From the NCBI GenBank assembly GCA_017397845.1, contig JAFQHU010000002.1, forward strand, positions 1 through 64,000: a DNA stretch of 64,000 nt, in the 5' to 3' direction. Both the position numbers and the translations under genes were made by a program. The first letter of the stretch is position 1. Every line of letters starts with the position of its first letter. Positions 1 through 64,000 of this stretch are shown one piece after another. This DNA comes from Clostridia bacterium. GTDB taxonomy: Bacteria > Bacillota > Clostridia > Oscillospirales > Acutalibacteraceae. The notes below the pieces were generated by a model. It did no database searches. It saw nothing but the letters and a program-made list of their open reading frames with translations, and was not told the DNA's origin.

Positions 1-891
1 GCCCGTATTTTCATCGGTAACAGTTGTGGAAACCTCATCCGAAGCATCAAGGATAGTTTGCAGTGCGGCTGCACTCATATAAATCTGATTAGCAGGGTCT
101 TGGCTTTTGCCGAACATCGACATAGAAAAATCATTGTTAGCGGTGCTTGTATATAAACCAACGACCTTTACTTCATAGGTTTCGGTTTCAAGAGAAGGAT
201 TAGTGAGGATGATAGTATCTCCTACAGTCAAATCATTAAAGATAGCAAGTTCTTCGGAGATGACACATTCCTTTTCAGTTGAACCTTCGCTGAACATAGT
301 GCCACCGTCTAAAACAGAAGCCGTTCCGTCAACAAATGCCGTCATTGAATTATCACTGCTATATCCAATAACAGAAAAATCTGACGAAGACGCCATACCT
401 TTGCCGCCGCGACCGCCTGTTGAGCCACTGCCTTTACCTTGTGAACTTCCACCTATGCTTTCAAAGGTAGATTCAGTTTCCTCTTCCGTTTCATCAGTTA
501 CAGGCAATAATTTATCCGAGCCGTTAAAGGAAGCGGTAAGGGTATAATAAAAATCCTCAACGGATTCTGCGGAAGCATATGTTTGATATTGTTCTAAGGT
601 AAGCGCAGAGGCACTACCCATCATATTTTTAAACTGGTCACGGTCGAATTTTTTGCCGCCTTGACCGTTTTCTCCGTCTGACATATTGTTCATCATAGAG
701 CTTCTGTCATACGATATGGTAGCGGTTATATTCAACTCCTCTAAGGCACTCTGTTTTGCACTGTCAGCCGCCTGTCGTATTGATAAACCAAGACAAGCAG
801 AAACAGCAATTACAAGTGCAATAACACCAATCAGAACATTTCTCCCTTTGGAGCGGCCTATGCATCTGAATGCGTTTTTAATAATGTACAT
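1..891 (-). CDS. ABC transporter permease, MacB/FtsX type (N-terminal part, cut by window edge)
   Basis: A minus-strand frame is open from an ATG at 891 (preceded by an AGAAAGGA-like ribosome site) to the window edge, giving 297 residues. The first residues, MYIIKNAFRCIGRSKGRN, run into a hydrophobic segment at about 19-38. That is the usual start of a MacB/FtsX-type permease: one membrane helix, then a long extracytoplasmic domain. The visible part of that domain is Ser/Gly-rich around residues 140-165 (SSQGKGSGSTGGRGGKG) and later shows the MacB-like phrase LTVGDTIIL. Such permeases normally work with an ATPase in efflux or envelope-stress transport. No ATPase lies upstream here, where there is only a TnpV remnant, so a partner would have to be outside the window. 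Family assignment is from sequence pattern; the substrate is unknown. Confidence 0.8.
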   Translation of the reverse strand, partial: MYIIKNAFRCIGRSKGRNVLIGVIALVIAVSACLGLSIRQAADSAKQSALEELNITATISYDRSSMMNNMSDGENGQGGKKFDRDQFKNMMGSASALTLEQYQTYASAESVEDFYYTLTASFNGSDKLLPVTDETEEETESTFESIGGSSQGKGSGSTGGRGGKGMASSSDFSVIGYSSDNSMTAFVDGTASVLDGGTMFSEGSTEKECVISEELAIFNDLTVGDTIILTNPSLETETYEVKVVGLYTSTANNDFSMSMFGKSQDPANQIYMSAAALQTILDASDEVSTTVTDENTG

Positions 892-1021
892 AACTTTTGT
901 TCCTTTCTCGGAATTTTATCCTACGATACATAATTATTCATAGCAACATTGAAGAAAGATTGAAGGAAGTTTTCGCTTTTTGTTTTTTTATAAAAAGATT
1001 CAGGAAAAATTCCTCCTGTAA

Positions 1022-1327
1022 CTAACACCATACATATATTAACTCTCTGCGCGTAATCTTATGTGCTTTTGCTCCAATGCTTTGCATACGGCATATCCAT
1101 TTAATCTTATTTTTCTCTTTCAGTTGCTCGGTGACACCTTCATTTTCTTTCATCTGTTCCACAAGACTATCAAAGATCTGCTGTGCTTGATTTTCTATCT
1201 CTGCACAGTGCTGATACAGTTTACCCTTGGCGAGCAGAGTTGCAAACAGCACCTTCTTGTGTTTCAGAAGATAATCTTTATGTAACATACCCCATGATGT
1301 GTGTTCATAAGGGATTTGAACACGCAT
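1022..1327 (-). pseudogene. TnpV-like transposon protein, 5'-truncated remnant
   Basis: The 101-residue frame matches the conserved C-terminal two thirds of the TnpV proteins of Tn4451-like and conjugative elements in Clostridia. Recognisable phrases are KVLFATLLAKGKL, IENQAQQIFDSLVEQM, EGVTEQLK and ARKIT-like/ELIYVW. The N-terminal roughly 30 residues of the family are missing, and the sequence upstream of the ATG at 1327 does not continue the family. The ATG directly abuts AAAAAGG, which is poor spacing for translation. I read it as a remnant left by a mobile element. TnpV's role in transposition is not well defined. Confidence 0.65.
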
Positions 1328-1368
1328 CCTTTTTGTTATAAAACAGATTGATATATTTTTTGTAGTTT

Positions 1369-1397
1369 GTCGCAGTTTTTCTGCGGCTTTTTTCTTT
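1369..1397 (+). terminator. Rho-independent terminator without an upstream + strand gene
   Basis: Arms GTCGCAG and CTGCGGC (one G-U pair) enclose a TTTTT loop and are followed by TTTTTTCTTT. No + strand gene precedes it, so it is probably left from a deleted gene. The rest of 1328-1550 holds nothing I can name. Confidence 0.6.
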
Positions 1398-1553
1398 ATG
1401 CCGTTTCTGGTAAAGCACCTGAGATGTAATTCACCGCTACTCCCTGTCGGGTACCGTCTAAAATGATATCATTATCATCCGGACATAAGGCTTTTTATTC
1501 CTTTTAAAAGAAAAAACTCCGAATCGGTTTGTTGGTTTAAAAAGGTATTTTCA

Positions 1554-1582
1554 TTGACAAGTAATAAAACAGCTGATAGAAT
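1554..1582 (+). promoter_or_regulatory. Sigma-A-type promoter of the rhamnosidase gene
   Basis: TTGACA (1554-1559), a 17-nt spacer and TAGAAT (1577-1582) stand 33 nt upstream of the ATG. An AAAGGTG ribosome site lies between. Confidence 0.75.
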
Positions 1583-1614
1583 AAAACCATATAATAACGT
1601 AAAAGGTGATATAG

Positions 1615-4600
1615 ATGAAGAAAACTATTGCTCTTATTGTTTCTTTGATTATGATTTTAAACGGTTTTCCCTTTAGTGTGTCCGCACAATCAGATTTTTC
1701 AGTAACCGGACTTAAGGTGAATTATGATGATAATCCTGTGCTTGCAGACTGTGAAAACATCAGCTTTTCTTGGCAGATGATATGTGATAAAACAGGTGCA
1801 CGGCAAACTGCCTACCGGCTCAGAGTTTATAGCTTTGATAGAATAAACAATAAAACAGGAGAGCTTTTGTCAGACACCGGCAAAGTGCAAAATGATAAAT
1901 CGGTATGTATCAGATGTGAAAGCGAACTCTATCCCGACGAAAAATATGCATGGTGTGTTACGGTGTGGAACGAAAACGGTGTGGCTGTAACCTCTGATAC
2001 AGCCTATTTTGAAACAGCACCAAATGATGATTTCTTTGAAGAAGTAAAATGGATAAGCGGTAACGACAATACTTCCGTTTTAAGAGGTAAGTTTACCGCT
2101 GAAAAAGAAATTGCCTACGCTAAGGTTTATGCTTCTTCTATAGGTGTTTTCGATCTTTTTATAAACGGTGAACGTGTAGGCGAAGCTACCGCCGAGGGTA
2201 CACTTTTCGATGAAATGAAGCCCGGCTGGAGCGATTATACAAAGAGAATACTATATTATGCTTATGACATTACCCCTTACCTTAACAGCTGTGACATAAA
2301 CGGTTTTTCTGCAATGCTCAGTAACGGTTGGGCTCTCGGCAGAATTTCAAAAGGACATTATGGATTTGAAAAAACCGCCTTTATTATGAAAGCACATATT
2401 ATCTATACTGACAGCACAGATACATGGTTTACAACATCTTCAGATTGGAAATACAGTGATGACAGTGCTGTAACGGAAAGTGATATTTATGACGGTGAGA
2501 CTTATAATGCCAATCTTTATGACGGGTTCGAGGTATCAAGGAGTGATTTTGATGATTCGGATTGGGAACACGCCGACGACAGTATATCCTATCCGGGAGA
2601 AATAACTCCTCATACAGGCGTAAGCGCAAGAGTGCGTAATGATCTCGAAAGGAGCGCAGAAAAGATTACAATTTACGAGGGCATTAAAGATAACGGCAGC
2701 GATTTCGGAGAAATTGATATTATAAGCGAATGTAAAAATTTCAGTGAATTCACTCTAAAAAAAGGTCAGACAGCGATTTTTGATTTAGGACAAAATATTA
2801 CCGGTTGGCAGAAAATCAGTTTTATAGCCGACAAAAATACTGAGATAATTTTTGATTATGCAGAAATGCTCAATGACAGCGGGCTTCTCTCAAGAAAAAA
2901 CGACGGTCCCGAAGGAACACTCTATACGGAAAATTATCGCAGTGCCAAAGCTGACAGTAAATATATTGCCCGCGGTGACGGCACAGAAACCTGCTTCGGA
3001 AGATCCACCTTTTACGGTTTCAGATATGTATCGGTTACTGCCGACAGAGATATAACAATCACCGACTTCAAAGGTCAGGTTGTCACCTCTATCGAAAAAG
3101 AATCAGGCAGCATTGAAACCTCAGACGAAAGTATTAACAAGCTTTTTTCAAATATATTATGGAGCCAGAGAGGAAATTATCTGAGTATCCCCACAGACTG
3201 CCCGCAAAGGGATGAAAAGCTCGGTTGGACAGGTGATGCACAGATTTTCATAGGTGCCGCTTCTTATAACGCAGACGTTAAAACATTTATGGATAAATGG
3301 CTGAGAGATTTACGCGACAGCCAAGGTACAGACGGACGGTATACGGATATAGTGCCGTATATTCCCATTGTGGGTAAAGGCAATGCCGCATGGGGTGATG
3401 CAGGTATAATAATACCCTATAATCTGTACCTTATGTACGGAGATTCCCGTATCATAGAAAAAATGTATGACTCAATGGAAAAATATATGGCTCATCTCGC
3501 CACAAGAGGCTACAAGGGTGCAAATGTCACGTACGGTGACTGGCTCTCTTATGAAGATAACAGCACCCCCGTAAGAGAGCTCATAGCTGCGGCTTATTAT
3601 GCTTACGATGCAATACTTATGGCTGAAATGAGTGAAGTGACGGGAAGAAGAGAAAAAGCTGAACATTACAGAGATCTATACAAGCAAATCAGAAAATATT
3701 TCAGGGATACTTTTATCGAAAAATGCGATTTGAAGTCTTCACTTCTCACTCAGACTTGTTACCTTATGGCTCTTAAAACAGGAATGTATGAGGGCGAAAA
3801 AGAAAAGCTGAATATGCTTTATTCTCTTTGCAGTAACATCACAGCAAACGGCAATAAGCTTGCAACCGGCTTTGTGGGTACTGCAGATATTAACGAAATA
3901 CTCACCGATTACGGCAAAAGTAACTTGGCCTATACCCTTATTTTACAGCGGGAAAACCCCTCTTGGCTTTGCAGCGTAGAACAGGGTGCCACCACGGTAT
4001 GGGAAAGATGGAATTCATACACTGAAGAAAACGGATTCTATGAGCCATCCATGAACTCATATAATCATTATTCATACGGTGCGGTTGCCGAATGGATGTA
4101 CAGTGACATGCTCGGCATCAATGCCGATAAAAACTCTCCCGGCTTTAAAAATATTATTTTCAGATTTAATCCCGATATGAGACAAGAAAGTGAAATACCA
4201 TCCAATGAAAGGCTTATGACTTATTCTTCGGGAGAGTATGCCGGTGCCTACGGCAACATAAAATCCAAATGGGAAAACACGGGAAACGGCTTCAAATACG
4301 ATATTACGGTCCCGGCAAACAGTACCGCCACAGTTTATATCCCCGTAAGTCACAGCGATCTATATTTCGGCTCGGTAAAGGTTACAGACATAGGAATGAC
4401 TTCAAACGGAGTTACATATCTCGGTATTGAAAACGGCTTCGCTGAATTTGAAACTGTATCGGGCTCTTTTACCTTTGAAACTAAAAAACGGTCCGATTTT
4501 TCACACAGTTTCAATGAAACAGTATTCCCGGCTTCTTGTACAGAAGAAGGGTTTACGTTTTACGAGTGTGAATGCTCATATAGTTATTACGGTCAGAAGC

Positions 4601-4797
4601 TTGATATAACAAACCATATTGATTCAAACAGTGACGGCAAATGTGATATATGCTCTGTTGTCACTGATACAACCGTATTATGCGATCATTTATGCCATAA
4701 AAGCGGATTTTCAGGCTTATTGTGGAAAATAATACGTTTTTTCTGGAAGTTTTTCAAGATAAATCCTCAGTGTGAATGCGGTGCAAACCACTATTGA
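1615..4797 (+). CDS. Secreted alpha-L-rhamnosidase, glycoside hydrolase family 78
   Basis: Hydrolyses terminal alpha-L-rhamnose from plant or bacterial glycans outside the cell. The 1060-residue protein begins with a signal peptide (residues 1-24, ending SVSA). Next come the N-terminal beta-sandwich domains of bacterial rhamnosidases (about 25-490) and an (alpha/alpha)6 barrel (about 500-850) with the family phrases CPQRDEKLGWTGDAQIF and TTVWERWNSY. A C-terminal beta domain follows (about 850-960). The tail is unusual for GH78: a Cys-rich stretch (CTEEGFTFYECECSYSYYG, then DSNSDGKCDIC) and a final block with CDHLCHKSG, a Trp/Phe-rich WKIIRFFWKFFK core and CECGANHY. This end block recurs on surface proteins of Ruminococcaceae as I remember them, and probably serves retention or sorting. 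It is a single gene with its own promoter. Confidence 0.9.
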   Translation: MKKTIALIVSLIMILNGFPFSVSAQSDFSVTGLKVNYDDNPVLADCENISFSWQMICDKTGARQTAYRLRVYSFDRINNKTGELLSDTGKVQNDKSVCIRCESELYPDEKYAWCVTVWNENGVAVTSDTAYFETAPNDDFFEEVKWISGNDNTSVLRGKFTAEKEIAYAKVYASSIGVFDLFINGERVGEATAEGTLFDEMKPGWSDYTKRILYYAYDITPYLNSCDINGFSAMLSNGWALGRISKGHYGFEKTAFIMKAHIIYTDSTDTWFTTSSDWKYSDDSAVTESDIYDGETYNANLYDGFEVSRSDFDDSDWEHADDSISYPGEITPHTGVSARVRNDLERSAEKITIYEGIKDNGSDFGEIDIISECKNFSEFTLKKGQTAIFDLGQNITGWQKISFIADKNTEIIFDYAEMLNDSGLLSRKNDGPEGTLYTENYRSAKADSKYIARGDGTETCFGRSTFYGFRYVSVTADRDITITDFKGQVVTSIEKESGSIETSDESINKLFSNILWSQRGNYLSIPTDCPQRDEKLGWTGDAQIFIGAASYNADVKTFMDKWLRDLRDSQGTDGRYTDIVPYIPIVGKGNAAWGDAGIIIPYNLYLMYGDSRIIEKMYDSMEKYMAHLATRGYKGANVTYGDWLSYEDNSTPVRELIAAAYYAYDAILMAEMSEVTGRREKAEHYRDLYKQIRKYFRDTFIEKCDLKSSLLTQTCYLMALKTGMYEGEKEKLNMLYSLCSNITANGNKLATGFVGTADINEILTDYGKSNLAYTLILQRENPSWLCSVEQGATTVWERWNSYTEENGFYEPSMNSYNHYSYGAVAEWMYSDMLGINADKNSPGFKNIIFRFNPDMRQESEIPSNERLMTYSSGEYAGAYGNIKSKWENTGNGFKYDITVPANSTATVYIPVSHSDLYFGSVKVTDIGMTSNGVTYLGIENGFAEFETVSGSFTFETKKRSDFSHSFNETVFPASCTEEGFTFYECECSYSYYGQKLDITNHIDSNSDGKCDICSVVTDTTVLCDHLCHKSGFSGLLWKIIRFFWKFFKINPQCECGANHY

Positions 4798-4844
4798 ATT
4801 TATCGTTTAAAAATACTCGTATTTAATTGTATGCCGTGATATAA

Positions 4845-5486
4845 TTAGCAAAAATTAAAAATGATACAAAAGAATTAAGAGGTGTTGAAAGCGAAAAAGT
4901 TTATTTCTCTCCTGCCTGTTATGACAGAATTTCAGAGGACTACGGTATCGAGGTTGGCGTTCTTTCGAAGTACGGATATCTTTCAATGCCGATTATTGTG
5001 GACTATGATGAGCTCAGTGACTCTTTGATTGATCTTAAGGATGCAAGCTTCGGTGCAACCTGTTCAACAGCAACAACCACTCTTTCTGACAAATATATCG
5101 ACAGCCGTATCGCTGAAAATCCCGAAAATGCAAAATATATTTCTCCCGACAGAATGGTTGACTTGTCAACCGGTTATTTTCCGGAAACCAACTGGATTGT
5201 AAAAAATTCCGTCCACAGCACTTCGAGCATTTTCGACAAGCTTTGCGTTCACTTCCTTTCACACAAAAACCTTACCGTACATAACGATTCCAGAGTGGCA
5301 CAATTTTCAATGTTCGATAAAAAAGGAACAGCCGCAAACTGTTATGTTGTGCCCATGACAAAAGAAAACTGCGGCTGCTTTGAATGGTTGAACACCGGAG
5401 AAAAAAAATCCTACTCTCGAAACAAAGCTTGCATCATTGATGAGATGGCTTACAACTATCCTCATTTTATTAACAAAGCTTATTAA
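4845..5486 (+). pseudogene. Decayed reading frame of unknown function, start lost
   Basis: The frame is open from just after a TAA at 4842 to the TAA at 5484. The coding-like part begins near 4863 (DTKELRGVESEKVYFSPACYD) without a plausible ATG, GTG or TTG or a ribosome site in front. The first ATG, at 4986, falls in the middle of a conserved-looking stretch (GVLSKYGYLSMPIIVDYDEL). The protein end reads as soluble, with three Cys and many Asp/Lys. I do not recognise the family. It looks like the C-terminal part of a longer exported protein whose 5' half was deleted. Confidence 0.5.
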
Positions 5487-5544
5487 CGGTGAGATAAATT
5501 CAGTGCAATAATCCGATTACATTAAGCTTTTGATTCATTAAATA

Positions 5545-5592
5545 AAAGCAGATATTTTCAGGTGATTTTCCTGAAAATATCTGCTTTTTTTT
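5545..5592. terminator. Bidirectional intrinsic terminator
   Basis: A perfect 18-bp stem (5545-5562 with 5570-5587) and a 7-nt loop are followed by T8 on the + strand and a shorter T run on the minus strand. It separates the decayed frame from the convergent aldehyde oxidoreductase unit. Confidence 0.85.
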
Positions 5593-5611
5593 GAAATGAT
5601 ATTTGAATTTA

Positions 5612-5941
5612 TCAGCCGCCTGCGGCAGGTGAAAGCAACCAGACCTCATCACCGTCAGTGAGCTTTCTGCCCTTACGCATACATCTTTCACCGTTCACGT
5701 AAACCACCGCATCTTTAAACTGCAATTTTTCGTGATATTCGAGAGCGGGATTTTTCGGTTTTATATATTTTACATTAGGGTCATTTTTCATTCGTTCAAG
5801 CTCTTCCTTATCTTCTTTATATCCCTGAGCCATTCTCCATGAAATAACCTCAAAAATCCCGTTTACTGTTTTCGCATCGGTTTCAAGATAGCTGAAGCCT
5901 GTGGTTGTACGTATAACACCGAATATTTTAACCTTTACCAT
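5612..5941 (-). CDS. MoaD/ThiS-like sulfur carrier linked to aldehyde ferredoxin oxidoreductase
   Basis: A 109-residue beta-grasp protein ending in PAAGG. The C-terminal Gly-Gly is the site that an E1-like enzyme adenylates and that then carries sulfur as a thiocarboxylate for molybdopterin synthesis. The middle (YKEDKEELERMKNDPNVKYI) is an insert longer than in housekeeping MoaD. I chose the ATG at 5941, which has AAGGAGG upstream, over an in-frame start seven codons earlier. The gene overlaps the end of the oxidoreductase by 14 nt, so translation is probably coupled. It is last in the minus-strand unit, with its likely activating enzyme (7859-8545) two genes upstream. No MoaE large subunit is present in the window. 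Confidence 0.85.
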   Translation of the reverse strand: MVKVKIFGVIRTTTGFSYLETDAKTVNGIFEVISWRMAQGYKEDKEELERMKNDPNVKYIKPKNPALEYHEKLQFKDAVVYVNGERCMRKGRKLTDGDEVWLLSPAAGG

Positions 5942-7862
5942 AAGGATAGACCTCCTTTGCACAGTCGGGGAGCTTTATTCCGAGCCTTTTAATCATTCTC
6001 ATTGTGGGTGCTCCGTCTTTCCAGCCGCGGATAATATAATAACTCCTTTTCATTTTATCGAGAGGCACCTTTGTCTTTTTGTTTCCGGGCACCTGTTCTT
6101 CGTCGGTAAGGCGTTTCGGAAGTGTGTCCGTATCCTTGCCCACGGGAAGTCCCAGAATAATATTACATACTCTTTCAACATTGTAGCCGTAAGAACCTGC
6201 TTTGATAAAGGTACCCATGGTATATTTCGAGCCTGTGGCCGCATTAATTGCTCTCGGATACTGAATAAGCGGAATGTTAAGAGCAAGTATATCGGGATAC
6301 TGCATACCTATGTACAGTATCGGGGTTATGAACTTAAATACCTGCTGAACGATTCTGGTGAGCATACTTGTGGGCTTTGCAACGATGAACCAGGGAAGAA
6401 CCGCATAAGAGGTAAACACACAGCACCCCGCCGCAGAAGCAGCCTCCATAGTGTTTTGGAACATAATTGACAAGCTCGCTTTTCCTTTGGCTGTGTACGA
6501 ATTCATATTCAGTCCGAGACCCTCCAAAACAACCATGTAGCCCGCATTGAGATGACATCCGCCGCGGTTTGAGGTGGCGTAACCGAGTCCCTGACCAACC
6601 GCTCCTCTCGGCTCATAGGCTGCAAGCTCCATGCCCTTTGCGTGAATTGCAAATTCCTTTCCGCCGAATTTTTCACTCATTCGCTTCGTGCCGTCCGCAA
6701 GGATATCACCGATACCCTCTCTGTAAGCAATAAGCTTAAATACATCACTGATATTATCGGTTTTTCCGAATTCGAGACCGCTGTCCCACATACCCTTTTC
6801 CTGCAATTCCATAGCAAAAGCTATAGAACCTGCACAGGAGATAGTATCCATACCAAGCTCATCAAGCTCATAATTCCAACGAAGAATTTTTTCGATATCA
6901 TCGTTAAGAATATTCGGGCCGAAAAGACCGAGGGTTTCAAGCTCAGGTCCTTTTACATTTTTGCCGTCAACCTTTACACGCCTTTCACAGCGCATAGGAC
7001 AGGAATAGCAATTACCGTTACCTACAAGATATTTTTCCGTAAGCTCTTCTCCCGATACCTTTTCAAAGGCATCAAATCTGCCGTCACTGAAATTTTTGGT
7101 TGCAAGAATTCTGTGAGCCTGCATAGGTGCCACAAGTCCGGCCGTGCCAAGCTTTGAAAGCTGAGCACCGGTAATGGGATGGCGGAGAAGCTGCATTTTC
7201 CATTCCTCGGTAATTTTATCAAGCTTTTCTTTATCATATATTTCGGGGTCCTTGGTTCCCTGTGCGGTTATTAATTTAAGGTTTTTGTCACCGAAAACCG
7301 CACCTACACCGCCTCTGCCGGCGGTTCTTTCACCGCTGAACACGCCTGCATAAAGAACCTTGTTCTCACCTGCGGGACCGATTGTCAGCGGGCTTACACC
7401 GCCCTTGAACTGTTTATTGATTTCGCCTGTAAGCATACCCTTCATTTCAGGGACATCATGAAATGTAACTGAATCGTCAACTATTTCAATCCAGGTGAGC
7501 TCACTCGCTTTACCCGTAATAACCATAGCATCCCATCCGCATTTTTTAAGTCTTCTGCCGAAGGGACCGCCACAGTTCGAAGAAGTAAGAATACCCGTAA
7601 GAGGTGAAACGGTAGAAATATTGAACCGTGTAGATGAAGGTGTTTTGCAACGAGTGAGAGGACCGGTCGTAATAACAAGCCAATTATCCTCATCGAAAGC
7701 CTTCATGCCCGGTTTGATATGCTGCAGAAGTATATCGGCCGCCATAATTTTACCGCCGATGGTTCTCTTTCTGTCTTCATCCGTCCACGGGAATTCACTG
7801 TGTGTTTTTTTGGTAAGATCAACAAAAAGCACCTTACCCATATAACCTTTCAGGTTTGTCAT
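5928..7862 (-). CDS. aor: Tungsten-containing aldehyde:ferredoxin oxidoreductase
   Basis: Oxidises aldehydes to carboxylic acids, or the reverse with reduced ferredoxin, at a tungsten bis-pyranopterin site next to a [4Fe-4S] cluster. The protein has 644 residues, the family's usual size. The cluster ligands are visible as CYSCPMRC (Cys285, 288, 292) with a fourth Cys in AAGCC (about 480). The N-terminal domain (about 1-205, with RTIGGKIMAADILL and TRFNISTVSPLTG) and the AGRGGVGAVFG phrase match the family. It overlaps the ThiF-like gene by ATGA and the MoaD-like gene by 14 nt. The tungstate transporter and cofactor genes are just across the divergent promoter, which supports W rather than Mo. 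The aldehyde substrate cannot be read from sequence. Confidence 0.92.
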   Translation of the reverse strand: MTNLKGYMGKVLFVDLTKKTHSEFPWTDEDRKRTIGGKIMAADILLQHIKPGMKAFDEDNWLVITTGPLTRCKTPSSTRFNISTVSPLTGILTSSNCGGPFGRRLKKCGWDAMVITGKASELTWIEIVDDSVTFHDVPEMKGMLTGEINKQFKGGVSPLTIGPAGENKVLYAGVFSGERTAGRGGVGAVFGDKNLKLITAQGTKDPEIYDKEKLDKITEEWKMQLLRHPITGAQLSKLGTAGLVAPMQAHRILATKNFSDGRFDAFEKVSGEELTEKYLVGNGNCYSCPMRCERRVKVDGKNVKGPELETLGLFGPNILNDDIEKILRWNYELDELGMDTISCAGSIAFAMELQEKGMWDSGLEFGKTDNISDVFKLIAYREGIGDILADGTKRMSEKFGGKEFAIHAKGMELAAYEPRGAVGQGLGYATSNRGGCHLNAGYMVVLEGLGLNMNSYTAKGKASLSIMFQNTMEAASAAGCCVFTSYAVLPWFIVAKPTSMLTRIVQQVFKFITPILYIGMQYPDILALNIPLIQYPRAINAATGSKYTMGTFIKAGSYGYNVERVCNIILGLPVGKDTDTLPKRLTDEEQVPGNKKTKVPLDKMKRSYYIIRGWKDGAPTMRMIKRLGIKLPDCAKEVYPYGKG

Positions 7863-8545
7863 ATTTTCACCTCTGAATTACATATTTTACATTCTGAGTT
7901 GGGTTTTATTATGAGAGTATCCCATAAATTACCGTCAAAAACAAAGATTCGCCCCGCTGAAGCTTCATCCTTTGAAAGGAGATATCTGAGAGCAAGATTA
8001 ACCTCCATAGAGCCGATTATTCCCGCCGAAGAGGAAACAGAGCTTCTTACGGAAATATCGTTTATTATTCCCGCACAGTCAGGGCAGGGAGATTTATCGG
8101 GCAGATAAAGATACGCCGTTCCGTAAAAGCCGTCAACCCCGCCGAAAACAGCCGGGATCTTTTCTTTTTCGCAGAAATCCGCAACAGCTCTTCTGCCCAC
8201 TGCGTTATCAACACAGCAGAGAATGACGTCACATTCCTTTGCAAAAGAGAGATCATCCGCAGACATGATTTTTTTAACCGTGGGGATATACTCAGTATCT
8301 TTCGAATAATAAGAAAGTCTTTCTTTTAAAAGCTTACATTTGAAAAAGCCTCCGTCAGTTTTCGTAAAAAGAAACTGACGGTTAAGATTTGAAAGACTTA
8401 CCGTGTCAAAATCACAAAGATAAAGTCTTTTCACCCCTGCACCCGCCATATGCACCGCTGCATTCGTGCCAAGTGCACCGCAGCCTATAATGCAAACGGT
8501 TTTGTCATCTATAGAGAAAAGCTGAGTTACATTTTTCAGACTCAA
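7859..8545 (-). CDS. ThiF/MoeB-family adenylyltransferase
   Basis: E1-like enzyme expected to adenylate the C-terminal Gly-Gly of the MoaD-like protein encoded two genes downstream. The 228 residues show the nucleotide motif GCGALGTNAAVHMAGAG, the LSNLNRQFLF segment with the Arg that contacts ATP, and two CxxC pairs (CPDC near 155, CKIC near 220) for the structural zinc. It starts with TTG at 8545, immediately after the TGA of the preceding gene and behind an AGGCGGTG site. It ends in an ATGA overlap with the oxidoreductase gene. It is slightly shorter than MoeB and has no rhodanese domain. Confidence 0.85.
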   Translation of the reverse strand: MSLKNVTQLFSIDDKTVCIIGCGALGTNAAVHMAGAGVKRLYLCDFDTVSLSNLNRQFLFTKTDGGFFKCKLLKERLSYYSKDTEYIPTVKKIMSADDLSFAKECDVILCCVDNAVGRRAVADFCEKEKIPAVFGGVDGFYGTAYLYLPDKSPCPDCAGIINDISVRSSVSSSAGIIGSMEVNLALRYLLSKDEASAGRIFVFDGNLWDTLIIKPNSECKICNSEVKI

Positions 8546-9049
8546 TCAATCACCGCCTTTTCCGTAATCGCCGCCGCAATTAAGAGTATTTCCGCTTAAA
8601 ACCTCCACAGCGTGTGGAAGCACGGGAAGGACAAAATCGAGAGACTCCTTTACCGCTTTCGGACTGCCGGGAAGATTGATAATAACGGAACCTTTTCTTA
8701 TCCCTGAAACAGCCCTCGAAAGCATAGCCTTCGGAGTGATTGTCATACTTTTCATCCTTATTCCCTCGGCAATTCCCGGTGCTTCTTTTTCAATTACGGC
8801 TTTTGTGGCTTCGGGAGTGACATCTCTCGGAGCAAAGCCTGTACCGCCTGTAGTAAAAACTACATCGGCACATACCTCGTCGCACAGATAAATAAGAGCC
8901 TTTTCAATTTTTTCTTTTTCATCGGGAACAATCATATATTCTTTTGTCTTTCCGTAACCGGCGGTAAGCTCCTTTATCAAAGGTCCGCTTTTATCCTCGC
9001 AGATACCTTCAGAGCATCTGTCGCTGACACATAAAACTGCGAAATCCAA
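8546..9049 (-). CDS. MogA/MoaB-family molybdopterin adenylyltransferase
   Basis: Adenylates molybdopterin before metal insertion. The 167-residue protein has the family phrases DFAVLCVSDR near the start, FTTGGTGFAPRDVTPEAT (about 85-102) and INLPGSPKAVKE (about 125-136). TTG at 9049 is used as start, with a GGGAAGTG site. It is the first gene of the minus-strand unit that continues into ThiF-like, oxidoreductase and MoaD-like genes. MogA and MoaB cannot be told apart by eye. In tungsten-using organisms a MoaB-type protein does this step. Confidence 0.85.
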   Translation of the reverse strand: MDFAVLCVSDRCSEGICEDKSGPLIKELTAGYGKTKEYMIVPDEKEKIEKALIYLCDEVCADVVFTTGGTGFAPRDVTPEATKAVIEKEAPGIAEGIRMKSMTITPKAMLSRAVSGIRKGSVIINLPGSPKAVKESLDFVLPVLPHAVEVLSGNTLNCGGDYGKGGD

Positions 9050-9067
9050 TTTTTTATCACTTCCCTA

Positions 9068-9096
9068 TTGAAATATTTCTTGTACTGATATATAAT
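9068..9096 (+). promoter_or_regulatory. Promoter of the tup-moe-moa unit
   Basis: TTGAAA (9068-9073), 17 nt, TATAAT (9091-9096). Transcription would begin near 9103 and include the structured leader at about 9173-9336. Confidence 0.7.
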
Positions 9097-9122
9097 ATAT
9101 CATAAAGATACAAATTTTACAA
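9094..9122 (-). promoter_or_regulatory. Promoter of the aldehyde oxidoreductase unit
   Basis: On the minus strand: TTGTAA (9122-9117), 17 nt, TATATT (9099-9094). Its -10 box overlaps the -10 box of the divergent + strand promoter, so polymerase can occupy only one of the two at a time. Confidence 0.6.
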
Positions 9123-9172
9123 CATTTATGTAATATTTTTATTAAATTTCATCAAATCAATATATTTAATAT

Positions 9173-9336
9173 CGGAAGTAAGCGGATAAACCGCACTAAT
9201 TCATATTCCGACACAGCATTTTCTAAGGGTATTTGCCTACGAAAGGCTGTGCGTGACCGAAAAAACACTGCCTGATAGGAGAAAAAATTCAGGTACCGGT
9301 CAAGGGTACACGGGGAAACCACTGTACCTTCCGTGA
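9173..9336 (+). promoter_or_regulatory. Moco/Tuco riboswitch candidate upstream of tupA
   Basis: A structured leader between promoter and tupA. Visible pairings: CGGAA/TTCCG enclosing GCGG/CCGC (9173-9210); CACAGC (9212-9217) with GCTGTG (9246-9251), capped by a GCCTACGAAAGGC hairpin; TGACCG (9254-9259) with CGGTCA (9297-9302), enclosing CCTGA/TCAGG; and AAGGGTACA with TGTACCTT (9302-9330) around GGGGAAACCAC, followed by CCGTG. Several helices with a GAAA element and its position before tungstate transport and pterin genes fit the Moco RNA motif. That motif includes a tungsten-cofactor variant lacking one stem. The expected outcome is lower expression when cofactor is abundant. Identification is by pattern and context, without a covariance-model search. 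Confidence 0.7.
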
Positions 9337-9355
9337 TTGAAAAGGAGAATGAATT

Positions 9356-10213
9356 ATGAAAAAACTTCTCGCTGTATTACTCGCAGCACTCATGCTCTTC
9401 GCTCTGGCAGCCTGCGGCGGCACAGAGGGAACAACCGATCCCGACACCTCGGTACAAACTCCCGCAAATCCCGTAATCCGTATGTCCACCACCACATCCG
9501 TAAATGATTCAGGACTTCTTCCTTATCTTCTTCCTGTTTTCGAAAAAGCAACAGGATATACCGTTGAGGTTCAGTCCGCAGGTACGGGTGCAGCTATCCA
9601 GAAAGCTAAAGACGGAAATGCAGACCTTATTCTCGTTCATGCAAAGGCTTCGGAGGAAGCTTTCATCGAAGAAGGCTACGGTGTAGAAAGAAAACCATTT
9701 ATGTATAACTTCTTTGTAATCGTCGGTCCTGCTGATGACCCTGCCGGCATCAAAAACGGTGCTGAAAATGCTGCTGAAGCCTTCCGTAAGATTGCCGACA
9801 CCGAATCAACCTTTATTTCACGCGGTGACGAAAGCGGCACACATAAGGCAGAGCTTAAAATTTGGGGCGAAAATGTTCCCGATGCGGAAAAAGAGGCTTG
9901 GTACATTAACGCAGGTCAGGGTATGGGCGCATGCCTTACCATGGCAAGTGAAAAGGGAGCCTACTGTCTCACTGATAAGGCCACCTTCCTTTCAAACAAA
10001 GATTCTCTCAATCTCGAAATCATCCTCGAAGAAAGTGAAGACATGCAAAACGTGTACTCTCTCATCGAATGCAACCCCGAAAAGCTCGACGGTGTAAATA
10101 CCGAAGGTGCCAAGGCTCTTATAGATTGGATGATGAGTCCCGAAGCCTCCGCTCTTATCGCCGAATACGGTAAAGAGCAATACGGTCAGGCTCTCTTCTA
10201 TCTCGAACAGTAA
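9356..10213 (+). CDS. tupA: Tungstate ABC transporter substrate-binding lipoprotein TupA
   Basis: Binds tungstate outside the membrane for the TupBC importer. The 285-residue precursor has a lipoprotein signal with lipobox ALAAC (Cys20). The mature part carries the TupA-type anion-binding phrase STTTSVNDSGLLPYLLP and then GTGAAIQKAKDGNADLILVHA, FISRGDESGTHKAE and GMGACLTMASEKGAY. These separate TupA from ModA and WtpA. An AAGGAG site lies 8 nt before the ATG. It is the first gene after the riboswitch candidate. Preference for tungstate is a family property, reinforced here by the adjacent aldehyde oxidoreductase. Confidence 0.9.
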   Translation: MKKLLAVLLAALMLFALAACGGTEGTTDPDTSVQTPANPVIRMSTTTSVNDSGLLPYLLPVFEKATGYTVEVQSAGTGAAIQKAKDGNADLILVHAKASEEAFIEEGYGVERKPFMYNFFVIVGPADDPAGIKNGAENAAEAFRKIADTESTFISRGDESGTHKAELKIWGENVPDAEKEAWYINAGQGMGACLTMASEKGAYCLTDKATFLSNKDSLNLEIILEESEDMQNVYSLIECNPEKLDGVNTEGAKALIDWMMSPEASALIAEYGKEQYGQALFYLEQ

Positions 10214-10222
10214 TCTGAAAAT

Positions 10223-10906
10223 TTGGAAAAGATTTTTGAAGCCTTTGAAATGCTTATCAGCGCAGACAGAGAAATTTTACAGATAATCGGCGTCACACTG
10301 AGAATGTCATTTTTCTCTACGACTGTTTCCTGTCTGGCAGGTATGCCTCTCGGCATACTTATAACAAGCATCGATTTCAAAGGAAAACGGACAATCAGAA
10401 AAATAATAAATACCTTAATGGGCTTGCCACCTGTGGTGGCAGGCCTGATTGTCTATATGCTTTTTACCAAATACGGTATTTTCGGCTCATTGGGTCTGCT
10501 TTTTACTGTCGAAGTTATGGTAATCGCCCAATGCCTGCTGATAATCCCTGTTGTGATAAGTCTTACATCAAGTGTATGCTCGGTAAACGGGAAAAATCTC
10601 CTCGAAACCTCAAAAGGTCTTTCCTTCGGCAAGCTGAAAACCATGCGGCTTTTCCTTTCACAGAACAAGACTGCTCTTATGTCCGTTATGCTTACTGCCT
10701 TCGGCAGATCAATTGCCGAGGTCGGTGCCGTAAGCATCGTCGGCGGTAATATCCAATGGAAAACCAGAGTTATGACAACAGCGATTATGCTCGAAACCAA
10801 CAAGGGTAATTTTGAATTTGCTCTTGCTCTCGGAATGGTGCTTCTTTTAATCTCCTTTGCGGTAAACATTATCGCATCACTTTTTGCAAAGGAGGAAGGA
10901 CAATGA
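10223..10906 (+). CDS. tupB: Tungstate ABC transporter permease TupB
   Basis: Membrane channel of the tungstate importer. The 227 residues have about five hydrophobic segments and a permease EAA-like loop at GKNLLETSKGLSFGKLKTM (about 120-140). The segment AFGRSIAEVGAVSIVGGNI (about 160-178) is characteristic of TupB/WtpB/ModB permeases. The start is uncertain. TTG at 10223 keeps the typical N-terminal FEAFEMLISADREILQIIG, but no clear ribosome site is visible; ATG at 10250 is the alternative. It lies 9 nt after tupA and ends in an ATGA overlap with tupC. Confidence 0.88.
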   Translation: MEKIFEAFEMLISADREILQIIGVTLRMSFFSTTVSCLAGMPLGILITSIDFKGKRTIRKIINTLMGLPPVVAGLIVYMLFTKYGIFGSLGLLFTVEVMVIAQCLLIIPVVISLTSSVCSVNGKNLLETSKGLSFGKLKTMRLFLSQNKTALMSVMLTAFGRSIAEVGAVSIVGGNIQWKTRVMTTAIMLETNKGNFEFALALGMVLLLISFAVNIIASLFAKEEGQ

Positions 10907-11526
10907 TAAAAATAAATAATCTGAAAAAGCTTTACGGAGAAAGAACAGTGCTCGATATTCCTCTGCTTGAAATCAAAAGCGGTGAATGTGTCGTCCTGAC
11001 AGGTCACAACGGAAGCGGCAAAAGCACACTTTTAAAAATACTTGCCGGAACAGTGAAAGAAAACGAAGGGAAAGCAATTTCAGAGGGAAAGATTTATTAT
11101 CTTCCGCAGCAAAGTATACCCTTTAATAAAAGTGTAAAAGCAAATATACTTTTCTGTCTTGACGGTAAAAGGAAAATAAAGAGAGAGCTTTGTGACGATG
11201 TGCTCAACGCTTTCGAGCTGAAGCAATTTGAAAATAAAAGTGCAAAAACTCTTTCCGGAGGCGAATGTCAGCGGCTCGCATTAGCGAGAGTTCTTTGCAG
11301 AAAGGGCGACATTATTTTGCTTGATGAGCCCTCAAGTGCCGCAGACAATAAAGGCAGAGCACTCATAAATGAGCTTATAAAGCAATATTGCGAAAAAACC
11401 GGCTGTACTCTCATTATGACTACTCATACGGGAGAATTTCCAAAAATAAGCAATCTTCGCATTATTGAGCTATGCGACGGTAAAATAAAAAAAGATTCAA
11501 TGACAGGAGAAATAAACGATGCTTAA
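10903..11526 (+). CDS. tupC: Tungstate ABC transporter ATPase TupC
   Basis: Drives tungstate import. The 207-residue ATPase is complete for a short ABC subunit: Walker A GHNGSGKST (about 34-42), Q-loop YLPQQ, signature LSGGECQRLALARVL (about 120-134), Walker B DIILLDEPSSAADNKG, and switch His in MTTHTGEF. It has no TOBE domain, unlike ModC. The ATG overlaps the tupB stop by 4 nt and the gene overlaps moeA by 8 nt, so the operon is tightly packed. Confidence 0.92.
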   Translation: MIKINNLKKLYGERTVLDIPLLEIKSGECVVLTGHNGSGKSTLLKILAGTVKENEGKAISEGKIYYLPQQSIPFNKSVKANILFCLDGKRKIKRELCDDVLNAFELKQFENKSAKTLSGGECQRLALARVLCRKGDIILLDEPSSAADNKGRALINELIKQYCEKTGCTLIMTTHTGEFPKISNLRIIELCDGKIKKDSMTGEINDA

Positions 11527-12721
11527 CGTTGTTTCCTTTGATGAAGCAATCAGAATAACAAAGAATGAATTTTCATTTTTTGATCCCGGAACTGAAATTC
11601 TCAGTATTACCGAATGTACAGGCAGAGTTACGGCAAAGGATATCGTGTCCCGGGAAAATATTCCTCCCTTTGACAGAAGCACCGTAGACGGCTATGCTGT
11701 TTTGTCCTCCGACACATTCGGTGCGAGCGAGGGAATCCCGTCTATGCTTTCAGTCAAAGGCGAAATACTTATGGGTGAGGAAGCAAAAGGTTTTATCAGA
11801 AGCGGTGAATGTATAAAGATTTCAACCGGAGGCATGCTGCCTGCAGGTGCCGACAGTGTGGTAATGGTGGAATATACAGAAAAAATGATCGATGAAACCT
11901 GTCTTATTTTTAAAGCTGTCAGTCCGTTTCAGAATGTCACCAAAGCGGGTGACGACGTAAAGACAGGTCAGAAAATCATAAGCAAAGGTACGCTTCTCAC
12001 CTCGAAGCATGTCGGTATTCTTTGCGCTTTGGGAATAAATGAAGTGGAGTGTGTCAGAAAAATAAAGGTCGGAATTATCTCAAGCGGCGATGAAATCGTA
12101 CCCGTACAAAAAGATATTCCTTTCGGAAAAATCCGTGATATAAACAGTCACTTTCTGTCGGCCCTGATGAAAGAAAAAGGCTGTGATGCTTTGGAATACG
12201 GAATAGTAAAGGATAACATCGATGAGCTTTATGATACTTTACAAAAAGCAGCTGACGAATGTGATGTGATTATGATTTCCGGCGGTTCATCTGCGGGTAA
12301 CAAGGATATGACCTGCGATGTCATAGAAAAAAACGGAAAAGTTTACTATCACGGAATCGCCGTAAAGCCCGGTAAACCGACCATTTTCGGAAAACTGAAT
12401 AATAAGGCAGTTTTCGGTCTGCCAGGACACCCGGCAGCAGCTTATCTTATTGCAAAAACCGTAGTTACGGAGCTTATTCGCTTTTTCAGCGGAGAAACAG
12501 GAAAGGATTTTACTCTTACAGCCGAAATAACCGAAAGTATTTCATCAAATCACGGCAGAGAAGAGCTTGTCCCTGTAATTTTCGAAAACGGAAAGGCTCA
12601 GCCTCTTTTTTTCAAAAGCGGTCTCGTCTCTCTGCTCTCCACCGCTGACGGCTACATTATCGTCCCGCGTAACAAGGAAGGCCTATTAAAAAACGAAACA
12701 GTTACGGTACATTTATTTTAA
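11519..12721 (+). CDS. moeA: Molybdopterin molybdenumtransferase MoeA (first copy)
   Basis: Inserts the oxyanion metal into adenylated pterin. The 400-residue single-domain-set protein has the MoeA order: PPFDRSTVDGYAV near residue 50, GECIKISTGGMLPAGADSVVMVE (about 93-115, quoted in part), KVGIISSGDEIV (about 180), MISGGSSAGNKDMTCDVI (about 255) and AVKPGKPTIFGKLNNKAVFGLPGHPAAA (about 280-307, spanning the GLPGHP loop). It overlaps tupC by 8 nt and is followed after 11 nt by a second MoeA. Two MoeA proteins in one operon suggest either metal-specific (W versus Mo) insertases or a heteromer. Confidence 0.9.
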   Translation: MLNVVSFDEAIRITKNEFSFFDPGTEILSITECTGRVTAKDIVSRENIPPFDRSTVDGYAVLSSDTFGASEGIPSMLSVKGEILMGEEAKGFIRSGECIKISTGGMLPAGADSVVMVEYTEKMIDETCLIFKAVSPFQNVTKAGDDVKTGQKIISKGTLLTSKHVGILCALGINEVECVRKIKVGIISSGDEIVPVQKDIPFGKIRDINSHFLSALMKEKGCDALEYGIVKDNIDELYDTLQKAADECDVIMISGGSSAGNKDMTCDVIEKNGKVYYHGIAVKPGKPTIFGKLNNKAVFGLPGHPAAAYLIAKTVVTELIRFFSGETGKDFTLTAEITESISSNHGREELVPVIFENGKAQPLFFKSGLVSLLSTADGYIIVPRNKEGLLKNETVTVHLF

Positions 12722-12732
12722 GGTGAAAAACT

Positions 12733-14607
12733 ATGAAGCATAACTATCTCGACAACATACCCTTAGAAGAAGCAAAAGAAAAATTCTTTTCTCTCATAAA
12801 AAACAACTTTAAACATTCATCGGAAATAATTCCGACAGCCGAAGCCGCAGGCAGAGTGATCACCGAAGCGGCATACGCACAAATCTGTTCTCCCCATTAT
12901 AATGCCTCAGCAATGGACGGTATCGCCGTCAGTGCAAAGGATACTTACGGAGCAAGCGAAAGCACTCCGACGATACTTTCCCCCGACAGATATACGGTTG
13001 TTGACACAGGAGACAGCATACCCGATGATAAGGATGCCGTAATAATGGTTGAGGACATTTCCTTTGAACCGGAAGGCAGAGTTAAAATAATATCCTCGGT
13101 GCATCCCTTTCAGAACGTCCGTCAGATCGGCGAAGATATATGTATGGGTGATATGATTGCTCCCTCTTTTACCGTGATCACTCCCCCGCTTTGCGGTGCG
13201 ATGCTTGCAGGCGGTATTACAAAGGTTCCCGTAATAAAAAGACCGAGTGTGGCTATTATTCCTACAGGTGACGAAATCGTACCTCCCACAGAAAATCCGG
13301 AAAAAGGACAAATTATCGAATTCAACTCCTCGATTTTTTCGGGTATGCTCAAGGAATGGGGTGCCGAGCCGAAAATTTATCCCATAATTCCCGACAAAAA
13401 AGAGCTGCTTAAAGAAAAGATCAAGGATGCATCGGAAAAGCATGATGCTGTTCTGATTCTTGCCGGCTCTTCTGCGGGCAGAGATGATTACACCTGCGAA
13501 ATCATAAAAGAGCTCGGAAGCGTATGTGTCCACGGTATTGCCATAAAGCCCGGTAAACCCGCCGTTTTAGGAAAAATCGGCAAAGCTCCCGTGGTCGGAC
13601 TCCCCGGATATCCCGTTTCTGCAATAGTAGTGATGAGGGAAATTGTCAAGGATATGATTGTTTTCCTCTCACAAGGAAAAATAAAAGAAGAGGAAAAGAT
13701 AACCGCGCTTTTGGGTAAACGTATCGTTTCTTCTCTCAAATACCGCGAATACGTCAGAGTTACAGTCGGTAAAATCGGGGAAAATTACGTCGCCGTTCCT
13801 TTACCCAGAGGTGCAGGCATAGTAACCAGCTTCACCAAAGCGGACGGCATAATTACCGTGCCTCAGAACTGCGAAGGTATTGAACAGGGCGAAGATGTCG
13901 AAGTAACGCTCATAAGCTCACATAAGGATATCACATCTTCGATAATCGTAACAGGCAGCCATGACCCGATCATAGACGAAATAAATGACATTTTGAAAAT
14001 CAAAGGTTATCCTTATTCGGTTTCTTCATCACATGTGGGAAGCATGGGCGCTCTGAATGCGGTGAAAATGAAGCAGGCACATTTGGGCGGTACGCATATG
14101 CTTGACACTCAAACGGGTGAATATAACAAAAGCTATATAGAAAAATACCTTGACAGCAAGGATGCAACTCTCATAAAGGGTATAGGCAGAATACAGGGTC
14201 TTATGGTACAGAAGGGCAACCCGAAAAAAATACATACCTTTAATGATATTGTCGGTCACAGATATGCAAACCGACAGCTTGGTTCGGGTACACGCATACT
14301 TTTTGATTACCTTCTGAAAAAACATTGCATCGATAAAGCCGATATCGACGGATACGGAAACGAAGAATTTACTCACACTGCTGTCGCCGCACAGATTGCG
14401 GGCGGAAATGCTGATTGCGGTCTCGGAATTTATTCAGCGGCGCAGATGTACGGTCTCGATTTTATTGAAATAACCGTGGAAGAATATGACTTTATAGTAA
14501 ATAACGATTTTATCGGCACGCCGATGTATAATGCATTTACGGAAATATTCCGAAGTGATGAGCTGAAAAAGCGTATGAAAAAGATGGGAGGCTACTGCTT
14601 TGAGTGA
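12733..14607 (+). CDS. MoeA fused to a PBP-like C-terminal domain
   Basis: The first ~400 of 624 residues repeat MoeA (PHYNASAMDGIAV, IPTGDEIVPP, LAGSSAGRDDYTCEII, KPGKPAVLGKI, GLPGYP). From about 400 on there is a periplasmic-binding-protein-like domain without a signal peptide (ITSSIIVTGSHDPIIDEI, SSHVGSMGALNAVK, GSGTRILFDYLL, GGNADCGLGIYSAAQMYGL). This fusion is known from archaea and Clostridia, and the C-terminal part is thought to bind oxyanion or cofactor inside the cell. HPTAA-like loop differences (GLPGYP here, GLPGHP in the first copy) may reflect different metals. It overlaps moaC by 8 nt. Confidence 0.88.
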   Translation: MKHNYLDNIPLEEAKEKFFSLIKNNFKHSSEIIPTAEAAGRVITEAAYAQICSPHYNASAMDGIAVSAKDTYGASESTPTILSPDRYTVVDTGDSIPDDKDAVIMVEDISFEPEGRVKIISSVHPFQNVRQIGEDICMGDMIAPSFTVITPPLCGAMLAGGITKVPVIKRPSVAIIPTGDEIVPPTENPEKGQIIEFNSSIFSGMLKEWGAEPKIYPIIPDKKELLKEKIKDASEKHDAVLILAGSSAGRDDYTCEIIKELGSVCVHGIAIKPGKPAVLGKIGKAPVVGLPGYPVSAIVVMREIVKDMIVFLSQGKIKEEEKITALLGKRIVSSLKYREYVRVTVGKIGENYVAVPLPRGAGIVTSFTKADGIITVPQNCEGIEQGEDVEVTLISSHKDITSSIIVTGSHDPIIDEINDILKIKGYPYSVSSSHVGSMGALNAVKMKQAHLGGTHMLDTQTGEYNKSYIEKYLDSKDATLIKGIGRIQGLMVQKGNPKKIHTFNDIVGHRYANRQLGSGTRILFDYLLKKHCIDKADIDGYGNEEFTHTAVAAQIAGGNADCGLGIYSAAQMYGLDFIEITVEEYDFIVNNDFIGTPMYNAFTEIFRSDELKKRMKKMGGYCFE

Positions 14608-15073
14608 TTTTACACATCTCAACAAAAAAGGTGAAGCGGTTATGGTTGATGTCGGAGAAAAAAGCATTACCGAAAGAACAGCTGTAGCTTTCGCTAAAAT
14701 AAGAATGAAAGAAGATACCTTGTCAGCTTTGCTTACAAGTCAGCTAAAAAAAGGTGACGGCCTTGCCACCGCCAGAATAGCAGGTATAATGGGCGGAAAA
14801 AACACATCTTCACTTATACCTCTTTGCCATAATATTCCCATCGACAAAATCGAAATAACCTTTGATAACAACGGCAAGGATGAGCTTCACATTTACGCGA
14901 ATGCCAAATGTAACTATAAAACCGGCATCGAAATGGAGGCTCTCACTGCGGTGAGCATAAGCGCACTTACAGTTTACGATATGTGCAAGGCGATAGATAA
15001 ATCAATGGTTATAGAAGAAATCAGATTGCTCGAAAAAAAGGGCGGAAAGAGCGATTATATATATGAAGGATAA
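14600..15073 (+). CDS. moaC: Cyclic pyranopterin monophosphate synthase MoaC
   Basis: Second half of the first step in molybdopterin synthesis: turns the MoaA product into cPMP. The 157 residues include KGDGLATARIAGIMGGKN, the LCHNIPIDKIE segment with the active-site His (the usual form is LCHPI), KTGIEMEALTAVSISALTVYDMCKAIDK with catalytic Glu and Lys, and VIEEIRLLEKKGGKS. It starts with TTG at 14600 inside the end of the MoeA fusion and overlaps moaA by 11 nt. Confidence 0.93.
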   Translation: MSDFTHLNKKGEAVMVDVGEKSITERTAVAFAKIRMKEDTLSALLTSQLKKGDGLATARIAGIMGGKNTSSLIPLCHNIPIDKIEITFDNNGKDELHIYANAKCNYKTGIEMEALTAVSISALTVYDMCKAIDKSMVIEEIRLLEKKGGKSDYIYEG

Positions 15074-16001
15074 AACAGGCAGAGATATTGATTATCTTCG
15101 TATTTCCCTTACAGACAAATGTAACCTGAGCTGTATTTACTGCAAGGGAAGCGAAAAGCACAAAAAAGAGCTTTCCGTATCGGAGATAGAAAAAATCGTT
15201 AAAGGCTTTGCTTCCTGCGGGATTAAAAAGGTCCGTCTTACAGGCGGTGAGCCTCTTTTGAGAAGCGATATTGCAGAAATAATAAGGTCTTTGAAAAAAA
15301 TTGACGGAATAGAAAAAATTGTTCTTACCACTAACGGCATACTTTTGAAAGCTTATGCAAAGGAGCTGAAAAATGCCGGGTTGAGCGCTGTCAATATAAG
15401 TTTGGATACAACAGATCAAAAACAGTACGCTGAGCTGACCGGTGCGGACAAGCTTAAAGATGTTTTTGAAGGAATAAAAGCCGCTCAGGAAGTAGGCCTG
15501 TCTCCCGTAAGAATAAATTCGGTTCTTATAAAGGGTAAAAATGACGATTCCGCCAAAGAGCTTATAAGCCTTGCAAAGCACAACGAAATAGATGTGCGTT
15601 TTATCGAGCTTATGCCCTTTACAAAAGAAGGTCGGGACGAAGATAAAATAGTAACAGGTGACGAGATTTTAAATCTGTTCCCTGAACTCACACTCATAGA
15701 AAATAAAGACGAAAAAAGTGTCGCAAGGTATTTTACTGCCGAAGGGTTTAAGGGAAGAATAGGACTTATAACTCCGGTCAGTAACAAGTTTTGTTCGAAA
15801 TGCAACCGAATCAGACTTTTATCCGACGGCAAGGTGCGTCCGTGTCTCGGTGACGAAAAGGAAATCGACCTGATGCCCTTTATCGACAACGAAGCGAAGC
15901 TGCTCGAAGCAATTAAATATGCAATTATGAATAAGCCGACAAATCACAGCTTTAACTGCGAATACGGAAATTTTCATTCCATGAATCAGATCGGAGGTTA
16001 A
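15063..16001 (+). CDS. moaA: GTP 3',8-cyclase MoaA
   Basis: Radical SAM enzyme that rearranges GTP for pyranopterin synthesis. In 312 residues it shows the N-terminal cluster motif CNLSCIYC, TGGEPLLRSDI, and the second cluster motif FCSKCNRIRLLSDGKVRPCL. The C-terminus ends NQIGG, matching the double glycine that reaches the active site in MoaA. The frame begins at ATG 15063 within moaC and is followed 2 nt later by the MOSC gene. Confidence 0.95.
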   Translation: MKDKTGRDIDYLRISLTDKCNLSCIYCKGSEKHKKELSVSEIEKIVKGFASCGIKKVRLTGGEPLLRSDIAEIIRSLKKIDGIEKIVLTTNGILLKAYAKELKNAGLSAVNISLDTTDQKQYAELTGADKLKDVFEGIKAAQEVGLSPVRINSVLIKGKNDDSAKELISLAKHNEIDVRFIELMPFTKEGRDEDKIVTGDEILNLFPELTLIENKDEKSVARYFTAEGFKGRIGLITPVSNKFCSKCNRIRLLSDGKVRPCLGDEKEIDLMPFIDNEAKLLEAIKYAIMNKPTNHSFNCEYGNFHSMNQIGG

Positions 16002-16003
16002 AT

Positions 16004-16465
16004 ATGGCAAAGGTATTATCAATCAATATAAGCGAAAAAAAAGGCACCCCAAAAACAAAAATCAACCCCGGTATTCTTATCGAGGATTTCGGATTTGAAG
16101 GCGATGCACACGCAGGAAAATGGCACAGACAGGTAAGTCTTTTGGCAAAAGAAAGTATAGAAAAAAGCAAAGGTCTTCCCACAGACGGTCTTTGTCACGG
16201 TGTTTTTGCCGAAAATATCACTACGGAGGGTATCGAGCTTTTCACGATCCCCGTCGGCACACAGCTGAAAATCGGCGAATGTATTATTGAAATAAGTCAG
16301 ATCGGCAAAGAATGTCACGACGGCTGTGCCATCAAAAAGCTTGTCGGACAATGTGTAATGCCCCGTGAAGGAGTTTTCGCCAAAGTTATCAAGGGCGGAA
16401 AGGTATTTGAAGGCGATAACATTGAAATTTTATATGTAAACAACAAATACAGCAATTTTGTATAA
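16004..16465 (+). CDS. MOSC domain protein
   Basis: A small MOSC-only protein (153 residues) with FGFEGDAHAGKWHRQVSLL, the central NITTEGIEL segment and the Cys-containing IGKECHDGCAIKKL followed by CVMPREGVFAKV. MOSC domains occur in Mo-cofactor sulfurases and related carriers and are often encoded beside moaA. What this one does for a tungsten cofactor is unknown. It is the last gene of the tup-moe-moa unit. Its last eight codons and stop lie inside a perfect inverted repeat. Confidence 0.88.
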   Translation: MAKVLSINISEKKGTPKTKINPGILIEDFGFEGDAHAGKWHRQVSLLAKESIEKSKGLPTDGLCHGVFAENITTEGIELFTIPVGTQLKIGECIIEISQIGKECHDGCAIKKLVGQCVMPREGVFAKVIKGGKVFEGDNIEILYVNNKYSNFV

Positions 16466-16482
16466 TTGCTGTATTTGTTGTT
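16439..16482. terminator. Perfect 19-bp hairpin ending the cofactor operon
   Basis: Arms 16439-16457 and 16464-16482 are exactly complementary with a 6-nt loop and contain the MOSC stop codon. The 3' arm is rich in T, but no pure T tract follows (GATAAAAA), so termination or 3'-end protection are both possible. Confidence 0.65.
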
Positions 16483-16596
16483 GATAAAAAAAAATATATG
16501 TGTTATATTGTAATGTGAGTTAAAGTACAAAATGCTGTATTATTCAGAAAAATCACTGCACTCTTTGTTCAAAAGCATTAAGGAGCTGTATTTTAT

Positions 16597-17031
16597 ATGA
16601 CAGATAAAGAACTCAGAAAGCTCAGCCGGCTCGAACTGCTTGAATTACTTCTCGAAGCTACCGAAGAAAATGAAAAGCTCAAAGAAATAAACGGGAAGCT
16701 GAAGGAAGAAAACGAAACCGCAGGAAACATCAAAAATCTTTCTGCGGCTACCTGTCGGGTGGAAAATGCACTCAAATATGCAAATGAGCTTATCAGCACT
16801 CTGAAAAACACCTCAGATGAGCTTGAGCCGACAAGCAGCAAGGCATCCGTCGAAAAAGAAAAAAATGCCCCAAAATATATCTCTCACACGGACAGGGATA
16901 TATACTGCCGAATGCTTTGCTTTTTCGCTAAAAACGAAGATAAGCTAAAAATCTTTCCTGATGATATCGAATATGACATCAAAACAAGAATAAGAAACAT
17001 TTTAGAAAGAGGAAGACAAAATAACACCTAA
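16597..17031 (+). CDS. Small coiled-coil protein at the head of the pilus operon
   Basis: A 144-residue soluble protein. Residues 1-50 are strongly helical and charged (KELRKLSRLELLELLLEATE, then EENEKLKEINGKLKEEN) and should form a coiled coil. The rest has TCRVENALKYANELISTLKN and a short C-terminal segment. I have seen similar proteins beside clostridial sortase and pilin genes but know of no assigned function. AAGGAG lies 11 nt before the ATG. It is 22 nt from the signal peptidase gene and probably co-transcribed. A role as a cytoplasmic assembly or regulatory partner is speculation. Confidence 0.65.
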   Translation: MTDKELRKLSRLELLELLLEATEENEKLKEINGKLKEENETAGNIKNLSAATCRVENALKYANELISTLKNTSDELEPTSSKASVEKEKNAPKYISHTDRDIYCRMLCFFAKNEDKLKIFPDDIEYDIKTRIRNILERGRQNNT

Positions 17032-17053
17032 CTTTACAGGAGCGTTACAGCTG

Positions 17054-17647
17054 ATGGCACGGAAAAGAAAAAACAATAATATGACGCTTCCTACTGCAAA
17101 TCAGATTGAAGCTGAAATCCTCAGAGAAAAATACAACAGAAAATACAAACAGGTACTCAGAAGCACCGTGTATTCACTTATTGTTGTCGCTGCCGTTGCG
17201 GTACTCACGGCAACTCTCGCTTTTCCTGTTCTGCAAATTTCGGGAAGCAGTATGGAGCCTACTCTTAACGACGAAGAAATAGTCGTGCTTTTAAAAACAA
17301 CAAACATGAGAAAAGGTGATCTTTGCTGCTTTTCTTATCAGAATAAGTTGCTTATAAAGCGTGTTATCGGTCTGCCGGGAGACAAAATAAATATAGACGG
17401 AAGCGGAAATGTTTATATAAACAATGAACTCATAAACGAACCCTATGTCACTGACAAAGCTTTGGGTGAATGTGATATTACCTTTCCGTGCTATGTAACA
17501 GACAATCATTATTTCGTTTTAGGTGATCACCGCTCGACATCAATCGACAGCCGCAGCAGCGTAATCGGACTCGTAAGCGAGGAGTTTATTGTCGGAAAAA
17601 TATTTTTCAGAATATGGCCATTTGACAGTATCAGCCTGGTTGACTGA
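17054..17647 (+). CDS. lepB: Signal peptidase I of the pilus locus
   Basis: Membrane serine protease that would cleave secretory signals of the pilins encoded downstream. The 197 residues contain one N-terminal helix (about 35-58), the nucleophile motif SGSSMEPTL, the general-base Lys in LLIKRVIGLPGDKI, and the conserved FVLGDHRSTSIDSRSSVIGLV. Pilus loci in Gram-positive bacteria often include such a SipA-like peptidase, some of them acting as chaperones, but this copy keeps both Ser and Lys and should be active. It starts at ATG 17054 behind an AGGAG site. Confidence 0.92.
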   Translation: MARKRKNNNMTLPTANQIEAEILREKYNRKYKQVLRSTVYSLIVVAAVAVLTATLAFPVLQISGSSMEPTLNDEEIVVLLKTTNMRKGDLCCFSYQNKLLIKRVIGLPGDKINIDGSGNVYINNELINEPYVTDKALGECDITFPCYVTDNHYFVLGDHRSTSIDSRSSVIGLVSEEFIVGKIFFRIWPFDSISLVD

Positions 17648-17678
17648 TATTTATAAAGCGTAAAAGGAGGTAGCAGGT

Positions 17679-20600
17679 TTGGAAGGTGTCAACAAGGATT
17701 ATCTTGGTAAGCATAAAAAATTCAGAATTGACAGCAAAAAACTTGCCACGATATTTTTGGTAACGGCACTCATAGTTGCAATTATAGTTTTTTGGTGGTT
17801 GAAGCTTGTGGGTATCACTGTTACCGGTGAAGCCTTCTGCGGTATGGACGAGCACACTCACGGTGACAGCTGTTATGAAAACAAAATTGTTTGTGTATAC
17901 GGTGAAAGCGAATCAGTTTCCGTTGCCGACGAAGCGACAGCAGAGAGTGAGGACGAACAGCCGGAAAAAAATGCAGAAAAAATATCTGACTCCGAAATTT
18001 CAACTGAAGCATCGGATGACGGCAAAGCCGAAGAAACAACAGTTGAAACAACAGATAAAACGCACTCCCACACCAATGAGTGCTACAGTAAAACTCTCAT
18101 ATGCACAAAAGCAGAGCATTTACATACACAAGAATGCTTTCCCGATAAAACAGCCGACACCGAAACCGTCAGCGATTGGCTCAGCACAATTGATGATGTT
18201 AAAATAACAAACGATATCCCTCAGAATCTGATAGGCATTGCTATGTCGCAGATGGGTTATGAAGAAAGCGAAAACAACTTTGAATATGACGGTGAAGGCA
18301 ACAAAAACGGCTACACACGCTACGGTGAATGGTACGGCAACCCTTACGGTAAGTGGAATGCCATGTTCGTGTCTTTCTGTTTGCACTATGCAAATATCAA
18401 TAATGCAGACGAGCTTAAGGCTTCCGGTGCAGAAGCTTTAAAATTTGCCTGGCAGAACAGAGGCGTATATTCACCAAAGAGTGAACACTCACCCGAAAGG
18501 GGAGATATCGTTTTTATTGATAACGACGGAGATAAAACCGCAGACTCTGTGGGAATAGTTTTGTCTACAGACGGTAAAAGTTTTGTTGTCGTAATGGGTG
18601 ACAGCAACAATAAGGTTGAAACTGTAAGTATTGATAATTCCGGCAGTGTTATCGGATACGGACTTACCTCCGAACTCAGCTTTGCAAAGGATACCGAGTA
18701 TAAGCAAGAGGATAAAGAGTCAACAACCGTTACAGAAGAAGAAACCGAGCCTGTTGCTCCGTCTCTTATGCTGTTTAACTCAGCGCCCGCAAATACACAA
18801 GAGCCGAATATCACATATATAAATGACCTTACAACGGTAGTTAAAGCGGTCCAGTTCAAAACGATGGAAGGCGAAGTTATTGACAACAACTCAACCGTTT
18901 ATATCGGACAGACCTATGTTGTTTCAATGGAATTTGCCGAAAAAAATACCGGCAGTGAATGGATACAGTTCCGGCACGACGATGATCACCACCTTCATTA
19001 TCAGATCCCCTCAAATATCCATTGTGAACCCTTTACAGAATGGCACCCCATTACTGCGAAAACGGAAAACGGCACTATTGAAGATGTCGGTGAATATTTC
19101 ATAAACGAAGACGGGCAGCTTATTGTTGTCTTTAAAGATGACCCGGTAACCGGTGAATGCTTCGGTGCAAAGTATTCTAATGTAGACTTCACTATAGATT
19201 TTAACGCTACGGTTGGTTCAACACAGTCAGGTACATCGGAAGAGATTGTTTTCAACGATAAAATCAGCGTGAATCTCAATATTGACGGCAGCGCAGATAT
19301 GACTGTCACCAAAACCCACGGCAACTATGACAGCGACAACAATACTATGGAATATACCATCAGAGTTGAAGCTACAAAGGGTGTTGTAAAGGATCTTGTA
19401 ATAGATGACCAGATCTGGGAAAATCATTATACTCTGAGAGACACAATAGTTGTAACTGACCTTGACGGTAATGTTCTGAATCCTCAGCCTACTGTCAGCA
19501 ATCACCCGTCTCACAACAACGGTGCAGAGGAAGGCTTCCGCATTTCGGATTTTCCTGATTTTTCAGCAGGAAACGGCTTCCTTATTACGTATAAAACAAA
19601 AATATATGACTACCTGCTTACAAATGATACCGTTGATATGTGGAACGGTCTTGACTCGACAGGTAAGGACTCAAACGGCAACGATGTTTATGTCTGGTCT
19701 GACGACTGGCTGAGAGTTGAGCTTGAAAAAATGGAAAAAGACGGCAAGCAGTCTGTTCTTGAAGACGGTAACGGTAATCCTGTTCCCGTAATTGAATGGG
19801 AGGTTGAAATAAAGAAGGACAATCATAATCTTCAGGGCACCGTTATTATCGACACGCTCGGTACAGGATTGGAATATTACACCGACAAGGACATACGCGT
19901 CAAGCGTTATGATGAATGGGGAAACAGACTTTCAGATGTGTATATCAGCTGGAATGATGTTACAGTCAACGGAAACACAATGTCCTTTGCTCTGCCTGAC
20001 GGTTATGCCTTTGACATAATCTACTATACAGAATACGAAGAGCTTCAGGAAGGTGAAAAGAAGCATTACACCAACAGTGTATCAGCCACAATTAACGGTA
20101 AAGAAGAAACCGCAGGCGGTGCAGCAGATGTTGTCGGCTTTATACCCAATGTAAGAAAAAGTGCAAGCGGAAACGACGGTGAATATGTATATTTCACCAT
20201 TGAAGCTGATGTGCCTGCCGTAATCAAGGATTGGGGGAACTTCTTCCTTACTGACCTTTCGGCATTCTGGAGCTACAACAACGCCGAGGGGTATCTTTAT
20301 GTAGAAAATATTCCCGAAGATATGGTGATTACTGCTGTTACAAAAAGCGGCCTCACGGTTAACTTTACACCTTATGTGGCCGAAGGCCCCACAGAGAATA
20401 CGTATATTCTTATAGCTCCCGCCGAAGGTGACCAGCATCACAGCTTCAATGTCTTATTCAACACATCGGATACAGAATTCGCTTCGTCAAAGTGGATACT
20501 GAATGAAGACTCTACACTTACGATTACATATAAGCTTCCCTTCAGCTCAAAGACAGGTACTGAATGGGAGGGCGAGCTCAGCGGAGACAAAACCCTTGAG

Positions 20601-22154
20601 GATGTGCTTCTGGAAGGGAAAAAGATGGCGAACGAAGCTTATCTTAACTATACCGATGTCATCCGAGGTACAGGTACAACTACTTATGAGTACTCGCCAA
20701 AAATTACAAAGGAATCGGTAGTTAATGAAAACGGTACAATTGATTATACAGTTGTGTTCCACAATACAATTCCCGGTTCCCACGGTGACGGAGGTTATCT
20801 TAACGCGGCAACAACCAATGTTTATTTCAATGATACCTTTGATGAAAAGCTCGAATATGTTGTCGGCTCACTGAAGGTTACCTGCTACGACCCCTGGAGA
20901 GACGGGCTTTGGATGAACAAATATCAATATAACGGTACAGTGTCAGGTAACAGTATGAGTATACCTGCAAACCTGTTCGAATATGTTGAATCAAACCCCG
21001 ATGCTACGGCAGCAGGCTGGAGCAACTTATATAAAAGAACTGACCTTGAAAAGTTTTACAAATGGGTCAATGCCGGCGGTGATTACATTTTCACCTACAC
21101 CCTTAAGCTTAAGGACGAACACCTCAACACAACCGAATATAATAAATTCGAGCTTGACAATACGGCTGAGCTCACATGGGACACTGACGGTTCATCAGGT
21201 CCGGTTACAGAAAACTCAGAATACAAAACCGGTCTTATTGACAAGCACGCCGTACAGGAAAACAATCAGCTGAAATTCGATATTCACATTAACCGTAATT
21301 CATTGGATATTCTCAAGGGAACCGATACTCTTACAATCGAAGACACAATGACAGCTAATCTTTCGGTTTATTGGGATTCAATCAAGCTTTATTATGAGGA
21401 TGCAGACGGTAACTGGATAGACTTCGACGAAGCCGATGACGATTACTCCTACACCGTTACCTATGACCAGGCAAGCAACAAGCTGACCTTTGTTATCCCC
21501 GATGAGCTTCATATAAGAATTGATTATACAACTCTTATCACCGAAAGCGGTCTTATTTCCGTAAATAACGCTGTAAAGGTTGACGGTAAGGCTCAGGTAT
21601 CTGACCTTATTGATGCGATATTCAAAGTTGATGACCATAGCGGCGGCGCTTCAGGTTCAATGCACAGCATAACCCTTCTTAAGCAGGACGGCGATACAGA
21701 TATCCGCCTGTCCGATGTAGGCTTCCTGCTTTACGGCCCTATGGGTGACCCCGGTGCAGTTCTTCCCGACGGAGTTAACAGAAGTATTACTACAGAAAGC
21801 GGCACTAATCTTTATTATATCGGCTCATACACTACGGGCTCTGACGGTACGTTTGAAATTAAAACTCAGTACCTTACTCTCGGCGGACCTTATGCGTTGG
21901 TCGAGAAAACAGCCCCCGAAGGGTATAATAAGCTTGAAAAGCCCGTATATTTCTATTTCTACGAGCCTGACCCAAACGGTATTATACAGACGGTTACCAC
22001 TATTATAGCAATAGAAAACTACACCTATGGCTTTGTACTTCCCGAAACGGGTGGTATGGGCACATTACCTTTGGCAATAATCGGTTTCGCTTTAACGGCA
22101 TTTCCGATTTTGTATAGCACAATTCGTCGTAAACGGGAAAGGAGGTTTTCATAA
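17679..22154 (+). CDS. Large LPXTG surface/tip protein with inactive CHAP-like domain and Cna-B repeats
   Basis: A 1491-residue cell-wall protein, probably the pilus tip or adhesin. TTG at 17679 is used, with AAAAGGAGG 8 nt before it. Residues 20-45 form the export helix. Residues 54-72 and 129-153 are Cys/His repeats (EHTHGDSCYENK, HSHTNECYSKTLIC, EHLHTQECF). About 180-330 resembles a CHAP amidase, but the catalytic Cys is Asn227 (GKWNAMFVSF) and the His is Ser290 (ADSVGIV). The middle (about 365-1330) has several DUF11/isopeptide-type Ig modules. A SpaA/Cna-B domain (with EKTAPEGYNKLEKP) precedes LPETG (1454-1458), a hydrophobic helix and RRKRERRFS. It should be attached by the sortase at 23917. 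Confidence 0.85.
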   Translation: MEGVNKDYLGKHKKFRIDSKKLATIFLVTALIVAIIVFWWLKLVGITVTGEAFCGMDEHTHGDSCYENKIVCVYGESESVSVADEATAESEDEQPEKNAEKISDSEISTEASDDGKAEETTVETTDKTHSHTNECYSKTLICTKAEHLHTQECFPDKTADTETVSDWLSTIDDVKITNDIPQNLIGIAMSQMGYEESENNFEYDGEGNKNGYTRYGEWYGNPYGKWNAMFVSFCLHYANINNADELKASGAEALKFAWQNRGVYSPKSEHSPERGDIVFIDNDGDKTADSVGIVLSTDGKSFVVVMGDSNNKVETVSIDNSGSVIGYGLTSELSFAKDTEYKQEDKESTTVTEEETEPVAPSLMLFNSAPANTQEPNITYINDLTTVVKAVQFKTMEGEVIDNNSTVYIGQTYVVSMEFAEKNTGSEWIQFRHDDDHHLHYQIPSNIHCEPFTEWHPITAKTENGTIEDVGEYFINEDGQLIVVFKDDPVTGECFGAKYSNVDFTIDFNATVGSTQSGTSEEIVFNDKISVNLNIDGSADMTVTKTHGNYDSDNNTMEYTIRVEATKGVVKDLVIDDQIWENHYTLRDTIVVTDLDGNVLNPQPTVSNHPSHNNGAEEGFRISDFPDFSAGNGFLITYKTKIYDYLLTNDTVDMWNGLDSTGKDSNGNDVYVWSDDWLRVELEKMEKDGKQSVLEDGNGNPVPVIEWEVEIKKDNHNLQGTVIIDTLGTGLEYYTDKDIRVKRYDEWGNRLSDVYISWNDVTVNGNTMSFALPDGYAFDIIYYTEYEELQEGEKKHYTNSVSATINGKEETAGGAADVVGFIPNVRKSASGNDGEYVYFTIEADVPAVIKDWGNFFLTDLSAFWSYNNAEGYLYVENIPEDMVITAVTKSGLTVNFTPYVAEGPTENTYILIAPAEGDQHHSFNVLFNTSDTEFASSKWILNEDSTLTITYKLPFSSKTGTEWEGELSGDKTLEDVLLEGKKMANEAYLNYTDVIRGTGTTTYEYSPKITKESVVNENGTIDYTVVFHNTIPGSHGDGGYLNAATTNVYFNDTFDEKLEYVVGSLKVTCYDPWRDGLWMNKYQYNGTVSGNSMSIPANLFEYVESNPDATAAGWSNLYKRTDLEKFYKWVNAGGDYIFTYTLKLKDEHLNTTEYNKFELDNTAELTWDTDGSSGPVTENSEYKTGLIDKHAVQENNQLKFDIHINRNSLDILKGTDTLTIEDTMTANLSVYWDSIKLYYEDADGNWIDFDEADDDYSYTVTYDQASNKLTFVIPDELHIRIDYTTLITESGLISVNNAVKVDGKAQVSDLIDAIFKVDDHSGGASGSMHSITLLKQDGDTDIRLSDVGFLLYGPMGDPGAVLPDGVNRSITTESGTNLYYIGSYTTGSDGTFEIKTQYLTLGGPYALVEKTAPEGYNKLEKPVYFYFYEPDPNGIIQTVTTIIAIENYTYGFVLPETGGMGTLPLAIIGFALTAFPILYSTIRRKRERRFS

Positions 22155-22249
22155 AATCTCCAAATCGCAAAAAACAATCCGATTGCGACGGAGAATGCAC
22201 ATTAATTCACAAAAAATTGCAAATTAAAAAAAGAAAGGAAGTATTATTT

Positions 22250-23701
22250 ATGAAGAAATTATTTGCAGTTTTATTGGCACTTACCCTCGTTCTCTCAATG
22301 GGAACAATTGCTCTCGCAGCAGACACAGGCACAATCACAATCGACAATGCACTCTCAGGTGCAAAATACAATATCTACAAGATATTAGATTTTGCTCCCG
22401 TTGAAGGCAGCACAACTCAGGGACGTTACACCGTAGTTGCAGAATGGGATGATTTCCTTGCAGGTGAAGGCGCAGCATACCTTAAGACAAACGCTGAAAC
22501 AGGTACAATCGAATGGAACGGCGAAGAAACAGACGCAAGAAAAGCTGAGCTCGCAAAGGCAGCTGTTGCTTACGCTAAGGAAAAAGGCATTGCTGCAACA
22601 GCAACAAAAACCGCAGCTAATGACGGTGATGTAACATTTACTGATGTTCCTCTCGGTTACTATGCAATCGACACATCACTTGGTACAATCTGTGCTCTTA
22701 CAAATGTTGACAACACATTTAATGCACATGAAAAGAACGAAAAGCCCGACATCGATAAGTTCGTTCAGGAAGACAGTGAAATGACAAATGCTGACGAAGG
22801 CTGGGGCAAGGTTAATGACGCTGACATCGATCAGGTAGTTAACTACAAATCAACAATCACAGTTGGTGTAGGTGCAACAAACTATGTAATGCACGATACA
22901 ATGGAAGCAGGTCTTACCTTCAATAACGACGTAGTTGTTAAGCTTGCTGACGGCACAGCTGTTGACGCTAAAAACTATACAGTAGTATATCCCGCAACTG
23001 ACGGACACACATTTGATGTTACTTTCAAAAATGACTTCATCGCAAGCCTTGTTAAGGGCACACAGTTCACAGTTTACTACTCGGCAACTCTTAATGAAAA
23101 CGCTAACATCGTAACAGACGGTAACGACAACACAGTTTACCTTTCATACGGTGAAGACAGCACATGGGAAACAGCTGAACACAAGACAACAACCTATACC
23201 TGGAAGATGGATGTACTCAAGTACACAATGGACGGTGAAAACAAGGTAAGCCTTGCAGGTGCTAAGTTCCAGCTTCTCGGTGCAGACAACAAGGCTATCA
23301 AGTTCTCAGAAGTAACAGGTGCAGCACTTCCTACATACAAGGTTGATGCAGACGGCGCAATCGATACAATCACAACTGATGCTAACGGTAAGTTTGAACT
23401 CGTTGGTCTTGACGAAGGTTCATACAAGCTTCACGAAACAGAAGCTCCCGCAGGCTATAACAAGCTCGCAGCTGACATCGATGTTATCATCACAAGCACT
23501 TATGATGAAGCAGCTCTCACAGCTACATATGAGATCAACGATGAAGCTCCCGCAACTATTGAAGTAGAAAACAAAACCGGTTCACTTCTTCCCGAAACAG
23601 GTGGTATCGGTACAACAATTTTCTATGTTGTAGGTATCGTAATGATGCTCGGCGCAGGTATCGTTCTCATCTCCAAGAAGAGAATGGCTTCCTTCGCTTG
23701 A
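22250..23701 (+). CDS. Major pilin, SpaA-type isopeptide-forming, LPXTG anchored
   Basis: Backbone subunit of the pilus. ATG at 22250 follows AAAGGAAG; an in-frame ATG 11 codons earlier lacks a site. Signal peptide 1-24 (ending TIALA) precedes 459 mature residues of two or three Ig-like domains. KPDIDKFVQED (about 163) carries a Lys in the place used for intersubunit linkage in SpaA pilins. The C-terminal Cna-B domain has the E-box ETEAPAGYNKL, then LPETG (447-451), a helix and SKKRMASFA. Codon choice is strikingly uniform (ACA, GCA, GGT, TTC), unlike its neighbours, as expected for a very abundant protein. The 96-nt spacer before it contains TCGCAA...TTGCGA, a weak hairpin (22165-22190). Confidence 0.9.
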   Translation: MKKLFAVLLALTLVLSMGTIALAADTGTITIDNALSGAKYNIYKILDFAPVEGSTTQGRYTVVAEWDDFLAGEGAAYLKTNAETGTIEWNGEETDARKAELAKAAVAYAKEKGIAATATKTAANDGDVTFTDVPLGYYAIDTSLGTICALTNVDNTFNAHEKNEKPDIDKFVQEDSEMTNADEGWGKVNDADIDQVVNYKSTITVGVGATNYVMHDTMEAGLTFNNDVVVKLADGTAVDAKNYTVVYPATDGHTFDVTFKNDFIASLVKGTQFTVYYSATLNENANIVTDGNDNTVYLSYGEDSTWETAEHKTTTYTWKMDVLKYTMDGENKVSLAGAKFQLLGADNKAIKFSEVTGAALPTYKVDADGAIDTITTDANGKFELVGLDEGSYKLHETEAPAGYNKLAADIDVIITSTYDEAALTATYEINDEAPATIEVENKTGSLLPETGGIGTTIFYVVGIVMMLGAGIVLISKKRMASFA

Positions 23702-23916
23702 AGGGATAAAGAATCAGACGGTTCCGAGTCTGAAGATAACTAAAAGCAATTGACTCTGAGCCAAAAGATTCAGCAGTTAAAAGCTGACGGACGGTAACAT
23801 GAATCCCTGCCGACTTAATGTCGGCAGGGTGATACCTGGCCCTTTAAAAATCTGACCGTTGTTTCTGAAATTTTTCAGTGATGACGTTGAGAATTTTAAA
23901 TTAAGTGAGATTTAAT
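23702..23916 (+). other. Structured spacer between pilin and sortase with a 10-bp hairpin
   Basis: A 215-nt gap in an otherwise dense operon. It holds CAGAC/GTCTG (23715-23731) and a perfect 10-bp hairpin with loop TTAAT (23805-23829, arms CCCTGCCGAC and GTCGGCAGGG), but no T tract and no open frame. Likely functions are partial attenuation or RNA processing that lets the pilin be made in excess over the sortase. Confidence 0.55.
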
Positions 23917-24789
23917 ATGAAAGAAAATAAAACTGCTCCAAAAAAGAAAAAAAGCGGTAGTGCTTCAACTATTATTCTTGTGGCAATATTTTTTGTCGGA
24001 TTGAGCGTTATGCTCTACCCTACCATAAGTGATTTTTGGAATGAAAAAAGGCAGTCTCAGGCAATCATTAACTATGATGACCTTATTGTTGACCTTACCC
24101 CCGAGGATTACACTGAGCTTTTTTCAAAGGCCGATATTTATAACCAAAAGATCAGAAATATGTCCTTCCCTTTCCTCAATCACAAGAATATTGCTGATGA
24201 ATATAACAGCACCCTTGATGTGAACGGTGACGGAATGATGGGTTATATCACCATTGAAAAAATCAAGGTCCAGCTGCCCATATACCACGGCACAAGCGAT
24301 AAAGTGCTTAATTCAGCCGTCGGTCACGTTGAAGGCTCAAGTATCCCCGTCGGCGGTGAAAGCACCCACGCTGTTCTGTCTGCCCACAGAGGTCTGCCCT
24401 CAGCAAAGCTTTTCACTAATCTTGATAAGGTTGAAGTCGGAGACATATTCACAATCAGAATTCTCGACAGAACAATAACATATCAGGTTGATCAGATTCT
24501 TATTGTTCTTCCTCATGAAACAGATGCACTTAACCTTGTACAGAATGAGGATTATTGCACTCTTGTCACCTGCACCCCCTATGGTATAAACACACACAGA
24601 ATGTTAGTAAGGGGAACGCGTATCGAAAATATTGAGCCTGACAGAGTGATTAATGTCATTACCGAAGCTTATCAGATAGATCCGCTGATTGTTACTCCTG
24701 CTATTGCGGCTCCTATGCTCGGATTATTGCTCATATACCTCATGGTAAAATCCTCAAAGGATAAGAAAAAAAGAAAAAACATCAAATAA
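23917..24789 (+). CDS. srtC: Class C pilin-polymerising sortase
   Basis: Transpeptidase that joins LPETG pilins through isopeptide bonds. ATG at 23917 behind AAGTGAG is preferred to GTG 12 nt earlier. The 290 residues have an N-terminal helix (about 15-35), the catalytic His in AVLSAHRGLP, TLVTCTPYGINTHRMLVRG with catalytic Cys and Arg, and a second C-terminal helix followed by a Lys-rich tail, the class C layout. The usual lid signature (DP plus aromatic) before the core is not obvious; the region reads STLDVNGDGMMGY. It lies directly after the major pilin. Confidence 0.9.
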   Translation: MKENKTAPKKKKSGSASTIILVAIFFVGLSVMLYPTISDFWNEKRQSQAIINYDDLIVDLTPEDYTELFSKADIYNQKIRNMSFPFLNHKNIADEYNSTLDVNGDGMMGYITIEKIKVQLPIYHGTSDKVLNSAVGHVEGSSIPVGGESTHAVLSAHRGLPSAKLFTNLDKVEVGDIFTIRILDRTITYQVDQILIVLPHETDALNLVQNEDYCTLVTCTPYGINTHRMLVRGTRIENIEPDRVINVITEAYQIDPLIVTPAIAAPMLGLLLIYLMVKSSKDKKKRKNIK

Positions 24790-24806
24790 GAAAGGCGGTA
24801 CAGACG

Positions 24807-25778
24807 ATGAAAAAGAAAATATTAGTTGCCATTGTGACAGTTTTCGCCTTATGTATTTTTGCTTTTTCTTCCGCTGTGTCTGCTATTGTAAGTAAAAACG
24901 GCAGCATTACTCTTCATGTGGCTGACTCAACTACAGGAGAAGCAATAGAAAGCGCTTCTTTCCGTCTGTATTTCTTTGCTGCTGCCTATGAAAAAAGTAA
25001 CGGTATAGGTTACGATTATGTAGTACCCTATGATGATTGCAATATGGATATAAATAATCTGCAGGATGCATATCTGCCCATACACCTGACCCATTTTGCA
25101 TTCACACACGATTTACCCTTCACGATAAAATCATCAGATAAAAACGGCAGTATAGTTTTTGATAATCTTGTCCCCGGCGTTTATCTTATCGTGCCCGCAG
25201 GAAATATTCCCGACTATTTTATGCCGTCACCTTTCGTTATAAATATTCCCGTTTACAGTAAAGAAAGCAAAAATTGGATTTATGACATAAACGCCACGCC
25301 GAAAATGCAGATTTATGAATCAGAAGGTGCGGAGCGCACAACCTATATCAGCGTTAAAAAGCTGTGGGAAACAGATGAAAGGCATCCGGAAGCTGTAACT
25401 GTAAGTCTTCTTTGCGATTACAGAGAGGTCGAAAAAGTCGTTCTCAGCGAAAACAACGGGTGGCATTACCGTTGGGATAATCTTTCCTCAAAGCACTCCT
25501 GGAGCGTGGTTGAAAGTGAAGTTGCTGACGGATACACTGTTTTTTATGAAGCCTCTGCAAATACTGTGACCATTATAAACAAAAGCAAAAATCCCTCCGG
25601 AACATCCTCTCCTTCAGAAAGCAGACCATCCGATGAACCTACGACAAAGCCCGAAGAGCTTGTCGATACCGGACAGTTGAATTGGCCCATACCTGTGCTT
25701 TCCATAACCGGTCTTATTCTTTTCAGCATTGGTTGGGCAATATTGAATCTCGGTAAAAAAGACGAGGAAGCAGCATGA
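24807..25778 (+). CDS. Minor pilin/anchor protein with non-LPXTG sorting tail
   Basis: A 323-residue exported protein with signal peptide (1-26) and two small beta domains. One (about 30-170) has GSIVFDNLVPGVYLIVPAG. The other (about 175-260) is Cna-B-like (TYISVKKLWETDERHPEAV, VVESEVADGYTV). A Pro/Ser/Thr linker follows, then LVDTGQLNWPIPVL, a helix and NLGKKDEEAA. The tail has the architecture of a sorting signal, but VDTGQ replaces LPXTG. The gene overlaps the next sortase by ATGA, so that sortase is the likely partner. Placement suggests a basal or accessory subunit. Confidence 0.8.
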   Translation: MKKKILVAIVTVFALCIFAFSSAVSAIVSKNGSITLHVADSTTGEAIESASFRLYFFAAAYEKSNGIGYDYVVPYDDCNMDINNLQDAYLPIHLTHFAFTHDLPFTIKSSDKNGSIVFDNLVPGVYLIVPAGNIPDYFMPSPFVINIPVYSKESKNWIYDINATPKMQIYESEGAERTTYISVKKLWETDERHPEAVTVSLLCDYREVEKVVLSENNGWHYRWDNLSSKHSWSVVESEVADGYTVFYEASANTVTIINKSKNPSGTSSPSESRPSDEPTTKPEELVDTGQLNWPIPVLSITGLILFSIGWAILNLGKKDEEAA

Positions 25779-26362
25779 AAAGAAAAATAGCCTTTACCTT
25801 TATGACTCTCGGAATTCTTTTCATCAGTTTTGCGGCCGGGCTTCTGATTTACAACAGCTATGAAAGCAGACAGGCTCAGATAAGCTCCGATACTCTCATC
25901 GGAAAAATCCGACTCGATATAGCAGAAAACGAAAAAGTACAGGACCCGGTTGATCCTTTCGATGAAGAAATGAAAACAAAAGAAATTGACGGCTATGAAT
26001 ATATAGGCTATTTGTCCATACCTGCTCTCAAGCTTGATTTACCGGTTATGTCAGAATGGGATTACAGCAGGCTGAAAATTTCACCTTGCCGTTACTACGG
26101 CAGCACAAAAACAGACAATCTTGTTATCGCTGCCCACAATTACAGATACCATTTCGGTTATCTTGGCCGTCTTAAGCCCGAAGATATTATTGTCTTTACC
26201 GATATGGAATCAGATGTCCGACACTATAAAGTCAATTCTGTGGAGCTGCTTAACCCCACAGATGTCGATAAAGTCAAAGACAGCGGAGACGATCTAATAT
26301 TGTATACATGTACCTATGGCGGTGCCAAAAGAGTGACCGTGAGATGCAGTTACGCTGAATAA
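25775..26362 (+). CDS. Accessory sortase paired with the VDTG minor pilin
   Basis: A short sortase (195 residues) with one N-terminal helix (about 8-27), LSIPALKLDLPV, the catalytic His in VIAAHNYRYHFGYLGRL, and LILYTCTYGGAKRVTVRC with catalytic Cys and Arg. It has no C-terminal membrane helix, unlike class C enzymes. Sequence around Cys (YTCTYGG) differs from the TLVTC of the first sortase. Co-translation with the minor pilin (ATGA overlap) points to recognition of its VDTGQ tail, perhaps for wall anchoring. It is the last gene of the pilus operon and is followed by a terminator. Confidence 0.88.
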   Translation: MKRKIAFTFMTLGILFISFAAGLLIYNSYESRQAQISSDTLIGKIRLDIAENEKVQDPVDPFDEEMKTKEIDGYEYIGYLSIPALKLDLPVMSEWDYSRLKISPCRYYGSTKTDNLVIAAHNYRYHFGYLGRLKPEDIIVFTDMESDVRHYKVNSVELLNPTDVDKVKDSGDDLILYTCTYGGAKRVTVRCSYAE

Positions 26363-26421
26363 TTTCTAATACAGTTTAATATTTTGATACATGTGCATTA
26401 AAAATTTGAACACGTATTTAC

Positions 26422-26466
26422 CGACACCCGATAAAGAAAGTTTTCCTTATCGAGTGTCGAATTTTC
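26422..26466 (+). terminator. Terminator of the pilus operon
   Basis: A 13-bp stem (one mismatch) between 26422-26434 and 26447-26459, with a 12-nt loop, followed by AATTTTCATATTT. Confidence 0.7.
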
Positions 26467-26514
26467 ATATTTCCTTGATTTTTTTGATTTTCATATATGA
26501 AAATATCGGGATTA

Positions 26515-26543
26515 TTGAATTTAAAATAATGTTATGATAAAAT
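26515..26543 (+). promoter_or_regulatory. Likely promoter of the kinase-AraC-transporter group
   Basis: TTGAAT (26515-26520), 17 nt, TAAAAT (26538-26543), about 49 nt before the ATG; a GGAGG ribosome site follows. Confidence 0.45.
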
Positions 26544-26591
26544 GAAAATCAGAAGAAAACAGAAATACAGTTTAAATCACGGAGGAAAAAA

Positions 26592-27533
26592 ATGACAATT
26601 CTTGACAACAGCGATAAGCATTTGTTATCGGTATTACCTGATATAATTTACAAAAAGCTTAACAAAAAAGCAGAACAAATAAAACTCATCGGCGGAGGAA
26701 ACTACGGCAAAGTTTATAAGGTTTTGCTTTCTGACAGTGAAGCTATAGCCGTAAAAGGGTACAAAATTCAGGGCATGCAGCACGAAGAAGCATACCAACT
26801 CAGTTTTTTAGCCAAAAATACAAGCGTTAAAATGCCTGAGGTTATTTTTACTTACGAAGACACCGATACAGCGATATTGGCTATGAGCTTCATAAAAGGT
26901 CAGAATGTATTGAATCCTGCCTTTATATTAAAAAGCAAAGCTAAAAAACAGCTTTTTGCCGAGGAAGTAATTTCAGGCATGCTCCAATGGCACAATATTA
27001 CCAACGATAAATTCGGAGATTTGGATAATCCTCTTTATGACAGTTGGTATGAATATTATAAAAAAGAAAAGCAGGAACCATGGCTGACAGATTTAAAGGA
27101 ATTATCCGACCGAGGAAAATTCAGCAAGAAAAAAATAAACATGCTCTTTGAAGCAACAAAAATTTTCGATAAATTACCTCAAGAAAACACGAAGCCCGTA
27201 CTTATACATGCGGATCTTAATATAATGAACATTATGGCTGACCCGAAAACTTTTAAGCTTATTGCTTTCATCGATCCCTGCGGCAGCATATGGGCAGACC
27301 GCGAATATGATCTGTTTCAATTCCGCAATATGTGGGGCGATGCATACGGACTTTATGAAACATATAAAAGAAAGTGCGGAGCATGTGAATTCACCGATTT
27401 CAGAGTCGCTTATTACGGTGCGATGCTCGAAGCCTCAATGAGACTCAAAGGCGGTCATGTAATACCGCTTTGGGAAGACCTGAATTTTTCCCGACTGAAA
27501 AAAGAGATGAATAAGATAAAAGAAAAGATGTGA
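26592..27533 (+). CDS. Aminoglycoside phosphotransferase-fold (APH) small-molecule kinase
   Basis: A 313-residue protein of the APH/choline-kinase superfamily. Visible parts: GGGNYGKVYKVLL (glycine loop), IAVKGYK (ATP-binding Lys), the Brenner motif LIHADLNIMNIMAD (catalytic Asp) and AFIDPCGSIWADREYDLFQF (metal ligand Asp, with the family's D/ADREYDL end). It phosphorylates a small hydroxyl-bearing substrate such as a sugar, amine or antibiotic; the identity is not readable. The AraC regulator begins 4 nt after its stop and a transporter follows, so a sugar- or metabolite-uptake unit is as likely as resistance. Confidence 0.8.
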   Translation: MTILDNSDKHLLSVLPDIIYKKLNKKAEQIKLIGGGNYGKVYKVLLSDSEAIAVKGYKIQGMQHEEAYQLSFLAKNTSVKMPEVIFTYEDTDTAILAMSFIKGQNVLNPAFILKSKAKKQLFAEEVISGMLQWHNITNDKFGDLDNPLYDSWYEYYKKEKQEPWLTDLKELSDRGKFSKKKINMLFEATKIFDKLPQENTKPVLIHADLNIMNIMADPKTFKLIAFIDPCGSIWADREYDLFQFRNMWGDAYGLYETYKRKCGACEFTDFRVAYYGAMLEASMRLKGGHVIPLWEDLNFSRLKKEMNKIKEKM

Positions 27534-27537
27534 ATCG

Positions 27538-28269
27538 ATGAACATAAGCGAACTCGTAACCGTTAAAACAGTTGAGGACAGAGATGACCTTGACGAAAAA
27601 CACACTCCCTACAGTGCTGAAATACGGCTGCTTTCCTGTGTCCAGCAGGGTGACATCGACTCACTGATAACACAGCTTAAAAGTTTGGATTCCATCATCA
27701 TTATGGGTAAAATGTCCGACGATGAGCTGATGCAGTACAAATATATGGCGGTCAGTACAATAACACTTGCAACCCGATATGCCATTCAGGGCGGACTGAG
27801 CGAAAACAGAGCCTATGATTTTTCAGACAGAGTAATTAAAACAATCGATAAGCTTACGGACAAAGAAGCAATTATAAAATGTGCAGGTGCGGAAATCGTA
27901 AGGCTTACTCAGGATGTAAAAAAGAATAAACGGCAGCCCGAATTTTCTCCATACATAAGAAAATGCATTAAATACATTAATGAAAATGTTTCCGAAAAAA
28001 TTACAGTTTCTTCTGCCGCCGATTATTGCGGAATATCATCAGATTATCTGTCACAGATATTCAAAAAAGAAATAGGCGAAAAGCTTAGTTCTTATATTCT
28101 GAGACAAAAGCTGGAAAAAGCAAAAATATTGCTTCTCGAAGGAATGAATGCAAAAGAAATTTGTGCCGAGGTCGGTTTTTCCTCGCAAGCATATTTTGTA
28201 ACGGTGTTTAAAAGATTTTATAAAATGACCCCGTCTGAATACACAAAAATTACCGGAATAAATACTTAA
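27538..28269 (+). CDS. AraC-family transcription regulator
   Basis: A 243-residue regulator with a C-terminal double helix-turn-helix (about 140-240): IKYINENVSEKITVSSAADY, CGISSDYLSQIFKKEIGEK, AKEICAEVGFSSQAYFVTVF and KRFYKMTPSEYTK. The N-terminal ~130 residues are not a cupin. They read as a helical sensor with SLDSIIIMGKMSDDELMQY, as in the LytS-associated YesN-like group without a receiver domain. It is encoded between the kinase and the transporter and may control them or itself. Confidence 0.85.
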   Translation: MNISELVTVKTVEDRDDLDEKHTPYSAEIRLLSCVQQGDIDSLITQLKSLDSIIIMGKMSDDELMQYKYMAVSTITLATRYAIQGGLSENRAYDFSDRVIKTIDKLTDKEAIIKCAGAEIVRLTQDVKKNKRQPEFSPYIRKCIKYINENVSEKITVSSAADYCGISSDYLSQIFKKEIGEKLSSYILRQKLEKAKILLLEGMNAKEICAEVGFSSQAYFVTVFKRFYKMTPSEYTKITGINT

Positions 28270-28296
28270 AGCATTTAAATTTTCAGGAGACATGCC

Positions 28297-29406
28297 ATGC
28301 TCAGACATATTAAAATATTCATAAAAAACGAGCCAGTCCTTTTGATTTCGGCTCTGTGTGCAGCGGTAACTGTATTTTTCGTTCCCCCCGACAGAGAATA
28401 TCTCAGTTATATAGACTTCCGAGTATTATCACTTCTGTTCTGTCTTATGGCTGTGGTGGAGGGTTTCAAAAGGGAAGGTGTTTTCGGTGAGCTTACATAC
28501 CGTATTCTTAAAAGTATAAATAACGGTAAGCTCCTCAGCTTTACTTTGGTAATGCTCCCGTTCTTTTCTTCGATGCTCGTTACCAACGACGTAGCCCTTA
28601 TCGTATTTGTCCCCTTTACCGTCGGTCTTCTATCAAAGCTTGGATGTAAAAAAGAAACTGTTCCGCTTATCGTTCTGCAAACAGTAGCGGCAAATCTGGG
28701 CAGTATGGCCACTCCTGTGGGAAATCCGCAAAACCTTTTTCTTTACTCTGCCTTTAATCTCAGTGCAGCAGAATTTTTCCGTGCAATACTTCCTTTGACC
28801 TTTATAAGCTTTGCCGGACTTTCGGCAGCCTCTTTGGCGGTGCTTCCGAAGCAATTGAACATATGCGCCCTGAACCGGGAAAGCATAAACGACAAAAAGC
28901 ATCTTACAGCTTATTTTCTTCTTTTTATATTGGCTCTGCTGACTGTATTCAGAGTTATCCCCTACCCCGTTACTGCGGCTTTAACCTTTATTGTTTTCTT
29001 TTTTTCAGACAGAAAAATATTAAAAAATATCGACTATATGCTTTTGCTGACATTTGTTTGCTTTTTCATTATTTCTGAAAATATGGGCAGAATTGATGCC
29101 TTAAGCACCCTGCTTCAGAAGCTTATGGAGAAAAGTGCTTTGCTGACCGGAGCGGGTGCAAGTCAGATTATAAGCAACGTACCCGCAGCTATGCTTCTGT
29201 CCGGTTTTACCGACAATTGGGAGGAGCTTTTGCAGGGAGTAAATATTGGAGGGCTCGGTACTCCCATAGCCTCATTGGCAAGCCTTATTACCCTGAAGCT
29301 TTATTTGAAAACACCCGATGCAAAGATAATGAGATTCCTCGGTATTTTTACCGTAGCAAATGTGTCAGGACTTATTGTTCTTCTTGCTTTCGCTTGTGTT
29401 CTGTAA
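28297..29406 (+). CDS. Ion-transporter superfamily permease (ArsB/SLC13-like)
   Basis: A 369-residue membrane protein with about ten helices. It has the IT-superfamily signs FSSMLVTNDVALIVFVPFT (first re-entrant region with the ND pair) and NLGSMATPVGNPQNLFLYS (the TPVGNPQNL motif shared by ArsB, NhaD and SLC13 relatives), plus a repeat-2 counterpart SQIISNVPAAMLLSGF and GGLGTPIASLASLI. It is shorter than ArsB. It likely carries an anion or dicarboxylate with Na+ or H+. It is 27 nt after the AraC gene and ends at a strong terminator. Confidence 0.8.
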   Translation: MLRHIKIFIKNEPVLLISALCAAVTVFFVPPDREYLSYIDFRVLSLLFCLMAVVEGFKREGVFGELTYRILKSINNGKLLSFTLVMLPFFSSMLVTNDVALIVFVPFTVGLLSKLGCKKETVPLIVLQTVAANLGSMATPVGNPQNLFLYSAFNLSAAEFFRAILPLTFISFAGLSAASLAVLPKQLNICALNRESINDKKHLTAYFLLFILALLTVFRVIPYPVTAALTFIVFFFSDRKILKNIDYMLLLTFVCFFIISENMGRIDALSTLLQKLMEKSALLTGAGASQIISNVPAAMLLSGFTDNWEELLQGVNIGGLGTPIASLASLITLKLYLKTPDAKIMRFLGIFTVANVSGLIVLLAFACVL

Positions 29407-29411
29407 CAAAA

Positions 29412-29452
29412 AAGCACTCACAGCTTTTTTGTACTGTGAGTGCTTATTTTTA
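29412..29452 (+). terminator. Intrinsic terminator
   Basis: A perfect 12-bp stem (29412-29423 with 29434-29445) is followed by ATTTTTATAAA. Confidence 0.85.
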
Positions 29453-29501
29453 TAAATATATAATTACATAAGCTTAAGATAAAACGATATAAAGAAACAC
29501 A

Positions 29502-29531
29502 TTGACATAATAAAGGTTCATGTGATAAAAT
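29502..29531 (+). promoter_or_regulatory. Promoter of the His-repeat small protein
   Basis: TTGACA (29502-29507) and TAAAAT (29526-29531) with an 18-nt spacer; AAAGGAGG lies before the ATG at 29569. Confidence 0.65.
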
Positions 29532-29568
29532 AAATTCGAATAAAGCAAAAAATAAAGGAGGCATAAAC

Positions 29569-29760
29569 ATGAAGAAAATCTTTATTCCCGTAGCAATAGT
29601 TGTGCTCATTCTCGCAATTATTGCCGTAATTCTCAGCAAAACATCCCCCACGCAAAATCCGGGATACCATGTACACGATGACGGTGTTACTCACTACGAT
29701 GAGGTTCAACCTACTTATCATGTACACGATGATGGTGTTACTCATTACGAAGAGCATTAA
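29569..29760 (+). CDS. 63-residue membrane protein with two His-rich repeats
   Basis: A small gene with its own promoter, strong ribosome site and terminator. Residues 1-22 are a single helix (KKIFIPVAIVVLILAIIAVI) with an N-in, C-out bias. The outer part contains two nearly identical 13-residue units, YHVHDDGVTHYDE and YHVHDDGVTHYEE. The 39-nt DNA units differ at only a few positions. Each unit offers three His plus Asp/Glu, which is consistent with binding a divalent metal at the cell surface. I know no named family for it. It stands alone between a transporter and rnpB. Confidence 0.75.
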   Translation: MKKIFIPVAIVVLILAIIAVILSKTSPTQNPGYHVHDDGVTHYDEVQPTYHVHDDGVTHYEEH

Positions 29761-29767
29761 TTTTTAC

Positions 29768-29805
29768 GGACTGCAGAACATAAAGCTCTGCAGTCCTGAT
29801 TTTTA
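29768..29805 (+). terminator. Intrinsic terminator
   Basis: GGACTGCAGA (29768-29777) pairs with TCTGCAGTCC (29787-29796), followed by TGATTTTTAT. It ends the His-repeat gene just before the rnpB promoter. Confidence 0.8.
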
Positions 29806-29807
29806 TC

Positions 29808-29836
29808 TTGACTTTTTTAATAATTTTATGTAAAAT
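29808..29836 (+). promoter_or_regulatory. rnpB promoter
   Basis: TTGACT (29808-29813), 17 nt, TAAAAT (29831-29836); the RNA start falls near 29844. Confidence 0.75.
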
Positions 29837-29844
29837 ATCTATTC

Positions 29845-30181
29845 GTGAGTGAGTTGGGCAGTCGCGGGTATCGTTATGATACGTGAGGAAAGTCCGAGCT
29901 TCACACGGCAGGGTAACGGTTAACGACCGCCGAGGGCGACCTTAGGGACAGTGCAACAGAAATAAACCGCCGTATTTTTACGGTAAGGATGGAAAGGCGA
30001 GGTAAGAGCTCACCGGCACACAGGAGACTGTGTGGCCATGTAAACCCTACCCGGAGCAACACCGACAGGATATGATACGTCAGCCGGACGCAAACCGAAA
30101 GGTGGCTTGAACCTGTGAGCAATTGCAGGTCTAGATAGATGATTGCCTTAAATGACAGAACTCGGCTTACAGGCTCACTCA
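29845..30181 (+). ncRNA. rnpB: RNase P RNA (type A)
   Basis: Catalytic RNA that trims the 5' ends of pre-tRNAs. GTGAGTGAG at the start pairs with CTCACTC at the end (P1). The universal core is present: GAGGAAAGTCCGAGCTTC near 29885, ACAGAAATAAACCGCC near 29956, GGTAAGAGCTCACCG near 30002, and ATAGATGATTGCC with ACAGAACTCGGCTTAC near 30136-30171, which forms P4. Length of about 337 nt and the overall layout fit the ancestral type A form used by most Clostridia rather than Bacillus type B. Confidence 0.95.
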
Positions 30182-30196
30182 TTTTCTCCGATAATT

Positions 30197-30224
30197 TCAC
30201 CCGACTTTTTCGGGTGATTTTTCT
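30197..30224 (+). terminator. rnpB terminator
   Basis: TCACCCGA (30197-30204) pairs with TCGGGTGA (30210-30217), followed by TTTTTCTG. Confidence 0.85.
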
Positions 30225-30231
30225 GTTTATA

Positions 30232-30261
30232 TTGAAATATCAAACGAATTTATAGTATAAT
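30232..30261 (+). promoter_or_regulatory. recD2 operon promoter
   Basis: TTGAAA (30232-30237), 18 nt, TATAAT (30256-30261); AAGGAGGG precedes the ATG at 30294. Confidence 0.7.
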
Positions 30262-30293
30262 GTAATTTAACAAACAAATAAGGAGGGCAGCAA

Positions 30294-32492
30294 ATGGATA
30301 TTGAAGAAATTATCATTGACGGTATAATTGAAGATATAGTTTACTCAAATCCCGAAAACGGCTACACCGTTATTGATATAAACCATAACAATCAGCTGGT
30401 TACAGCTGTAGGAATAATGCCCTCATGCTGTCCCGGTGAAAAAATCAAGCTAAAGGGCTATTGGACAAAGCACCCTACCTTTGGCACACAGTTTAAAGCT
30501 ACAGCCGCCGAAAGAAGTCTTCCGAAAAGCTCAGGTGATATGCTGCGTTACCTTTCGAGCGGTGCAGTCAAAGGAATCGGCCCGGCTACCGCCATGAAAA
30601 TAATAGAGCGTTTCGGTGAAGATACTTTCGAGGTTTTGGAAAACTCACCCGAAAAGCTGTCAGAAATCAAAGGTATAAGCTTCGATAAAGCGAAGGACAT
30701 GTGCAGACATTTCAAAGAGCAATTTGCCGTAAGAGAGATAATGATTTCTTTGGAAAAATTCGGCATGAGTCCCTCAGAATGTCTTAACGCATACAAAGCA
30801 TTCGGCGCAGCCGCAGTGGAAAGAATAACAGAAAACCCCTATATTCTGTGCAAAGAGGGGCTCGGTATACGTTTCGAAAGAGCCGACGAAATCGCACACA
30901 GCTCCCCCATGGGTATCACACCCGTTTTTCGTCACAGAGCGGGAATTTTACATATTTTAAGACACAATCTCAGGAACGGTCACACCTGTCTTCCCAGAGA
31001 AAAACTTATTATCCCCTCCAAAGAGCTTTTGGGAATCGAGAGAGAAGAAACGCAGGAAATCATAAGTGATCTTATCGAAGATAAAGAGATTATAGAAGAT
31101 TTCTTTGACGAAAAAAGTTATATTTTTCTTCCGGAAGAATATATGGATGAAAAAAGTATTGCAGACCGAATCAAGGTTATGCTGAAATTCCCCCCTGCAC
31201 AGGGAAGAACCGTTGACGAAGATATAAACAAAATCGAGGAAAAGCGGGGCATTAAATTTGAAAGCAAACAAAGAGACGCAATAAAAACAGCTGTCACGCG
31301 TGGTCTTCTTGTTCTCACGGGCGGACCGGGTACGGGTAAAACCACCACACTTAACGGTATATTGGAGCTTTACGAAAAAAAGAAGCTCCGTGTTTTACTC
31401 GCTGCACCCACCGGAAGAGCCGCAATGAGGATGAGTGAGGTTACGGGCAAAGAAGCGAAAACCGTTCACCGACTTCTGGAGGTAGAATGGACCGACGGAA
31501 GTAACAGACCTAAATTTGTACGAAATATGGAAAATCCGCTTGAGGCTGATGCTGTTATTGTCGATGAGCTTTCAATGGTGGACACCCATCTTTTTGCCGC
31601 ACTTTTGGATGCGTTACCCCTCGGATGCAGACTTATAATGGTCGGTGACTCGGATCAGCTTCCCCCGGTAGGTGCAGGCAACGTTTTGCAGGATATTATT
31701 TTTTCGGGACTTTTACCGGTGGTTGCACTTACAGAGGTTTTCAGACAAAGTCTGGAAAGCCTCATCGTCACAAACGCCCATAAAATAGTCAAAGGAGAAT
31801 ACCCTGATCTTTCACATACGGACAAAGATTTCTTTTTCCTTCAGAGAGGCAGTATTTTTCAATCTGCCTCTACGGTGGTTGACCTTTATGTAAACCGCCT
31901 TCCAAAGGCCTACGGCTATAATCCTATTGAAGATATACAGATTATCACTCCATCAAAAAAAGGAGAGCTCGGCACCGTGAGTCTGAATGCTGCATTGCAG
32001 GGAATTCTTAATCCTGCCTCTGAAAGCAAGGAAGAGTTTGCCGGAGGCGGAAAAATTTTCCGTGAAGGCGACAAGGTTATGCAGATAAAAAACAATTATG
32101 ATATTATGTGGACGAGAGGCAAGGAAGCCTCAAGCGGCATTTTCAATGGTGATATCGGCATCATAACCGCCATTAACCATAATGCATCTTTTATGAAAAT
32201 TGATTTTGACGGCAGAATTGCCGTTTATCCTTTTGAAAATGCGGGTGAGCTTGATCTTGCCTACGCCATTACGGTGCATAAAAGTCAAGGTTGTGAATTT
32301 GAGGCTGTCATTATGCCTGTTTGCGCTGTCGTTCCTCAGCTTTCTTACAGGAATCTTCTTTATACGGCGGTAACCAGAGCCAAAACAAGACTCATTTTAG
32401 TCGGAACTCAGGCGCAGATTTATACTATGGTGGATAACGACAAAAAGACCCGGCGTTATTCCGCCCTAAAGCATTTTTTGGAGAGAAAATAA
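30294..32492 (+). CDS. recD2: RecD2-type ATP-dependent DNA helicase
   Basis: 5'-3' superfamily 1B helicase for repair, found in bacteria without RecBC. The 732 residues include the N-terminal OB-like domain (about 1-85, with NPENGYTVIDI) and helix-hairpin-helix repeats (AVKGIGPATAMKIIERFG, LSEIKGISFDKAKDM). Then come Walker A GGPGTGKTTT (about 343), Walker B VDELSMVDTHL, motif III GDSDQLPPVGAGNVL and the late motif YAITVHKSQGCEFEAVIMP. It is the first gene of a run of four same-strand genes; comF follows after 1 nt. Confidence 0.95.
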   Translation: MDIEEIIIDGIIEDIVYSNPENGYTVIDINHNNQLVTAVGIMPSCCPGEKIKLKGYWTKHPTFGTQFKATAAERSLPKSSGDMLRYLSSGAVKGIGPATAMKIIERFGEDTFEVLENSPEKLSEIKGISFDKAKDMCRHFKEQFAVREIMISLEKFGMSPSECLNAYKAFGAAAVERITENPYILCKEGLGIRFERADEIAHSSPMGITPVFRHRAGILHILRHNLRNGHTCLPREKLIIPSKELLGIEREETQEIISDLIEDKEIIEDFFDEKSYIFLPEEYMDEKSIADRIKVMLKFPPAQGRTVDEDINKIEEKRGIKFESKQRDAIKTAVTRGLLVLTGGPGTGKTTTLNGILELYEKKKLRVLLAAPTGRAAMRMSEVTGKEAKTVHRLLEVEWTDGSNRPKFVRNMENPLEADAVIVDELSMVDTHLFAALLDALPLGCRLIMVGDSDQLPPVGAGNVLQDIIFSGLLPVVALTEVFRQSLESLIVTNAHKIVKGEYPDLSHTDKDFFFLQRGSIFQSASTVVDLYVNRLPKAYGYNPIEDIQIITPSKKGELGTVSLNAALQGILNPASESKEEFAGGGKIFREGDKVMQIKNNYDIMWTRGKEASSGIFNGDIGIITAINHNASFMKIDFDGRIAVYPFENAGELDLAYAITVHKSQGCEFEAVIMPVCAVVPQLSYRNLLYTAVTRAKTRLILVGTQAQIYTMVDNDKKTRRYSALKHFLERK

Positions 32493-32493
32493 A

Positions 32494-33225
32494 ATGACAA
32501 AGGCTGAAATAATATCTCGTGTTTTCTTTCCCGCAAAATGTCCGCAGTGCGGTAAAACACTAAAAATAAACGAGAACTTCTGTCTCTGCTGCGGAAGTGA
32601 CGAAGTAAAGCTTTCCGCCGATTGCTGTGAGCATTGCGGAAAGGAAAGAGAGCTTTGCTCCTGTGGCGATAAATTCTCCTCTGAATTACCCCATATTACG
32701 GGTGTTTTCACCTATGACGGAATGATAAAGAATATGCTTCTTTCTTTTAAATTCAGCGGAAGAAAAAATCTTTACCGCTATTTCGGTGACTGTTTGGCGG
32801 AAAAAGTTGCCATCTCATACGCAAATACCGATTTTGATTATGTCACCTTTGTTCCTTCGTCAAACGAAAGTATCAAAGAAAGAGGCTATAATCCCGCACA
32901 GCTTATTGCGGAAAGAACCGCAAAAAAGCTCTTTCTCCCCTGCGAAGAGCTTCTCATAAAAACCAAAGAAACACAAAAACAACACCATCTTAAAGCACAG
33001 GAAAGGATGTCAAACATCAAAGGTTCAGTCAGAATTGCAAAAAGCTCAGATATTCAGGGTAAAACGATTCTTCTGTGTGATGACATCAAAACCACAGGTG
33101 CTACTCTCAGAGAGTGTTCAGATATTCTTTTTAAAAACGGAGCAAAGGATGTTTACTGTGTCACAGTGGCCGTTACATCAAATCTTAATCCTTTTGACCT
33201 TGACAAAGACATTAAAAACAAATAA
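32494..33225 (+). CDS. comF: ComF-family phosphoribosyltransferase-like protein
   Basis: A 243-residue ComFC-like protein linked to handling of imported single-stranded DNA in competence. The N-terminus is a zinc module with four Cys pairs (CPQCGK, CLCC, CEHCGK, CSC). The C-terminus has the phosphoribosyltransferase loop ILLCDDIKTTGATLREC (about 190-206) preceded by KERGYNPAQLIAE. It starts 1 nt after the recD2 stop, so the two are probably translated together and may both act on DNA uptake or repair. Confidence 0.9.
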   Translation: MTKAEIISRVFFPAKCPQCGKTLKINENFCLCCGSDEVKLSADCCEHCGKERELCSCGDKFSSELPHITGVFTYDGMIKNMLLSFKFSGRKNLYRYFGDCLAEKVAISYANTDFDYVTFVPSSNESIKERGYNPAQLIAERTAKKLFLPCEELLIKTKETQKQHHLKAQERMSNIKGSVRIAKSSDIQGKTILLCDDIKTTGATLRECSDILFKNGAKDVYCVTVAVTSNLNPFDLDKDIKNK

Positions 33226-33251
33226 AATCATATAAAAGGACGGTGAAAAGT

Positions 33252-34280
33252 GTGTTCGGACAAAATATAGGAATAGACCTGGGAACAGAAAAAATTACTG
33301 CTTTTGTCGAAGGACGCGGTATTGTTTTATCTGAGGCAAACGCAATCGCCTATGACAATTATAATAATGAAACCTATGCCATCGGAAACGCAGCAGGTGA
33401 AATGGCGGAAAAAACACCCGACGCGCTTACCGTAAAGAAGCCTATTACAGGCGGAGTAATATCCGATTTCTCCGTTATGTCAGAAATACTTGCCCATTAT
33501 ATAACCAAACTATGCGGCAAAAAAATTTTCCGTCCCAATGTGATTATAAGTGCACCAAGCTCCATTACAAAATTAGAAAGAAAAACCGTTATAGAAGCTG
33601 CCTGTGCTGCCGGTGCAGGTAAAGTAAGTGTAATCGATGAACCGGTCATTTCCGCTTTAGGTGCAGGATTATCCATCGATCACCCCCACGGAACAATGGT
33701 TATTGATTTGGGTGCAGGTACCACAGATATTGCAATAATTACCATGGGCACTGTCGCATATGCCGCCTCGCTTAAAATTGCAGGCGACACAATGGACGAA
33801 GCTATTCAGCAATACATTAAAAGAGAAAAGAATATAAATATCGGTACGGTAACAGCAAAAAAACTCAAGCACACAGTTGGCTGTGCTTATAAACGAAGCG
33901 AAGAAATCGAAATAGAGGCCACAGGAAAGAATTATGTAACCGGTATGCCGGAAATTTTCAATATTTCTTCAACAGAAATTTATGAAGCTCTTAAAGATCA
34001 GATAAATATAATTTTTGAAGCAGTCGTAGATGTTATGGAACAGGCTCCGCCTGAGCTTTATTCGGACATATGTCATGAAGGAATCCTTCTGACCGGCGGT
34101 GTAGCCAAGCTTCCCGGTCTGGATAAGGAATTTTCATCGAGACTCGGAATTAAGATAAAGCGTGCCGCTGATCCTGAACATTGTGCTGCAAAGGGTGCAG
34201 GATATATTCTCAGAAATATGAAGGCGATGGAAGACCACGGCTACAGTTTCAGAATGAAGGAGAGTATCAACGGTATATGA
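33252..34280 (+). CDS. MreB/Mbl-like bacterial actin
   Basis: A filament-forming ATPase that guides wall synthesis. I use GTG at 33252 (FGQNIGIDLGTEK follows), 11 nt behind AAAGGA; the in-frame GTG at 33243 is only 2 nt from it. The 342 residues show phosphate-1 IGIDLGT, GGVISDFSVMSEIL, SVIDEPVISALGAGL, phosphate-2 MVIDLGAGTTDIAII, connect-2 ILLTGGVAKLPGLDKEF and GAGYIL. It is more diverged than housekeeping MreB: the usual PSVVA stretch reads SEANAIAYD, and KPITGGVI replaces RPLKDGVI. It is probably a paralog. No mreC or mreD follows. Confidence 0.88.
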   Translation: MFGQNIGIDLGTEKITAFVEGRGIVLSEANAIAYDNYNNETYAIGNAAGEMAEKTPDALTVKKPITGGVISDFSVMSEILAHYITKLCGKKIFRPNVIISAPSSITKLERKTVIEAACAAGAGKVSVIDEPVISALGAGLSIDHPHGTMVIDLGAGTTDIAIITMGTVAYAASLKIAGDTMDEAIQQYIKREKNINIGTVTAKKLKHTVGCAYKRSEEIEIEATGKNYVTGMPEIFNISSTEIYEALKDQINIIFEAVVDVMEQAPPELYSDICHEGILLTGGVAKLPGLDKEFSSRLGIKIKRAADPEHCAAKGAGYILRNMKAMEDHGYSFRMKESINGI

Positions 34281-34329
34281 ATAAAACCGATAAATATGAT
34301 ATACTTTTTAGCAGAAAGACGGTGACAAA

Positions 34330-36564
34330 ATGTATCAATGTGAAGAATATACGAACCTTCAGTTATATAACTTTTTTAATGATTTTTCCGTTATAATGGC
34401 CTTTGTCCTTATTTGTTTTCTTTTTATTTTTAAGAGCAATACACTCGGCCGGGGTTCTGAATACTTTTTAAAAAACATGTCAAAAAACAAAAATAAAAGT
34501 TATCAATTTGTCCGGTTTATTTTCGCAGTTGCTGAAGCATGGCTTCTTTGGTTTGCGCAGATAAAATTAGGTGAATTTAACCGTGTTTTTGGAGATCTTA
34601 TAGGTACCGGTGCTAATTATTTCGGAACACTTTTTATTTCTCCGATCATGGTTTCTCTTTTTGCTCTCCTATTTGGCAGGGATGTTTTCAGGCTGATGGA
34701 TCTTGTTACCATAGTTTATCCCTTTAAGCTTATTTTTGTTAAGCTCGCCTGCTTCTGCGGAGGTTGCTGCCGCGGCTTCGCCTGTTCTTTCGGATTATAC
34801 AACTATTCATCCGAGCAAACAGAGTTTCCTGTCCAATTGGTAGAAATGGCTTTAGCTGCTGTGATTTTTGTTTTTCTTCTTTTCTACAGAAAGAAAGCCA
34901 AAGAAGGTACAATGTTTCCCATATATATAATAATTTACAGTGCTACCAGATTTTTCAGTGAATTTCTGAGGTGTGAAGAAAATGTTTTCTTTATTTTGAA
35001 AAAATATCACATTTTATGTCTTATAGGTATAGCAGTGGGTTTCTTTTTATTGTTTGCTGTCGAAAAATACAAAGAAAAAATACGCCGATTTTACTATGAT
35101 TACTTCGATGCTGTCGAGGATACATTCGACGATATAGCCGTAAGAATGGGAATAAAAAGGAAGAGAGAAATCGTTCACAGCAAAAAAAAGAAAAACACAA
35201 AGCATGTACCTGTTCAGTCTGCCGCCAAAAAACAACGCATTTCCGATATGAAAAAGTGGATTATAATTTGGACACTCGGACTTATCGGACAGATCGGCTG
35301 GAACGTTGAAAGCTCTTGGTTCAATACCTTTGTTTATGAAAAAATAGACAAAAACCCTTCAATTATTACTCCTATGCTCATTATGAGTGCATTTGCCACC
35401 ACCGTATCAATGATTTTTTTCGGTACACTTACTGACCGCACGGGTAAACGCCGCACTTTGGTAAGTACAGGCTTTTTTATCTGGGGTATACTTATTGTAT
35501 GTTTCGGTCTGGCTCAGTATATTGTAAAAAGCAACTTTATTTTAGCTATTGTATATATGGTTATAATGGATATGCTGCTCAGCTTTTTCGGCTCCATGAG
35601 TACCGACATCGGCTACAGCACCTGGCTTACAGATATAATGAACGACAGGAACCGCGGACAAATAGGCGGTGCAATTGCAATTCAGGCTGTACTCGGCTCC
35701 ATGTTGGGCAATATTATCGGCGGATATATAATAGGTACTGAAAACAATTATATGAGGCTGTTTATCGTTATCGGCTCCTTCTTATCCTTTTTCGGAATGA
35801 TTTCAATATTTCTCTTTGATAAAAAGGACGATGTCAAACCATTCATCGAAGGAAGCTTTTTACGGCAATTGCTGAGTGTATTTGATTTCAAAACGCTTAA
35901 GAAAAGCAAAGAATTTTTATGGATTCATGTTGCTGTGGCATTGTTCTTCACCGGTTATAACACCTATTTCCCTCATTTAGGTAATATGCTTATCGATTAT
36001 CTTGACTATTCTGCCACTCAGATGGGTATAATAATGGCAGTGCCTTTGTTGTTTGCCATGCTGGTAACTGTTCCGGTATCAAAGTTCATCAATAATAACA
36101 AATATATCGAAGTTTCATTAGTTTCGATTATAACGGGTCTGATAGGAAATTCCTTTATGTTCAATATCCTTCCGGAGCATATTGATACAGAAAAAACCTT
36201 TAATCTCAGAATCTATTCTGCTATATTTCTTGTAGGTGTAAGCTTTATTATCATGCTGCAGGCTACCAAAACTTGGACAAAGAACCTCTTTCCCAAGAAT
36301 GCAAAGGGAAAATATGAGGGATTATGGGCGATTGCATTTGCATTTATACCCATGCACTCTGGTTCTCTCATAGGTGAATGGGTTATAAAAAATAACGGTG
36401 TAAGCTTTATAAACACCGTTACGGAACGATATGAATATATACCGGACGGAAAGATATTTTTGGTCGGTGCGATAATATCAACATTAAGTATTATACCTAT
36501 TATAATAACAAAAAAATACATCAACAAAAATGAAAGCTCTTTAAAAACAGAAAGCATAAAATAA
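34330..36564 (+). CDS. Lgt-like domain fused to a major facilitator transporter
   Basis: A 744-residue membrane protein. Residues about 90-245 resemble prolipoprotein diacylglyceryl transferase: KLACFCGGCCRGFACSFG in the place of the Lgt GNF/GCC loop, EFPVQLVEMALAAVIF (HPTQLYE-like), and YSATRFFSEFLR with the conserved Arg and Glu-Arg. A basic linker (about 270-305, SKKKKNTKHVP) joins a 12-helix MFS part (about 306-735) with motif A GTLTDRTGKRRTL and SVSFIIMLQ-like late helices. The family His in HPTQ is Phe here (FPVQ), so classic transferase chemistry is doubtful. It lies 49 nt after the MreB-like gene and is convergent with the NRPS unit. Moving a lipid or lipopeptide is possible but unproven. 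Confidence 0.75.
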   Translation: MYQCEEYTNLQLYNFFNDFSVIMAFVLICFLFIFKSNTLGRGSEYFLKNMSKNKNKSYQFVRFIFAVAEAWLLWFAQIKLGEFNRVFGDLIGTGANYFGTLFISPIMVSLFALLFGRDVFRLMDLVTIVYPFKLIFVKLACFCGGCCRGFACSFGLYNYSSEQTEFPVQLVEMALAAVIFVFLLFYRKKAKEGTMFPIYIIIYSATRFFSEFLRCEENVFFILKKYHILCLIGIAVGFFLLFAVEKYKEKIRRFYYDYFDAVEDTFDDIAVRMGIKRKREIVHSKKKKNTKHVPVQSAAKKQRISDMKKWIIIWTLGLIGQIGWNVESSWFNTFVYEKIDKNPSIITPMLIMSAFATTVSMIFFGTLTDRTGKRRTLVSTGFFIWGILIVCFGLAQYIVKSNFILAIVYMVIMDMLLSFFGSMSTDIGYSTWLTDIMNDRNRGQIGGAIAIQAVLGSMLGNIIGGYIIGTENNYMRLFIVIGSFLSFFGMISIFLFDKKDDVKPFIEGSFLRQLLSVFDFKTLKKSKEFLWIHVAVALFFTGYNTYFPHLGNMLIDYLDYSATQMGIIMAVPLLFAMLVTVPVSKFINNNKYIEVSLVSIITGLIGNSFMFNILPEHIDTEKTFNLRIYSAIFLVGVSFIIMLQATKTWTKNLFPKNAKGKYEGLWAIAFAFIPMHSGSLIGEWVIKNNGVSFINTVTERYEYIPDGKIFLVGAIISTLSIIPIIITKKYINKNESSLKTESIK

Positions 36565-36605
36565 AATTAATCTCTGTTGCGACACCGCAACAGAGATTAA
36601 TTTTT
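36565..36605. terminator. Bidirectional terminator between the Lgt/MFS gene and the NRPS unit
   Basis: A perfect 17-bp stem (36565-36581 with 36586-36602) and loop ACAC, with TTTTTATTTTT on the + strand and a TTTTATTTTA-like tract on the minus strand. Confidence 0.9.
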
Positions 36606-39600
36606 ATTTTTCTTTCAGAAGCATAGCAGCAAGTGTTTCGCTGTTTTCTTTTTGGAAATAATGACTAAGGGAGTCAATAAAATAAATTCCTTCGACTGTC
36701 TCAGCATGCTTTTCCCAAAGTCTTTCTGCTTGAGCATAATTCTTTGTAAACATATCTGATTTGCTTATGATTACACTGACCGGAGCTTTAATTTTTTGGG
36801 GCAGTGTAAAATAAGCATTATTCGCATAATCTGTATCCTTTCGGAACTTTTCAAAAATCAAACGCAGTTTTTCCGAAGATAGCGTTCTGAAATCTGCTCC
36901 CGTCTTTAACAGAATGTTTTTCATCACGAAATCAGGAACATAATTCCAAATATTGATATGCGACGGTTTTGCCGGAGGTATACTTGCACCCGCAAAGTAA
37001 TGACTTACAGATACATTTTTCTTTTCAAGACATGAAATAATCTGCAACGCAACAGCAGAGCCGACACAGTGAGAATATAACATAATCTCCATATTAATAA
37101 GAGCAGAAGCAATTTCCTCTGATGCTTTTTCACACTCTTCCGCTGAATGAAGATATCGCATAAAATAAACTGAAAAATCATCTGATTTACTTGTTACAGC
37201 TTTCACAAGATGAGTGTAAGCCTCCGCCCCGCCACCTGCAAAGGGCAAAAGAATGATTGCTCTGACAGCATTTTCAGAAATATGCAAAGGTTCAAGATAT
37301 TCATATTTCTCATTTTTATTGCTTGATATAATGCGTGCCAAACGTGAAGGCGTTGAGTTTCTCATAAACTCTGCAGCTGTAACATTTTCAAGACCGTCTT
37401 CACTAAGAAGAGAAATCATTGAATAGCTTGTTCCGCCCATTTCAAAGAAATCACTGTCTCTGCCGATATTTTTTTCGCCCAATATTTTTTCAAACAAATC
37501 ACAGAGATATCTTTCCGTATCGTTGACCGGCTTTTTTGCTTCGGTCACATAAGCATTCAGCTCTATGGATGAAAGAATATTCCTGTCAAGCTTTCCGTTA
37601 CGATTAAGCGGCATGGAATCAAGGCGGACAACAAATGACGGTATCATATATCTCGGCAGTTTTTCACGGCAGGTATCCTTGATTAGAGTTTCCATACCTT
37701 TTCTTCCGCTGTAAAACGCCACGAGAACATCTCTGTTGTTCTTTTTTCTGACTGTAACAGCAACAGACTCCGCACCCTGTATATCGGATATAACAGACTC
37801 TATCTCACCCGTTTCTATCCTCTGACCGTTCAGCTTTATCTGACTGTCACATCTTCCGCTAAAAATGATATAGCCGTCCTCTCTCAGATATGCGTTGTCC
37901 CCTGTTCTGTAAAGCTTTCCCTCACCGAAAGGATTATCTATAAATTTTTCCGCCGTCAGGTCAGGATTATTAAGATATCCCTGACCTACATTCATACCGC
38001 CGATACAAAGCTCTCCCGTTACACCCACGGGGACAGGTTTAAGGTATTTGTCTGTGATATATATCTGTGTATTATAAATCGGACTGCCGATGGGTATTGG
38101 GTCTGCATCTGCAGGCGTGCAGTCATAATAAGTCACATCAACTGCACATTCTGTGGGGCCGTAAAAATTATGCAAAGTTACTCTTTCATAATCAAAAAGC
38201 CTGTAGAATCGCTGCACAAGATTTGCCGTTAAAGTTTCACCTGACAGAAACACATATTTTACGGAACTGAATTTTTCTGCTTCCTCTCTATGCTCCTCCA
38301 TATAATTAAGAAACAGTTCAAATACCGAAGGAACAAAATGGATATGTGTTACCTTGTTTTTTTCTGCTTCCTCCAAAATTTTTCCGGGCAGGAAATGCTC
38401 ACCCGGCTTTGAAGCAGCAAGACAACCGCCGCACATACCCCACCAAAAAATCTCCCAAACCGATACGTCAAAGGTATAAGGTGTTTTCTGTAATATTACA
38501 TCTTCTGCACCAAGGGGATATTTGTCGTGCATCCATAATATTCTGTTAACTGCAGATTTATGGCTTACTTTTGCACCCTTTGGGGTTCCTGTTGAGCCTG
38601 AGGTATAAATGACATAGGCTGTATCATCCGGCTCAGCACTGCATGGCAACGCCCCGTTTTCTTTGTAACCGCTCATCAGCTCTGTCATATTGATGCATGA
38701 AATGTTTTTCACCTTGCCGGTATATTTACCTTGTGCGGCAACAGCTGCGGCTCCGCTGTTTTTCAGAATGTAATCTATTCTGTCCTGAGGATAATCGGGA
38801 TCTATGGGCAGATATGCATTACCGCCTCGGATTATACCGTAAACAGCTGCATACATTTCTGCAGACCGCTCCGCTATTACAGCTATTACCGACTTTTTAC
38901 CCTTAGTTATTTCACGTATTCCGGTGTCCACAGCCTTTGAAATACCAAGCAGCTCACCGAAGGTCAGATTTCTCTCTGCCGTTTTGATACATACCTTATC
39001 CTTATTTTTCTCTGCTGTATTTTCAAACAGGCTGTAAAGTGTAGAAGTTTCGGGTATGGCGTATGTATGTGATGTGGTATTTATTTTTTCGATAAGCTTT
39101 GTGTCCGTTACAGAAATATCTTTTATAAAGCTACTGTCAGCCAAAGAGCTGAGTATACGGATATAGCCGTTAATAAAATCAGAAATCTCCCTTTCTGTAT
39201 ACATTCCGTTAACGTATGATATTCTGACTTTATATCCGCTGTCATCCATCATAATTGCAACTGTAAGGTTAAATTCCGTCTGTTCTTCAAATGAAATCAA
39301 TCCGGGCGAAAGAGGACCCTTTTCTATATCTGAAGCATCACCGATGAAATAGTTTTCAAATACAAATAAAGCATCGATTTCTCTGCTGTCAATACCGCTT
39401 GATTTATAAACCTCCGTAAGAGGTAAAACACCGTACTTATTTGCATTGACAGTTTGCAGCTGTATCTCTTTGAGCATGTCTGACAGAGCTGTATTTTCAC
39501 TGTTTCTTATTCTGACCGGAACAGTATTTATAAACGTTCCCACTGTACTGCCGATATTTTTAAGCGGGATATTTCTGCCCGAAATTATCTTATCAAAAAC

Positions 39601-40437
39601 TACATCATCACTGCCGGAATATTTCTGTATGGCAATACCGAAGGCACATTCAAAAACAGTGTTATGTGAAACACGGTTTTCTTTTGCGAGCCGATCAATA
39701 CAATTGGTTAATTCTTCACCTAAGGAGCTGTTTATTGTAACAACATCGTCATTTTTCAAACCCAATTTATTTTCTTTTCCGAAAATATGTGCAGGCATAC
39801 ATTCTGCGAGCAGCCCATGCCAATATTCCGAGGCTTCCGTTTTATCCTGCTTTCTGATCCAATTCACATATTGAGAATATGAGGTTTCCTTTGAAACTTC
39901 TTTTTGTATTTCATCAGAGATTATTTCCTTACTTACTCCCGCTGAAAGCTCTTCATAATATTTCTGTAAATCGTTAATTATTACAGGGAAACACCATCCG
40001 TCCAGAATAATGTGATGTGAATGAACACACATGAAACGCTTATCCGTAAAATCGATAACAGAAACTCTGAAAAGCGAATCACTTTGCAAATCAAGAAAGT
40101 TTTTGATATTTTCTCTTAATATATTATCCAGAAGTAAAGGTGAAAAAGGCTCTTCTTTGCGAATTGTTTCAAAACACGGTTTTCTGTTTTCGAGAATAAC
40201 CTGCTTGATTGCCCCTGTGGATTTTAAAACCGTAAAAGCTGTTTTAAGTGTACGATGACGAAAAGAGAGCAATTCTACACTCTGTTCAAACACAGACAAA
40301 TCAACCTTTTTGCTTATCTCATACAAACTTTTAAGCTGATATGTTTTTGTATCTGTGTTTTGGAAATATTGAGTATATATACCTTCCTGAGAAGGTGTTA
40401 AGCCATATATATCCTTAATATTACTGTTCATCATCAT
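36604..40437 (-). CDS. Nonribosomal peptide synthetase, module 3 with terminal thioesterase (C-A-T-TE)
   Basis: Adds the last residue and releases the peptide. I use the first ATG (40437), which overlaps the end of the upstream NRPS by 17 nt. It has 1277 residues. Condensation about 5-440, with HHIILDG (141-147). Adenylation about 450-955: YVIYTSGSTGTPKGA, TFDVSVWEIF, NFYGPTECAVDV and KLNGQRIETGEIE. Its specificity residues read D-V-W-H-F-S-F-V-D-K, close to the EntF serine code. Carrier about 970-1040 (FFEMGGTSYS, Ser1004). Thioesterase about 1056-1277, in which the GHSMG elbow reads SHCVG, so Cys1124 replaces Ser; the late His lies in SLSHYF (about 1259). Product prediction is in the findings. 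Confidence 0.92.
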   Translation of the reverse strand: MMMNSNIKDIYGLTPSQEGIYTQYFQNTDTKTYQLKSLYEISKKVDLSVFEQSVELLSFRHRTLKTAFTVLKSTGAIKQVILENRKPCFETIRKEEPFSPLLLDNILRENIKNFLDLQSDSLFRVSVIDFTDKRFMCVHSHHIILDGWCFPVIINDLQKYYEELSAGVSKEIISDEIQKEVSKETSYSQYVNWIRKQDKTEASEYWHGLLAECMPAHIFGKENKLGLKNDDVVTINSSLGEELTNCIDRLAKENRVSHNTVFECAFGIAIQKYSGSDDVVFDKIISGRNIPLKNIGSTVGTFINTVPVRIRNSENTALSDMLKEIQLQTVNANKYGVLPLTEVYKSSGIDSREIDALFVFENYFIGDASDIEKGPLSPGLISFEEQTEFNLTVAIMMDDSGYKVRISYVNGMYTEREISDFINGYIRILSSLADSSFIKDISVTDTKLIEKINTTSHTYAIPETSTLYSLFENTAEKNKDKVCIKTAERNLTFGELLGISKAVDTGIREITKGKKSVIAVIAERSAEMYAAVYGIIRGGNAYLPIDPDYPQDRIDYILKNSGAAAVAAQGKYTGKVKNISCINMTELMSGYKENGALPCSAEPDDTAYVIYTSGSTGTPKGAKVSHKSAVNRILWMHDKYPLGAEDVILQKTPYTFDVSVWEIFWWGMCGGCLAASKPGEHFLPGKILEEAEKNKVTHIHFVPSVFELFLNYMEEHREEAEKFSSVKYVFLSGETLTANLVQRFYRLFDYERVTLHNFYGPTECAVDVTYYDCTPADADPIPIGSPIYNTQIYITDKYLKPVPVGVTGELCIGGMNVGQGYLNNPDLTAEKFIDNPFGEGKLYRTGDNAYLREDGYIIFSGRCDSQIKLNGQRIETGEIESVISDIQGAESVAVTVRKKNNRDVLVAFYSGRKGMETLIKDTCREKLPRYMIPSFVVRLDSMPLNRNGKLDRNILSSIELNAYVTEAKKPVNDTERYLCDLFEKILGEKNIGRDSDFFEMGGTSYSMISLLSEDGLENVTAAEFMRNSTPSRLARIISSNKNEKYEYLEPLHISENAVRAIILLPFAGGGAEAYTHLVKAVTSKSDDFSVYFMRYLHSAEECEKASEEIASALINMEIMLYSHCVGSAVALQIISCLEKKNVSVSHYFAGASIPPAKPSHINIWNYVPDFVMKNILLKTGADFRTLSSEKLRLIFEKFRKDTDYANNAYFTLPQKIKAPVSVIISKSDMFTKNYAQAERLWEKHAETVEGIYFIDSLSHYFQKENSETLAAMLLKEK

Positions 40438-43400
40438 CTGTCCAATCAAATAATTCTTTCAATTCGTCCAATTCCTGTTCAGTAAGTTCTTCATCAGAAA
40501 AATCAGACAAGTTTTGCTCAACATTATCGTCAACTGCGCACAAATCCGCAATTTTTACGATTTGCTTCACAAATTCAGTTCCTATATCTTCACAAATATA
40601 CTTTTTATGTATACACTCAGGTACGGAAATATTTACCGTTATGATGCCATCGTTAATAATACAGTTAACATCGATTTTTTTTGAAAATGCGGAAGACCCG
40701 CCATCAAAAGCAATTAATTTATTTCCGTTTCTTTCATTCGTAATACTGTTTCTGTAGAAATTAAATATAATACCGGCATTTTCGGGCAATCCCTGTGACA
40801 AAAGCAGATAATCAATACCGTTTTCGGGTACTTTTCTCAAATCCACTTTAGTTCTGATTAACGCACGGACTATATCTTTTTCACCGTCAAATACTACCGG
40901 ATAACACGATGTAAACCATCCGACGGTTCGTTCAACTGCCACCGCTTTATCAAAGTCTGTTCGTCCGTGACTTTCGACAACTATACCGACAGAACCCTGC
41001 GCAAAATTACAGGCAGCAAGTCCCAATGCTGTCAGAAGCACTTCGTTTGCTCTGACACCGTATATCCTGTCAATTTCATTGATAATCTTATCAGAAACAT
41101 CTTTATCAAATACGTAGCTGTATGCTTCTGCTTCGCATACCGTTCCCGCATCGGAACAAAGAGATTTTACATTTCCAAGCTTTTCGTTGACCCTTTTCCA
41201 ATACTCACTGCTTTCTTCCGATATTTTGTCAGAATACTTATGAAGCTCCTCATTCCACAGAATAAAGGGTGCAGTTTTGGGCGGTAAAGATATTTCTTCT
41301 TTATTTTTCAACTGTTCAACCGCTGTCTGAAAATCTTTTATGAGAATCTCCCATGATACCAAATCAACTAAAAAATGATGAATTGTTATACTGATAAGAT
41401 TTGCTTTGGCAGTAATGCAGAACACGGCACTCACGAGCTTATCTTCACTGAGCTTTACATCCTTCAGATACTCTTTTGCTTCATTCTCATCATCCATACG
41501 GACTGACCTGAACGAATATACCCTTCTTTCCTCTGACGGATGAATTTCAATGCCTCCGTCACAGAAGGTACCCCTCAGTATATCGTGATGAGAAACAAGT
41601 GCATCGAGCGCTTTTTGTGCCGCAACCTCATCGCAGTCGGCAGAAATAACGCAGGTGTGAACAAAGTCTTTTGAAACAGTGCCGTTTTCTTTTATATATG
41701 CATCCATAATCGGAGTAAACGGTATAAATCCGTTTACCTCTCTTTGCTCATACACTGTTCTGTCAGATAAAGGCTTCATAACCTTTGCAATATCCGAAAG
41801 TGTATCGCTCTGCATAATATCTGCTACACGAAGCTCATATCCCTTTGCTTCCAAATCCGAAGCGATATAGATGGCTTTGATAGAGTCGCCACCCATATTG
41901 AAAAAATTATCAAGCATATTCGCTTTGTTTATTTTAAGTACAGAGCATACAGTCTCCGCCAACGCCTTTTCTTCACAGGAATACGGAGCAAGAAACTCTG
42001 TCTCCGAAGATATGTTTATCAGTTCTGTTTCGGGCAAAGCATTTCTGTTTATCTTTCCGCTCGTCGTCATCGGCATTTCATCAAGATGGATAAATATATG
42101 CGGTACCATATATTGAGGCAATTTATCAGAAACAACCGACCGTAACTCTTTAGCACTAAAATCTTTTCCGGTATAGAAGGCACAAATGAACTGTTGCTTC
42201 TCCTGCTCTCTGACAATTACGGCACACTGAACCACACCGTCCACATTACGGACAGTGTTTTCGATTTCACCAAGCTCTATCCTCTGACCGTTCAGCTTTA
42301 TCTGACTGTCACGTCTTCCGCAGAAAATAATGCTTCCGTCCTCGCGCCAATATGCGTTGTCACCTGTTCTGTAAAGCTTTCCTTCACCGAAGGGGTTGTC
42401 CGGGAATTTTTCTGCTGTCAGCTCAGGATTATTAAGATATCCCTGACCTACATTCATACCGCCTATACAAAGCTCGCCTGTTACTCCGACAGGTACAGGA
42501 TTCATATATTTATCCGTTATATACAGCTTCGTGTTATATATCGGCTTGCCGATGGGAACAGGGTCTGTTTCTGTCGGTAAGCAGGCATAACAGCTTACAT
42601 CAACTGCACACTCTGTAGGTCCGTAAAGATTATGCAGTTGAACTTTACTGTAATCATAAATACGATAAAACCTATTGACATGCTTTGCAGTCAATACTTC
42701 ACCCGACAAAAATACATACTTGACAGTGCTGAATTTGCTTTGCTCTTCTTTGTTATTTTCAAGATATGTCAAAAACATATCGAATACTGACGGAACAAAA
42801 TGTAAATGCGTAACTTTGTTTTTTGCGGTTTCCTCAAGTATTTTCGCAGGAAGGAAATGTTCGTCGGGCTTTGATACACAAAGTGTTCCGCCTGTAATAC
42901 CCCACCAAAAAATCTCCCACACCGAAACGTCAAATGTATACGGTGTCTTTTGAAGTATAACATCATTTTCTTCCAACGGATAAAAATCATGCATCCACAG
43001 TATTCTGTTAACTGCAGATTTATGGCTTATCTTTGCGCCCTTAGGATTACCTGTGCTGCCTGATGTATAAATTACATATGCAGTATCATCCTCTTTGGCG
43101 AGACAGAGTGTTTTTTTCGGTTTTTCCGCCGAATCAAAAGCTTCCGTAGCATCAATACACGGTATATCACCTGATAGATGACAGAAATTGCTCTGTGCTA
43201 CTACTGCCGCCGCTCCGGAACTTCGCAGAATATAATCTATTCTGTCCTGCGGGTAATCGGGAGCTATCGGCAAATATGCATTACCGCCGCGGATAATACC
43301 GTAAATTGCACCGTACATTTCAAACGAACGCTCCGCTATTACTGCTATTACGGACTTTTCTTCGTTTGTAATCGCTCTTACTCTGCTGTCTATTCTTTCT

Positions 43401-46400
43401 GCATATGCCTTAAATCTTTCAAATGTGATTTCTTTGTCATTTGCTTTAATACATACCTTCCCTTTGTTATTTTCACTTGCCGTATCAAATAACGAATAAA
43501 GGGTTGATTTTTCAGGTATGTCATATACATGTGCCGTATCATTGAAATCATGAAGAATCGAATTTTTATCTTTGTCGTTTAAAGCTGAAATATCTCTGAT
43601 AAGCGTTTCTTCGTCGAGTGCTCTCGTGAGTATCAGGCTGTACGCTTCAATAAAGCGTCTGACCGTAGCCTCACTGTACAAATCGCTGCAGTATTCCACA
43701 GCAAGCACTACATCCTCTTTTCTCGGTAATATATTAAAGGTTAAATCACATTTTGATGCATCTGTTGTCAGCGGTATAACCTCCGCCTTTTTGTCTGCAA
43801 AGGTGATATCCGTCATCTCATAGCTCTGATATGCCAACATTACATCAAACAGCGGATTTCTGCCGGCTGTATTGATGCCGAGCTTTTTGACCAGCTCGCC
43901 GAAGGGATAACTCTGATTGTCTATCGCCTCTATCGAGCTGTCTCTGATTTCTCCGAGAAGCTCCGCAACCGTTTTTTCGCCTTTTGGGGTACTCCTTAAA
44001 GCTATCGTGTTTACGAACATTCCCACAGTATCAAGATATCTGCTCTGTCTTCCGCTTATGGGAGTTCCCACCGCTATATCCTCATTACCCGTCAGCTTCG
44101 AAAGAAGTATGCTGAAGCACGCCATGTAATATACATATGGCGTTATTCCTCTTTCCTTACTCTTTTCTTCTATTCTCCTGTGCAGATGTATATCTATCAG
44201 CTCATACAGGTTATTTCCTCTGAAGCTTTGCATTACTCCCCGCGGATAATCTGTCGGCAGATTGAGTTCGGGTACCTTTTCCGCAAACTCTCTCAGCCAA
44301 TATTTCTCGTTTTCTTCGGTATATCCCTGCGTTACGGCGAACTCTCCGTACTGTACCGTGTCTGATAATTTCCTGCCCATATACAGATCATTCAGCTCTT
44401 TGAAAAATACAGGCATGCTTTCTCCGTCAACAGTAATATGATGAAGCGATATTACTACCTCATTCTCTGTACATCCCACACGTATCAGCGGTGCTCTGTT
44501 CAGCTCAAAGGGCTTTGCAAAGCTGTTGATATCGGATATATCCTCTACGGTTATCTCTGCCTTTTCTTCAATAATCTGCATTATCTCTCCGTTTATGTTC
44601 TCAAAACGGGTTCTGAGGCTTTCGTGTCTTTCAATCAGTCCGTTTACGGCTTTTTCCAGCTGTTTCTTATCCGGGTTTTCCGTTCTGAAGGCAAAGGTCA
44701 CATTATACATCATTGAATCAGGCTTCATCATCTGTGCCGTATATACTCTCAGCTGAGCCGCTGTGGCCGGAATGACGTTACCGTATTCTTTTTTCTCGTC
44801 TTCCTTCTCTTTCACTTCCAGCTTTTCTGCCAGCTCACGTATATCCTTACAGGAGAATATCGTTCTTACGGATACCGTATATTCCTTTTCCTCCAACCTT
44901 GCCGTCAGCTCTATTGCCTTTAAGCTGTCTCCTCCGATATCAAAGAAATTATCCGCTACGCTTACTCTTTCTCTGTTCAGTACCTTTGATATACATTCTG
45001 TCAGCAGTATCTCTTTTTCTGTTTCGGGAGCTTCGTATTCTGTTTCCGTGCTGATGCTTTCAAGGTCAATTTCAGGCAGGCCATTCCTGTTTATCTTTCC
45101 GCTCGTCGTCATCGGCATTTCATCAAGATGGGTAAATATATGGGGTATCATATATTTGGGCAAGCTGACGCCGAGCTCCTCTCTGAGCTCTTTGGCACCT
45201 TTTTCTTTTCCCGTACAGAAGGCGCAGATAAGCTGTCTGTCTTCCTTATCCTTTCTTACAACGACTGCCGCTCTGTCTATTCCCTCCACGGACTGAAGGG
45301 CACTTTCTATTTCTCCCAGCTCTATTCTCAGTCCTCTTATCTTTACCTGGAAGTCGCTTCTGCCCACATAGACTATATTTCCGTCTTCACGCCAATATGC
45401 ATTATCTCCTGTTCTGTAAAGCTTTCCTTCACCGAAGGGGTTGTCCGGAAATTTTTCTGCTGTCAGCTCAGGGTTATTAAGATATCCTGCAGATACAGAA
45501 GCTCCGGCTATGCAAAGTTCTCCCATTACTCCTATGGGTACGGGATTAAGATATTTATCCACTATATATATCTGTGTGTTCGCTATGGGCTTACCGATGG
45601 TTATTTCTGCTTCCGCTTCTGCGTATGCTGACCATACGGTCGTTTCCGTAGGTCCGTAGATATTATATATTTTTGCATCTGTATACCCTTTAAGCTCTTT
45701 TACCAATGTGCTGTCAAGGGCTTCACCGCCGAGGATAATTACCTTAAATGATTTCAGATAATCAAGAGATGCTTTATCGGTTATGAAGGCTTTCATTTTG
45801 GTCGGTGTGGTCTGCAACACATCGACCGGATGTTCAATAATCAGCTCTGAAAGCTTACTCTGTATCTTTGACTGCTCTTCATCGGCAAGGATAATTTCCA
45901 TTCCGTTTACAAGAGGCAGTATTGACTCTGTTACAAATATATCAAAGCCCACTGTTGTTACGGAAAGTATACTATTACTGTCCTTACCTGTTATTCCGTA
46001 AAATACATTTCTTTCATTAGCGGACACATAGTTTGACACATTTCTGTGTGTAATCAATGTTCCCTTTGGCTTTCCTGTGGAGCCCGATGTATATATGCAG
46101 TAGCAGATATCTTCGCTTTCCGATGTATTTACGGGATTTACTGTTTTTGTATTACTGAGAAGCTCATCTACGTTATCTTTTGTTATACACAGCTTTGCTC
46201 CGCTGTCAGATAGCATATATTTTATTCTGTCCTCAGGATGGTCAGGGTCTATGGGCAGATATGCCGCGCCTGTTTTGAGTATACCGAACAAAGCCGACAA
46301 AAGATAACTCTTTCTCGGCAGCATAAGGCCTACTATATCCCCTCTGCCTATTCCCTTTTCTATGAGAGAATGAGCTATTCTGTTGGCTTGTTCATTAAGC

Positions 46401-47800
46401 TCTCTGTAGCTAAGGCTTTTATCTGCTGCAACCACTGCCACCTTGTCAGGTGTTTTTTCTGCCTGTGTCTCAAACAGCTCGTGGATGCATTGGTCTTTCG
46501 GATAAGGCACTGCCGTATCATTGAAATCGCAAAGCACCCTTTGCTTTTCTTCTGCAGACAGCATTTCAAGGTCTATGATTTTTTTATGGGGATGTTCTAT
46601 AGCATCTTCAACTATGGCAATTATGGAATTTATCATAGTCTCAATCTCTTGTTCAGTAAACATACATGTTCTGTAACGTATTTTCAGATTATGATTTTCT
46701 TTGCCAAAAGACTGCATATGGATTTCAAGAGGAAAAGAAAGGGAATTGCTGTAAGGTATCTTAAGTTCATAAGAATTATTTAAATCAAATTCCTGATAAT
46801 CTGCAACAACATCGAAAAGTCTTGATACAGCAATACCTTTTTCTTCCAAAGCTTTTTTTATTTCAATTTGTGTAATTTTTTGGTGTCTGAAAATATTCAG
46901 CTGAGAATTTTCAATAGATTGTATCAGTTCAAAAAAAGATATTCCCTCACTGCACTTCACAACCAGCGGAACAATGTGCATGTAGAGGCCTATGGTATTC
47001 AATTCAGAAGAAAGTGTTCTGTTAAGAACCGGTACTCCCAATGTAAAATGATTTAATCCTGTAGCTTTATAAAAATAAACAGCATAAACCGAATTAAAAA
47101 AGCTCTGAACTGACACATCTGATTTCTCGCAAAAGTTTTTAATTTTTTTTAGAAACGCTGTTTCGACACGCAAATTTACTTCAGATGAATCATAATCGAA
47201 TGTATTATTAGCATATGAAAAAAGCGAATATTTCGTATGCGGATCGAACTCATTTTTCCAAAATTCATAATCACGAAAATATCTTTTTCCCGCCCTGTGT
47301 TTTTCCTCGTTATAGATATATTCTGCATACGGTTGTGTTACTGCACGGTACTCAGGATTTTTAAGATATCTATTAATATCTTCAGCTAAAATATAGGAAC
47401 TGTATCCATCAACTATAATGTGATGTGCATAAATAATAATGCCGGATTTTGTCGGAGTATGAAAAATTACGGGATTAACCAATATACCATAAAAATCCAT
47501 AGGCAAATTCACAAATTTTCTTGCTTCCTCAAGCAATTCTTCATCGGAACCGACCTTGATAAAGGGGAATTTCATATGCTTATAATCTTCTACGTAAGAC
47601 ACAAGACCGACAGGTTTTTCTTTAAACTTAACACGAAGTCCCTCGTGATCTCTCCTGAGTTTGTTGTATGCATCGTTCAATTGGTCGTATGTATATATTT
47701 TAGGAAACACCTGAATAAGGCTCTGGTTCCATATGCTGCTATCAAGAACAGAGCTTTTAGTGTAGAAAATCAATTGTGAAGATGTGGGTTTAAATTCCAT
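40421..47800 (-). CDS. Nonribosomal peptide synthetase, modules 1-2 (C-A-T-C-A-T-E)
   Basis: A 2459-residue synthetase with AGGAGCG 9 nt before the ATG. C1 1-425 (HHIIVDG 126-132) stands first in the line, as in lipopeptide starter domains. A1 435-915 (YTSGSTGKPKGT, FDIFVTES, IYGPTETTVW). T1 about 935-995 (IGGDS, Ser959). C2 about 1005-1420 (HHITVDGES 1130-1138). A2 about 1430-1930 (YTSGSTGNPKGA, LYGPTECAVDV), residues D-V-W-H-F-S-L-V-D-K, the EntF serine code. T2 (MGGDS, Ser1973). Epimerisation domain about 2025-2420 (HHFLVDLVSW 2141-2150; ESHGR 2276-2280, keeping the Glu). The acidic end EELTEQELDELKELF looks like a donor docking helix for the next protein. A1 residues read D-I-T-Q-I-G-I-V-W and resemble Gly signatures only loosely. 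Confidence 0.95.
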   Translation of the reverse strand: MEFKPTSSQLIFYTKSSVLDSSIWNQSLIQVFPKIYTYDQLNDAYNKLRRDHEGLRVKFKEKPVGLVSYVEDYKHMKFPFIKVGSDEELLEEARKFVNLPMDFYGILVNPVIFHTPTKSGIIIYAHHIIVDGYSSYILAEDINRYLKNPEYRAVTQPYAEYIYNEEKHRAGKRYFRDYEFWKNEFDPHTKYSLFSYANNTFDYDSSEVNLRVETAFLKKIKNFCEKSDVSVQSFFNSVYAVYFYKATGLNHFTLGVPVLNRTLSSELNTIGLYMHIVPLVVKCSEGISFFELIQSIENSQLNIFRHQKITQIEIKKALEEKGIAVSRLFDVVADYQEFDLNNSYELKIPYSNSLSFPLEIHMQSFGKENHNLKIRYRTCMFTEQEIETMINSIIAIVEDAIEHPHKKIIDLEMLSAEEKQRVLCDFNDTAVPYPKDQCIHELFETQAEKTPDKVAVVAADKSLSYRELNEQANRIAHSLIEKGIGRGDIVGLMLPRKSYLLSALFGILKTGAAYLPIDPDHPEDRIKYMLSDSGAKLCITKDNVDELLSNTKTVNPVNTSESEDICYCIYTSGSTGKPKGTLITHRNVSNYVSANERNVFYGITGKDSNSILSVTTVGFDIFVTESILPLVNGMEIILADEEQSKIQSKLSELIIEHPVDVLQTTPTKMKAFITDKASLDYLKSFKVIILGGEALDSTLVKELKGYTDAKIYNIYGPTETTVWSAYAEAEAEITIGKPIANTQIYIVDKYLNPVPIGVMGELCIAGASVSAGYLNNPELTAEKFPDNPFGEGKLYRTGDNAYWREDGNIVYVGRSDFQVKIRGLRIELGEIESALQSVEGIDRAAVVVRKDKEDRQLICAFCTGKEKGAKELREELGVSLPKYMIPHIFTHLDEMPMTTSGKINRNGLPEIDLESISTETEYEAPETEKEILLTECISKVLNRERVSVADNFFDIGGDSLKAIELTARLEEKEYTVSVRTIFSCKDIRELAEKLEVKEKEDEKKEYGNVIPATAAQLRVYTAQMMKPDSMMYNVTFAFRTENPDKKQLEKAVNGLIERHESLRTRFENINGEIMQIIEEKAEITVEDISDINSFAKPFELNRAPLIRVGCTENEVVISLHHITVDGESMPVFFKELNDLYMGRKLSDTVQYGEFAVTQGYTEENEKYWLREFAEKVPELNLPTDYPRGVMQSFRGNNLYELIDIHLHRRIEEKSKERGITPYVYYMACFSILLSKLTGNEDIAVGTPISGRQSRYLDTVGMFVNTIALRSTPKGEKTVAELLGEIRDSSIEAIDNQSYPFGELVKKLGINTAGRNPLFDVMLAYQSYEMTDITFADKKAEVIPLTTDASKCDLTFNILPRKEDVVLAVEYCSDLYSEATVRRFIEAYSLILTRALDEETLIRDISALNDKDKNSILHDFNDTAHVYDIPEKSTLYSLFDTASENNKGKVCIKANDKEITFERFKAYAERIDSRVRAITNEEKSVIAVIAERSFEMYGAIYGIIRGGNAYLPIAPDYPQDRIDYILRSSGAAAVVAQSNFCHLSGDIPCIDATEAFDSAEKPKKTLCLAKEDDTAYVIYTSGSTGNPKGAKISHKSAVNRILWMHDFYPLEENDVILQKTPYTFDVSVWEIFWWGITGGTLCVSKPDEHFLPAKILEETAKNKVTHLHFVPSVFDMFLTYLENNKEEQSKFSTVKYVFLSGEVLTAKHVNRFYRIYDYSKVQLHNLYGPTECAVDVSCYACLPTETDPVPIGKPIYNTKLYITDKYMNPVPVGVTGELCIGGMNVGQGYLNNPELTAEKFPDNPFGEGKLYRTGDNAYWREDGSIIFCGRRDSQIKLNGQRIELGEIENTVRNVDGVVQCAVIVREQEKQQFICAFYTGKDFSAKELRSVVSDKLPQYMVPHIFIHLDEMPMTTSGKINRNALPETELINISSETEFLAPYSCEEKALAETVCSVLKINKANMLDNFFNMGGDSIKAIYIASDLEAKGYELRVADIMQSDTLSDIAKVMKPLSDRTVYEQREVNGFIPFTPIMDAYIKENGTVSKDFVHTCVISADCDEVAAQKALDALVSHHDILRGTFCDGGIEIHPSEERRVYSFRSVRMDDENEAKEYLKDVKLSEDKLVSAVFCITAKANLISITIHHFLVDLVSWEILIKDFQTAVEQLKNKEEISLPPKTAPFILWNEELHKYSDKISEESSEYWKRVNEKLGNVKSLCSDAGTVCEAEAYSYVFDKDVSDKIINEIDRIYGVRANEVLLTALGLAACNFAQGSVGIVVESHGRTDFDKAVAVERTVGWFTSCYPVVFDGEKDIVRALIRTKVDLRKVPENGIDYLLLSQGLPENAGIIFNFYRNSITNERNGNKLIAFDGGSSAFSKKIDVNCIINDGIITVNISVPECIHKKYICEDIGTEFVKQIVKIADLCAVDDNVEQNLSDFSDEELTEQELDELKELFDWTDDDEQ

Positions 47801-47868
47801 CTTTGAATCGCTCCTATAGTTTTTTTGACCTTAAAACGCATATATACATTACAGTTTATCCATAATAT

Positions 47869-47898
47869 ATTATAACTCAATAACGGCATTAATGTCAA
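47869..47898 (-). promoter_or_regulatory. NRPS operon promoter
   Basis: On the minus strand: TTGACA (47898-47893), 18 nt, TATAAT (47874-47869), about 69 nt before the NRPS ATG. Confidence 0.75.
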
Positions 47899-47906
47899 GA
47901 AAACGA

Positions 47907-47953
47907 TAGAGGCAATTACTGTTTCATTTTTTAGAGGCATTTACTGTTTCATT
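47907..47953. repeat. Two 22-bp direct repeats between divergent promoters (operator candidate)
   Basis: 47907-47928 and 47932-47953 differ at one position and share TAGAGGCA, then TTACTGTTTCATT, with a 25-bp period (about 2.4 helical turns). They occupy the space between the -35 boxes of the NRPS and ligase promoters. Confidence 0.75.
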
Positions 47954-47964
47954 AAAATAAAGGG

Positions 47965-47993
47965 TTGAAAAAAATTTTTTTTCAAGGTATAAT
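47965..47993 (+). promoter_or_regulatory. Acyl-ligase promoter with palindromic spacer
   Basis: TTGAAA (47965-47970), 17 nt, TATAAT (47988-47993). The stretch 47965-47985 is a palindrome, TTGAAAAAAA around a central T then TTTTTTTCAA, lying over the -35 box and spacer. Confidence 0.75.
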
Positions 47994-48026
47994 AGACAAT
48001 AATTTTTAGTTTTTGAGGTGAAAATA

Positions 48027-49745
48027 ATGAAAAGAACTCCTAATATTTGGAGTAAACATCACGGAAAAGACAATTTCATCACGGAATATCCTGACTATTC
48101 TATGTTCACATGTGTACAGAAAACAGCCGAAAAATATCCTGAATACGTGGCTTTAGAATTTCAAAATAAAAAGACTACATATTCAGAAATGATTTCACAG
48201 ATAGAGTTGATAGCTCAGTCTCTTTTGGCAAGCGGAGTAAAAAAAGGTGACTATGTATCTGTAGTTGCCCCCAATACACCGCAAGCTCTTAACATGGTTT
48301 ACGCTATTAATCGGATCGGTGCAATAGCCAATATGATTCACCCTTTACTTTCTGTTAATGAAATCAAACAGTTCGCAGAAAGTGTTGAAAGTGTAGCTAT
48401 ACTCACCTTTGATTTATTGTACAAAAAAATTGCAGAAATAGAATGGGAAATACCCCACAAGCCTCTTATGATTATTGCAAGAATTGCAGATGCTCTTCCC
48501 TTTTATTCAAAATCGTTTTATTTAATGAAAAACAGATTAAAATTAAACTTTAACCCAAACCATGAAATCATTTATTGGAATGATTTTCTCAGAAAAGGGA
48601 AAGCAAGAAAAGCAGACCTTGCCCCCGATGAAGGTAAAGGTGAAGACATTGCTGTCATCCTTTACAGCGGCGGCACAACCGGTATTCCAAAGGGTGTTAT
48701 GCTTCAAAACAAGGCCTTTAATGCTATTGCAGTTCAATCTTCGGAAATTAAGCCTTTTGATGTAAAAGAACGCGTTGGAAAAAAAGTGCTCGGTCTTATG
48801 CCTGCATTTCACGGCTTCGGGCTTGCCATATGCATGCATATGACACTTGCTGAGGGTGGTCATCTTTGCCTTGTACCAAAATTTGATTACAAGGCTTGTA
48901 CAAGGTTGATTTTTAAGAAAAAAATCAATCACATATATGCTGTTCCCGCCTTGTTTGAAACATTGTGCAGAAGTGAAGAAATTGAAAAATCAGACCTTTC
49001 ATTTATAGATATGGTTGCCATTTCCGGTGATAAGTGCGATAAAAAGCTCATTAACCGTATGAATAAATATCTGGAAAAAGGCAATTCAAAAGCCAGAATC
49101 TTGGAAGCATACGGACAGACAGAAAGCGTATCGGGCGTTGCAATCAACCCCTTCTTTGCTCCGAAAGAAGACAGTACCGGTATACCTTTCCCTGACAACG
49201 AAATTAAAATAGTGAAAATCGGTACCCATGAAGCATTACCTGCATGGGAAGACGGAGAAATATGCGTTTTAAGTCCGACTCAAATGAAAGGGTATTATAA
49301 AAACGATAAAGAAACCGCCCGCGCTCTTCAAAAGCACGCAGACGGGAAAAATTGGCTGCACACCGGCGATATCGGCTGTATGGACGAAGATGGATACATT
49401 TATTTCCGTCAAAGGTATTCAAGAATGATTATTGTTGCCGGCTATAATGTGTATCCCACACAGATCGAAAACATAATTAACACATGTGAAAATGTCAATA
49501 CCTCCTGCGTTATAGGTGTAACAGGCAAAGCCGGTATTCCAAAAATTGTTGCTGTCGTTCAGCCGACAAGTATGGATATAGATTTTGATTTGCTTCGCAA
49601 AGAAATTCTTGAGGTTTGCGAAAAAAATGTAGCCGACTATGCCATACCCCAAGAAATTGTTTTCAGGGAAGAAATGCCGAAAACCGCTATGGGAAAGGTA
49701 AGCTTCAAAAAGTTAACTGAAGAAATGGAAAATAAGAAAGGATGA
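48027..49745 (+). CDS. Acyl-AMP ligase (FadD/FAAL-like) of the lipopeptide locus
   Basis: Activates a carboxylic, probably fatty, acid as acyl-AMP for loading onto the carrier encoded 7 nt downstream. ATG at 48027 follows GAGGTG; the GTG at 48018 sits inside that site. The 572 residues have AVILYSGGTTGIPKGVML (P-loop), LPAFHGFGL-like MPAFHGFGLAICMHM, EAYGQTESVSG, LHTGDIGCMDEDGYIYF, RYSRMIIVAGYNVYPTQIE and the C-terminal KTAMGKVSFKKL with the catalytic Lys. That is the order of class I adenylate-forming enzymes. CoA versus carrier use is not decided by motif; the free carrier next door argues for the carrier. Confidence 0.88.
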   Translation: MKRTPNIWSKHHGKDNFITEYPDYSMFTCVQKTAEKYPEYVALEFQNKKTTYSEMISQIELIAQSLLASGVKKGDYVSVVAPNTPQALNMVYAINRIGAIANMIHPLLSVNEIKQFAESVESVAILTFDLLYKKIAEIEWEIPHKPLMIIARIADALPFYSKSFYLMKNRLKLNFNPNHEIIYWNDFLRKGKARKADLAPDEGKGEDIAVILYSGGTTGIPKGVMLQNKAFNAIAVQSSEIKPFDVKERVGKKVLGLMPAFHGFGLAICMHMTLAEGGHLCLVPKFDYKACTRLIFKKKINHIYAVPALFETLCRSEEIEKSDLSFIDMVAISGDKCDKKLINRMNKYLEKGNSKARILEAYGQTESVSGVAINPFFAPKEDSTGIPFPDNEIKIVKIGTHEALPAWEDGEICVLSPTQMKGYYKNDKETARALQKHADGKNWLHTGDIGCMDEDGYIYFRQRYSRMIIVAGYNVYPTQIENIINTCENVNTSCVIGVTGKAGIPKIVAVVQPTSMDIDFDLLRKEILEVCEKNVADYAIPQEIVFREEMPKTAMGKVSFKKLTEEMENKKG

Positions 49746-49752
49746 ACAAATC

Positions 49753-49977
49753 ATGATAGAGCGTATCGAAAAGGTTTTCTCAGAAGTTACGGGGAACCAA
49801 AACATTGAATTAACACCAAAAACCAAGTTAAATAAGCTTCCCGGTTTATCGTCGTTAGGAATTATCCAACTTATCTGCGGTCTTGAGGATGAATTTGACA
49901 TCGAGATACCAAATTCGGCAGTAAAAAAATTTAAAACTGTCAAAGACGTAATTAGTTTTATCGAGAAAAATAAATAA
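49753..49977 (+). CDS. Freestanding acyl carrier protein
   Basis: A 74-residue four-helix carrier. The phosphopantetheine site is in LPGLSSLGIIQLICGLEDEF: the Ser before Leu-Gly takes the place of the DSL serine, and the usual Asp in front of it is Ser. The helix III signature EFDIEIPNSAVKKFKTVKDVISFIE is typical. Encoded 7 nt after the acyl-AMP ligase, it probably accepts the acyl group and passes it to the first condensation domain of the divergent NRPS. It depends on a phosphopantetheinyl transferase that is not in the window. Confidence 0.9.
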   Translation: MIERIEKVFSEVTGNQNIELTPKTKLNKLPGLSSLGIIQLICGLEDEFDIEIPNSAVKKFKTVKDVISFIEKNK

Positions 49978-49986
49978 ATTAATCCG

Positions 49987-50030
49987 AAAAAATGATGATG
50001 TAAAAGCGTGCTTTACATCATCATTTTTTT
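49987..50030. terminator. Bidirectional terminator
   Basis: A perfect 18-bp stem (49987-50004 with 50012-50029) and 7-nt loop, with A and T runs on both sides. It separates the carrier gene from the convergent radical SAM gene. Confidence 0.85.
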
Positions 50031-50048
50031 ATAAGCATTTATAAAAAA

Positions 50049-51731
50049 TTATGGTTCTATGATATTCAAAGGTATACTTTCCACCCTGTACCTTCCCGAA
50101 ACTCTGTCCTTTTCTTTATAGTCGCACCATATTATTTTTCCCTCTGTGTAAAGAATTGCCACTGTGCGGTTTATGCCCTTTTCGAGCGGATAAAGAGCGT
50201 TCACCCTCTCTGAAGCATTTTTCAATTCAGGGTCGATAACCTTAAGCCGTGCAGGAATCACTCCCGAATTATTGGTCTCTATCCGGTCGTAAAGCATAAT
50301 ATCACGGAGCTTTTTTTCCTCGACGCCGTCAAGAGAAGAGAGGAAATCATAAAGGAGACAGGTGTATTTATCGAGAGGTATACTCCCCTTTTCACCTTTT
50401 CCTTCAAGAAAAAGGGCAAGAGAATAAAAAAGCTCAAAGGGCGTAATCTCCGCTCTATCAAATACATAGTCAAGAGTGCGTTTGAATCTTCCGCTGTTTG
50501 AAAGCCGTTCAAGCTCATTTTCTGTCTTACGAAGAATATCCAATTCCTTTTCGCTTATCCACGGTGTGGATATAACCTCATAAGGAGGCTCCGCACTGTA
50601 AACGCAGGGGTATTTTTCCCTTTCTTCTCCCATAGGTGAGCCGTGTAAGATTTTAAGAAATCCAAGCTGAAGCATATCGGCACCGAGAGAGTATGCACGG
50701 TTAAAGCCATCGACAAAGGAAGAAAAATCCTCCTGCGGAAGTCCCGCAATAAGATCAACATGTATATGGCAATTTCCGAAAGAAACAAGTTTTTTAATGT
50801 TTTCGCAAATTTTTTCTGTATTATCGTTTCTGCCTATAGCTTTAAGCGTTTCGGGGTTAAAGCTTTGTATGCCCGCCTCAAACTGTACACTGCCCGACGG
50901 CATAGATGCAACAAGAGAAAGAAATTTTTCGTCAGCTATGTGTGCGGCAATCTCAAAATGGAAGCATACATCATCGGGAATTCTTTTGCCGTAATTCTCT
51001 TTTATAAAAGATAAAAATTCACTCGCTCTTTCAAGATTACAATTAAAGGTACGATCGACGAATTTCACGGTTTTAGCTCCGCAGGAAGCCAAAGAAAGGA
51101 TCTCTTTTTTCACCCTTTCCACCGGAAAAAACCTTACCTTGCCGCATCTGCCGGAAAGACAGAAGGCGCAGGAAAAGGGGCAACCACGGCTGCTTTCAAT
51201 ATATGCTATCCTTCCCTTAAGCGAATCAAAATACTCACCGCAGTACGGAGAGGGATAATCGGCTTTTTCGTTTTCCTTTCTGTAAGAAACGTGCACCTTT
51301 CCGCCTTTTATGTAGGATACACCCTCTGTTGTTTCACTTTTTCCGTTCAAAAACTCAGGCAGTATCGCTTCACCTTCACCGGAAAAAATATAATCAATAA
51401 AGGCGTTTTCTTTGAGCACGGACGCTTGATTGTACGCTACCTCCGGGCCTCCCAAAATTACGGTTATGCTTTCGTCGGTTTCTTTTATTTTCCGGCACAG
51501 AGAAAGTGTTTGCTTTATGTTCCATATATAACAGGTAAAGGTAACAAACGACGGCTTTTCAGCCATAATCCTTTCAAAAACAATGTCGGGATTTTCGTTG
51601 ATTGTACCCTCGACAACGGAAAAAGAATATCCGTTACCGCAGCTTTCCTTTGCGGCCGTATAAAGGCACCAGGGTGCGAGAGATGAATGAATATATTTGG
51701 AGTTCAGTACACATAAAGCCACTCTTTTCAT
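50049..51731 (-). CDS. B12-binding radical SAM protein, DUF4080 type
   Basis: A 560-residue protein. Residues 1-140 form a cobalamin-binding-like fold (VVEGTINENPDIVFERI, SVTVILGGPEVAYN-like, YIFSGEGEAILPEFL). The radical SAM cluster motif is CPFSCAFCLSG (about 185), followed by VKFVDRTFNCNLERA, FEIAAH, VQFEAGIQSFNPETL and HVDLIAGLPQED. The C-terminal ~200 residues match the DUF4080 region (TPWISEKELDILRKTENEL). Members are annotated as methyltransferase-like, but no substrate is established. Not obviously tied to the NRPS locus, from which a strong terminator separates it. Confidence 0.88.
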   Translation of the reverse strand: MKRVALCVLNSKYIHSSLAPWCLYTAAKESCGNGYSFSVVEGTINENPDIVFERIMAEKPSFVTFTCYIWNIKQTLSLCRKIKETDESITVILGGPEVAYNQASVLKENAFIDYIFSGEGEAILPEFLNGKSETTEGVSYIKGGKVHVSYRKENEKADYPSPYCGEYFDSLKGRIAYIESSRGCPFSCAFCLSGRCGKVRFFPVERVKKEILSLASCGAKTVKFVDRTFNCNLERASEFLSFIKENYGKRIPDDVCFHFEIAAHIADEKFLSLVASMPSGSVQFEAGIQSFNPETLKAIGRNDNTEKICENIKKLVSFGNCHIHVDLIAGLPQEDFSSFVDGFNRAYSLGADMLQLGFLKILHGSPMGEEREKYPCVYSAEPPYEVISTPWISEKELDILRKTENELERLSNSGRFKRTLDYVFDRAEITPFELFYSLALFLEGKGEKGSIPLDKYTCLLYDFLSSLDGVEEKKLRDIMLYDRIETNNSGVIPARLKVIDPELKNASERVNALYPLEKGINRTVAILYTEGKIIWCDYKEKDRVSGRYRVESIPLNIIEP

Positions 51732-51771
51732 ATTCTTTTTTCCTCCTTTCTCAGCCGATACTTTAATTTAA

Positions 51772-51794
51772 GCCTGCCCGGATAACGGACAGGC
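51772..51794 (-). terminator. Hairpin after the membrane-protein gene
   Basis: In minus-strand RNA, GCCUGUCCG pairs with CGGGCAGGC (one G-U) around a 5-nt loop, just after the stop at 51802. No T tract follows, so termination is uncertain. Confidence 0.45.
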
Positions 51795-51801
51795 TTTTTA
51801 A

Positions 51802-52983
51802 TTAATATGTTACTGTATAGTCCTTTTCGAAGGTGAGTCCTATTTCTGCGTCAAATTTTACAAAACCCGCATCGAGACCAACCTTTATCACCACAGGGGA
51901 AGTATAGTTCGACCATACAACTCTGCCTGTAGCCTTCTCCACATGACAGCGGATAACACAGTCATAATATTCGGCGGAAAACATCGTCACAAAAGGCGGT
52001 GCAGTATTCCTTACGGTGGGGACATCCAGACAGTCCATAGCCTTTGATGTACCTTTTCCCGGCTCAGGATCCACACAATCCTTAAGTGTCAGTGTTATTT
52101 CATATTTATCTCCCTTTTCCACACAAACAGCTTCTTCAACATCGTCAGCCGTAAGTGTGCTTGACCATTCCTGACCCGGTGCGGGATATCTGGCGACAAT
52201 CGCTTCGGAATCGGGATATTCCACAGGCTCAGTTATATTGGTGATTTTGCTTTCAAGGACACTTTTAGCGACACCCTTGATAGCAGAGGGAAGCTTAAGT
52301 TTATCCTCGTTATGAATACGGTTTTCGAAATTTTTTACTACCTTTTTTGCTTCGGTTTTTACGCGGTTACTGCTCTCATTAAAGTATTCAACCACTTTTT
52401 TCTTAGCTTCAGCGCTGTTTTTTTCATTTATCGCTGAATGAGCCGATGGTTTCTGTTCCTTCTGTGAGGTGCTGTTTTCTTCGGCGAATGATGTTGTTTC
52501 CTTTTCCGATTCAGCAGAGGCAGTGCTTCCGACATCAGGATAAACAGGTAATACGGTTGTCGGAAATTCCGTTACATTCCCCGAAACATCAGCAATTATA
52601 TTCTGTGTAATATCTGACGGTTCATAATCCCGTTTGATTTTTTTGACAATATCAACAGCCATCAGAACAACTACAATCGCAATAAAAACGACCGTACCTA
52701 TCTGTAACCACATGGGCCATTCTTTTTTTGGGGTTTCCCCATTATCCTCATCGGTAGCCTGATGTGTCTGTTTTTCGGATTTATTCAGCTGAACAGAAAC
52801 ATTGCCTTCCTCACCCGGAGCGGGCCACGGTGTTTGGGAAACAACTATATTTTGTGTCCATTCGGGTGGCTGAGGATACTTTCCCTGCGAAAAAGAATGT
52901 ACATCATGCACTTTTTCACTTTCCGCGGCAGGCAAGGTAAAGCCACCGTCTGTTTTTTCTGAATTGTTATTCATATTTTCCAT
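51802..52983 (-). CDS. Single-pass membrane protein of unknown function
   Basis: 393 residues. An N-terminal cytoplasmic part (1-88) is Pro/Gln/Glu-rich with PEWTQNIVV and TPWPAPGEEG. One helix follows at about 91-112 (WLQIGTVVFIAIVVVLMAV). A low-complexity Ser/Thr/Glu/Lys spacer (about 125-235) and a C-terminal domain follow (about 245-393, with VARYPAPGQEWSSTLTADDV, KYEITLTLKDCVDPEPGKG, EYYDCVIRCHVEKATGRVV). I do not recognise the family. The two Cys in the outer domain could form a disulfide. It starts 5 nt after the isocitrate dehydrogenase stop and is probably co-transcribed. Confidence 0.7.
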   Translation of the reverse strand: MENMNNNSEKTDGGFTLPAAESEKVHDVHSFSQGKYPQPPEWTQNIVVSQTPWPAPGEEGNVSVQLNKSEKQTHQATDEDNGETPKKEWPMWLQIGTVVFIAIVVVLMAVDIVKKIKRDYEPSDITQNIIADVSGNVTEFPTTVLPVYPDVGSTASAESEKETTSFAEENSTSQKEQKPSAHSAINEKNSAEAKKKVVEYFNESSNRVKTEAKKVVKNFENRIHNEDKLKLPSAIKGVAKSVLESKITNITEPVEYPDSEAIVARYPAPGQEWSSTLTADDVEEAVCVEKGDKYEITLTLKDCVDPEPGKGTSKAMDCLDVPTVRNTAPPFVTMFSAEYYDCVIRCHVEKATGRVVWSNYTSPVVIKVGLDAGFVKFDAEIGLTFEKDYTVTY

Positions 52984-52988
52984 CTCAA

Positions 52989-54194
52989 TTACATCATTTC
53001 TGCAAGTTTTTCTTTTACTGCTCCGATGAACTGTGCCGTGGTAAGCTCTTCAGCTTTTTCACCCTGCCATAAGGCAACAAGGTCTTTGGTCATTTTGCCG
53101 TCCTCGATGGTACCGAGAGTAGCCTTTTCAAGCTTGTCGGCAAAAGCCATAAGCTCAGAATTGCCGTCAAGCTCACCTCTTTTTCTGAGAGCACCTGTCC
53201 AGGCAAAAATGGTTGCAACAGGATTTGTAGAGGTTTCTTCGCCTTTAAGATGACGGTAATAATGTCTGGTTACGGTACCGTGAGCAGCTTCATATTCAAA
53301 ATTTCCGTCGGGTGAAACAAGTACGCTGGTCATCATAGCAAGAGAACCGAAGGCTGTGGAAACCATATCGCTCATTACATCGCCGTCATAATTTTTACAT
53401 GCCCATATATAACCGCCCTTGCTGCGTATAACTCTTGCCACTGCATCATCAATAAGGGTATAAAAATACTCTATTCCTGCCTTTTCAAATGCTTCCTTAT
53501 ATTCATTGTCATAAATTTCCTGGAAGATAAGTTTGAAGGTCTGGTCATATTTTTTACTGATGGTATCCTTGGTAGAGAACCAAAGATCCTGCTTTGTGTC
53601 GAGGGCAAACTTAAAACAGGAGTGTGCAAAGGAGCGAATCGATGTGTCCTTATTATACATTCCCTGCAAAACACCGCCGCATTCAAAATCATAAACTGTG
53701 GCTTTTTCGGTTTTGCCGTCCTCAGAAGTGAAAACGAGCTCCGCTTTACCGGGACCCTCTATACGGAATTCTGACGCTTTGTAAATATCACCGTAAGCAT
53801 GACGGGCAATTGTAATGGGCTTTTCCCAAGTTCTTACGGCAGGCTTTACACCGCTGAGAAGAATGGGAGTTCTGAAAACTGTTCCGTCCAAAATTGCACG
53901 GATGGTGGCGTTGGGACTTTTCCACATCTCTTTGAGATTGTACTCCTCTACTCTCTGAGCGTTGGGAGTGATGGTGGCACATTTAACACCTACACGGTAC
54001 TTTTTAATGGCTTCACCCGCTTTTACGCTTACCTCATCGTTTGTTTCATCACGGTAGGGAAGACCCAAATCATAATACTCTGTATTAAGCTCGACATAAG
54101 GCGTGAGAAGCTCATCCTTTATCATCTGCCAGATAATTCTGGTCATTTCGTCGCCGTCCATTTCGACGATTTTACCCATTTTGATTTTTTCCAT
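52989..54194 (-). CDS. icd: NADP-dependent isocitrate dehydrogenase
   Basis: Converts isocitrate to 2-oxoglutarate, giving NADPH and a glutamate precursor. The 401-residue protein is the eukaryote-like (type II) form: [97 protein letters not shown] and [15 protein letters not shown]. An AGGAGAG site precedes the ATG. It lies 19 nt after the GDPD-fold gene. There is no aconitase or citrate synthase nearby. Confidence 0.96.
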
Positions 54195-54213
54195 GTGTTT
54201 ACTCTCCTTGAAT

Positions 54214-54975
54214 TTATTTGCTTAAATGTTTAATTAATTTAATAAGCATTTCCGGTTGCTTAGTGGTGATATTATCCGGAGCAAAGGAAATGCATTTAAG
54301 CATGGTAAAAAGCTCCTTTGCTGTCCATACGGAAACACCCAAGCCTTCTTCACGGAACATTTCAGTCATTTTTTTACTGCATCCGGTAAACTTTACATTA
54401 AGACCCACAGCCCCTTTTTCTTTAACAAGAGAAATGAGAGAATTAATATATTCGCTGTCGTTTTTCTTTGATGCGTCAACATCGTAATTAAGATAATAAG
54501 GAATCTGCGGTGTCTGCGCTTTCACAGCTTCCACATCTTTTTCTTCGATCCCAGTATAAAAAATCCTGTCAGTTAATCCGTATTTTTCACTAAGGCGATA
54601 AACCTCTTTGAGATTATCGGTGGTTTTACAGTCCACATTTACTTTTAAATCCGGAAAAAATGCAACGGTACTGAAAGCTTCCTCTAAAGTAACAGGATTT
54701 TCTTTTCCCTCATCGTGAGCAAGAATACCCATGCCTGAGGAATCAAAACGAAGGTCAAATTCGGCAATCTCCGCTCCTGTGTTATTTGCCGCAACGATAG
54801 ACTCAATAGAGTTATCTGCTGTACCGTCACAGCCTGTGTGAGCCGTTACGGTAAAATTCAAGGGGAGCTTTACAATGCTTTTTTTTGCCGCAAAATACAT
54901 ACAGCCTGCCGTCACAGACGTACTCAGAATAACCGCAGCAGAAATACCGGCAATTATTTTTACGGTCTTTTTCAT
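54214..54975 (-). CDS. GDPD-fold phosphodiesterase-like protein, membrane anchored
   Basis: 253 residues with an N-terminal helix (5-28; Cys25 is in TAGC, which could be a weak lipobox). The TIM-barrel of glycerophosphodiester phosphodiesterases follows: [57 protein letters not shown]. Catalytic His (AH), Glu and Asp (EFDLR) and the second His (AHDE) are kept, but the Arg of the usual HRG is Thr (AHTG) and ENT is DNS. Activity on glycerophosphodiesters may be changed or lost. GAGGTG lies 5 nt before the ATG. Its upstream neighbour, 62 nt away, is another exported phosphoesterase. Confidence 0.8.
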
Positions 54976-55037
54976 ATTATCACCTCGAACCGAATATGTT
55001 GCCTATTACAGCAAGTTCATACCTTTTGTTCAATATT

Positions 55038-56351
55038 TTATTTGTATTCATCAGCGATTTCGACAGTGGTTAATTCCTGCATTACAACCTCTTCTTTGTC
55101 GTAAACGCTCGAATATTTTTCCTGATAATAGCTTTCAGCTTTACAGTCAAAGGATCCGTCGGGAGAGAAGGTAATAACGGTACAGCCTCTCTGTGAGCCT
55201 TCCTTATAAATACCGGGATATGCAAGATAATCCACGCTCATACCGTAGGTTAGTCTGATACCCTTATACTCCAAAGAGAAATTATTATAATGGTCGTGGC
55301 CGCAGAAAACAGCCTGTGTTGAGCCAAGCTCAAGCATCTTTTCAAAAAGACCGTCTTCACCGATACCGCTGTAAACTACCTTTTTACCTTCACCTGCGAT
55401 ACCGTAATGATATTTTACATTTTCGGTATCTGAGAATCCGTTGTCCGCATATTCATACCATGCATCCTTCTGTTCTGTGAGAGGAATATGGAAAAAGGCG
55501 GCTGATTTGACTGTTTCGGGAATTCGGAGATTTTTCTCTTTCGCAATTTCTGCATTCTTTGCATTGATTTTATTTAATGATTCTTCGTACCACTGAACCT
55601 GATTTTCGTGAATATTGTCGTATTTCCACATAATACCCAAAACATCACCGTCAACATAAGAATGGCTGTCGAAAACGAAAAGTGACTGTGTAACGATACC
55701 GTCACTGTTTTTTACATTGATTATCTGGTTACCGTAGCCGTCCACATCCTCAGGACCCGACTCAAAAAGACAGTATGTATTATCCCGTGCATCAGCACCG
55801 TAGAAATTTGAAATATCCTCTCTGGAATAATAGGAGTAAGCCTCTGTATCATGATTACCGAAGCCTAATGTCCAATAAACACCCATCTGCTCCATGAGAG
55901 CAGCAAAAACCTCAGCAGAAGAAAGATTATTGAAGGTACCTGCCTGGAAGGGAACGGGATAAGAAACGTCACCCGTCACGATAACCAAATCAGGCTCCTC
56001 TGCTTTTATCATGGCAGCAACGGCATTTATTGCCATAGCGTCCTTTTTAAGCGACATAAAACCGCCGCCGATATGTACGTCTGTAAGCTGCATTACTTTA
56101 AAATCTCTGTCCGTCGTAAATGTCCAATTACCGTCCTCATCCTTTTCGGGAACAAGTCTGTCGTCCTTTTCCACCGGTTCAAAGGCAGAGATTTTTTCGA
56201 TATTCGCCTTATTGCCCGTGGAGCTGAGCACGGCACAAACACCTGCACCGGCGACGATAACAGCAAGAATAATGCACAGAATCTTTAAAGCCTTTTTACC
56301 TTTTGACTTTTTCTTTACAACGGTATTTTTTTCTTTGGTTTCTGTTTTCAT
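55038..56351 (-). CDS. Membrane-anchored calcineurin-like metallophosphoesterase
   Basis: 437 residues with one N-terminal helix (about 20-45) after a basic stretch, so the catalytic part is outside the membrane. Metal-binding motifs in order: LTDVHIGGG (about 92), VIVTGDVSYP (about 125), GFGNHDTEAYSYYS (about 165), FHIPLTEQ (about 280) and VFCGHDHYNNF (about 350). This family includes purple acid phosphatase-like and nucleotide or phospholipid phosphatases; the substrate is unknown. GAGGAG precedes the ATG. It is encoded between the cation efflux and GDPD-like genes. Confidence 0.9.
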   Translation of the reverse strand: MKTETKEKNTVVKKKSKGKKALKILCIILAVIVAGAGVCAVLSSTGNKANIEKISAFEPVEKDDRLVPEKDEDGNWTFTTDRDFKVMQLTDVHIGGGFMSLKKDAMAINAVAAMIKAEEPDLVIVTGDVSYPVPFQAGTFNNLSSAEVFAALMEQMGVYWTLGFGNHDTEAYSYYSREDISNFYGADARDNTYCLFESGPEDVDGYGNQIINVKNSDGIVTQSLFVFDSHSYVDGDVLGIMWKYDNIHENQVQWYEESLNKINAKNAEIAKEKNLRIPETVKSAAFFHIPLTEQKDAWYEYADNGFSDTENVKYHYGIAGEGKKVVYSGIGEDGLFEKMLELGSTQAVFCGHDHYNNFSLEYKGIRLTYGMSVDYLAYPGIYKEGSQRGCTVITFSPDGSFDCKAESYYQEKYSSVYDKEEVVMQELTTVEIADEYK

Positions 56352-56371
56352 AATTTTTACTCCTCTGTTTT

Positions 56372-57181
56372 TTATTCTTCGCAGACAACAAAGTATGCTT
56401 TGATACCCGTGTCCGCTTCAATTTTTTCGGCAAGAGAGGCTGCATCCTCAATGCCGACGGTTTTTATATATACCTCATCCTCCGACTCAGAGAGATTGAA
56501 GCTTATATCCTTTATATTTTTATCCGCTAAAATTTCTGCCAGCCTGTCCCTTTTATCTTTTCCCGGAGATTCCGTAAGACGTGAAAGAGCGGACAAAAGA
56601 TTTTTAACAGCGGTAAAAAGAATTACACAGCTTATTCCTATACCGCAGAAAGCATCGATTGCGTACTTTCCGTCAACAGAAAGTATAAGAGTAAGTGCCG
56701 TAACAGATGTGATAAAAAAGTCCAAAAGACTGTCAAGAGAAATAAGTCTTACCACCGCCGAAGCCTTCTTTTGCGAATACAGATGCAAAAGAACGAACAT
56801 AAGAAGCTTCACCGCCGCCGTCATAAGAATTATAACGAGATATTTAACCGTAAAGCTGACAGGGGTGGGATATGTAAGTCTTTCCAGCGAATTATATGCG
56901 AAATAAAAGGCGCTGAACGCTACCGTAACGGAAATTACAAAGGACAGCAGCTGTTCGGTCTTTTTTGTTTTATAAAGCGCAACAGGATTTTTCTGTTTGC
57001 TCAGAGAAACGAGCAAAACAAAGCTCAGAATTCCCGTAAGCGAATCAAAAAAATTATTCATCCCGTCGGAATAAATACTGATGCTGTTTGAGGATAGTCC
57101 CACATAAAGCTTGGTTACGAAAAGAAGGAAATTCACTCCGAAGACACCGAGATAAATGTAAGGTGATTTTCTGATAATAAT
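56372..57181 (-). CDS. Cation diffusion facilitator family transporter, probable ATT start
   Basis: A 269-residue efflux protein with six helices. The metal-site positions read SDGMNNFFDSLTG in helix 2 and SLDSLLDFFITSV in helix 5, instead of the common HxxxD pairs. The C-terminal domain (about 190-269) has the ferredoxin-like DISFNLSESEDEVYIKTVG. Start: AGGAGG at 57193-57188 is followed 6 nt later by ATT (57181); the next codons are ATT and ATC. The only in-frame TTG lies at 57250, upstream of a good promoter (57240-57212), so it would not be transcribed. If ATT is not the start, a longer transcript using TTG would give 292 residues. Confidence 0.8.
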   Translation of the reverse strand: MIIRKSPYIYLGVFGVNFLLFVTKLYVGLSSNSISIYSDGMNNFFDSLTGILSFVLLVSLSKQKNPVALYKTKKTEQLLSFVISVTVAFSAFYFAYNSLERLTYPTPVSFTVKYLVIILMTAAVKLLMFVLLHLYSQKKASAVVRLISLDSLLDFFITSVTALTLILSVDGKYAIDAFCGIGISCVILFTAVKNLLSALSRLTESPGKDKRDRLAEILADKNIKDISFNLSESEDEVYIKTVGIEDAASLAEKIEADTGIKAYFVVCEE

Positions 57182-57211
57182 ACCACTCCTCCTTTTAATT
57201 TTATCCGTTAC

Positions 57212-57240
57212 AGTATACCACGGTATTCTGACTTTTTCAA
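57212..57240 (-). promoter_or_regulatory. Promoter of the cation efflux gene
   Basis: On the minus strand: TTGAAA (57240-57235), 17 nt, TATACT (57217-57212); the RNA would start near 57205. Confidence 0.7.
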
Positions 57241-57243
57241 GCC

Positions 57244-57272
57244 TTGACAAAGAAATATAAAACAGTTAAAAT
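57244..57272 (+). promoter_or_regulatory. Promoter of the DUF1015 gene
   Basis: TTGACA (57244-57249), 17 nt, TAAAAT (57267-57272). Its -35 box is 3 bp from the -35 box of the divergent efflux promoter. Confidence 0.7.
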
Positions 57273-57303
57273 TAATTGATATCAAATTGTAAGGAGAAGC
57301 ATC

Positions 57304-58551
57304 ATGGCAATTTTCAAATCATTCAGAGCAATCAGACCAAAAGCGGAATACTCACATAAGGTGGCCGCTTTGCCCTACGATGTTATGAACAGTGCGGAGG
57401 CGAGAGAGGCGGTAAAAAATAACCCTTATTCCTTTCTGCATGTAGATAAGGCCGAGGTTGATTTAGACGAAGGTATAGACATTTACGATGAAAGAGTTTA
57501 TCTTAAGGCAAAGGAAAATCTCGACTCATTGGTAGCTGACGGTATCTGTGCAGAGGATGAAAAGCCTTGCTTTTACATTTACCGCCAAATTATGAACGGC
57601 AGAAGTCAGACAGGAATAGTAGGCTGTGCTTCCATTGACGATTATATTAACAACATCATAAAAAAGCACGAGTTCACCCGTGCCGACAAAGAAGCAGACC
57701 GCATCCGCCATGTGGATTATTGCGATGCAAACACCGGCCCCATTTTTCTTACCTACCGTAAAAACGAAAAAATAAGTGCATTGGTAAATGAAATCAAAGA
57801 AAACACCGCTCCCGTTTACGATTTCATTACCGAAGACGGAATCGCAAACACAGTTTGGGTTATAGATGACGAAAAAATAACAGAAACCATCTGTGCGCAA
57901 TTCGGTAAAATCGATTATCTTTACATCGCAGACGGCCATCACCGCTGTGCTTCCGCAGTAAAGGTAGGACAGAAACGCCGTGAAGCAAATCCCGACTACA
58001 CGGGTAATGAAGAATTCAACTTCTTCCTCGCCGTCGCCTTCCCTGAGGATGAGCTTGAAATTATGGATTACAACAGAGTTATGACGGATCTGAACGGATA
58101 TAGCGAAGATGAATTCATAGATAAGCTTTCAGAAAAATTCACTGTGGAAGCCTATGAAGGCGAAGGACAGTACAAGCCCTCAGAAAAGCATACCTTCGGA
58201 ATGTATTTGGGTAAAAAATGGTACAAGGTTACAGCTAAAGAGGGTACCTTCAATAAAAACGACCCTGTAGAAGGATTGGATGTTTCCGTTCTGCAAAACA
58301 ACTGTATCACTCCCATTTTCGGTATTGAGGATCCAAGGACAGACAAAAGAATTGATTTCGTCGGCGGGATAAGAGGTCTTAAAGAGTTGGAAAGAAGATG
58401 TGAAAAAGATATGGTAATTGCTTTTTCAATGTATCCGACTTCACTGACTGACCTTATGGCTATAGCCGATGCAGGAAAAGTCATGCCGCCCAAATCCACA
58501 TGGTTTGAGCCTAAGCTTTTGAGCGGACTTTTCATCCATAAATTATCATAA
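57304..58551 (+). CDS. DUF1015 family protein
   Basis: 415 residues. Family marks are FRAIRPKAEYSHKVAALPYDV at the start (quoted nearly whole; key part AALPYDVMNSAEA), FYIYRQIMNGRSQTGIVGC, HEFTRADKEADRIRH and the conserved YIADGHHRCASAVKV (about 205). The ADGHHR segment is shared with the ParB/SerK-like fold, suggesting nucleotide-dependent phosphotransfer. DUF1015 genes are often found beside serine biosynthesis genes, but none are here. Biochemical role not established for this branch. AAGGAG lies before the ATG; the alaX-like gene follows after 20 nt. Confidence 0.88.
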   Translation: MAIFKSFRAIRPKAEYSHKVAALPYDVMNSAEAREAVKNNPYSFLHVDKAEVDLDEGIDIYDERVYLKAKENLDSLVADGICAEDEKPCFYIYRQIMNGRSQTGIVGCASIDDYINNIIKKHEFTRADKEADRIRHVDYCDANTGPIFLTYRKNEKISALVNEIKENTAPVYDFITEDGIANTVWVIDDEKITETICAQFGKIDYLYIADGHHRCASAVKVGQKRREANPDYTGNEEFNFFLAVAFPEDELEIMDYNRVMTDLNGYSEDEFIDKLSEKFTVEAYEGEGQYKPSEKHTFGMYLGKKWYKVTAKEGTFNKNDPVEGLDVSVLQNNCITPIFGIEDPRTDKRIDFVGGIRGLKELERRCEKDMVIAFSMYPTSLTDLMAIADAGKVMPPKSTWFEPKLLSGLFIHKLS

Positions 58552-58571
58552 AAAACCGAGGTTTTTAAGAA

Positions 58572-59741
58572 ATGACAGAGAAATTATTTGACATAGACAG
58601 TTATATAAAGGAGTTTACATGTAAAGTAATCAGCCTTTACACCAAGGATGATAAATTATATATTGAAACCGACCGCACTGCCTTCTTTCCCGAAGGAGGA
58701 GGTCAGACCTCCGATATCGGTAAACTCGGATGTGCCAATGTGGAAAACGTACAAAATATTGACGGTAAAATATATCATTTTGTGGAAAACTCAGAGGAAA
58801 ACGTTAAGTTTTTCACAATCGGCAAAGAAATAAAAGGTGAAATATGTTGGAAAAAGCGTTTTTCCGACATGCAGCAGCATTCAGGTGAGCATATTTTTTC
58901 CGGAATCGTTCATTCTCTTTTCGGCTACGATAATGTGGGATTTCATCTCGGAAGTGAAACAGTTACCCTCGATTTTAACGGTGTGCTGACAAAAGAGGAC
59001 ATGTGTAAAGTAGAATTACTTGTCAACAAAGCTGTGTGGGCCAACTCAGAAGTAAAGGTGTTTTTCCCCTCGGATGAAGAGCTTGCCCTCATCGACTACC
59101 GCAGTAAAAAAGAAATCGACGGTCAGGTAAGATTGGTTGAGTTCCCCGGTGTGGATATCTGTGCATGCTGTGCACCTCACGTCAAAAATACGGGTGAAAT
59201 AGGCATCATTCAGGTGGTCTCTTTCGAAAAATACAAGGGCGGAACGAGAGTCAGCATCCTTTGCGGTGAAAGAGCACTCGCCGATATCCGTCACAAGTTG
59301 GACGAAAACCATTCTGTCAGCGTACTGATGTCAGCAAAGGAAAAAGAGACTGCACAGGCTGTGGAAAGAATAAAAAAAGAAAAAGAGTCCCTCGACTATG
59401 AAATCGTGGGACTGAAAAAAGAGATTCTTTCACTTAAGCTTGCTTCAATTAAAGCAGATAAAAGAATCATAATCTTTGACTCATCTCTTGAAGGAAAAAT
59501 GCTTCAGGATTACGCACTCTCACTTATGGAAAGAGCTGAGGAATTTGTATGCTGTTTCTGCGGCGAAAAGGGTCAATACCGCTACTGTATGGTCAGCGAT
59601 AAGCTTGACCCCCTCCCCTATGCAAAGGCTCTCAATGAGGCTTTTACGGGCAAAGGCGGAGGAAGAAACGGTATCGTGCAGGGAACAGTCAGCGGCGAGG
59701 AAGATGAGATAAGAGAGTTTTTGACCTCTCCGTCAGTCTGA
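58572..59741 (+). CDS. alaX: AlaX-type alanyl-tRNA editing protein with DHHA1 domain
   Basis: Freestanding editor that hydrolyses Ser- or Gly-charged tRNA-Ala. The 389 residues include an AlaRS-like N-terminal barrel (FFPEGGGQTSDIG), the zinc/editing motif MQQHSGEHIFSG (about 98-109), VTLDFNG, and CACCAPHVKNTGEIG (about 196-210) with the second Cys/His pair. A coiled segment (about 255-295, KEKETAQAVERIKKEKE) and a C-terminal DHHA1 domain (GKGGGRNGIVQGTVSG) follow: the long form of AlaX. The last codons and the TGA lie in a palindrome belonging to a repeat element, so the original 3' end may have been replaced. Confidence 0.93.
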   Translation: MTEKLFDIDSYIKEFTCKVISLYTKDDKLYIETDRTAFFPEGGGQTSDIGKLGCANVENVQNIDGKIYHFVENSEENVKFFTIGKEIKGEICWKKRFSDMQQHSGEHIFSGIVHSLFGYDNVGFHLGSETVTLDFNGVLTKEDMCKVELLVNKAVWANSEVKVFFPSDEELALIDYRSKKEIDGQVRLVEFPGVDICACCAPHVKNTGEIGIIQVVSFEKYKGGTRVSILCGERALADIRHKLDENHSVSVLMSAKEKETAQAVERIKKEKESLDYEIVGLKKEILSLKLASIKADKRIIIFDSSLEGKMLQDYALSLMERAEEFVCCFCGEKGQYRYCMVSDKLDPLPYAKALNEAFTGKGGGRNGIVQGTVSGEEDEIREFLTSPSV

Positions 59742-59842
59742 CGGCTGCCGCCTTTCCCTCCGGGAGACCGGTACTCTTTTGTCACTTCGTGACATTTCTC
59801 CTAACAGTGGAATTACCTTTCAGGAGAGGCTCTCTATTTAAA
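59730..59842. repeat. Palindrome-rich intergenic repeat element (REP-like)
   Basis: Contains CCGTCAG/CTGACGG (59730-59744), a GTCAC/GTGAC hairpin with loop TTC (near 59780), CTCC/GGAG, and TCTCCT...AGGAGA (near 59796-59828). The composition (more GC than the flanks) and stacked hairpins look like a dispersed repeat unit. No second full copy is seen in this window. Confidence 0.45.
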
Positions 59843-59851
59843 CATATTCAA

Positions 59852-59893
59852 AAGGACAGGTTATCCTAGAGGAAAACCTGTCCTTATTATTTA
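59852..59893. terminator. Bidirectional terminator
   Basis: AAGGACAGGTT (59852-59862) pairs with AACCTGTCCTT (59875-59885), followed by ATTATTT. It lies between alaX and the convergent Big_2 gene. Confidence 0.75.
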
Positions 59894-59924
59894 ACTGTTC
59901 ATGAATTCACAAAAATGAATATTT

Positions 59925-61661
59925 TTATTTTATAGACGGATCCGCAGTTGTAAATGTGCCGAATACTGCTCTGTAAGCACTGTGTCCCTCATAATCATCG
60001 GCAGGAACAACACAAATCTGTCCGTCAATTGTTTTGATTGAAGATGCATCCACAGTTCTGCCGTCATCCTCTGCAATAAACTTACAATGAGCAATACTGT
60101 TGGGTGCAATATTTGCTTCAATCTCCAACTTATCCATCATTTCAGTAAGAAAATCATCACCAAGCATGCTCACATAGGATTCATATCTCTCACCTGCAAT
60201 GACCAGATAGTCCGGTCCATATTCGCCAACACTGTTGGGGTTATCTCTGACGATAAAGGTTGCTTTGGTTTTATTTTTTACAATCAGATTACCCTCAAAG
60301 GAGCCTGCACCTATACCGTCAACCCTCTTTATACCGCCGAAATAAATATCTATATTTGCATCGGAATAAAGTAATTTCTTTCCGCTTACTGCGGGACAGG
60401 CAGGTTTTGCATTTTTATCTGTCTTAACATTAAAAAACTCTATCGTATGATAGTTAAGAATATACTGACCTTGGAAAAACATTCCTGCACTGATGAAGTT
60501 AATATCCTTAAGATTTATGGGGGTTTTGTCATAGTTATCAACAGAGAATACAACAGTTTTTGTACTTTTTGCAGAGATACCCGGAATAATTCCGTTACCG
60601 TTAAATGTATATCCGTTCAAAGCGATATAGTCACATGTGCCGTACGAAATATCCTCCGAGCTTTTATTAGTAGCATCAAAGTATACATCAATCTGCTTGT
60701 CTTTCTTGTCTTCTACTGCCTTGAGAAATACAAGCTTCACCGTGGAATCTTCATATACCTTAACGGAAGCAACAGGCTCACCTACCTGAATATTAATATA
60801 TACACAGCTTGCAGGATGGTCGATATCGAAAATTTTGATTTTGGCTGTTCCGTTTACCTTGGATGATTTTGGTGTAACATTAAAGCCTATGGTACGTCCG
60901 TTCCAATCATCGTCCCAGTAGCGATAAACCAAATCTTCACCGCTTATCATTTCGTATCTTAAGTTGTTATTACCGTTATATGTTACTTTTATTTTTTTTG
61001 TAGAGGTATCACCATCAGCAAAGGTAAGCTTTGTTTTGTTTACCGTAACTGTGGATTTAACTGTTACGGTTGCAGTATACTTAACATTTTTATAGGTAGC
61101 GGTAATTTTTACCTTGCCTTCTTTTTTAGCAGTTACAACACCTTTTTTACTTACTGTAGCTATCTTTTTGTCGGCAGAAGCCCATTTAATCTTATCGGTT
61201 GAAATAGTTTTGCCTTTTTTATCTACAAGCTTTAAGGTGTACTTTTCACCGATATAAACAGAGGGCTTTGATTTTTTGAATTTTATATAATCCTTAACAG
61301 TAACGGTTGCAACATACTTTTTCTTTTTGTATGTAGCGGTGATTTTTACCTTGCCGGCTTTTATACCCTTGACAACGCCTTTTTTATCAACAGTTGCAAT
61401 CTTTTTGTTTGCCGTAGTCCATTTGATTTTTTTAGCAGAAATTGTTTTGCCTTTTTTGTCTAAAAGCTTTAAGGTGTATTTTTCGCCGGTATAAACCGAA
61501 GGCTTAGACTTTTTAAACTTTATAGTCTTTTTTGCCGCTTCCGCAGTTATTGCAAAGGGTGAGCTGAAATCGATATCAGCAATATTGGTTACGGGTACTG
61601 ACGATAAAGCCATAATGACAACCAATAAAACCATTAAGGCTTTGTTTAAAAATTTTTTCAT
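59925..61661 (-). CDS. Secreted protein with two bacterial Ig-like (Big_2) domains
   Basis: 578 residues with a signal peptide (about 1-42, ending ITAEAA). Two Big_2 repeats of about 77 residues follow (about 45-200). Each has FKKSKPSVY(T/I)GEKYTLKL, KIKWT/ASADKKIATV, KKGVV and GKVKITATYK, and they are close to identical, so recent duplication is likely. The remaining ~380 residues (KLTFADGDTSTKKIKVTYNG, a DUF-like beta domain with GNGIIPGISAKSTKTVVF) are unrecognised. It lacks an LPXTG tail or other anchor, so it is probably secreted or held by Lys-rich Ig repeats binding the wall. Promoter at 61705-61733. Confidence 0.85.
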   Translation of the reverse strand: MKKFLNKALMVLLVVIMALSSVPVTNIADIDFSSPFAITAEAAKKTIKFKKSKPSVYTGEKYTLKLLDKKGKTISAKKIKWTTANKKIATVDKKGVVKGIKAGKVKITATYKKKKYVATVTVKDYIKFKKSKPSVYIGEKYTLKLVDKKGKTISTDKIKWASADKKIATVSKKGVVTAKKEGKVKITATYKNVKYTATVTVKSTVTVNKTKLTFADGDTSTKKIKVTYNGNNNLRYEMISGEDLVYRYWDDDWNGRTIGFNVTPKSSKVNGTAKIKIFDIDHPASCVYINIQVGEPVASVKVYEDSTVKLVFLKAVEDKKDKQIDVYFDATNKSSEDISYGTCDYIALNGYTFNGNGIIPGISAKSTKTVVFSVDNYDKTPINLKDINFISAGMFFQGQYILNYHTIEFFNVKTDKNAKPACPAVSGKKLLYSDANIDIYFGGIKRVDGIGAGSFEGNLIVKNKTKATFIVRDNPNSVGEYGPDYLVIAGERYESYVSMLGDDFLTEMMDKLEIEANIAPNSIAHCKFIAEDDGRTVDASSIKTIDGQICVVPADDYEGHSAYRAVFGTFTTADPSIK

Positions 61662-61704
61662 ATTGAATCCTCCGTTTTCACTATTTTAGCTCTCGCCTTT
61701 CGTT

Positions 61705-61733
61705 ATTATATCATATTGAATTACAAATCGCAA
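61705..61733 (-). promoter_or_regulatory. Promoter of the Big_2 protein gene
   Basis: On the minus strand: TTGCGA (61733-61728), 17 nt, TATAAT (61710-61705). Confidence 0.65.
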
Positions 61734-61740
61734 GACAAAT

Positions 61741-61783
61741 GTAATGCATAAAGTAAAAATATTTGTATGTATAATTGCATTAC
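61741..61783 (+). promoter_or_regulatory. -10 box of the small RHH gene flanked by an inverted repeat
   Basis: GTAATGCA (61741-61748) and TGCATTAC (61776-61783) flank TATAAT (61770-61775); no good -35 is seen. The arms would suit binding by the ribbon-helix-helix protein encoded next. Confidence 0.5.
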
Positions 61784-61796
61784 GAGGTGATTCTAT

Positions 61797-61976
61797 ATGA
61801 GAAAATTCAAAATCCCGTCAATACCGCCCACAACGAGTAAAAGCATACGCTTTCCCAATGACCTTATCGACGAGGTGGAAAGCACCATAAAAGGAACCAA
61901 TTGTACCTTCTCCGCTTTCGTGGTGGAGGCTGTCCGTGTTGCACTCGAAAATTTAAAAGAAGACTGTGAAGAATAA
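61797..61976 (+). CDS. 59-residue ribbon-helix-helix-like protein (YlcI/YnfO type)
   Basis: A short gene with GAGGTG 8 nt before the ATG. The product begins RKFKIPSIPPTTSKSIRF, then NDLIDEVESTIKG and FSAFVVEAVRVALENLKED. This is the pattern of small RHH proteins (beta strand KSIRFP, then two helices) found widely in Clostridia. Likely a DNA-binding regulator, perhaps autoregulating through the inverted repeat around its -10 box. It sits at the border of the recombinase module, and whether it belongs to the chromosome or the element is unclear. Confidence 0.75.
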   Translation: MRKFKIPSIPPTTSKSIRFPNDLIDEVESTIKGTNCTFSAFVVEAVRVALENLKEDCEE

Positions 61977-61980
61977 CAAA

Positions 61981-62039
61981 ACAGACACCTATTCGGGGTA
62001 CCCTTCATAAGGAAGTTGGTACCCCAAGGTGGCTTCTGT
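61981..62039. repeat. Nested 59-bp inverted repeat beside the recombinase gene
   Basis: From outside in: ACAGA/TCTGT, CACC/GGTG, GGGGTACC (61995-62002)/GGTACCCC (62018-62025) and CTTC/GAAG around a 5-nt loop. It begins 5 nt after the RHH stop codon. It could be a strong transcript end without a T tract, a transposon end, or part of an attachment site. Confidence 0.6.
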
Positions 62040-62074
62040 AGTAAAAATATTAATTTTTCACGGTGTAGCTTATG

Positions 62075-63831
<1,757 letters not shown>

Positions 63832-63845
63832 GATATTTTAGTTTT

Positions 63846-64000
63846 TTACTGTTCTTCTTTTAAAATTATTCTTTCAATTTTTCTGACCAAAGGTTCATTG
63901 GATTTCTGATTGAAGTGACTGTTAACCGAATAAACTGTTCCGTCAATTTTCTTTTGAAAATTTATCGGACGAGGATATTGAAACTTTTCATACCAAGCTA
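63846..64000 (-). CDS. TnpW-like transposon protein (C-terminal part, cut by window edge)
   Basis: The minus-strand frame enters at the window edge and ends at TAA 63848-63846, giving about 50 residues: WYEKFQYPRPINFQKKIDG, TVYSVNSHFN, then EPLVRKIERIILKEEQ. The pattern of an aromatic/basic stretch, TxYxVxxHFN and a final IxRxI matches TnpW proteins that precede the TndX-like recombinase in Tn4451-type elements. Function unknown. It lies upstream of the recombinase on the same strand and supports a mobile element continuing to the right. Confidence 0.6.
   Translation of the reverse strand, partial: AWYEKFQYPRPINFQKKIDGTVYSVNSHFNQKSNEPLVRKIERIILKEEQ

Follow-up and report, generated by a model that had tools for sequence, protein, structure and literature searches.

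Few NRPS routes lead to beta-lactones, which are potent covalent inhibitors. The one that has been characterised, leading to obafluorin in Pseudomonas and Burkholderia diffusa, requires a special beta-hydroxy amino acid, the product being composed of 2,3-dihydroxybenzoate (DHB) and this nonproteinogenic residue. The synthetase ObiF contains fused MbtH-like and aryl ligase domains, carries an N-acyl beta-hydroxy-amino acid on its last carrier and ends in a thioesterase (TE) with a Cys nucleophile, an Asp on strand beta6 (position II) and no Asp on strand beta5. Lipopeptide synthetases of the daptomycin type combine a ligase, a free acyl carrier protein (ACP) and a starter condensation (C) domain with a macrocyclising Ser TE, and gut dipeptide aldehydes are released reductively. 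Among the solved NRPS TEs, Cys together with a position-II Asp occurs only in ObiF and SulM, while the TE of AB3403 has a Cys but a position-I Asp (PMC11298585). SulM, of sulfazecin, belongs to a tripeptide line and closes a four-membered ring, a beta-lactam derived from N-sulfonated diaminopropionate (PMC11298585). Short gut-Clostridia lines yielding electrophilic peptides are represented by the dipeptide aldehyde/ruminopeptin NRPS (PMC12327764). In Coprococcus eutactus, the Oaa pathway to fatty acid amides uses a free ligase/adenylation protein, an ACP and a starter-like C domain, with neither A-T modules nor a TE (PMC13142362).

The window analysed here, a 64,000-nucleotide stretch of DNA, stems from the genome of an uncultured Clostridia bacterium with close relatives in ruminant gut. 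At positions 36604-49977 it encodes an assembly line in which a ligase and a free ACP diverge from two NRPS proteins. As in ObiF, an N-acyl beta-hydroxy-amino acid is expected on the last carrier, and the TE shows the same arrangement of Cys and Asp, with ObiF as best match in sequence and fold; in contrast, the line employs a fatty-acid ligase, a free ACP, three modules and Ser, and its proteins lack both the MbtH-like and the aryl ligase domain. With SulM it has the tripeptide line and the TE type in common, but the nucleophile lies in His-Cys-Val instead of Gln-Cys-Asn and the last residue is Ser. Ligase, free ACP and starter C domain are shared with daptomycin-type synthetases, from which the line differs by its very short length and its ObiF-type TE. 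Unlike the gut aldehyde lines it has a Cys TE and no reductase domain, and unlike the Oaa pathway it contains A-T modules and a TE. Together, sequence and structure prediction make it fairly probable that this is a short lipopeptide line ending in a beta-lactone-forming TE, with N-acyl-Gly-D-Ser-Ser-beta-lactone as the predicted product. This reading is built on the domain order, the A-domain codes, the epimerisation (E) motif, the grouping of the starter C domain, the triad and fold of the TE and the conservation of a terminal Ser together with a Cys TE.

Organization of the assembly line

The features of the locus are as follows.

36604..40449, minus strand: NRPS 2, 1281 aa as listed, C3-A3-T3-TE (ORF and Pfam)
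36607..37296, minus strand: TE, ObiF/SulM-type cysteine thioesterase, proposed beta-lactone-forming release domain (phmmer, alignment, AlphaFold, Foldseek)
37066-37068, 36754-36756 and 36661-36663, minus strand: TE triad Cys1128, Asp1232 and His1263 (ORF numbering)
37330..37509, minus strand: T3 carrier domain (PF00550, 24.1 bits)
37570..39027, minus strand: A3, code DVWHFSFVDK, Ser (code extraction; one position off the A2 code)
39136..40416, minus strand: C3, post-epimerisation (DCL-type) condensation domain (C-domain tree)
40421..47800, minus strand: NRPS 1, 2459 aa, C1-A1-T1-C2-A2-T2-E (Pfam/NCBIfam, motifs)
40484..41728, minus strand: E domain, predicting D-Ser at position 2 (HHFLVDLVSWEIL motif)
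41771..41953, minus strand: T2 carrier domain (FFNMGGDS; Pfam/NCBIfam, motif)
42029..43483, minus strand: A2, code DVWHFSLVDK, Ser (code extraction)
43556..44779, minus strand: C2, ordinary LCL-position condensation domain (C-domain tree)
44825..45004, minus strand: T1 carrier domain (FFDIGGDS; Pfam/NCBIfam, motif)
45071..46474, minus strand: A1, code DITQIGIVWK, Gly-like (code extraction)
46559..47800, minus strand: C1, starter-type condensation domain (HHIIVDG; C-domain tree)
47801..48017, no strand: divergent control region, 217 bp, promoter-like site in each direction
48018..49745, plus strand: fatty-acid AMP ligase, 575 aa (PF00501, 237 bits; PF13193; start at ATG 48027 also possible)
49753..49977, plus strand: free ACP, 74 aa (PF00550, 34.4 bits)

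An earlier note on this DNA had described a ligase, a free ACP and a three-module NRPS with an E domain closing module 2, a C-terminal TE on module 3 and a divergent control region, and all of these are recovered. The four open reading frames are present as first described, and Pfam assigns two A domains, two T domains and three C/E-family domains to the 2459-aa protein, a single domain of each kind (C, A, T) to the 1281-aa protein, and the AMP ligase and ACP to the divergent pair. The third PF00668 match of the 2459-aa protein is identified as the E domain by its HHFLVDLVSWEIL motif. The TTG start listed for NRPS 2 (40449) is probably wrong and the true start an ATG near 40437, within an ATG run (MMMN) which overlaps the 3' end of the first gene. 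In the control region, sigma-70-type consensus is matched at 12/12 positions on the minus strand (47898-47869) and 11/12 on the plus strand (47965-47993), with four promoter-like sites found against 2.1 in shuffles.

The best NCBIfam and PDB relatives of the ligase are long-chain fatty-acyl-CoA ligases, so direct loading of the free ACP is proposed by inference. Upstream DNA is intact in five relatives, and each of them carries both the ligase and the ACP together with the NRPS; the NRPS-adjacent ligase is 47-65% identical in L021, L023, L026 and L031 and more distant in L020, and a homologous ACP adjoins it in each of the five. This recurrence of the ligase/ACP/NRPS cassette rules out a chance layout. 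An Sfp-like PPTase is encoded in the genome. No dedicated exporter or immunity gene lies beside the cluster in the window, which counts against the beta-lactone reading.

Starter unit and residue order

In the C-domain tree, whose domains are labelled by position in the line and include no named Cs references, C1 and ten further domains that open a line form one group of 11 (100/99), to which neither LCL- nor post-E-type domains belong. A ranking of PDB matches, tried for subtyping C1, yielded nothing beyond weak and mixed hits. C2 falls with seven other mid-line C domains of relatives (100/99), and C3 with the C domains following E domains in L020, L029 and L030 (100/99). The E domain itself, which follows module 2 with an intact HHxxxD motif, groups with those of L020 and L030 (100/100).

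The code of A2 is exactly that which we take to be the Ser code of EntF. For A1, six of the ten code residues match what is presumably the Gly code; the A1 code recurs in L025 and L031 and, as DITQLGIIWK, in L022 and L023. The first residue, which C1 is proposed to acylate, is thus read from the code as probably Gly. The acyl-X-D-Ser-Ser order predicted in the earlier note is well supported by the Ser codes of A2 and A3, the intact E motif and the starter-C grouping, the last of which the note itself had named as a test; what that note missed is the release step, for it overlooked the Cys TE.

The terminal thioesterase and product release

Against Pfam the TE scores 21.0 bits, below the cut-off of 26.4; phmmer, AlphaFold and Foldseek together identify a clear alpha/beta-hydrolase TE. 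Its best PDB sequence match (phmmer) is 6n8e, ObiF1, and the AlphaFold model (pLDDT 92.9) returns ObiF1 (TM 0.86) and SulM TEs as the top five Foldseek matches, ahead of type II TEs, the identity to ObiF being only 21% over the model. The nucleophile is the Cys of SHCVG, a GXCXG-like motif with Ser instead of Gly as first residue. The triad Asp is located at position II (beta6) and none follows strand beta5, where Gly/Ala occupies the site of the Asp of ordinary TEs (ObiF G1173 region in the alignment). The triad aligns to Cys1146, Asp1254 and His1284 of ObiF, after subtraction of 20 residues taken to be a tag. In the TE tree, ObiF lies on the Cys side, separated from type II TEs (100/100), as a long branch. 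Type II hydrolytic TEs also possess a position-II Asp, though paired with Ser.

As controls, 15 unrelated TEs of the class that are embedded in synthetases were compared, and none of them combines a Cys nucleophile with a position-II Asp and loss of the beta5 Asp. A Cys nucleophile on its own was dropped as a criterion, since seven of these 15 have one as well.

In the proposed pathway, the ligase would adenylate a fatty acid and place it on the free ACP, C1 would couple the acyl group to Gly on T1, C2 would bring in the Ser on T2 that the E domain converts to D-Ser, and C3 would append the final L-Ser on T3. The TE cysteine would then accept the chain as a thioester, and attack on this thioester by the hydroxyl group in the side chain of the final Ser would release the N-acyl-Gly-D-Ser-Ser-beta-lactone with its strained four-membered ring. 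The beta-hydroxyl needed for the ring is supplied by the last residue, Ser as predicted from the A3 code. Because the TE is of the ObiF/SulM type, a beta-lactone is predicted rather than a plain tripeptide acid.

Hydrolysis, which is the commonest TE outcome and would yield the linear lipotripeptide acid acyl-Gly-D-Ser-Ser as the earlier note implied, fits the position-II Asp shared with type II hydrolytic TEs. We regard it as unlikely, since every member of the group has a Cys nucleophile, Ser takes that role in all stand-alone type II TEs detected in this analysis, and the ObiF variant C1146S gives hydrolysis only (PMC6668435), which links hydrolysis to Ser. Moreover, the terminal Ser/Thr, conserved in divergent loci while upstream residues vary, would be needless for a hydrolase.

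Cyclisation through a Ser hydroxyl to a macrolactone, or oligomerisation of acyl-Gly-D-Ser-Ser to a ring of ester-linked units, appears very unlikely. Such ester rings are formed from DHB-Gly-Thr units in bacillibactin and DHB-Ser units in enterobactin, which the terminal Ser and the Gly-Ser order resemble, and the NCBIfam module matches include EntF. However, the triad Asp of the EntF TE sits on beta5 (PMC6668435), unlike that of the present TE, the ligase resembles long-chain fatty-acid and not DHB ligases, and the acyl-Ser of the one-module relative L021 would allow only a beta-lactone, hydrolysis or oligomerisation.

Transfer of the chain from the Cys TE to a nucleophile from outside the line, such as an amine, giving an amide or ester conjugate, is hardly probable at all. 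It would exploit the efficiency with which Cys acyl-enzymes donate acyl groups. Lipid amides of gut Clostridia are known from the Oaa pathway (PMC13142362), but the cluster holds no candidate amine-making gene and the conserved terminal Ser/Thr would be left unexplained. SulM-type beta-lactam chemistry (His-Cys-Val against Gln-Cys-Asn, Ser against Dap as last code) and a peptide aldehyde (no terminal reductase domain in the Pfam scan of the assembly-line proteins) are rejected, and a DHB trilactone siderophore of the enterobactin/bacillibactin type is made unlikely by the fatty-acid-type ligase and the Cys/position-II TE.

The predicted beta-lactone would be a thiol- and serine-reactive electrophile and would therefore probably inhibit a protease or some other hydrolase covalently. 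Cysteine proteinases are known to be inhibited by a synthetic analogue, N-Cbz-serine beta-lactone, according to Lall 1999 as cited in PMC12297239, which makes protease targets plausible.

Related loci in gut Clostridia

Twelve related loci were found in Clostridia MAGs, mostly from ruminant gut, and the Cys/Asp/His triad and the motif SHC[VA]G are kept in all 12. The last A domain has a Ser code in 10/10 close relatives where it is readable. In the more distant loci L032, L048 and L053, a TE with Cys and position-II Asp occurs together with the Thr code DFWNIGMVHK; L049 and L050 have related Cys TEs but an Asp-like last code, so that the association of the Cys TE with beta-hydroxy residues is not absolute. 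Across the related clusters, which comprise one to four modules, the relatives would most likely make shorter or longer congeners of the acyl-Gly-D-Ser-Ser-beta-lactone. For a wider family in animal-gut Clostridia, with ObiF-like TEs, Ser-derived lipopeptide beta-lactones one to four residues long and a Thr version in distant cousins, we judge the chances to be about even.

In the open-access literature no described serine-derived beta-lactone natural product was found; a report in a subscription journal may exist. If correct, the proposal would establish in strict anaerobes a natural class of covalent inhibitors built on plain serine, with no unusual amino acid, and a further class of electrophiles alongside the known gut peptide aldehydes. 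A line that closes the ring on ordinary Ser, with one to four modules in related clusters, would give a natural template of a simple kind on which reactive lipopeptides could be modelled. The proposal also provides a testable sequence rule, in which a Cys TE with position-II Asp following a Ser- or Thr-specific last A domain predicts a beta-lactone. In other genomes of the same genus, the two genes flanking the cluster lie mostly on different contigs.

Gene block and order of the synthetases

Open reading frames were found at the four gene positions that the earlier note had assigned to the lipopeptide assembly line:

36604-40449, minus strand: NRPS 2, C-A-T-TE (1281 aa)
40421-47800, minus strand: NRPS 1, C-A-T-C-A-T-E (2459 aa)
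48018-49977, plus strand: AMP ligase and 74-aa ACP

The divergent control region proposed there is borne out by promoter-like sites (12/12 and 11/12 matches) situated between both arms. The NRPS genes overlap, NRPS 2 probably starting at an ATG run within the 3' end of the NRPS 1 gene. In L020 and L029, two related loci from Clostridia MAGs, the epimerisation (E) domain and the next condensation (C) domain form a single polypeptide, joined by a linker (SDFTDDTLTQAELDEL...) which resembles the C-terminus of NRPS 1 in the window (SDFSDEELTEQELDEL). In the window and in the related locus L030, the same linker is divided between two proteins. This difference, a continuous E-C linker in the former pair and a split one in the latter, supports a predicted passage of the chain from NRPS 1 to NRPS 2.

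Inside the four-gene block no transporter or tailoring gene is present, and the flanking genes (MreB, RecD2 and LGT-MFS on one side, radical SAM and isocitrate dehydrogenase on the other) appear unrelated to the cluster. At 34330-36564, a prolipoprotein diacylglyceryl transferase-like domain is fused to an MFS transporter; most of the genus's other genomes match this fusion in its MFS part only. Elsewhere in the genome lies a gene for an Sfp-like phosphopantetheinyl transferase. Also outside the window are several separate condensation-domain proteins (PF00668 matches), including that of L004 (1036-2601), whose motif HHLAMDA carries Ala after the motif Asp, as is typical of fatty-acid-amide C domains (PMC13142362).

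Predicted peptide

Ten-residue codes of the adenylation (A) domains were taken from an alignment. The code of module 1, DITQIGIVWK, resembles the Gly code DILQLGLIWK; modules 2 and 3 display Ser codes (DVWHFSLVDK and DVWHFSFVDK), that of module 2 being the Ser code of EntF. Because the E domain following module 2 has the HHxxxD motif, residue 2 should be D-Ser, in agreement with the earlier note. A tree built from 29 C and E domains groups C1 with ten other line-starting C domains, C2 with mid-line domains and C3 with C domains following an E domain, each at 100/99. This placement favors the starter-type first C domain previously proposed; since the group contains no named reference, the label rests on position and on the ligase and ACP beside the relatives.

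Release thioesterase

The assembly line probably makes N-acyl-Gly-D-Ser-Ser, released as a Ser beta-lactone; hydrolysis of the chain to the acid, the main rival to this release, is less likely. The C-terminal thioesterase (TE) of NRPS 2 barely scores in Pfam, and its best PDB match is ObiF1, from the obafluorin synthetase, which has a beta-lactone TE. Its Cys, Asp and His align with Cys1146, Asp1254 and His1284 of ObiF (chain numbers minus 20), and Gly or Ala occupies the site of the ordinary TE Asp after β5 in the window and its relatives. The AlphaFold model is confident (92.9); Foldseek ranks ObiF1 first, TEs of the sulfazecin synthetase SulM, a beta-lactam former, second to fifth, and type II TEs thereafter. 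Exactly such a pairing of Cys with Asp at position II, on β6, has been tied to four-membered-ring closure (PMC6668435; PMC11298585).

As a control, PF00975 led to fifteen further TEs of the class that are embedded in synthetases. Among these, Ser and Cys nucleophiles are mixed, the Asp after β5 is kept in 13 (Ser or Asn in the other two), and none combines Cys, a lost β5 Asp and the position-II Asp. Accordingly, Cys alone means little, and it takes the combination to distinguish the group. Type II TEs are split at 100/100 in the TE tree from the Cys group together with ObiF, the latter a long branch. Regarding the preferred Ser beta-lactone, no described serine-derived beta-lactone natural product was found in the open-access literature searched; one may still exist.

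Related loci and the wider class

When 84,980 species genomes were scanned once, using the TE alignment as query, 12 close loci and one distant locus emerged, all from MAGs named Clostridia. For eleven of the close loci the isolate name points to the ruminant gut (goat, sheep, deer, yak, buffalo), and one goat MAG accounts for two of them. SHC[VA]G is kept in 12/12, and the last A-domain code, whole or partial, is Ser in all ten readable loci, L024 and L028 ending before this domain. The number of modules varies from one in L021 (acyl-Ser) and two in L023, L026 and L031 to at least four in L022 (2-10690), where the order of Gly-like, Ser, Gly-like and Ser codes suggests duplication of a module pair. 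Ligase and ACP adjoin the NRPS in every relative with intact upstream DNA (L020, L021, L023, L026, L031). The TE is carried by just 3 of 299 other genomes of the family; the cluster is therefore an accessory trait. Directly downstream of the one-module relative, L017 (2486-7761) encodes a response regulator, a histidine kinase, an ABC ATPase and a large FtsX permease, possibly serving export or self-protection.

Other loci of the wider class also carry Cys TEs. L032 (405-4466), L048 (2798-6697) and L053 (6301-10368) are single-module C-A(Thr)-T-TE proteins with a starter-type C domain and the Thr code DFWNIGMVHK, and are candidate makers of N-acyl-Thr-beta-lactone; in the stretches read, no fatty-acid ligase adjoins them. 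In L052 (9333-16013), a Ser-coded single-module NRPS with Cys TE has as neighbours apparent genes for one ACP, one reductase and two ketosynthases, which would fit a dedicated fatty-acid pathway supplying its starter. In L049 and L050 (1-20000 each), an MFS transporter is fused after an ObiF-like Cys TE (GQCVGG) and the last codes are Asp-like (DLTKVAHVSK and DLTKIANVSK, respectively); these synthetases may form a ring through a beta-hydroxylated Asp, or act in another way.
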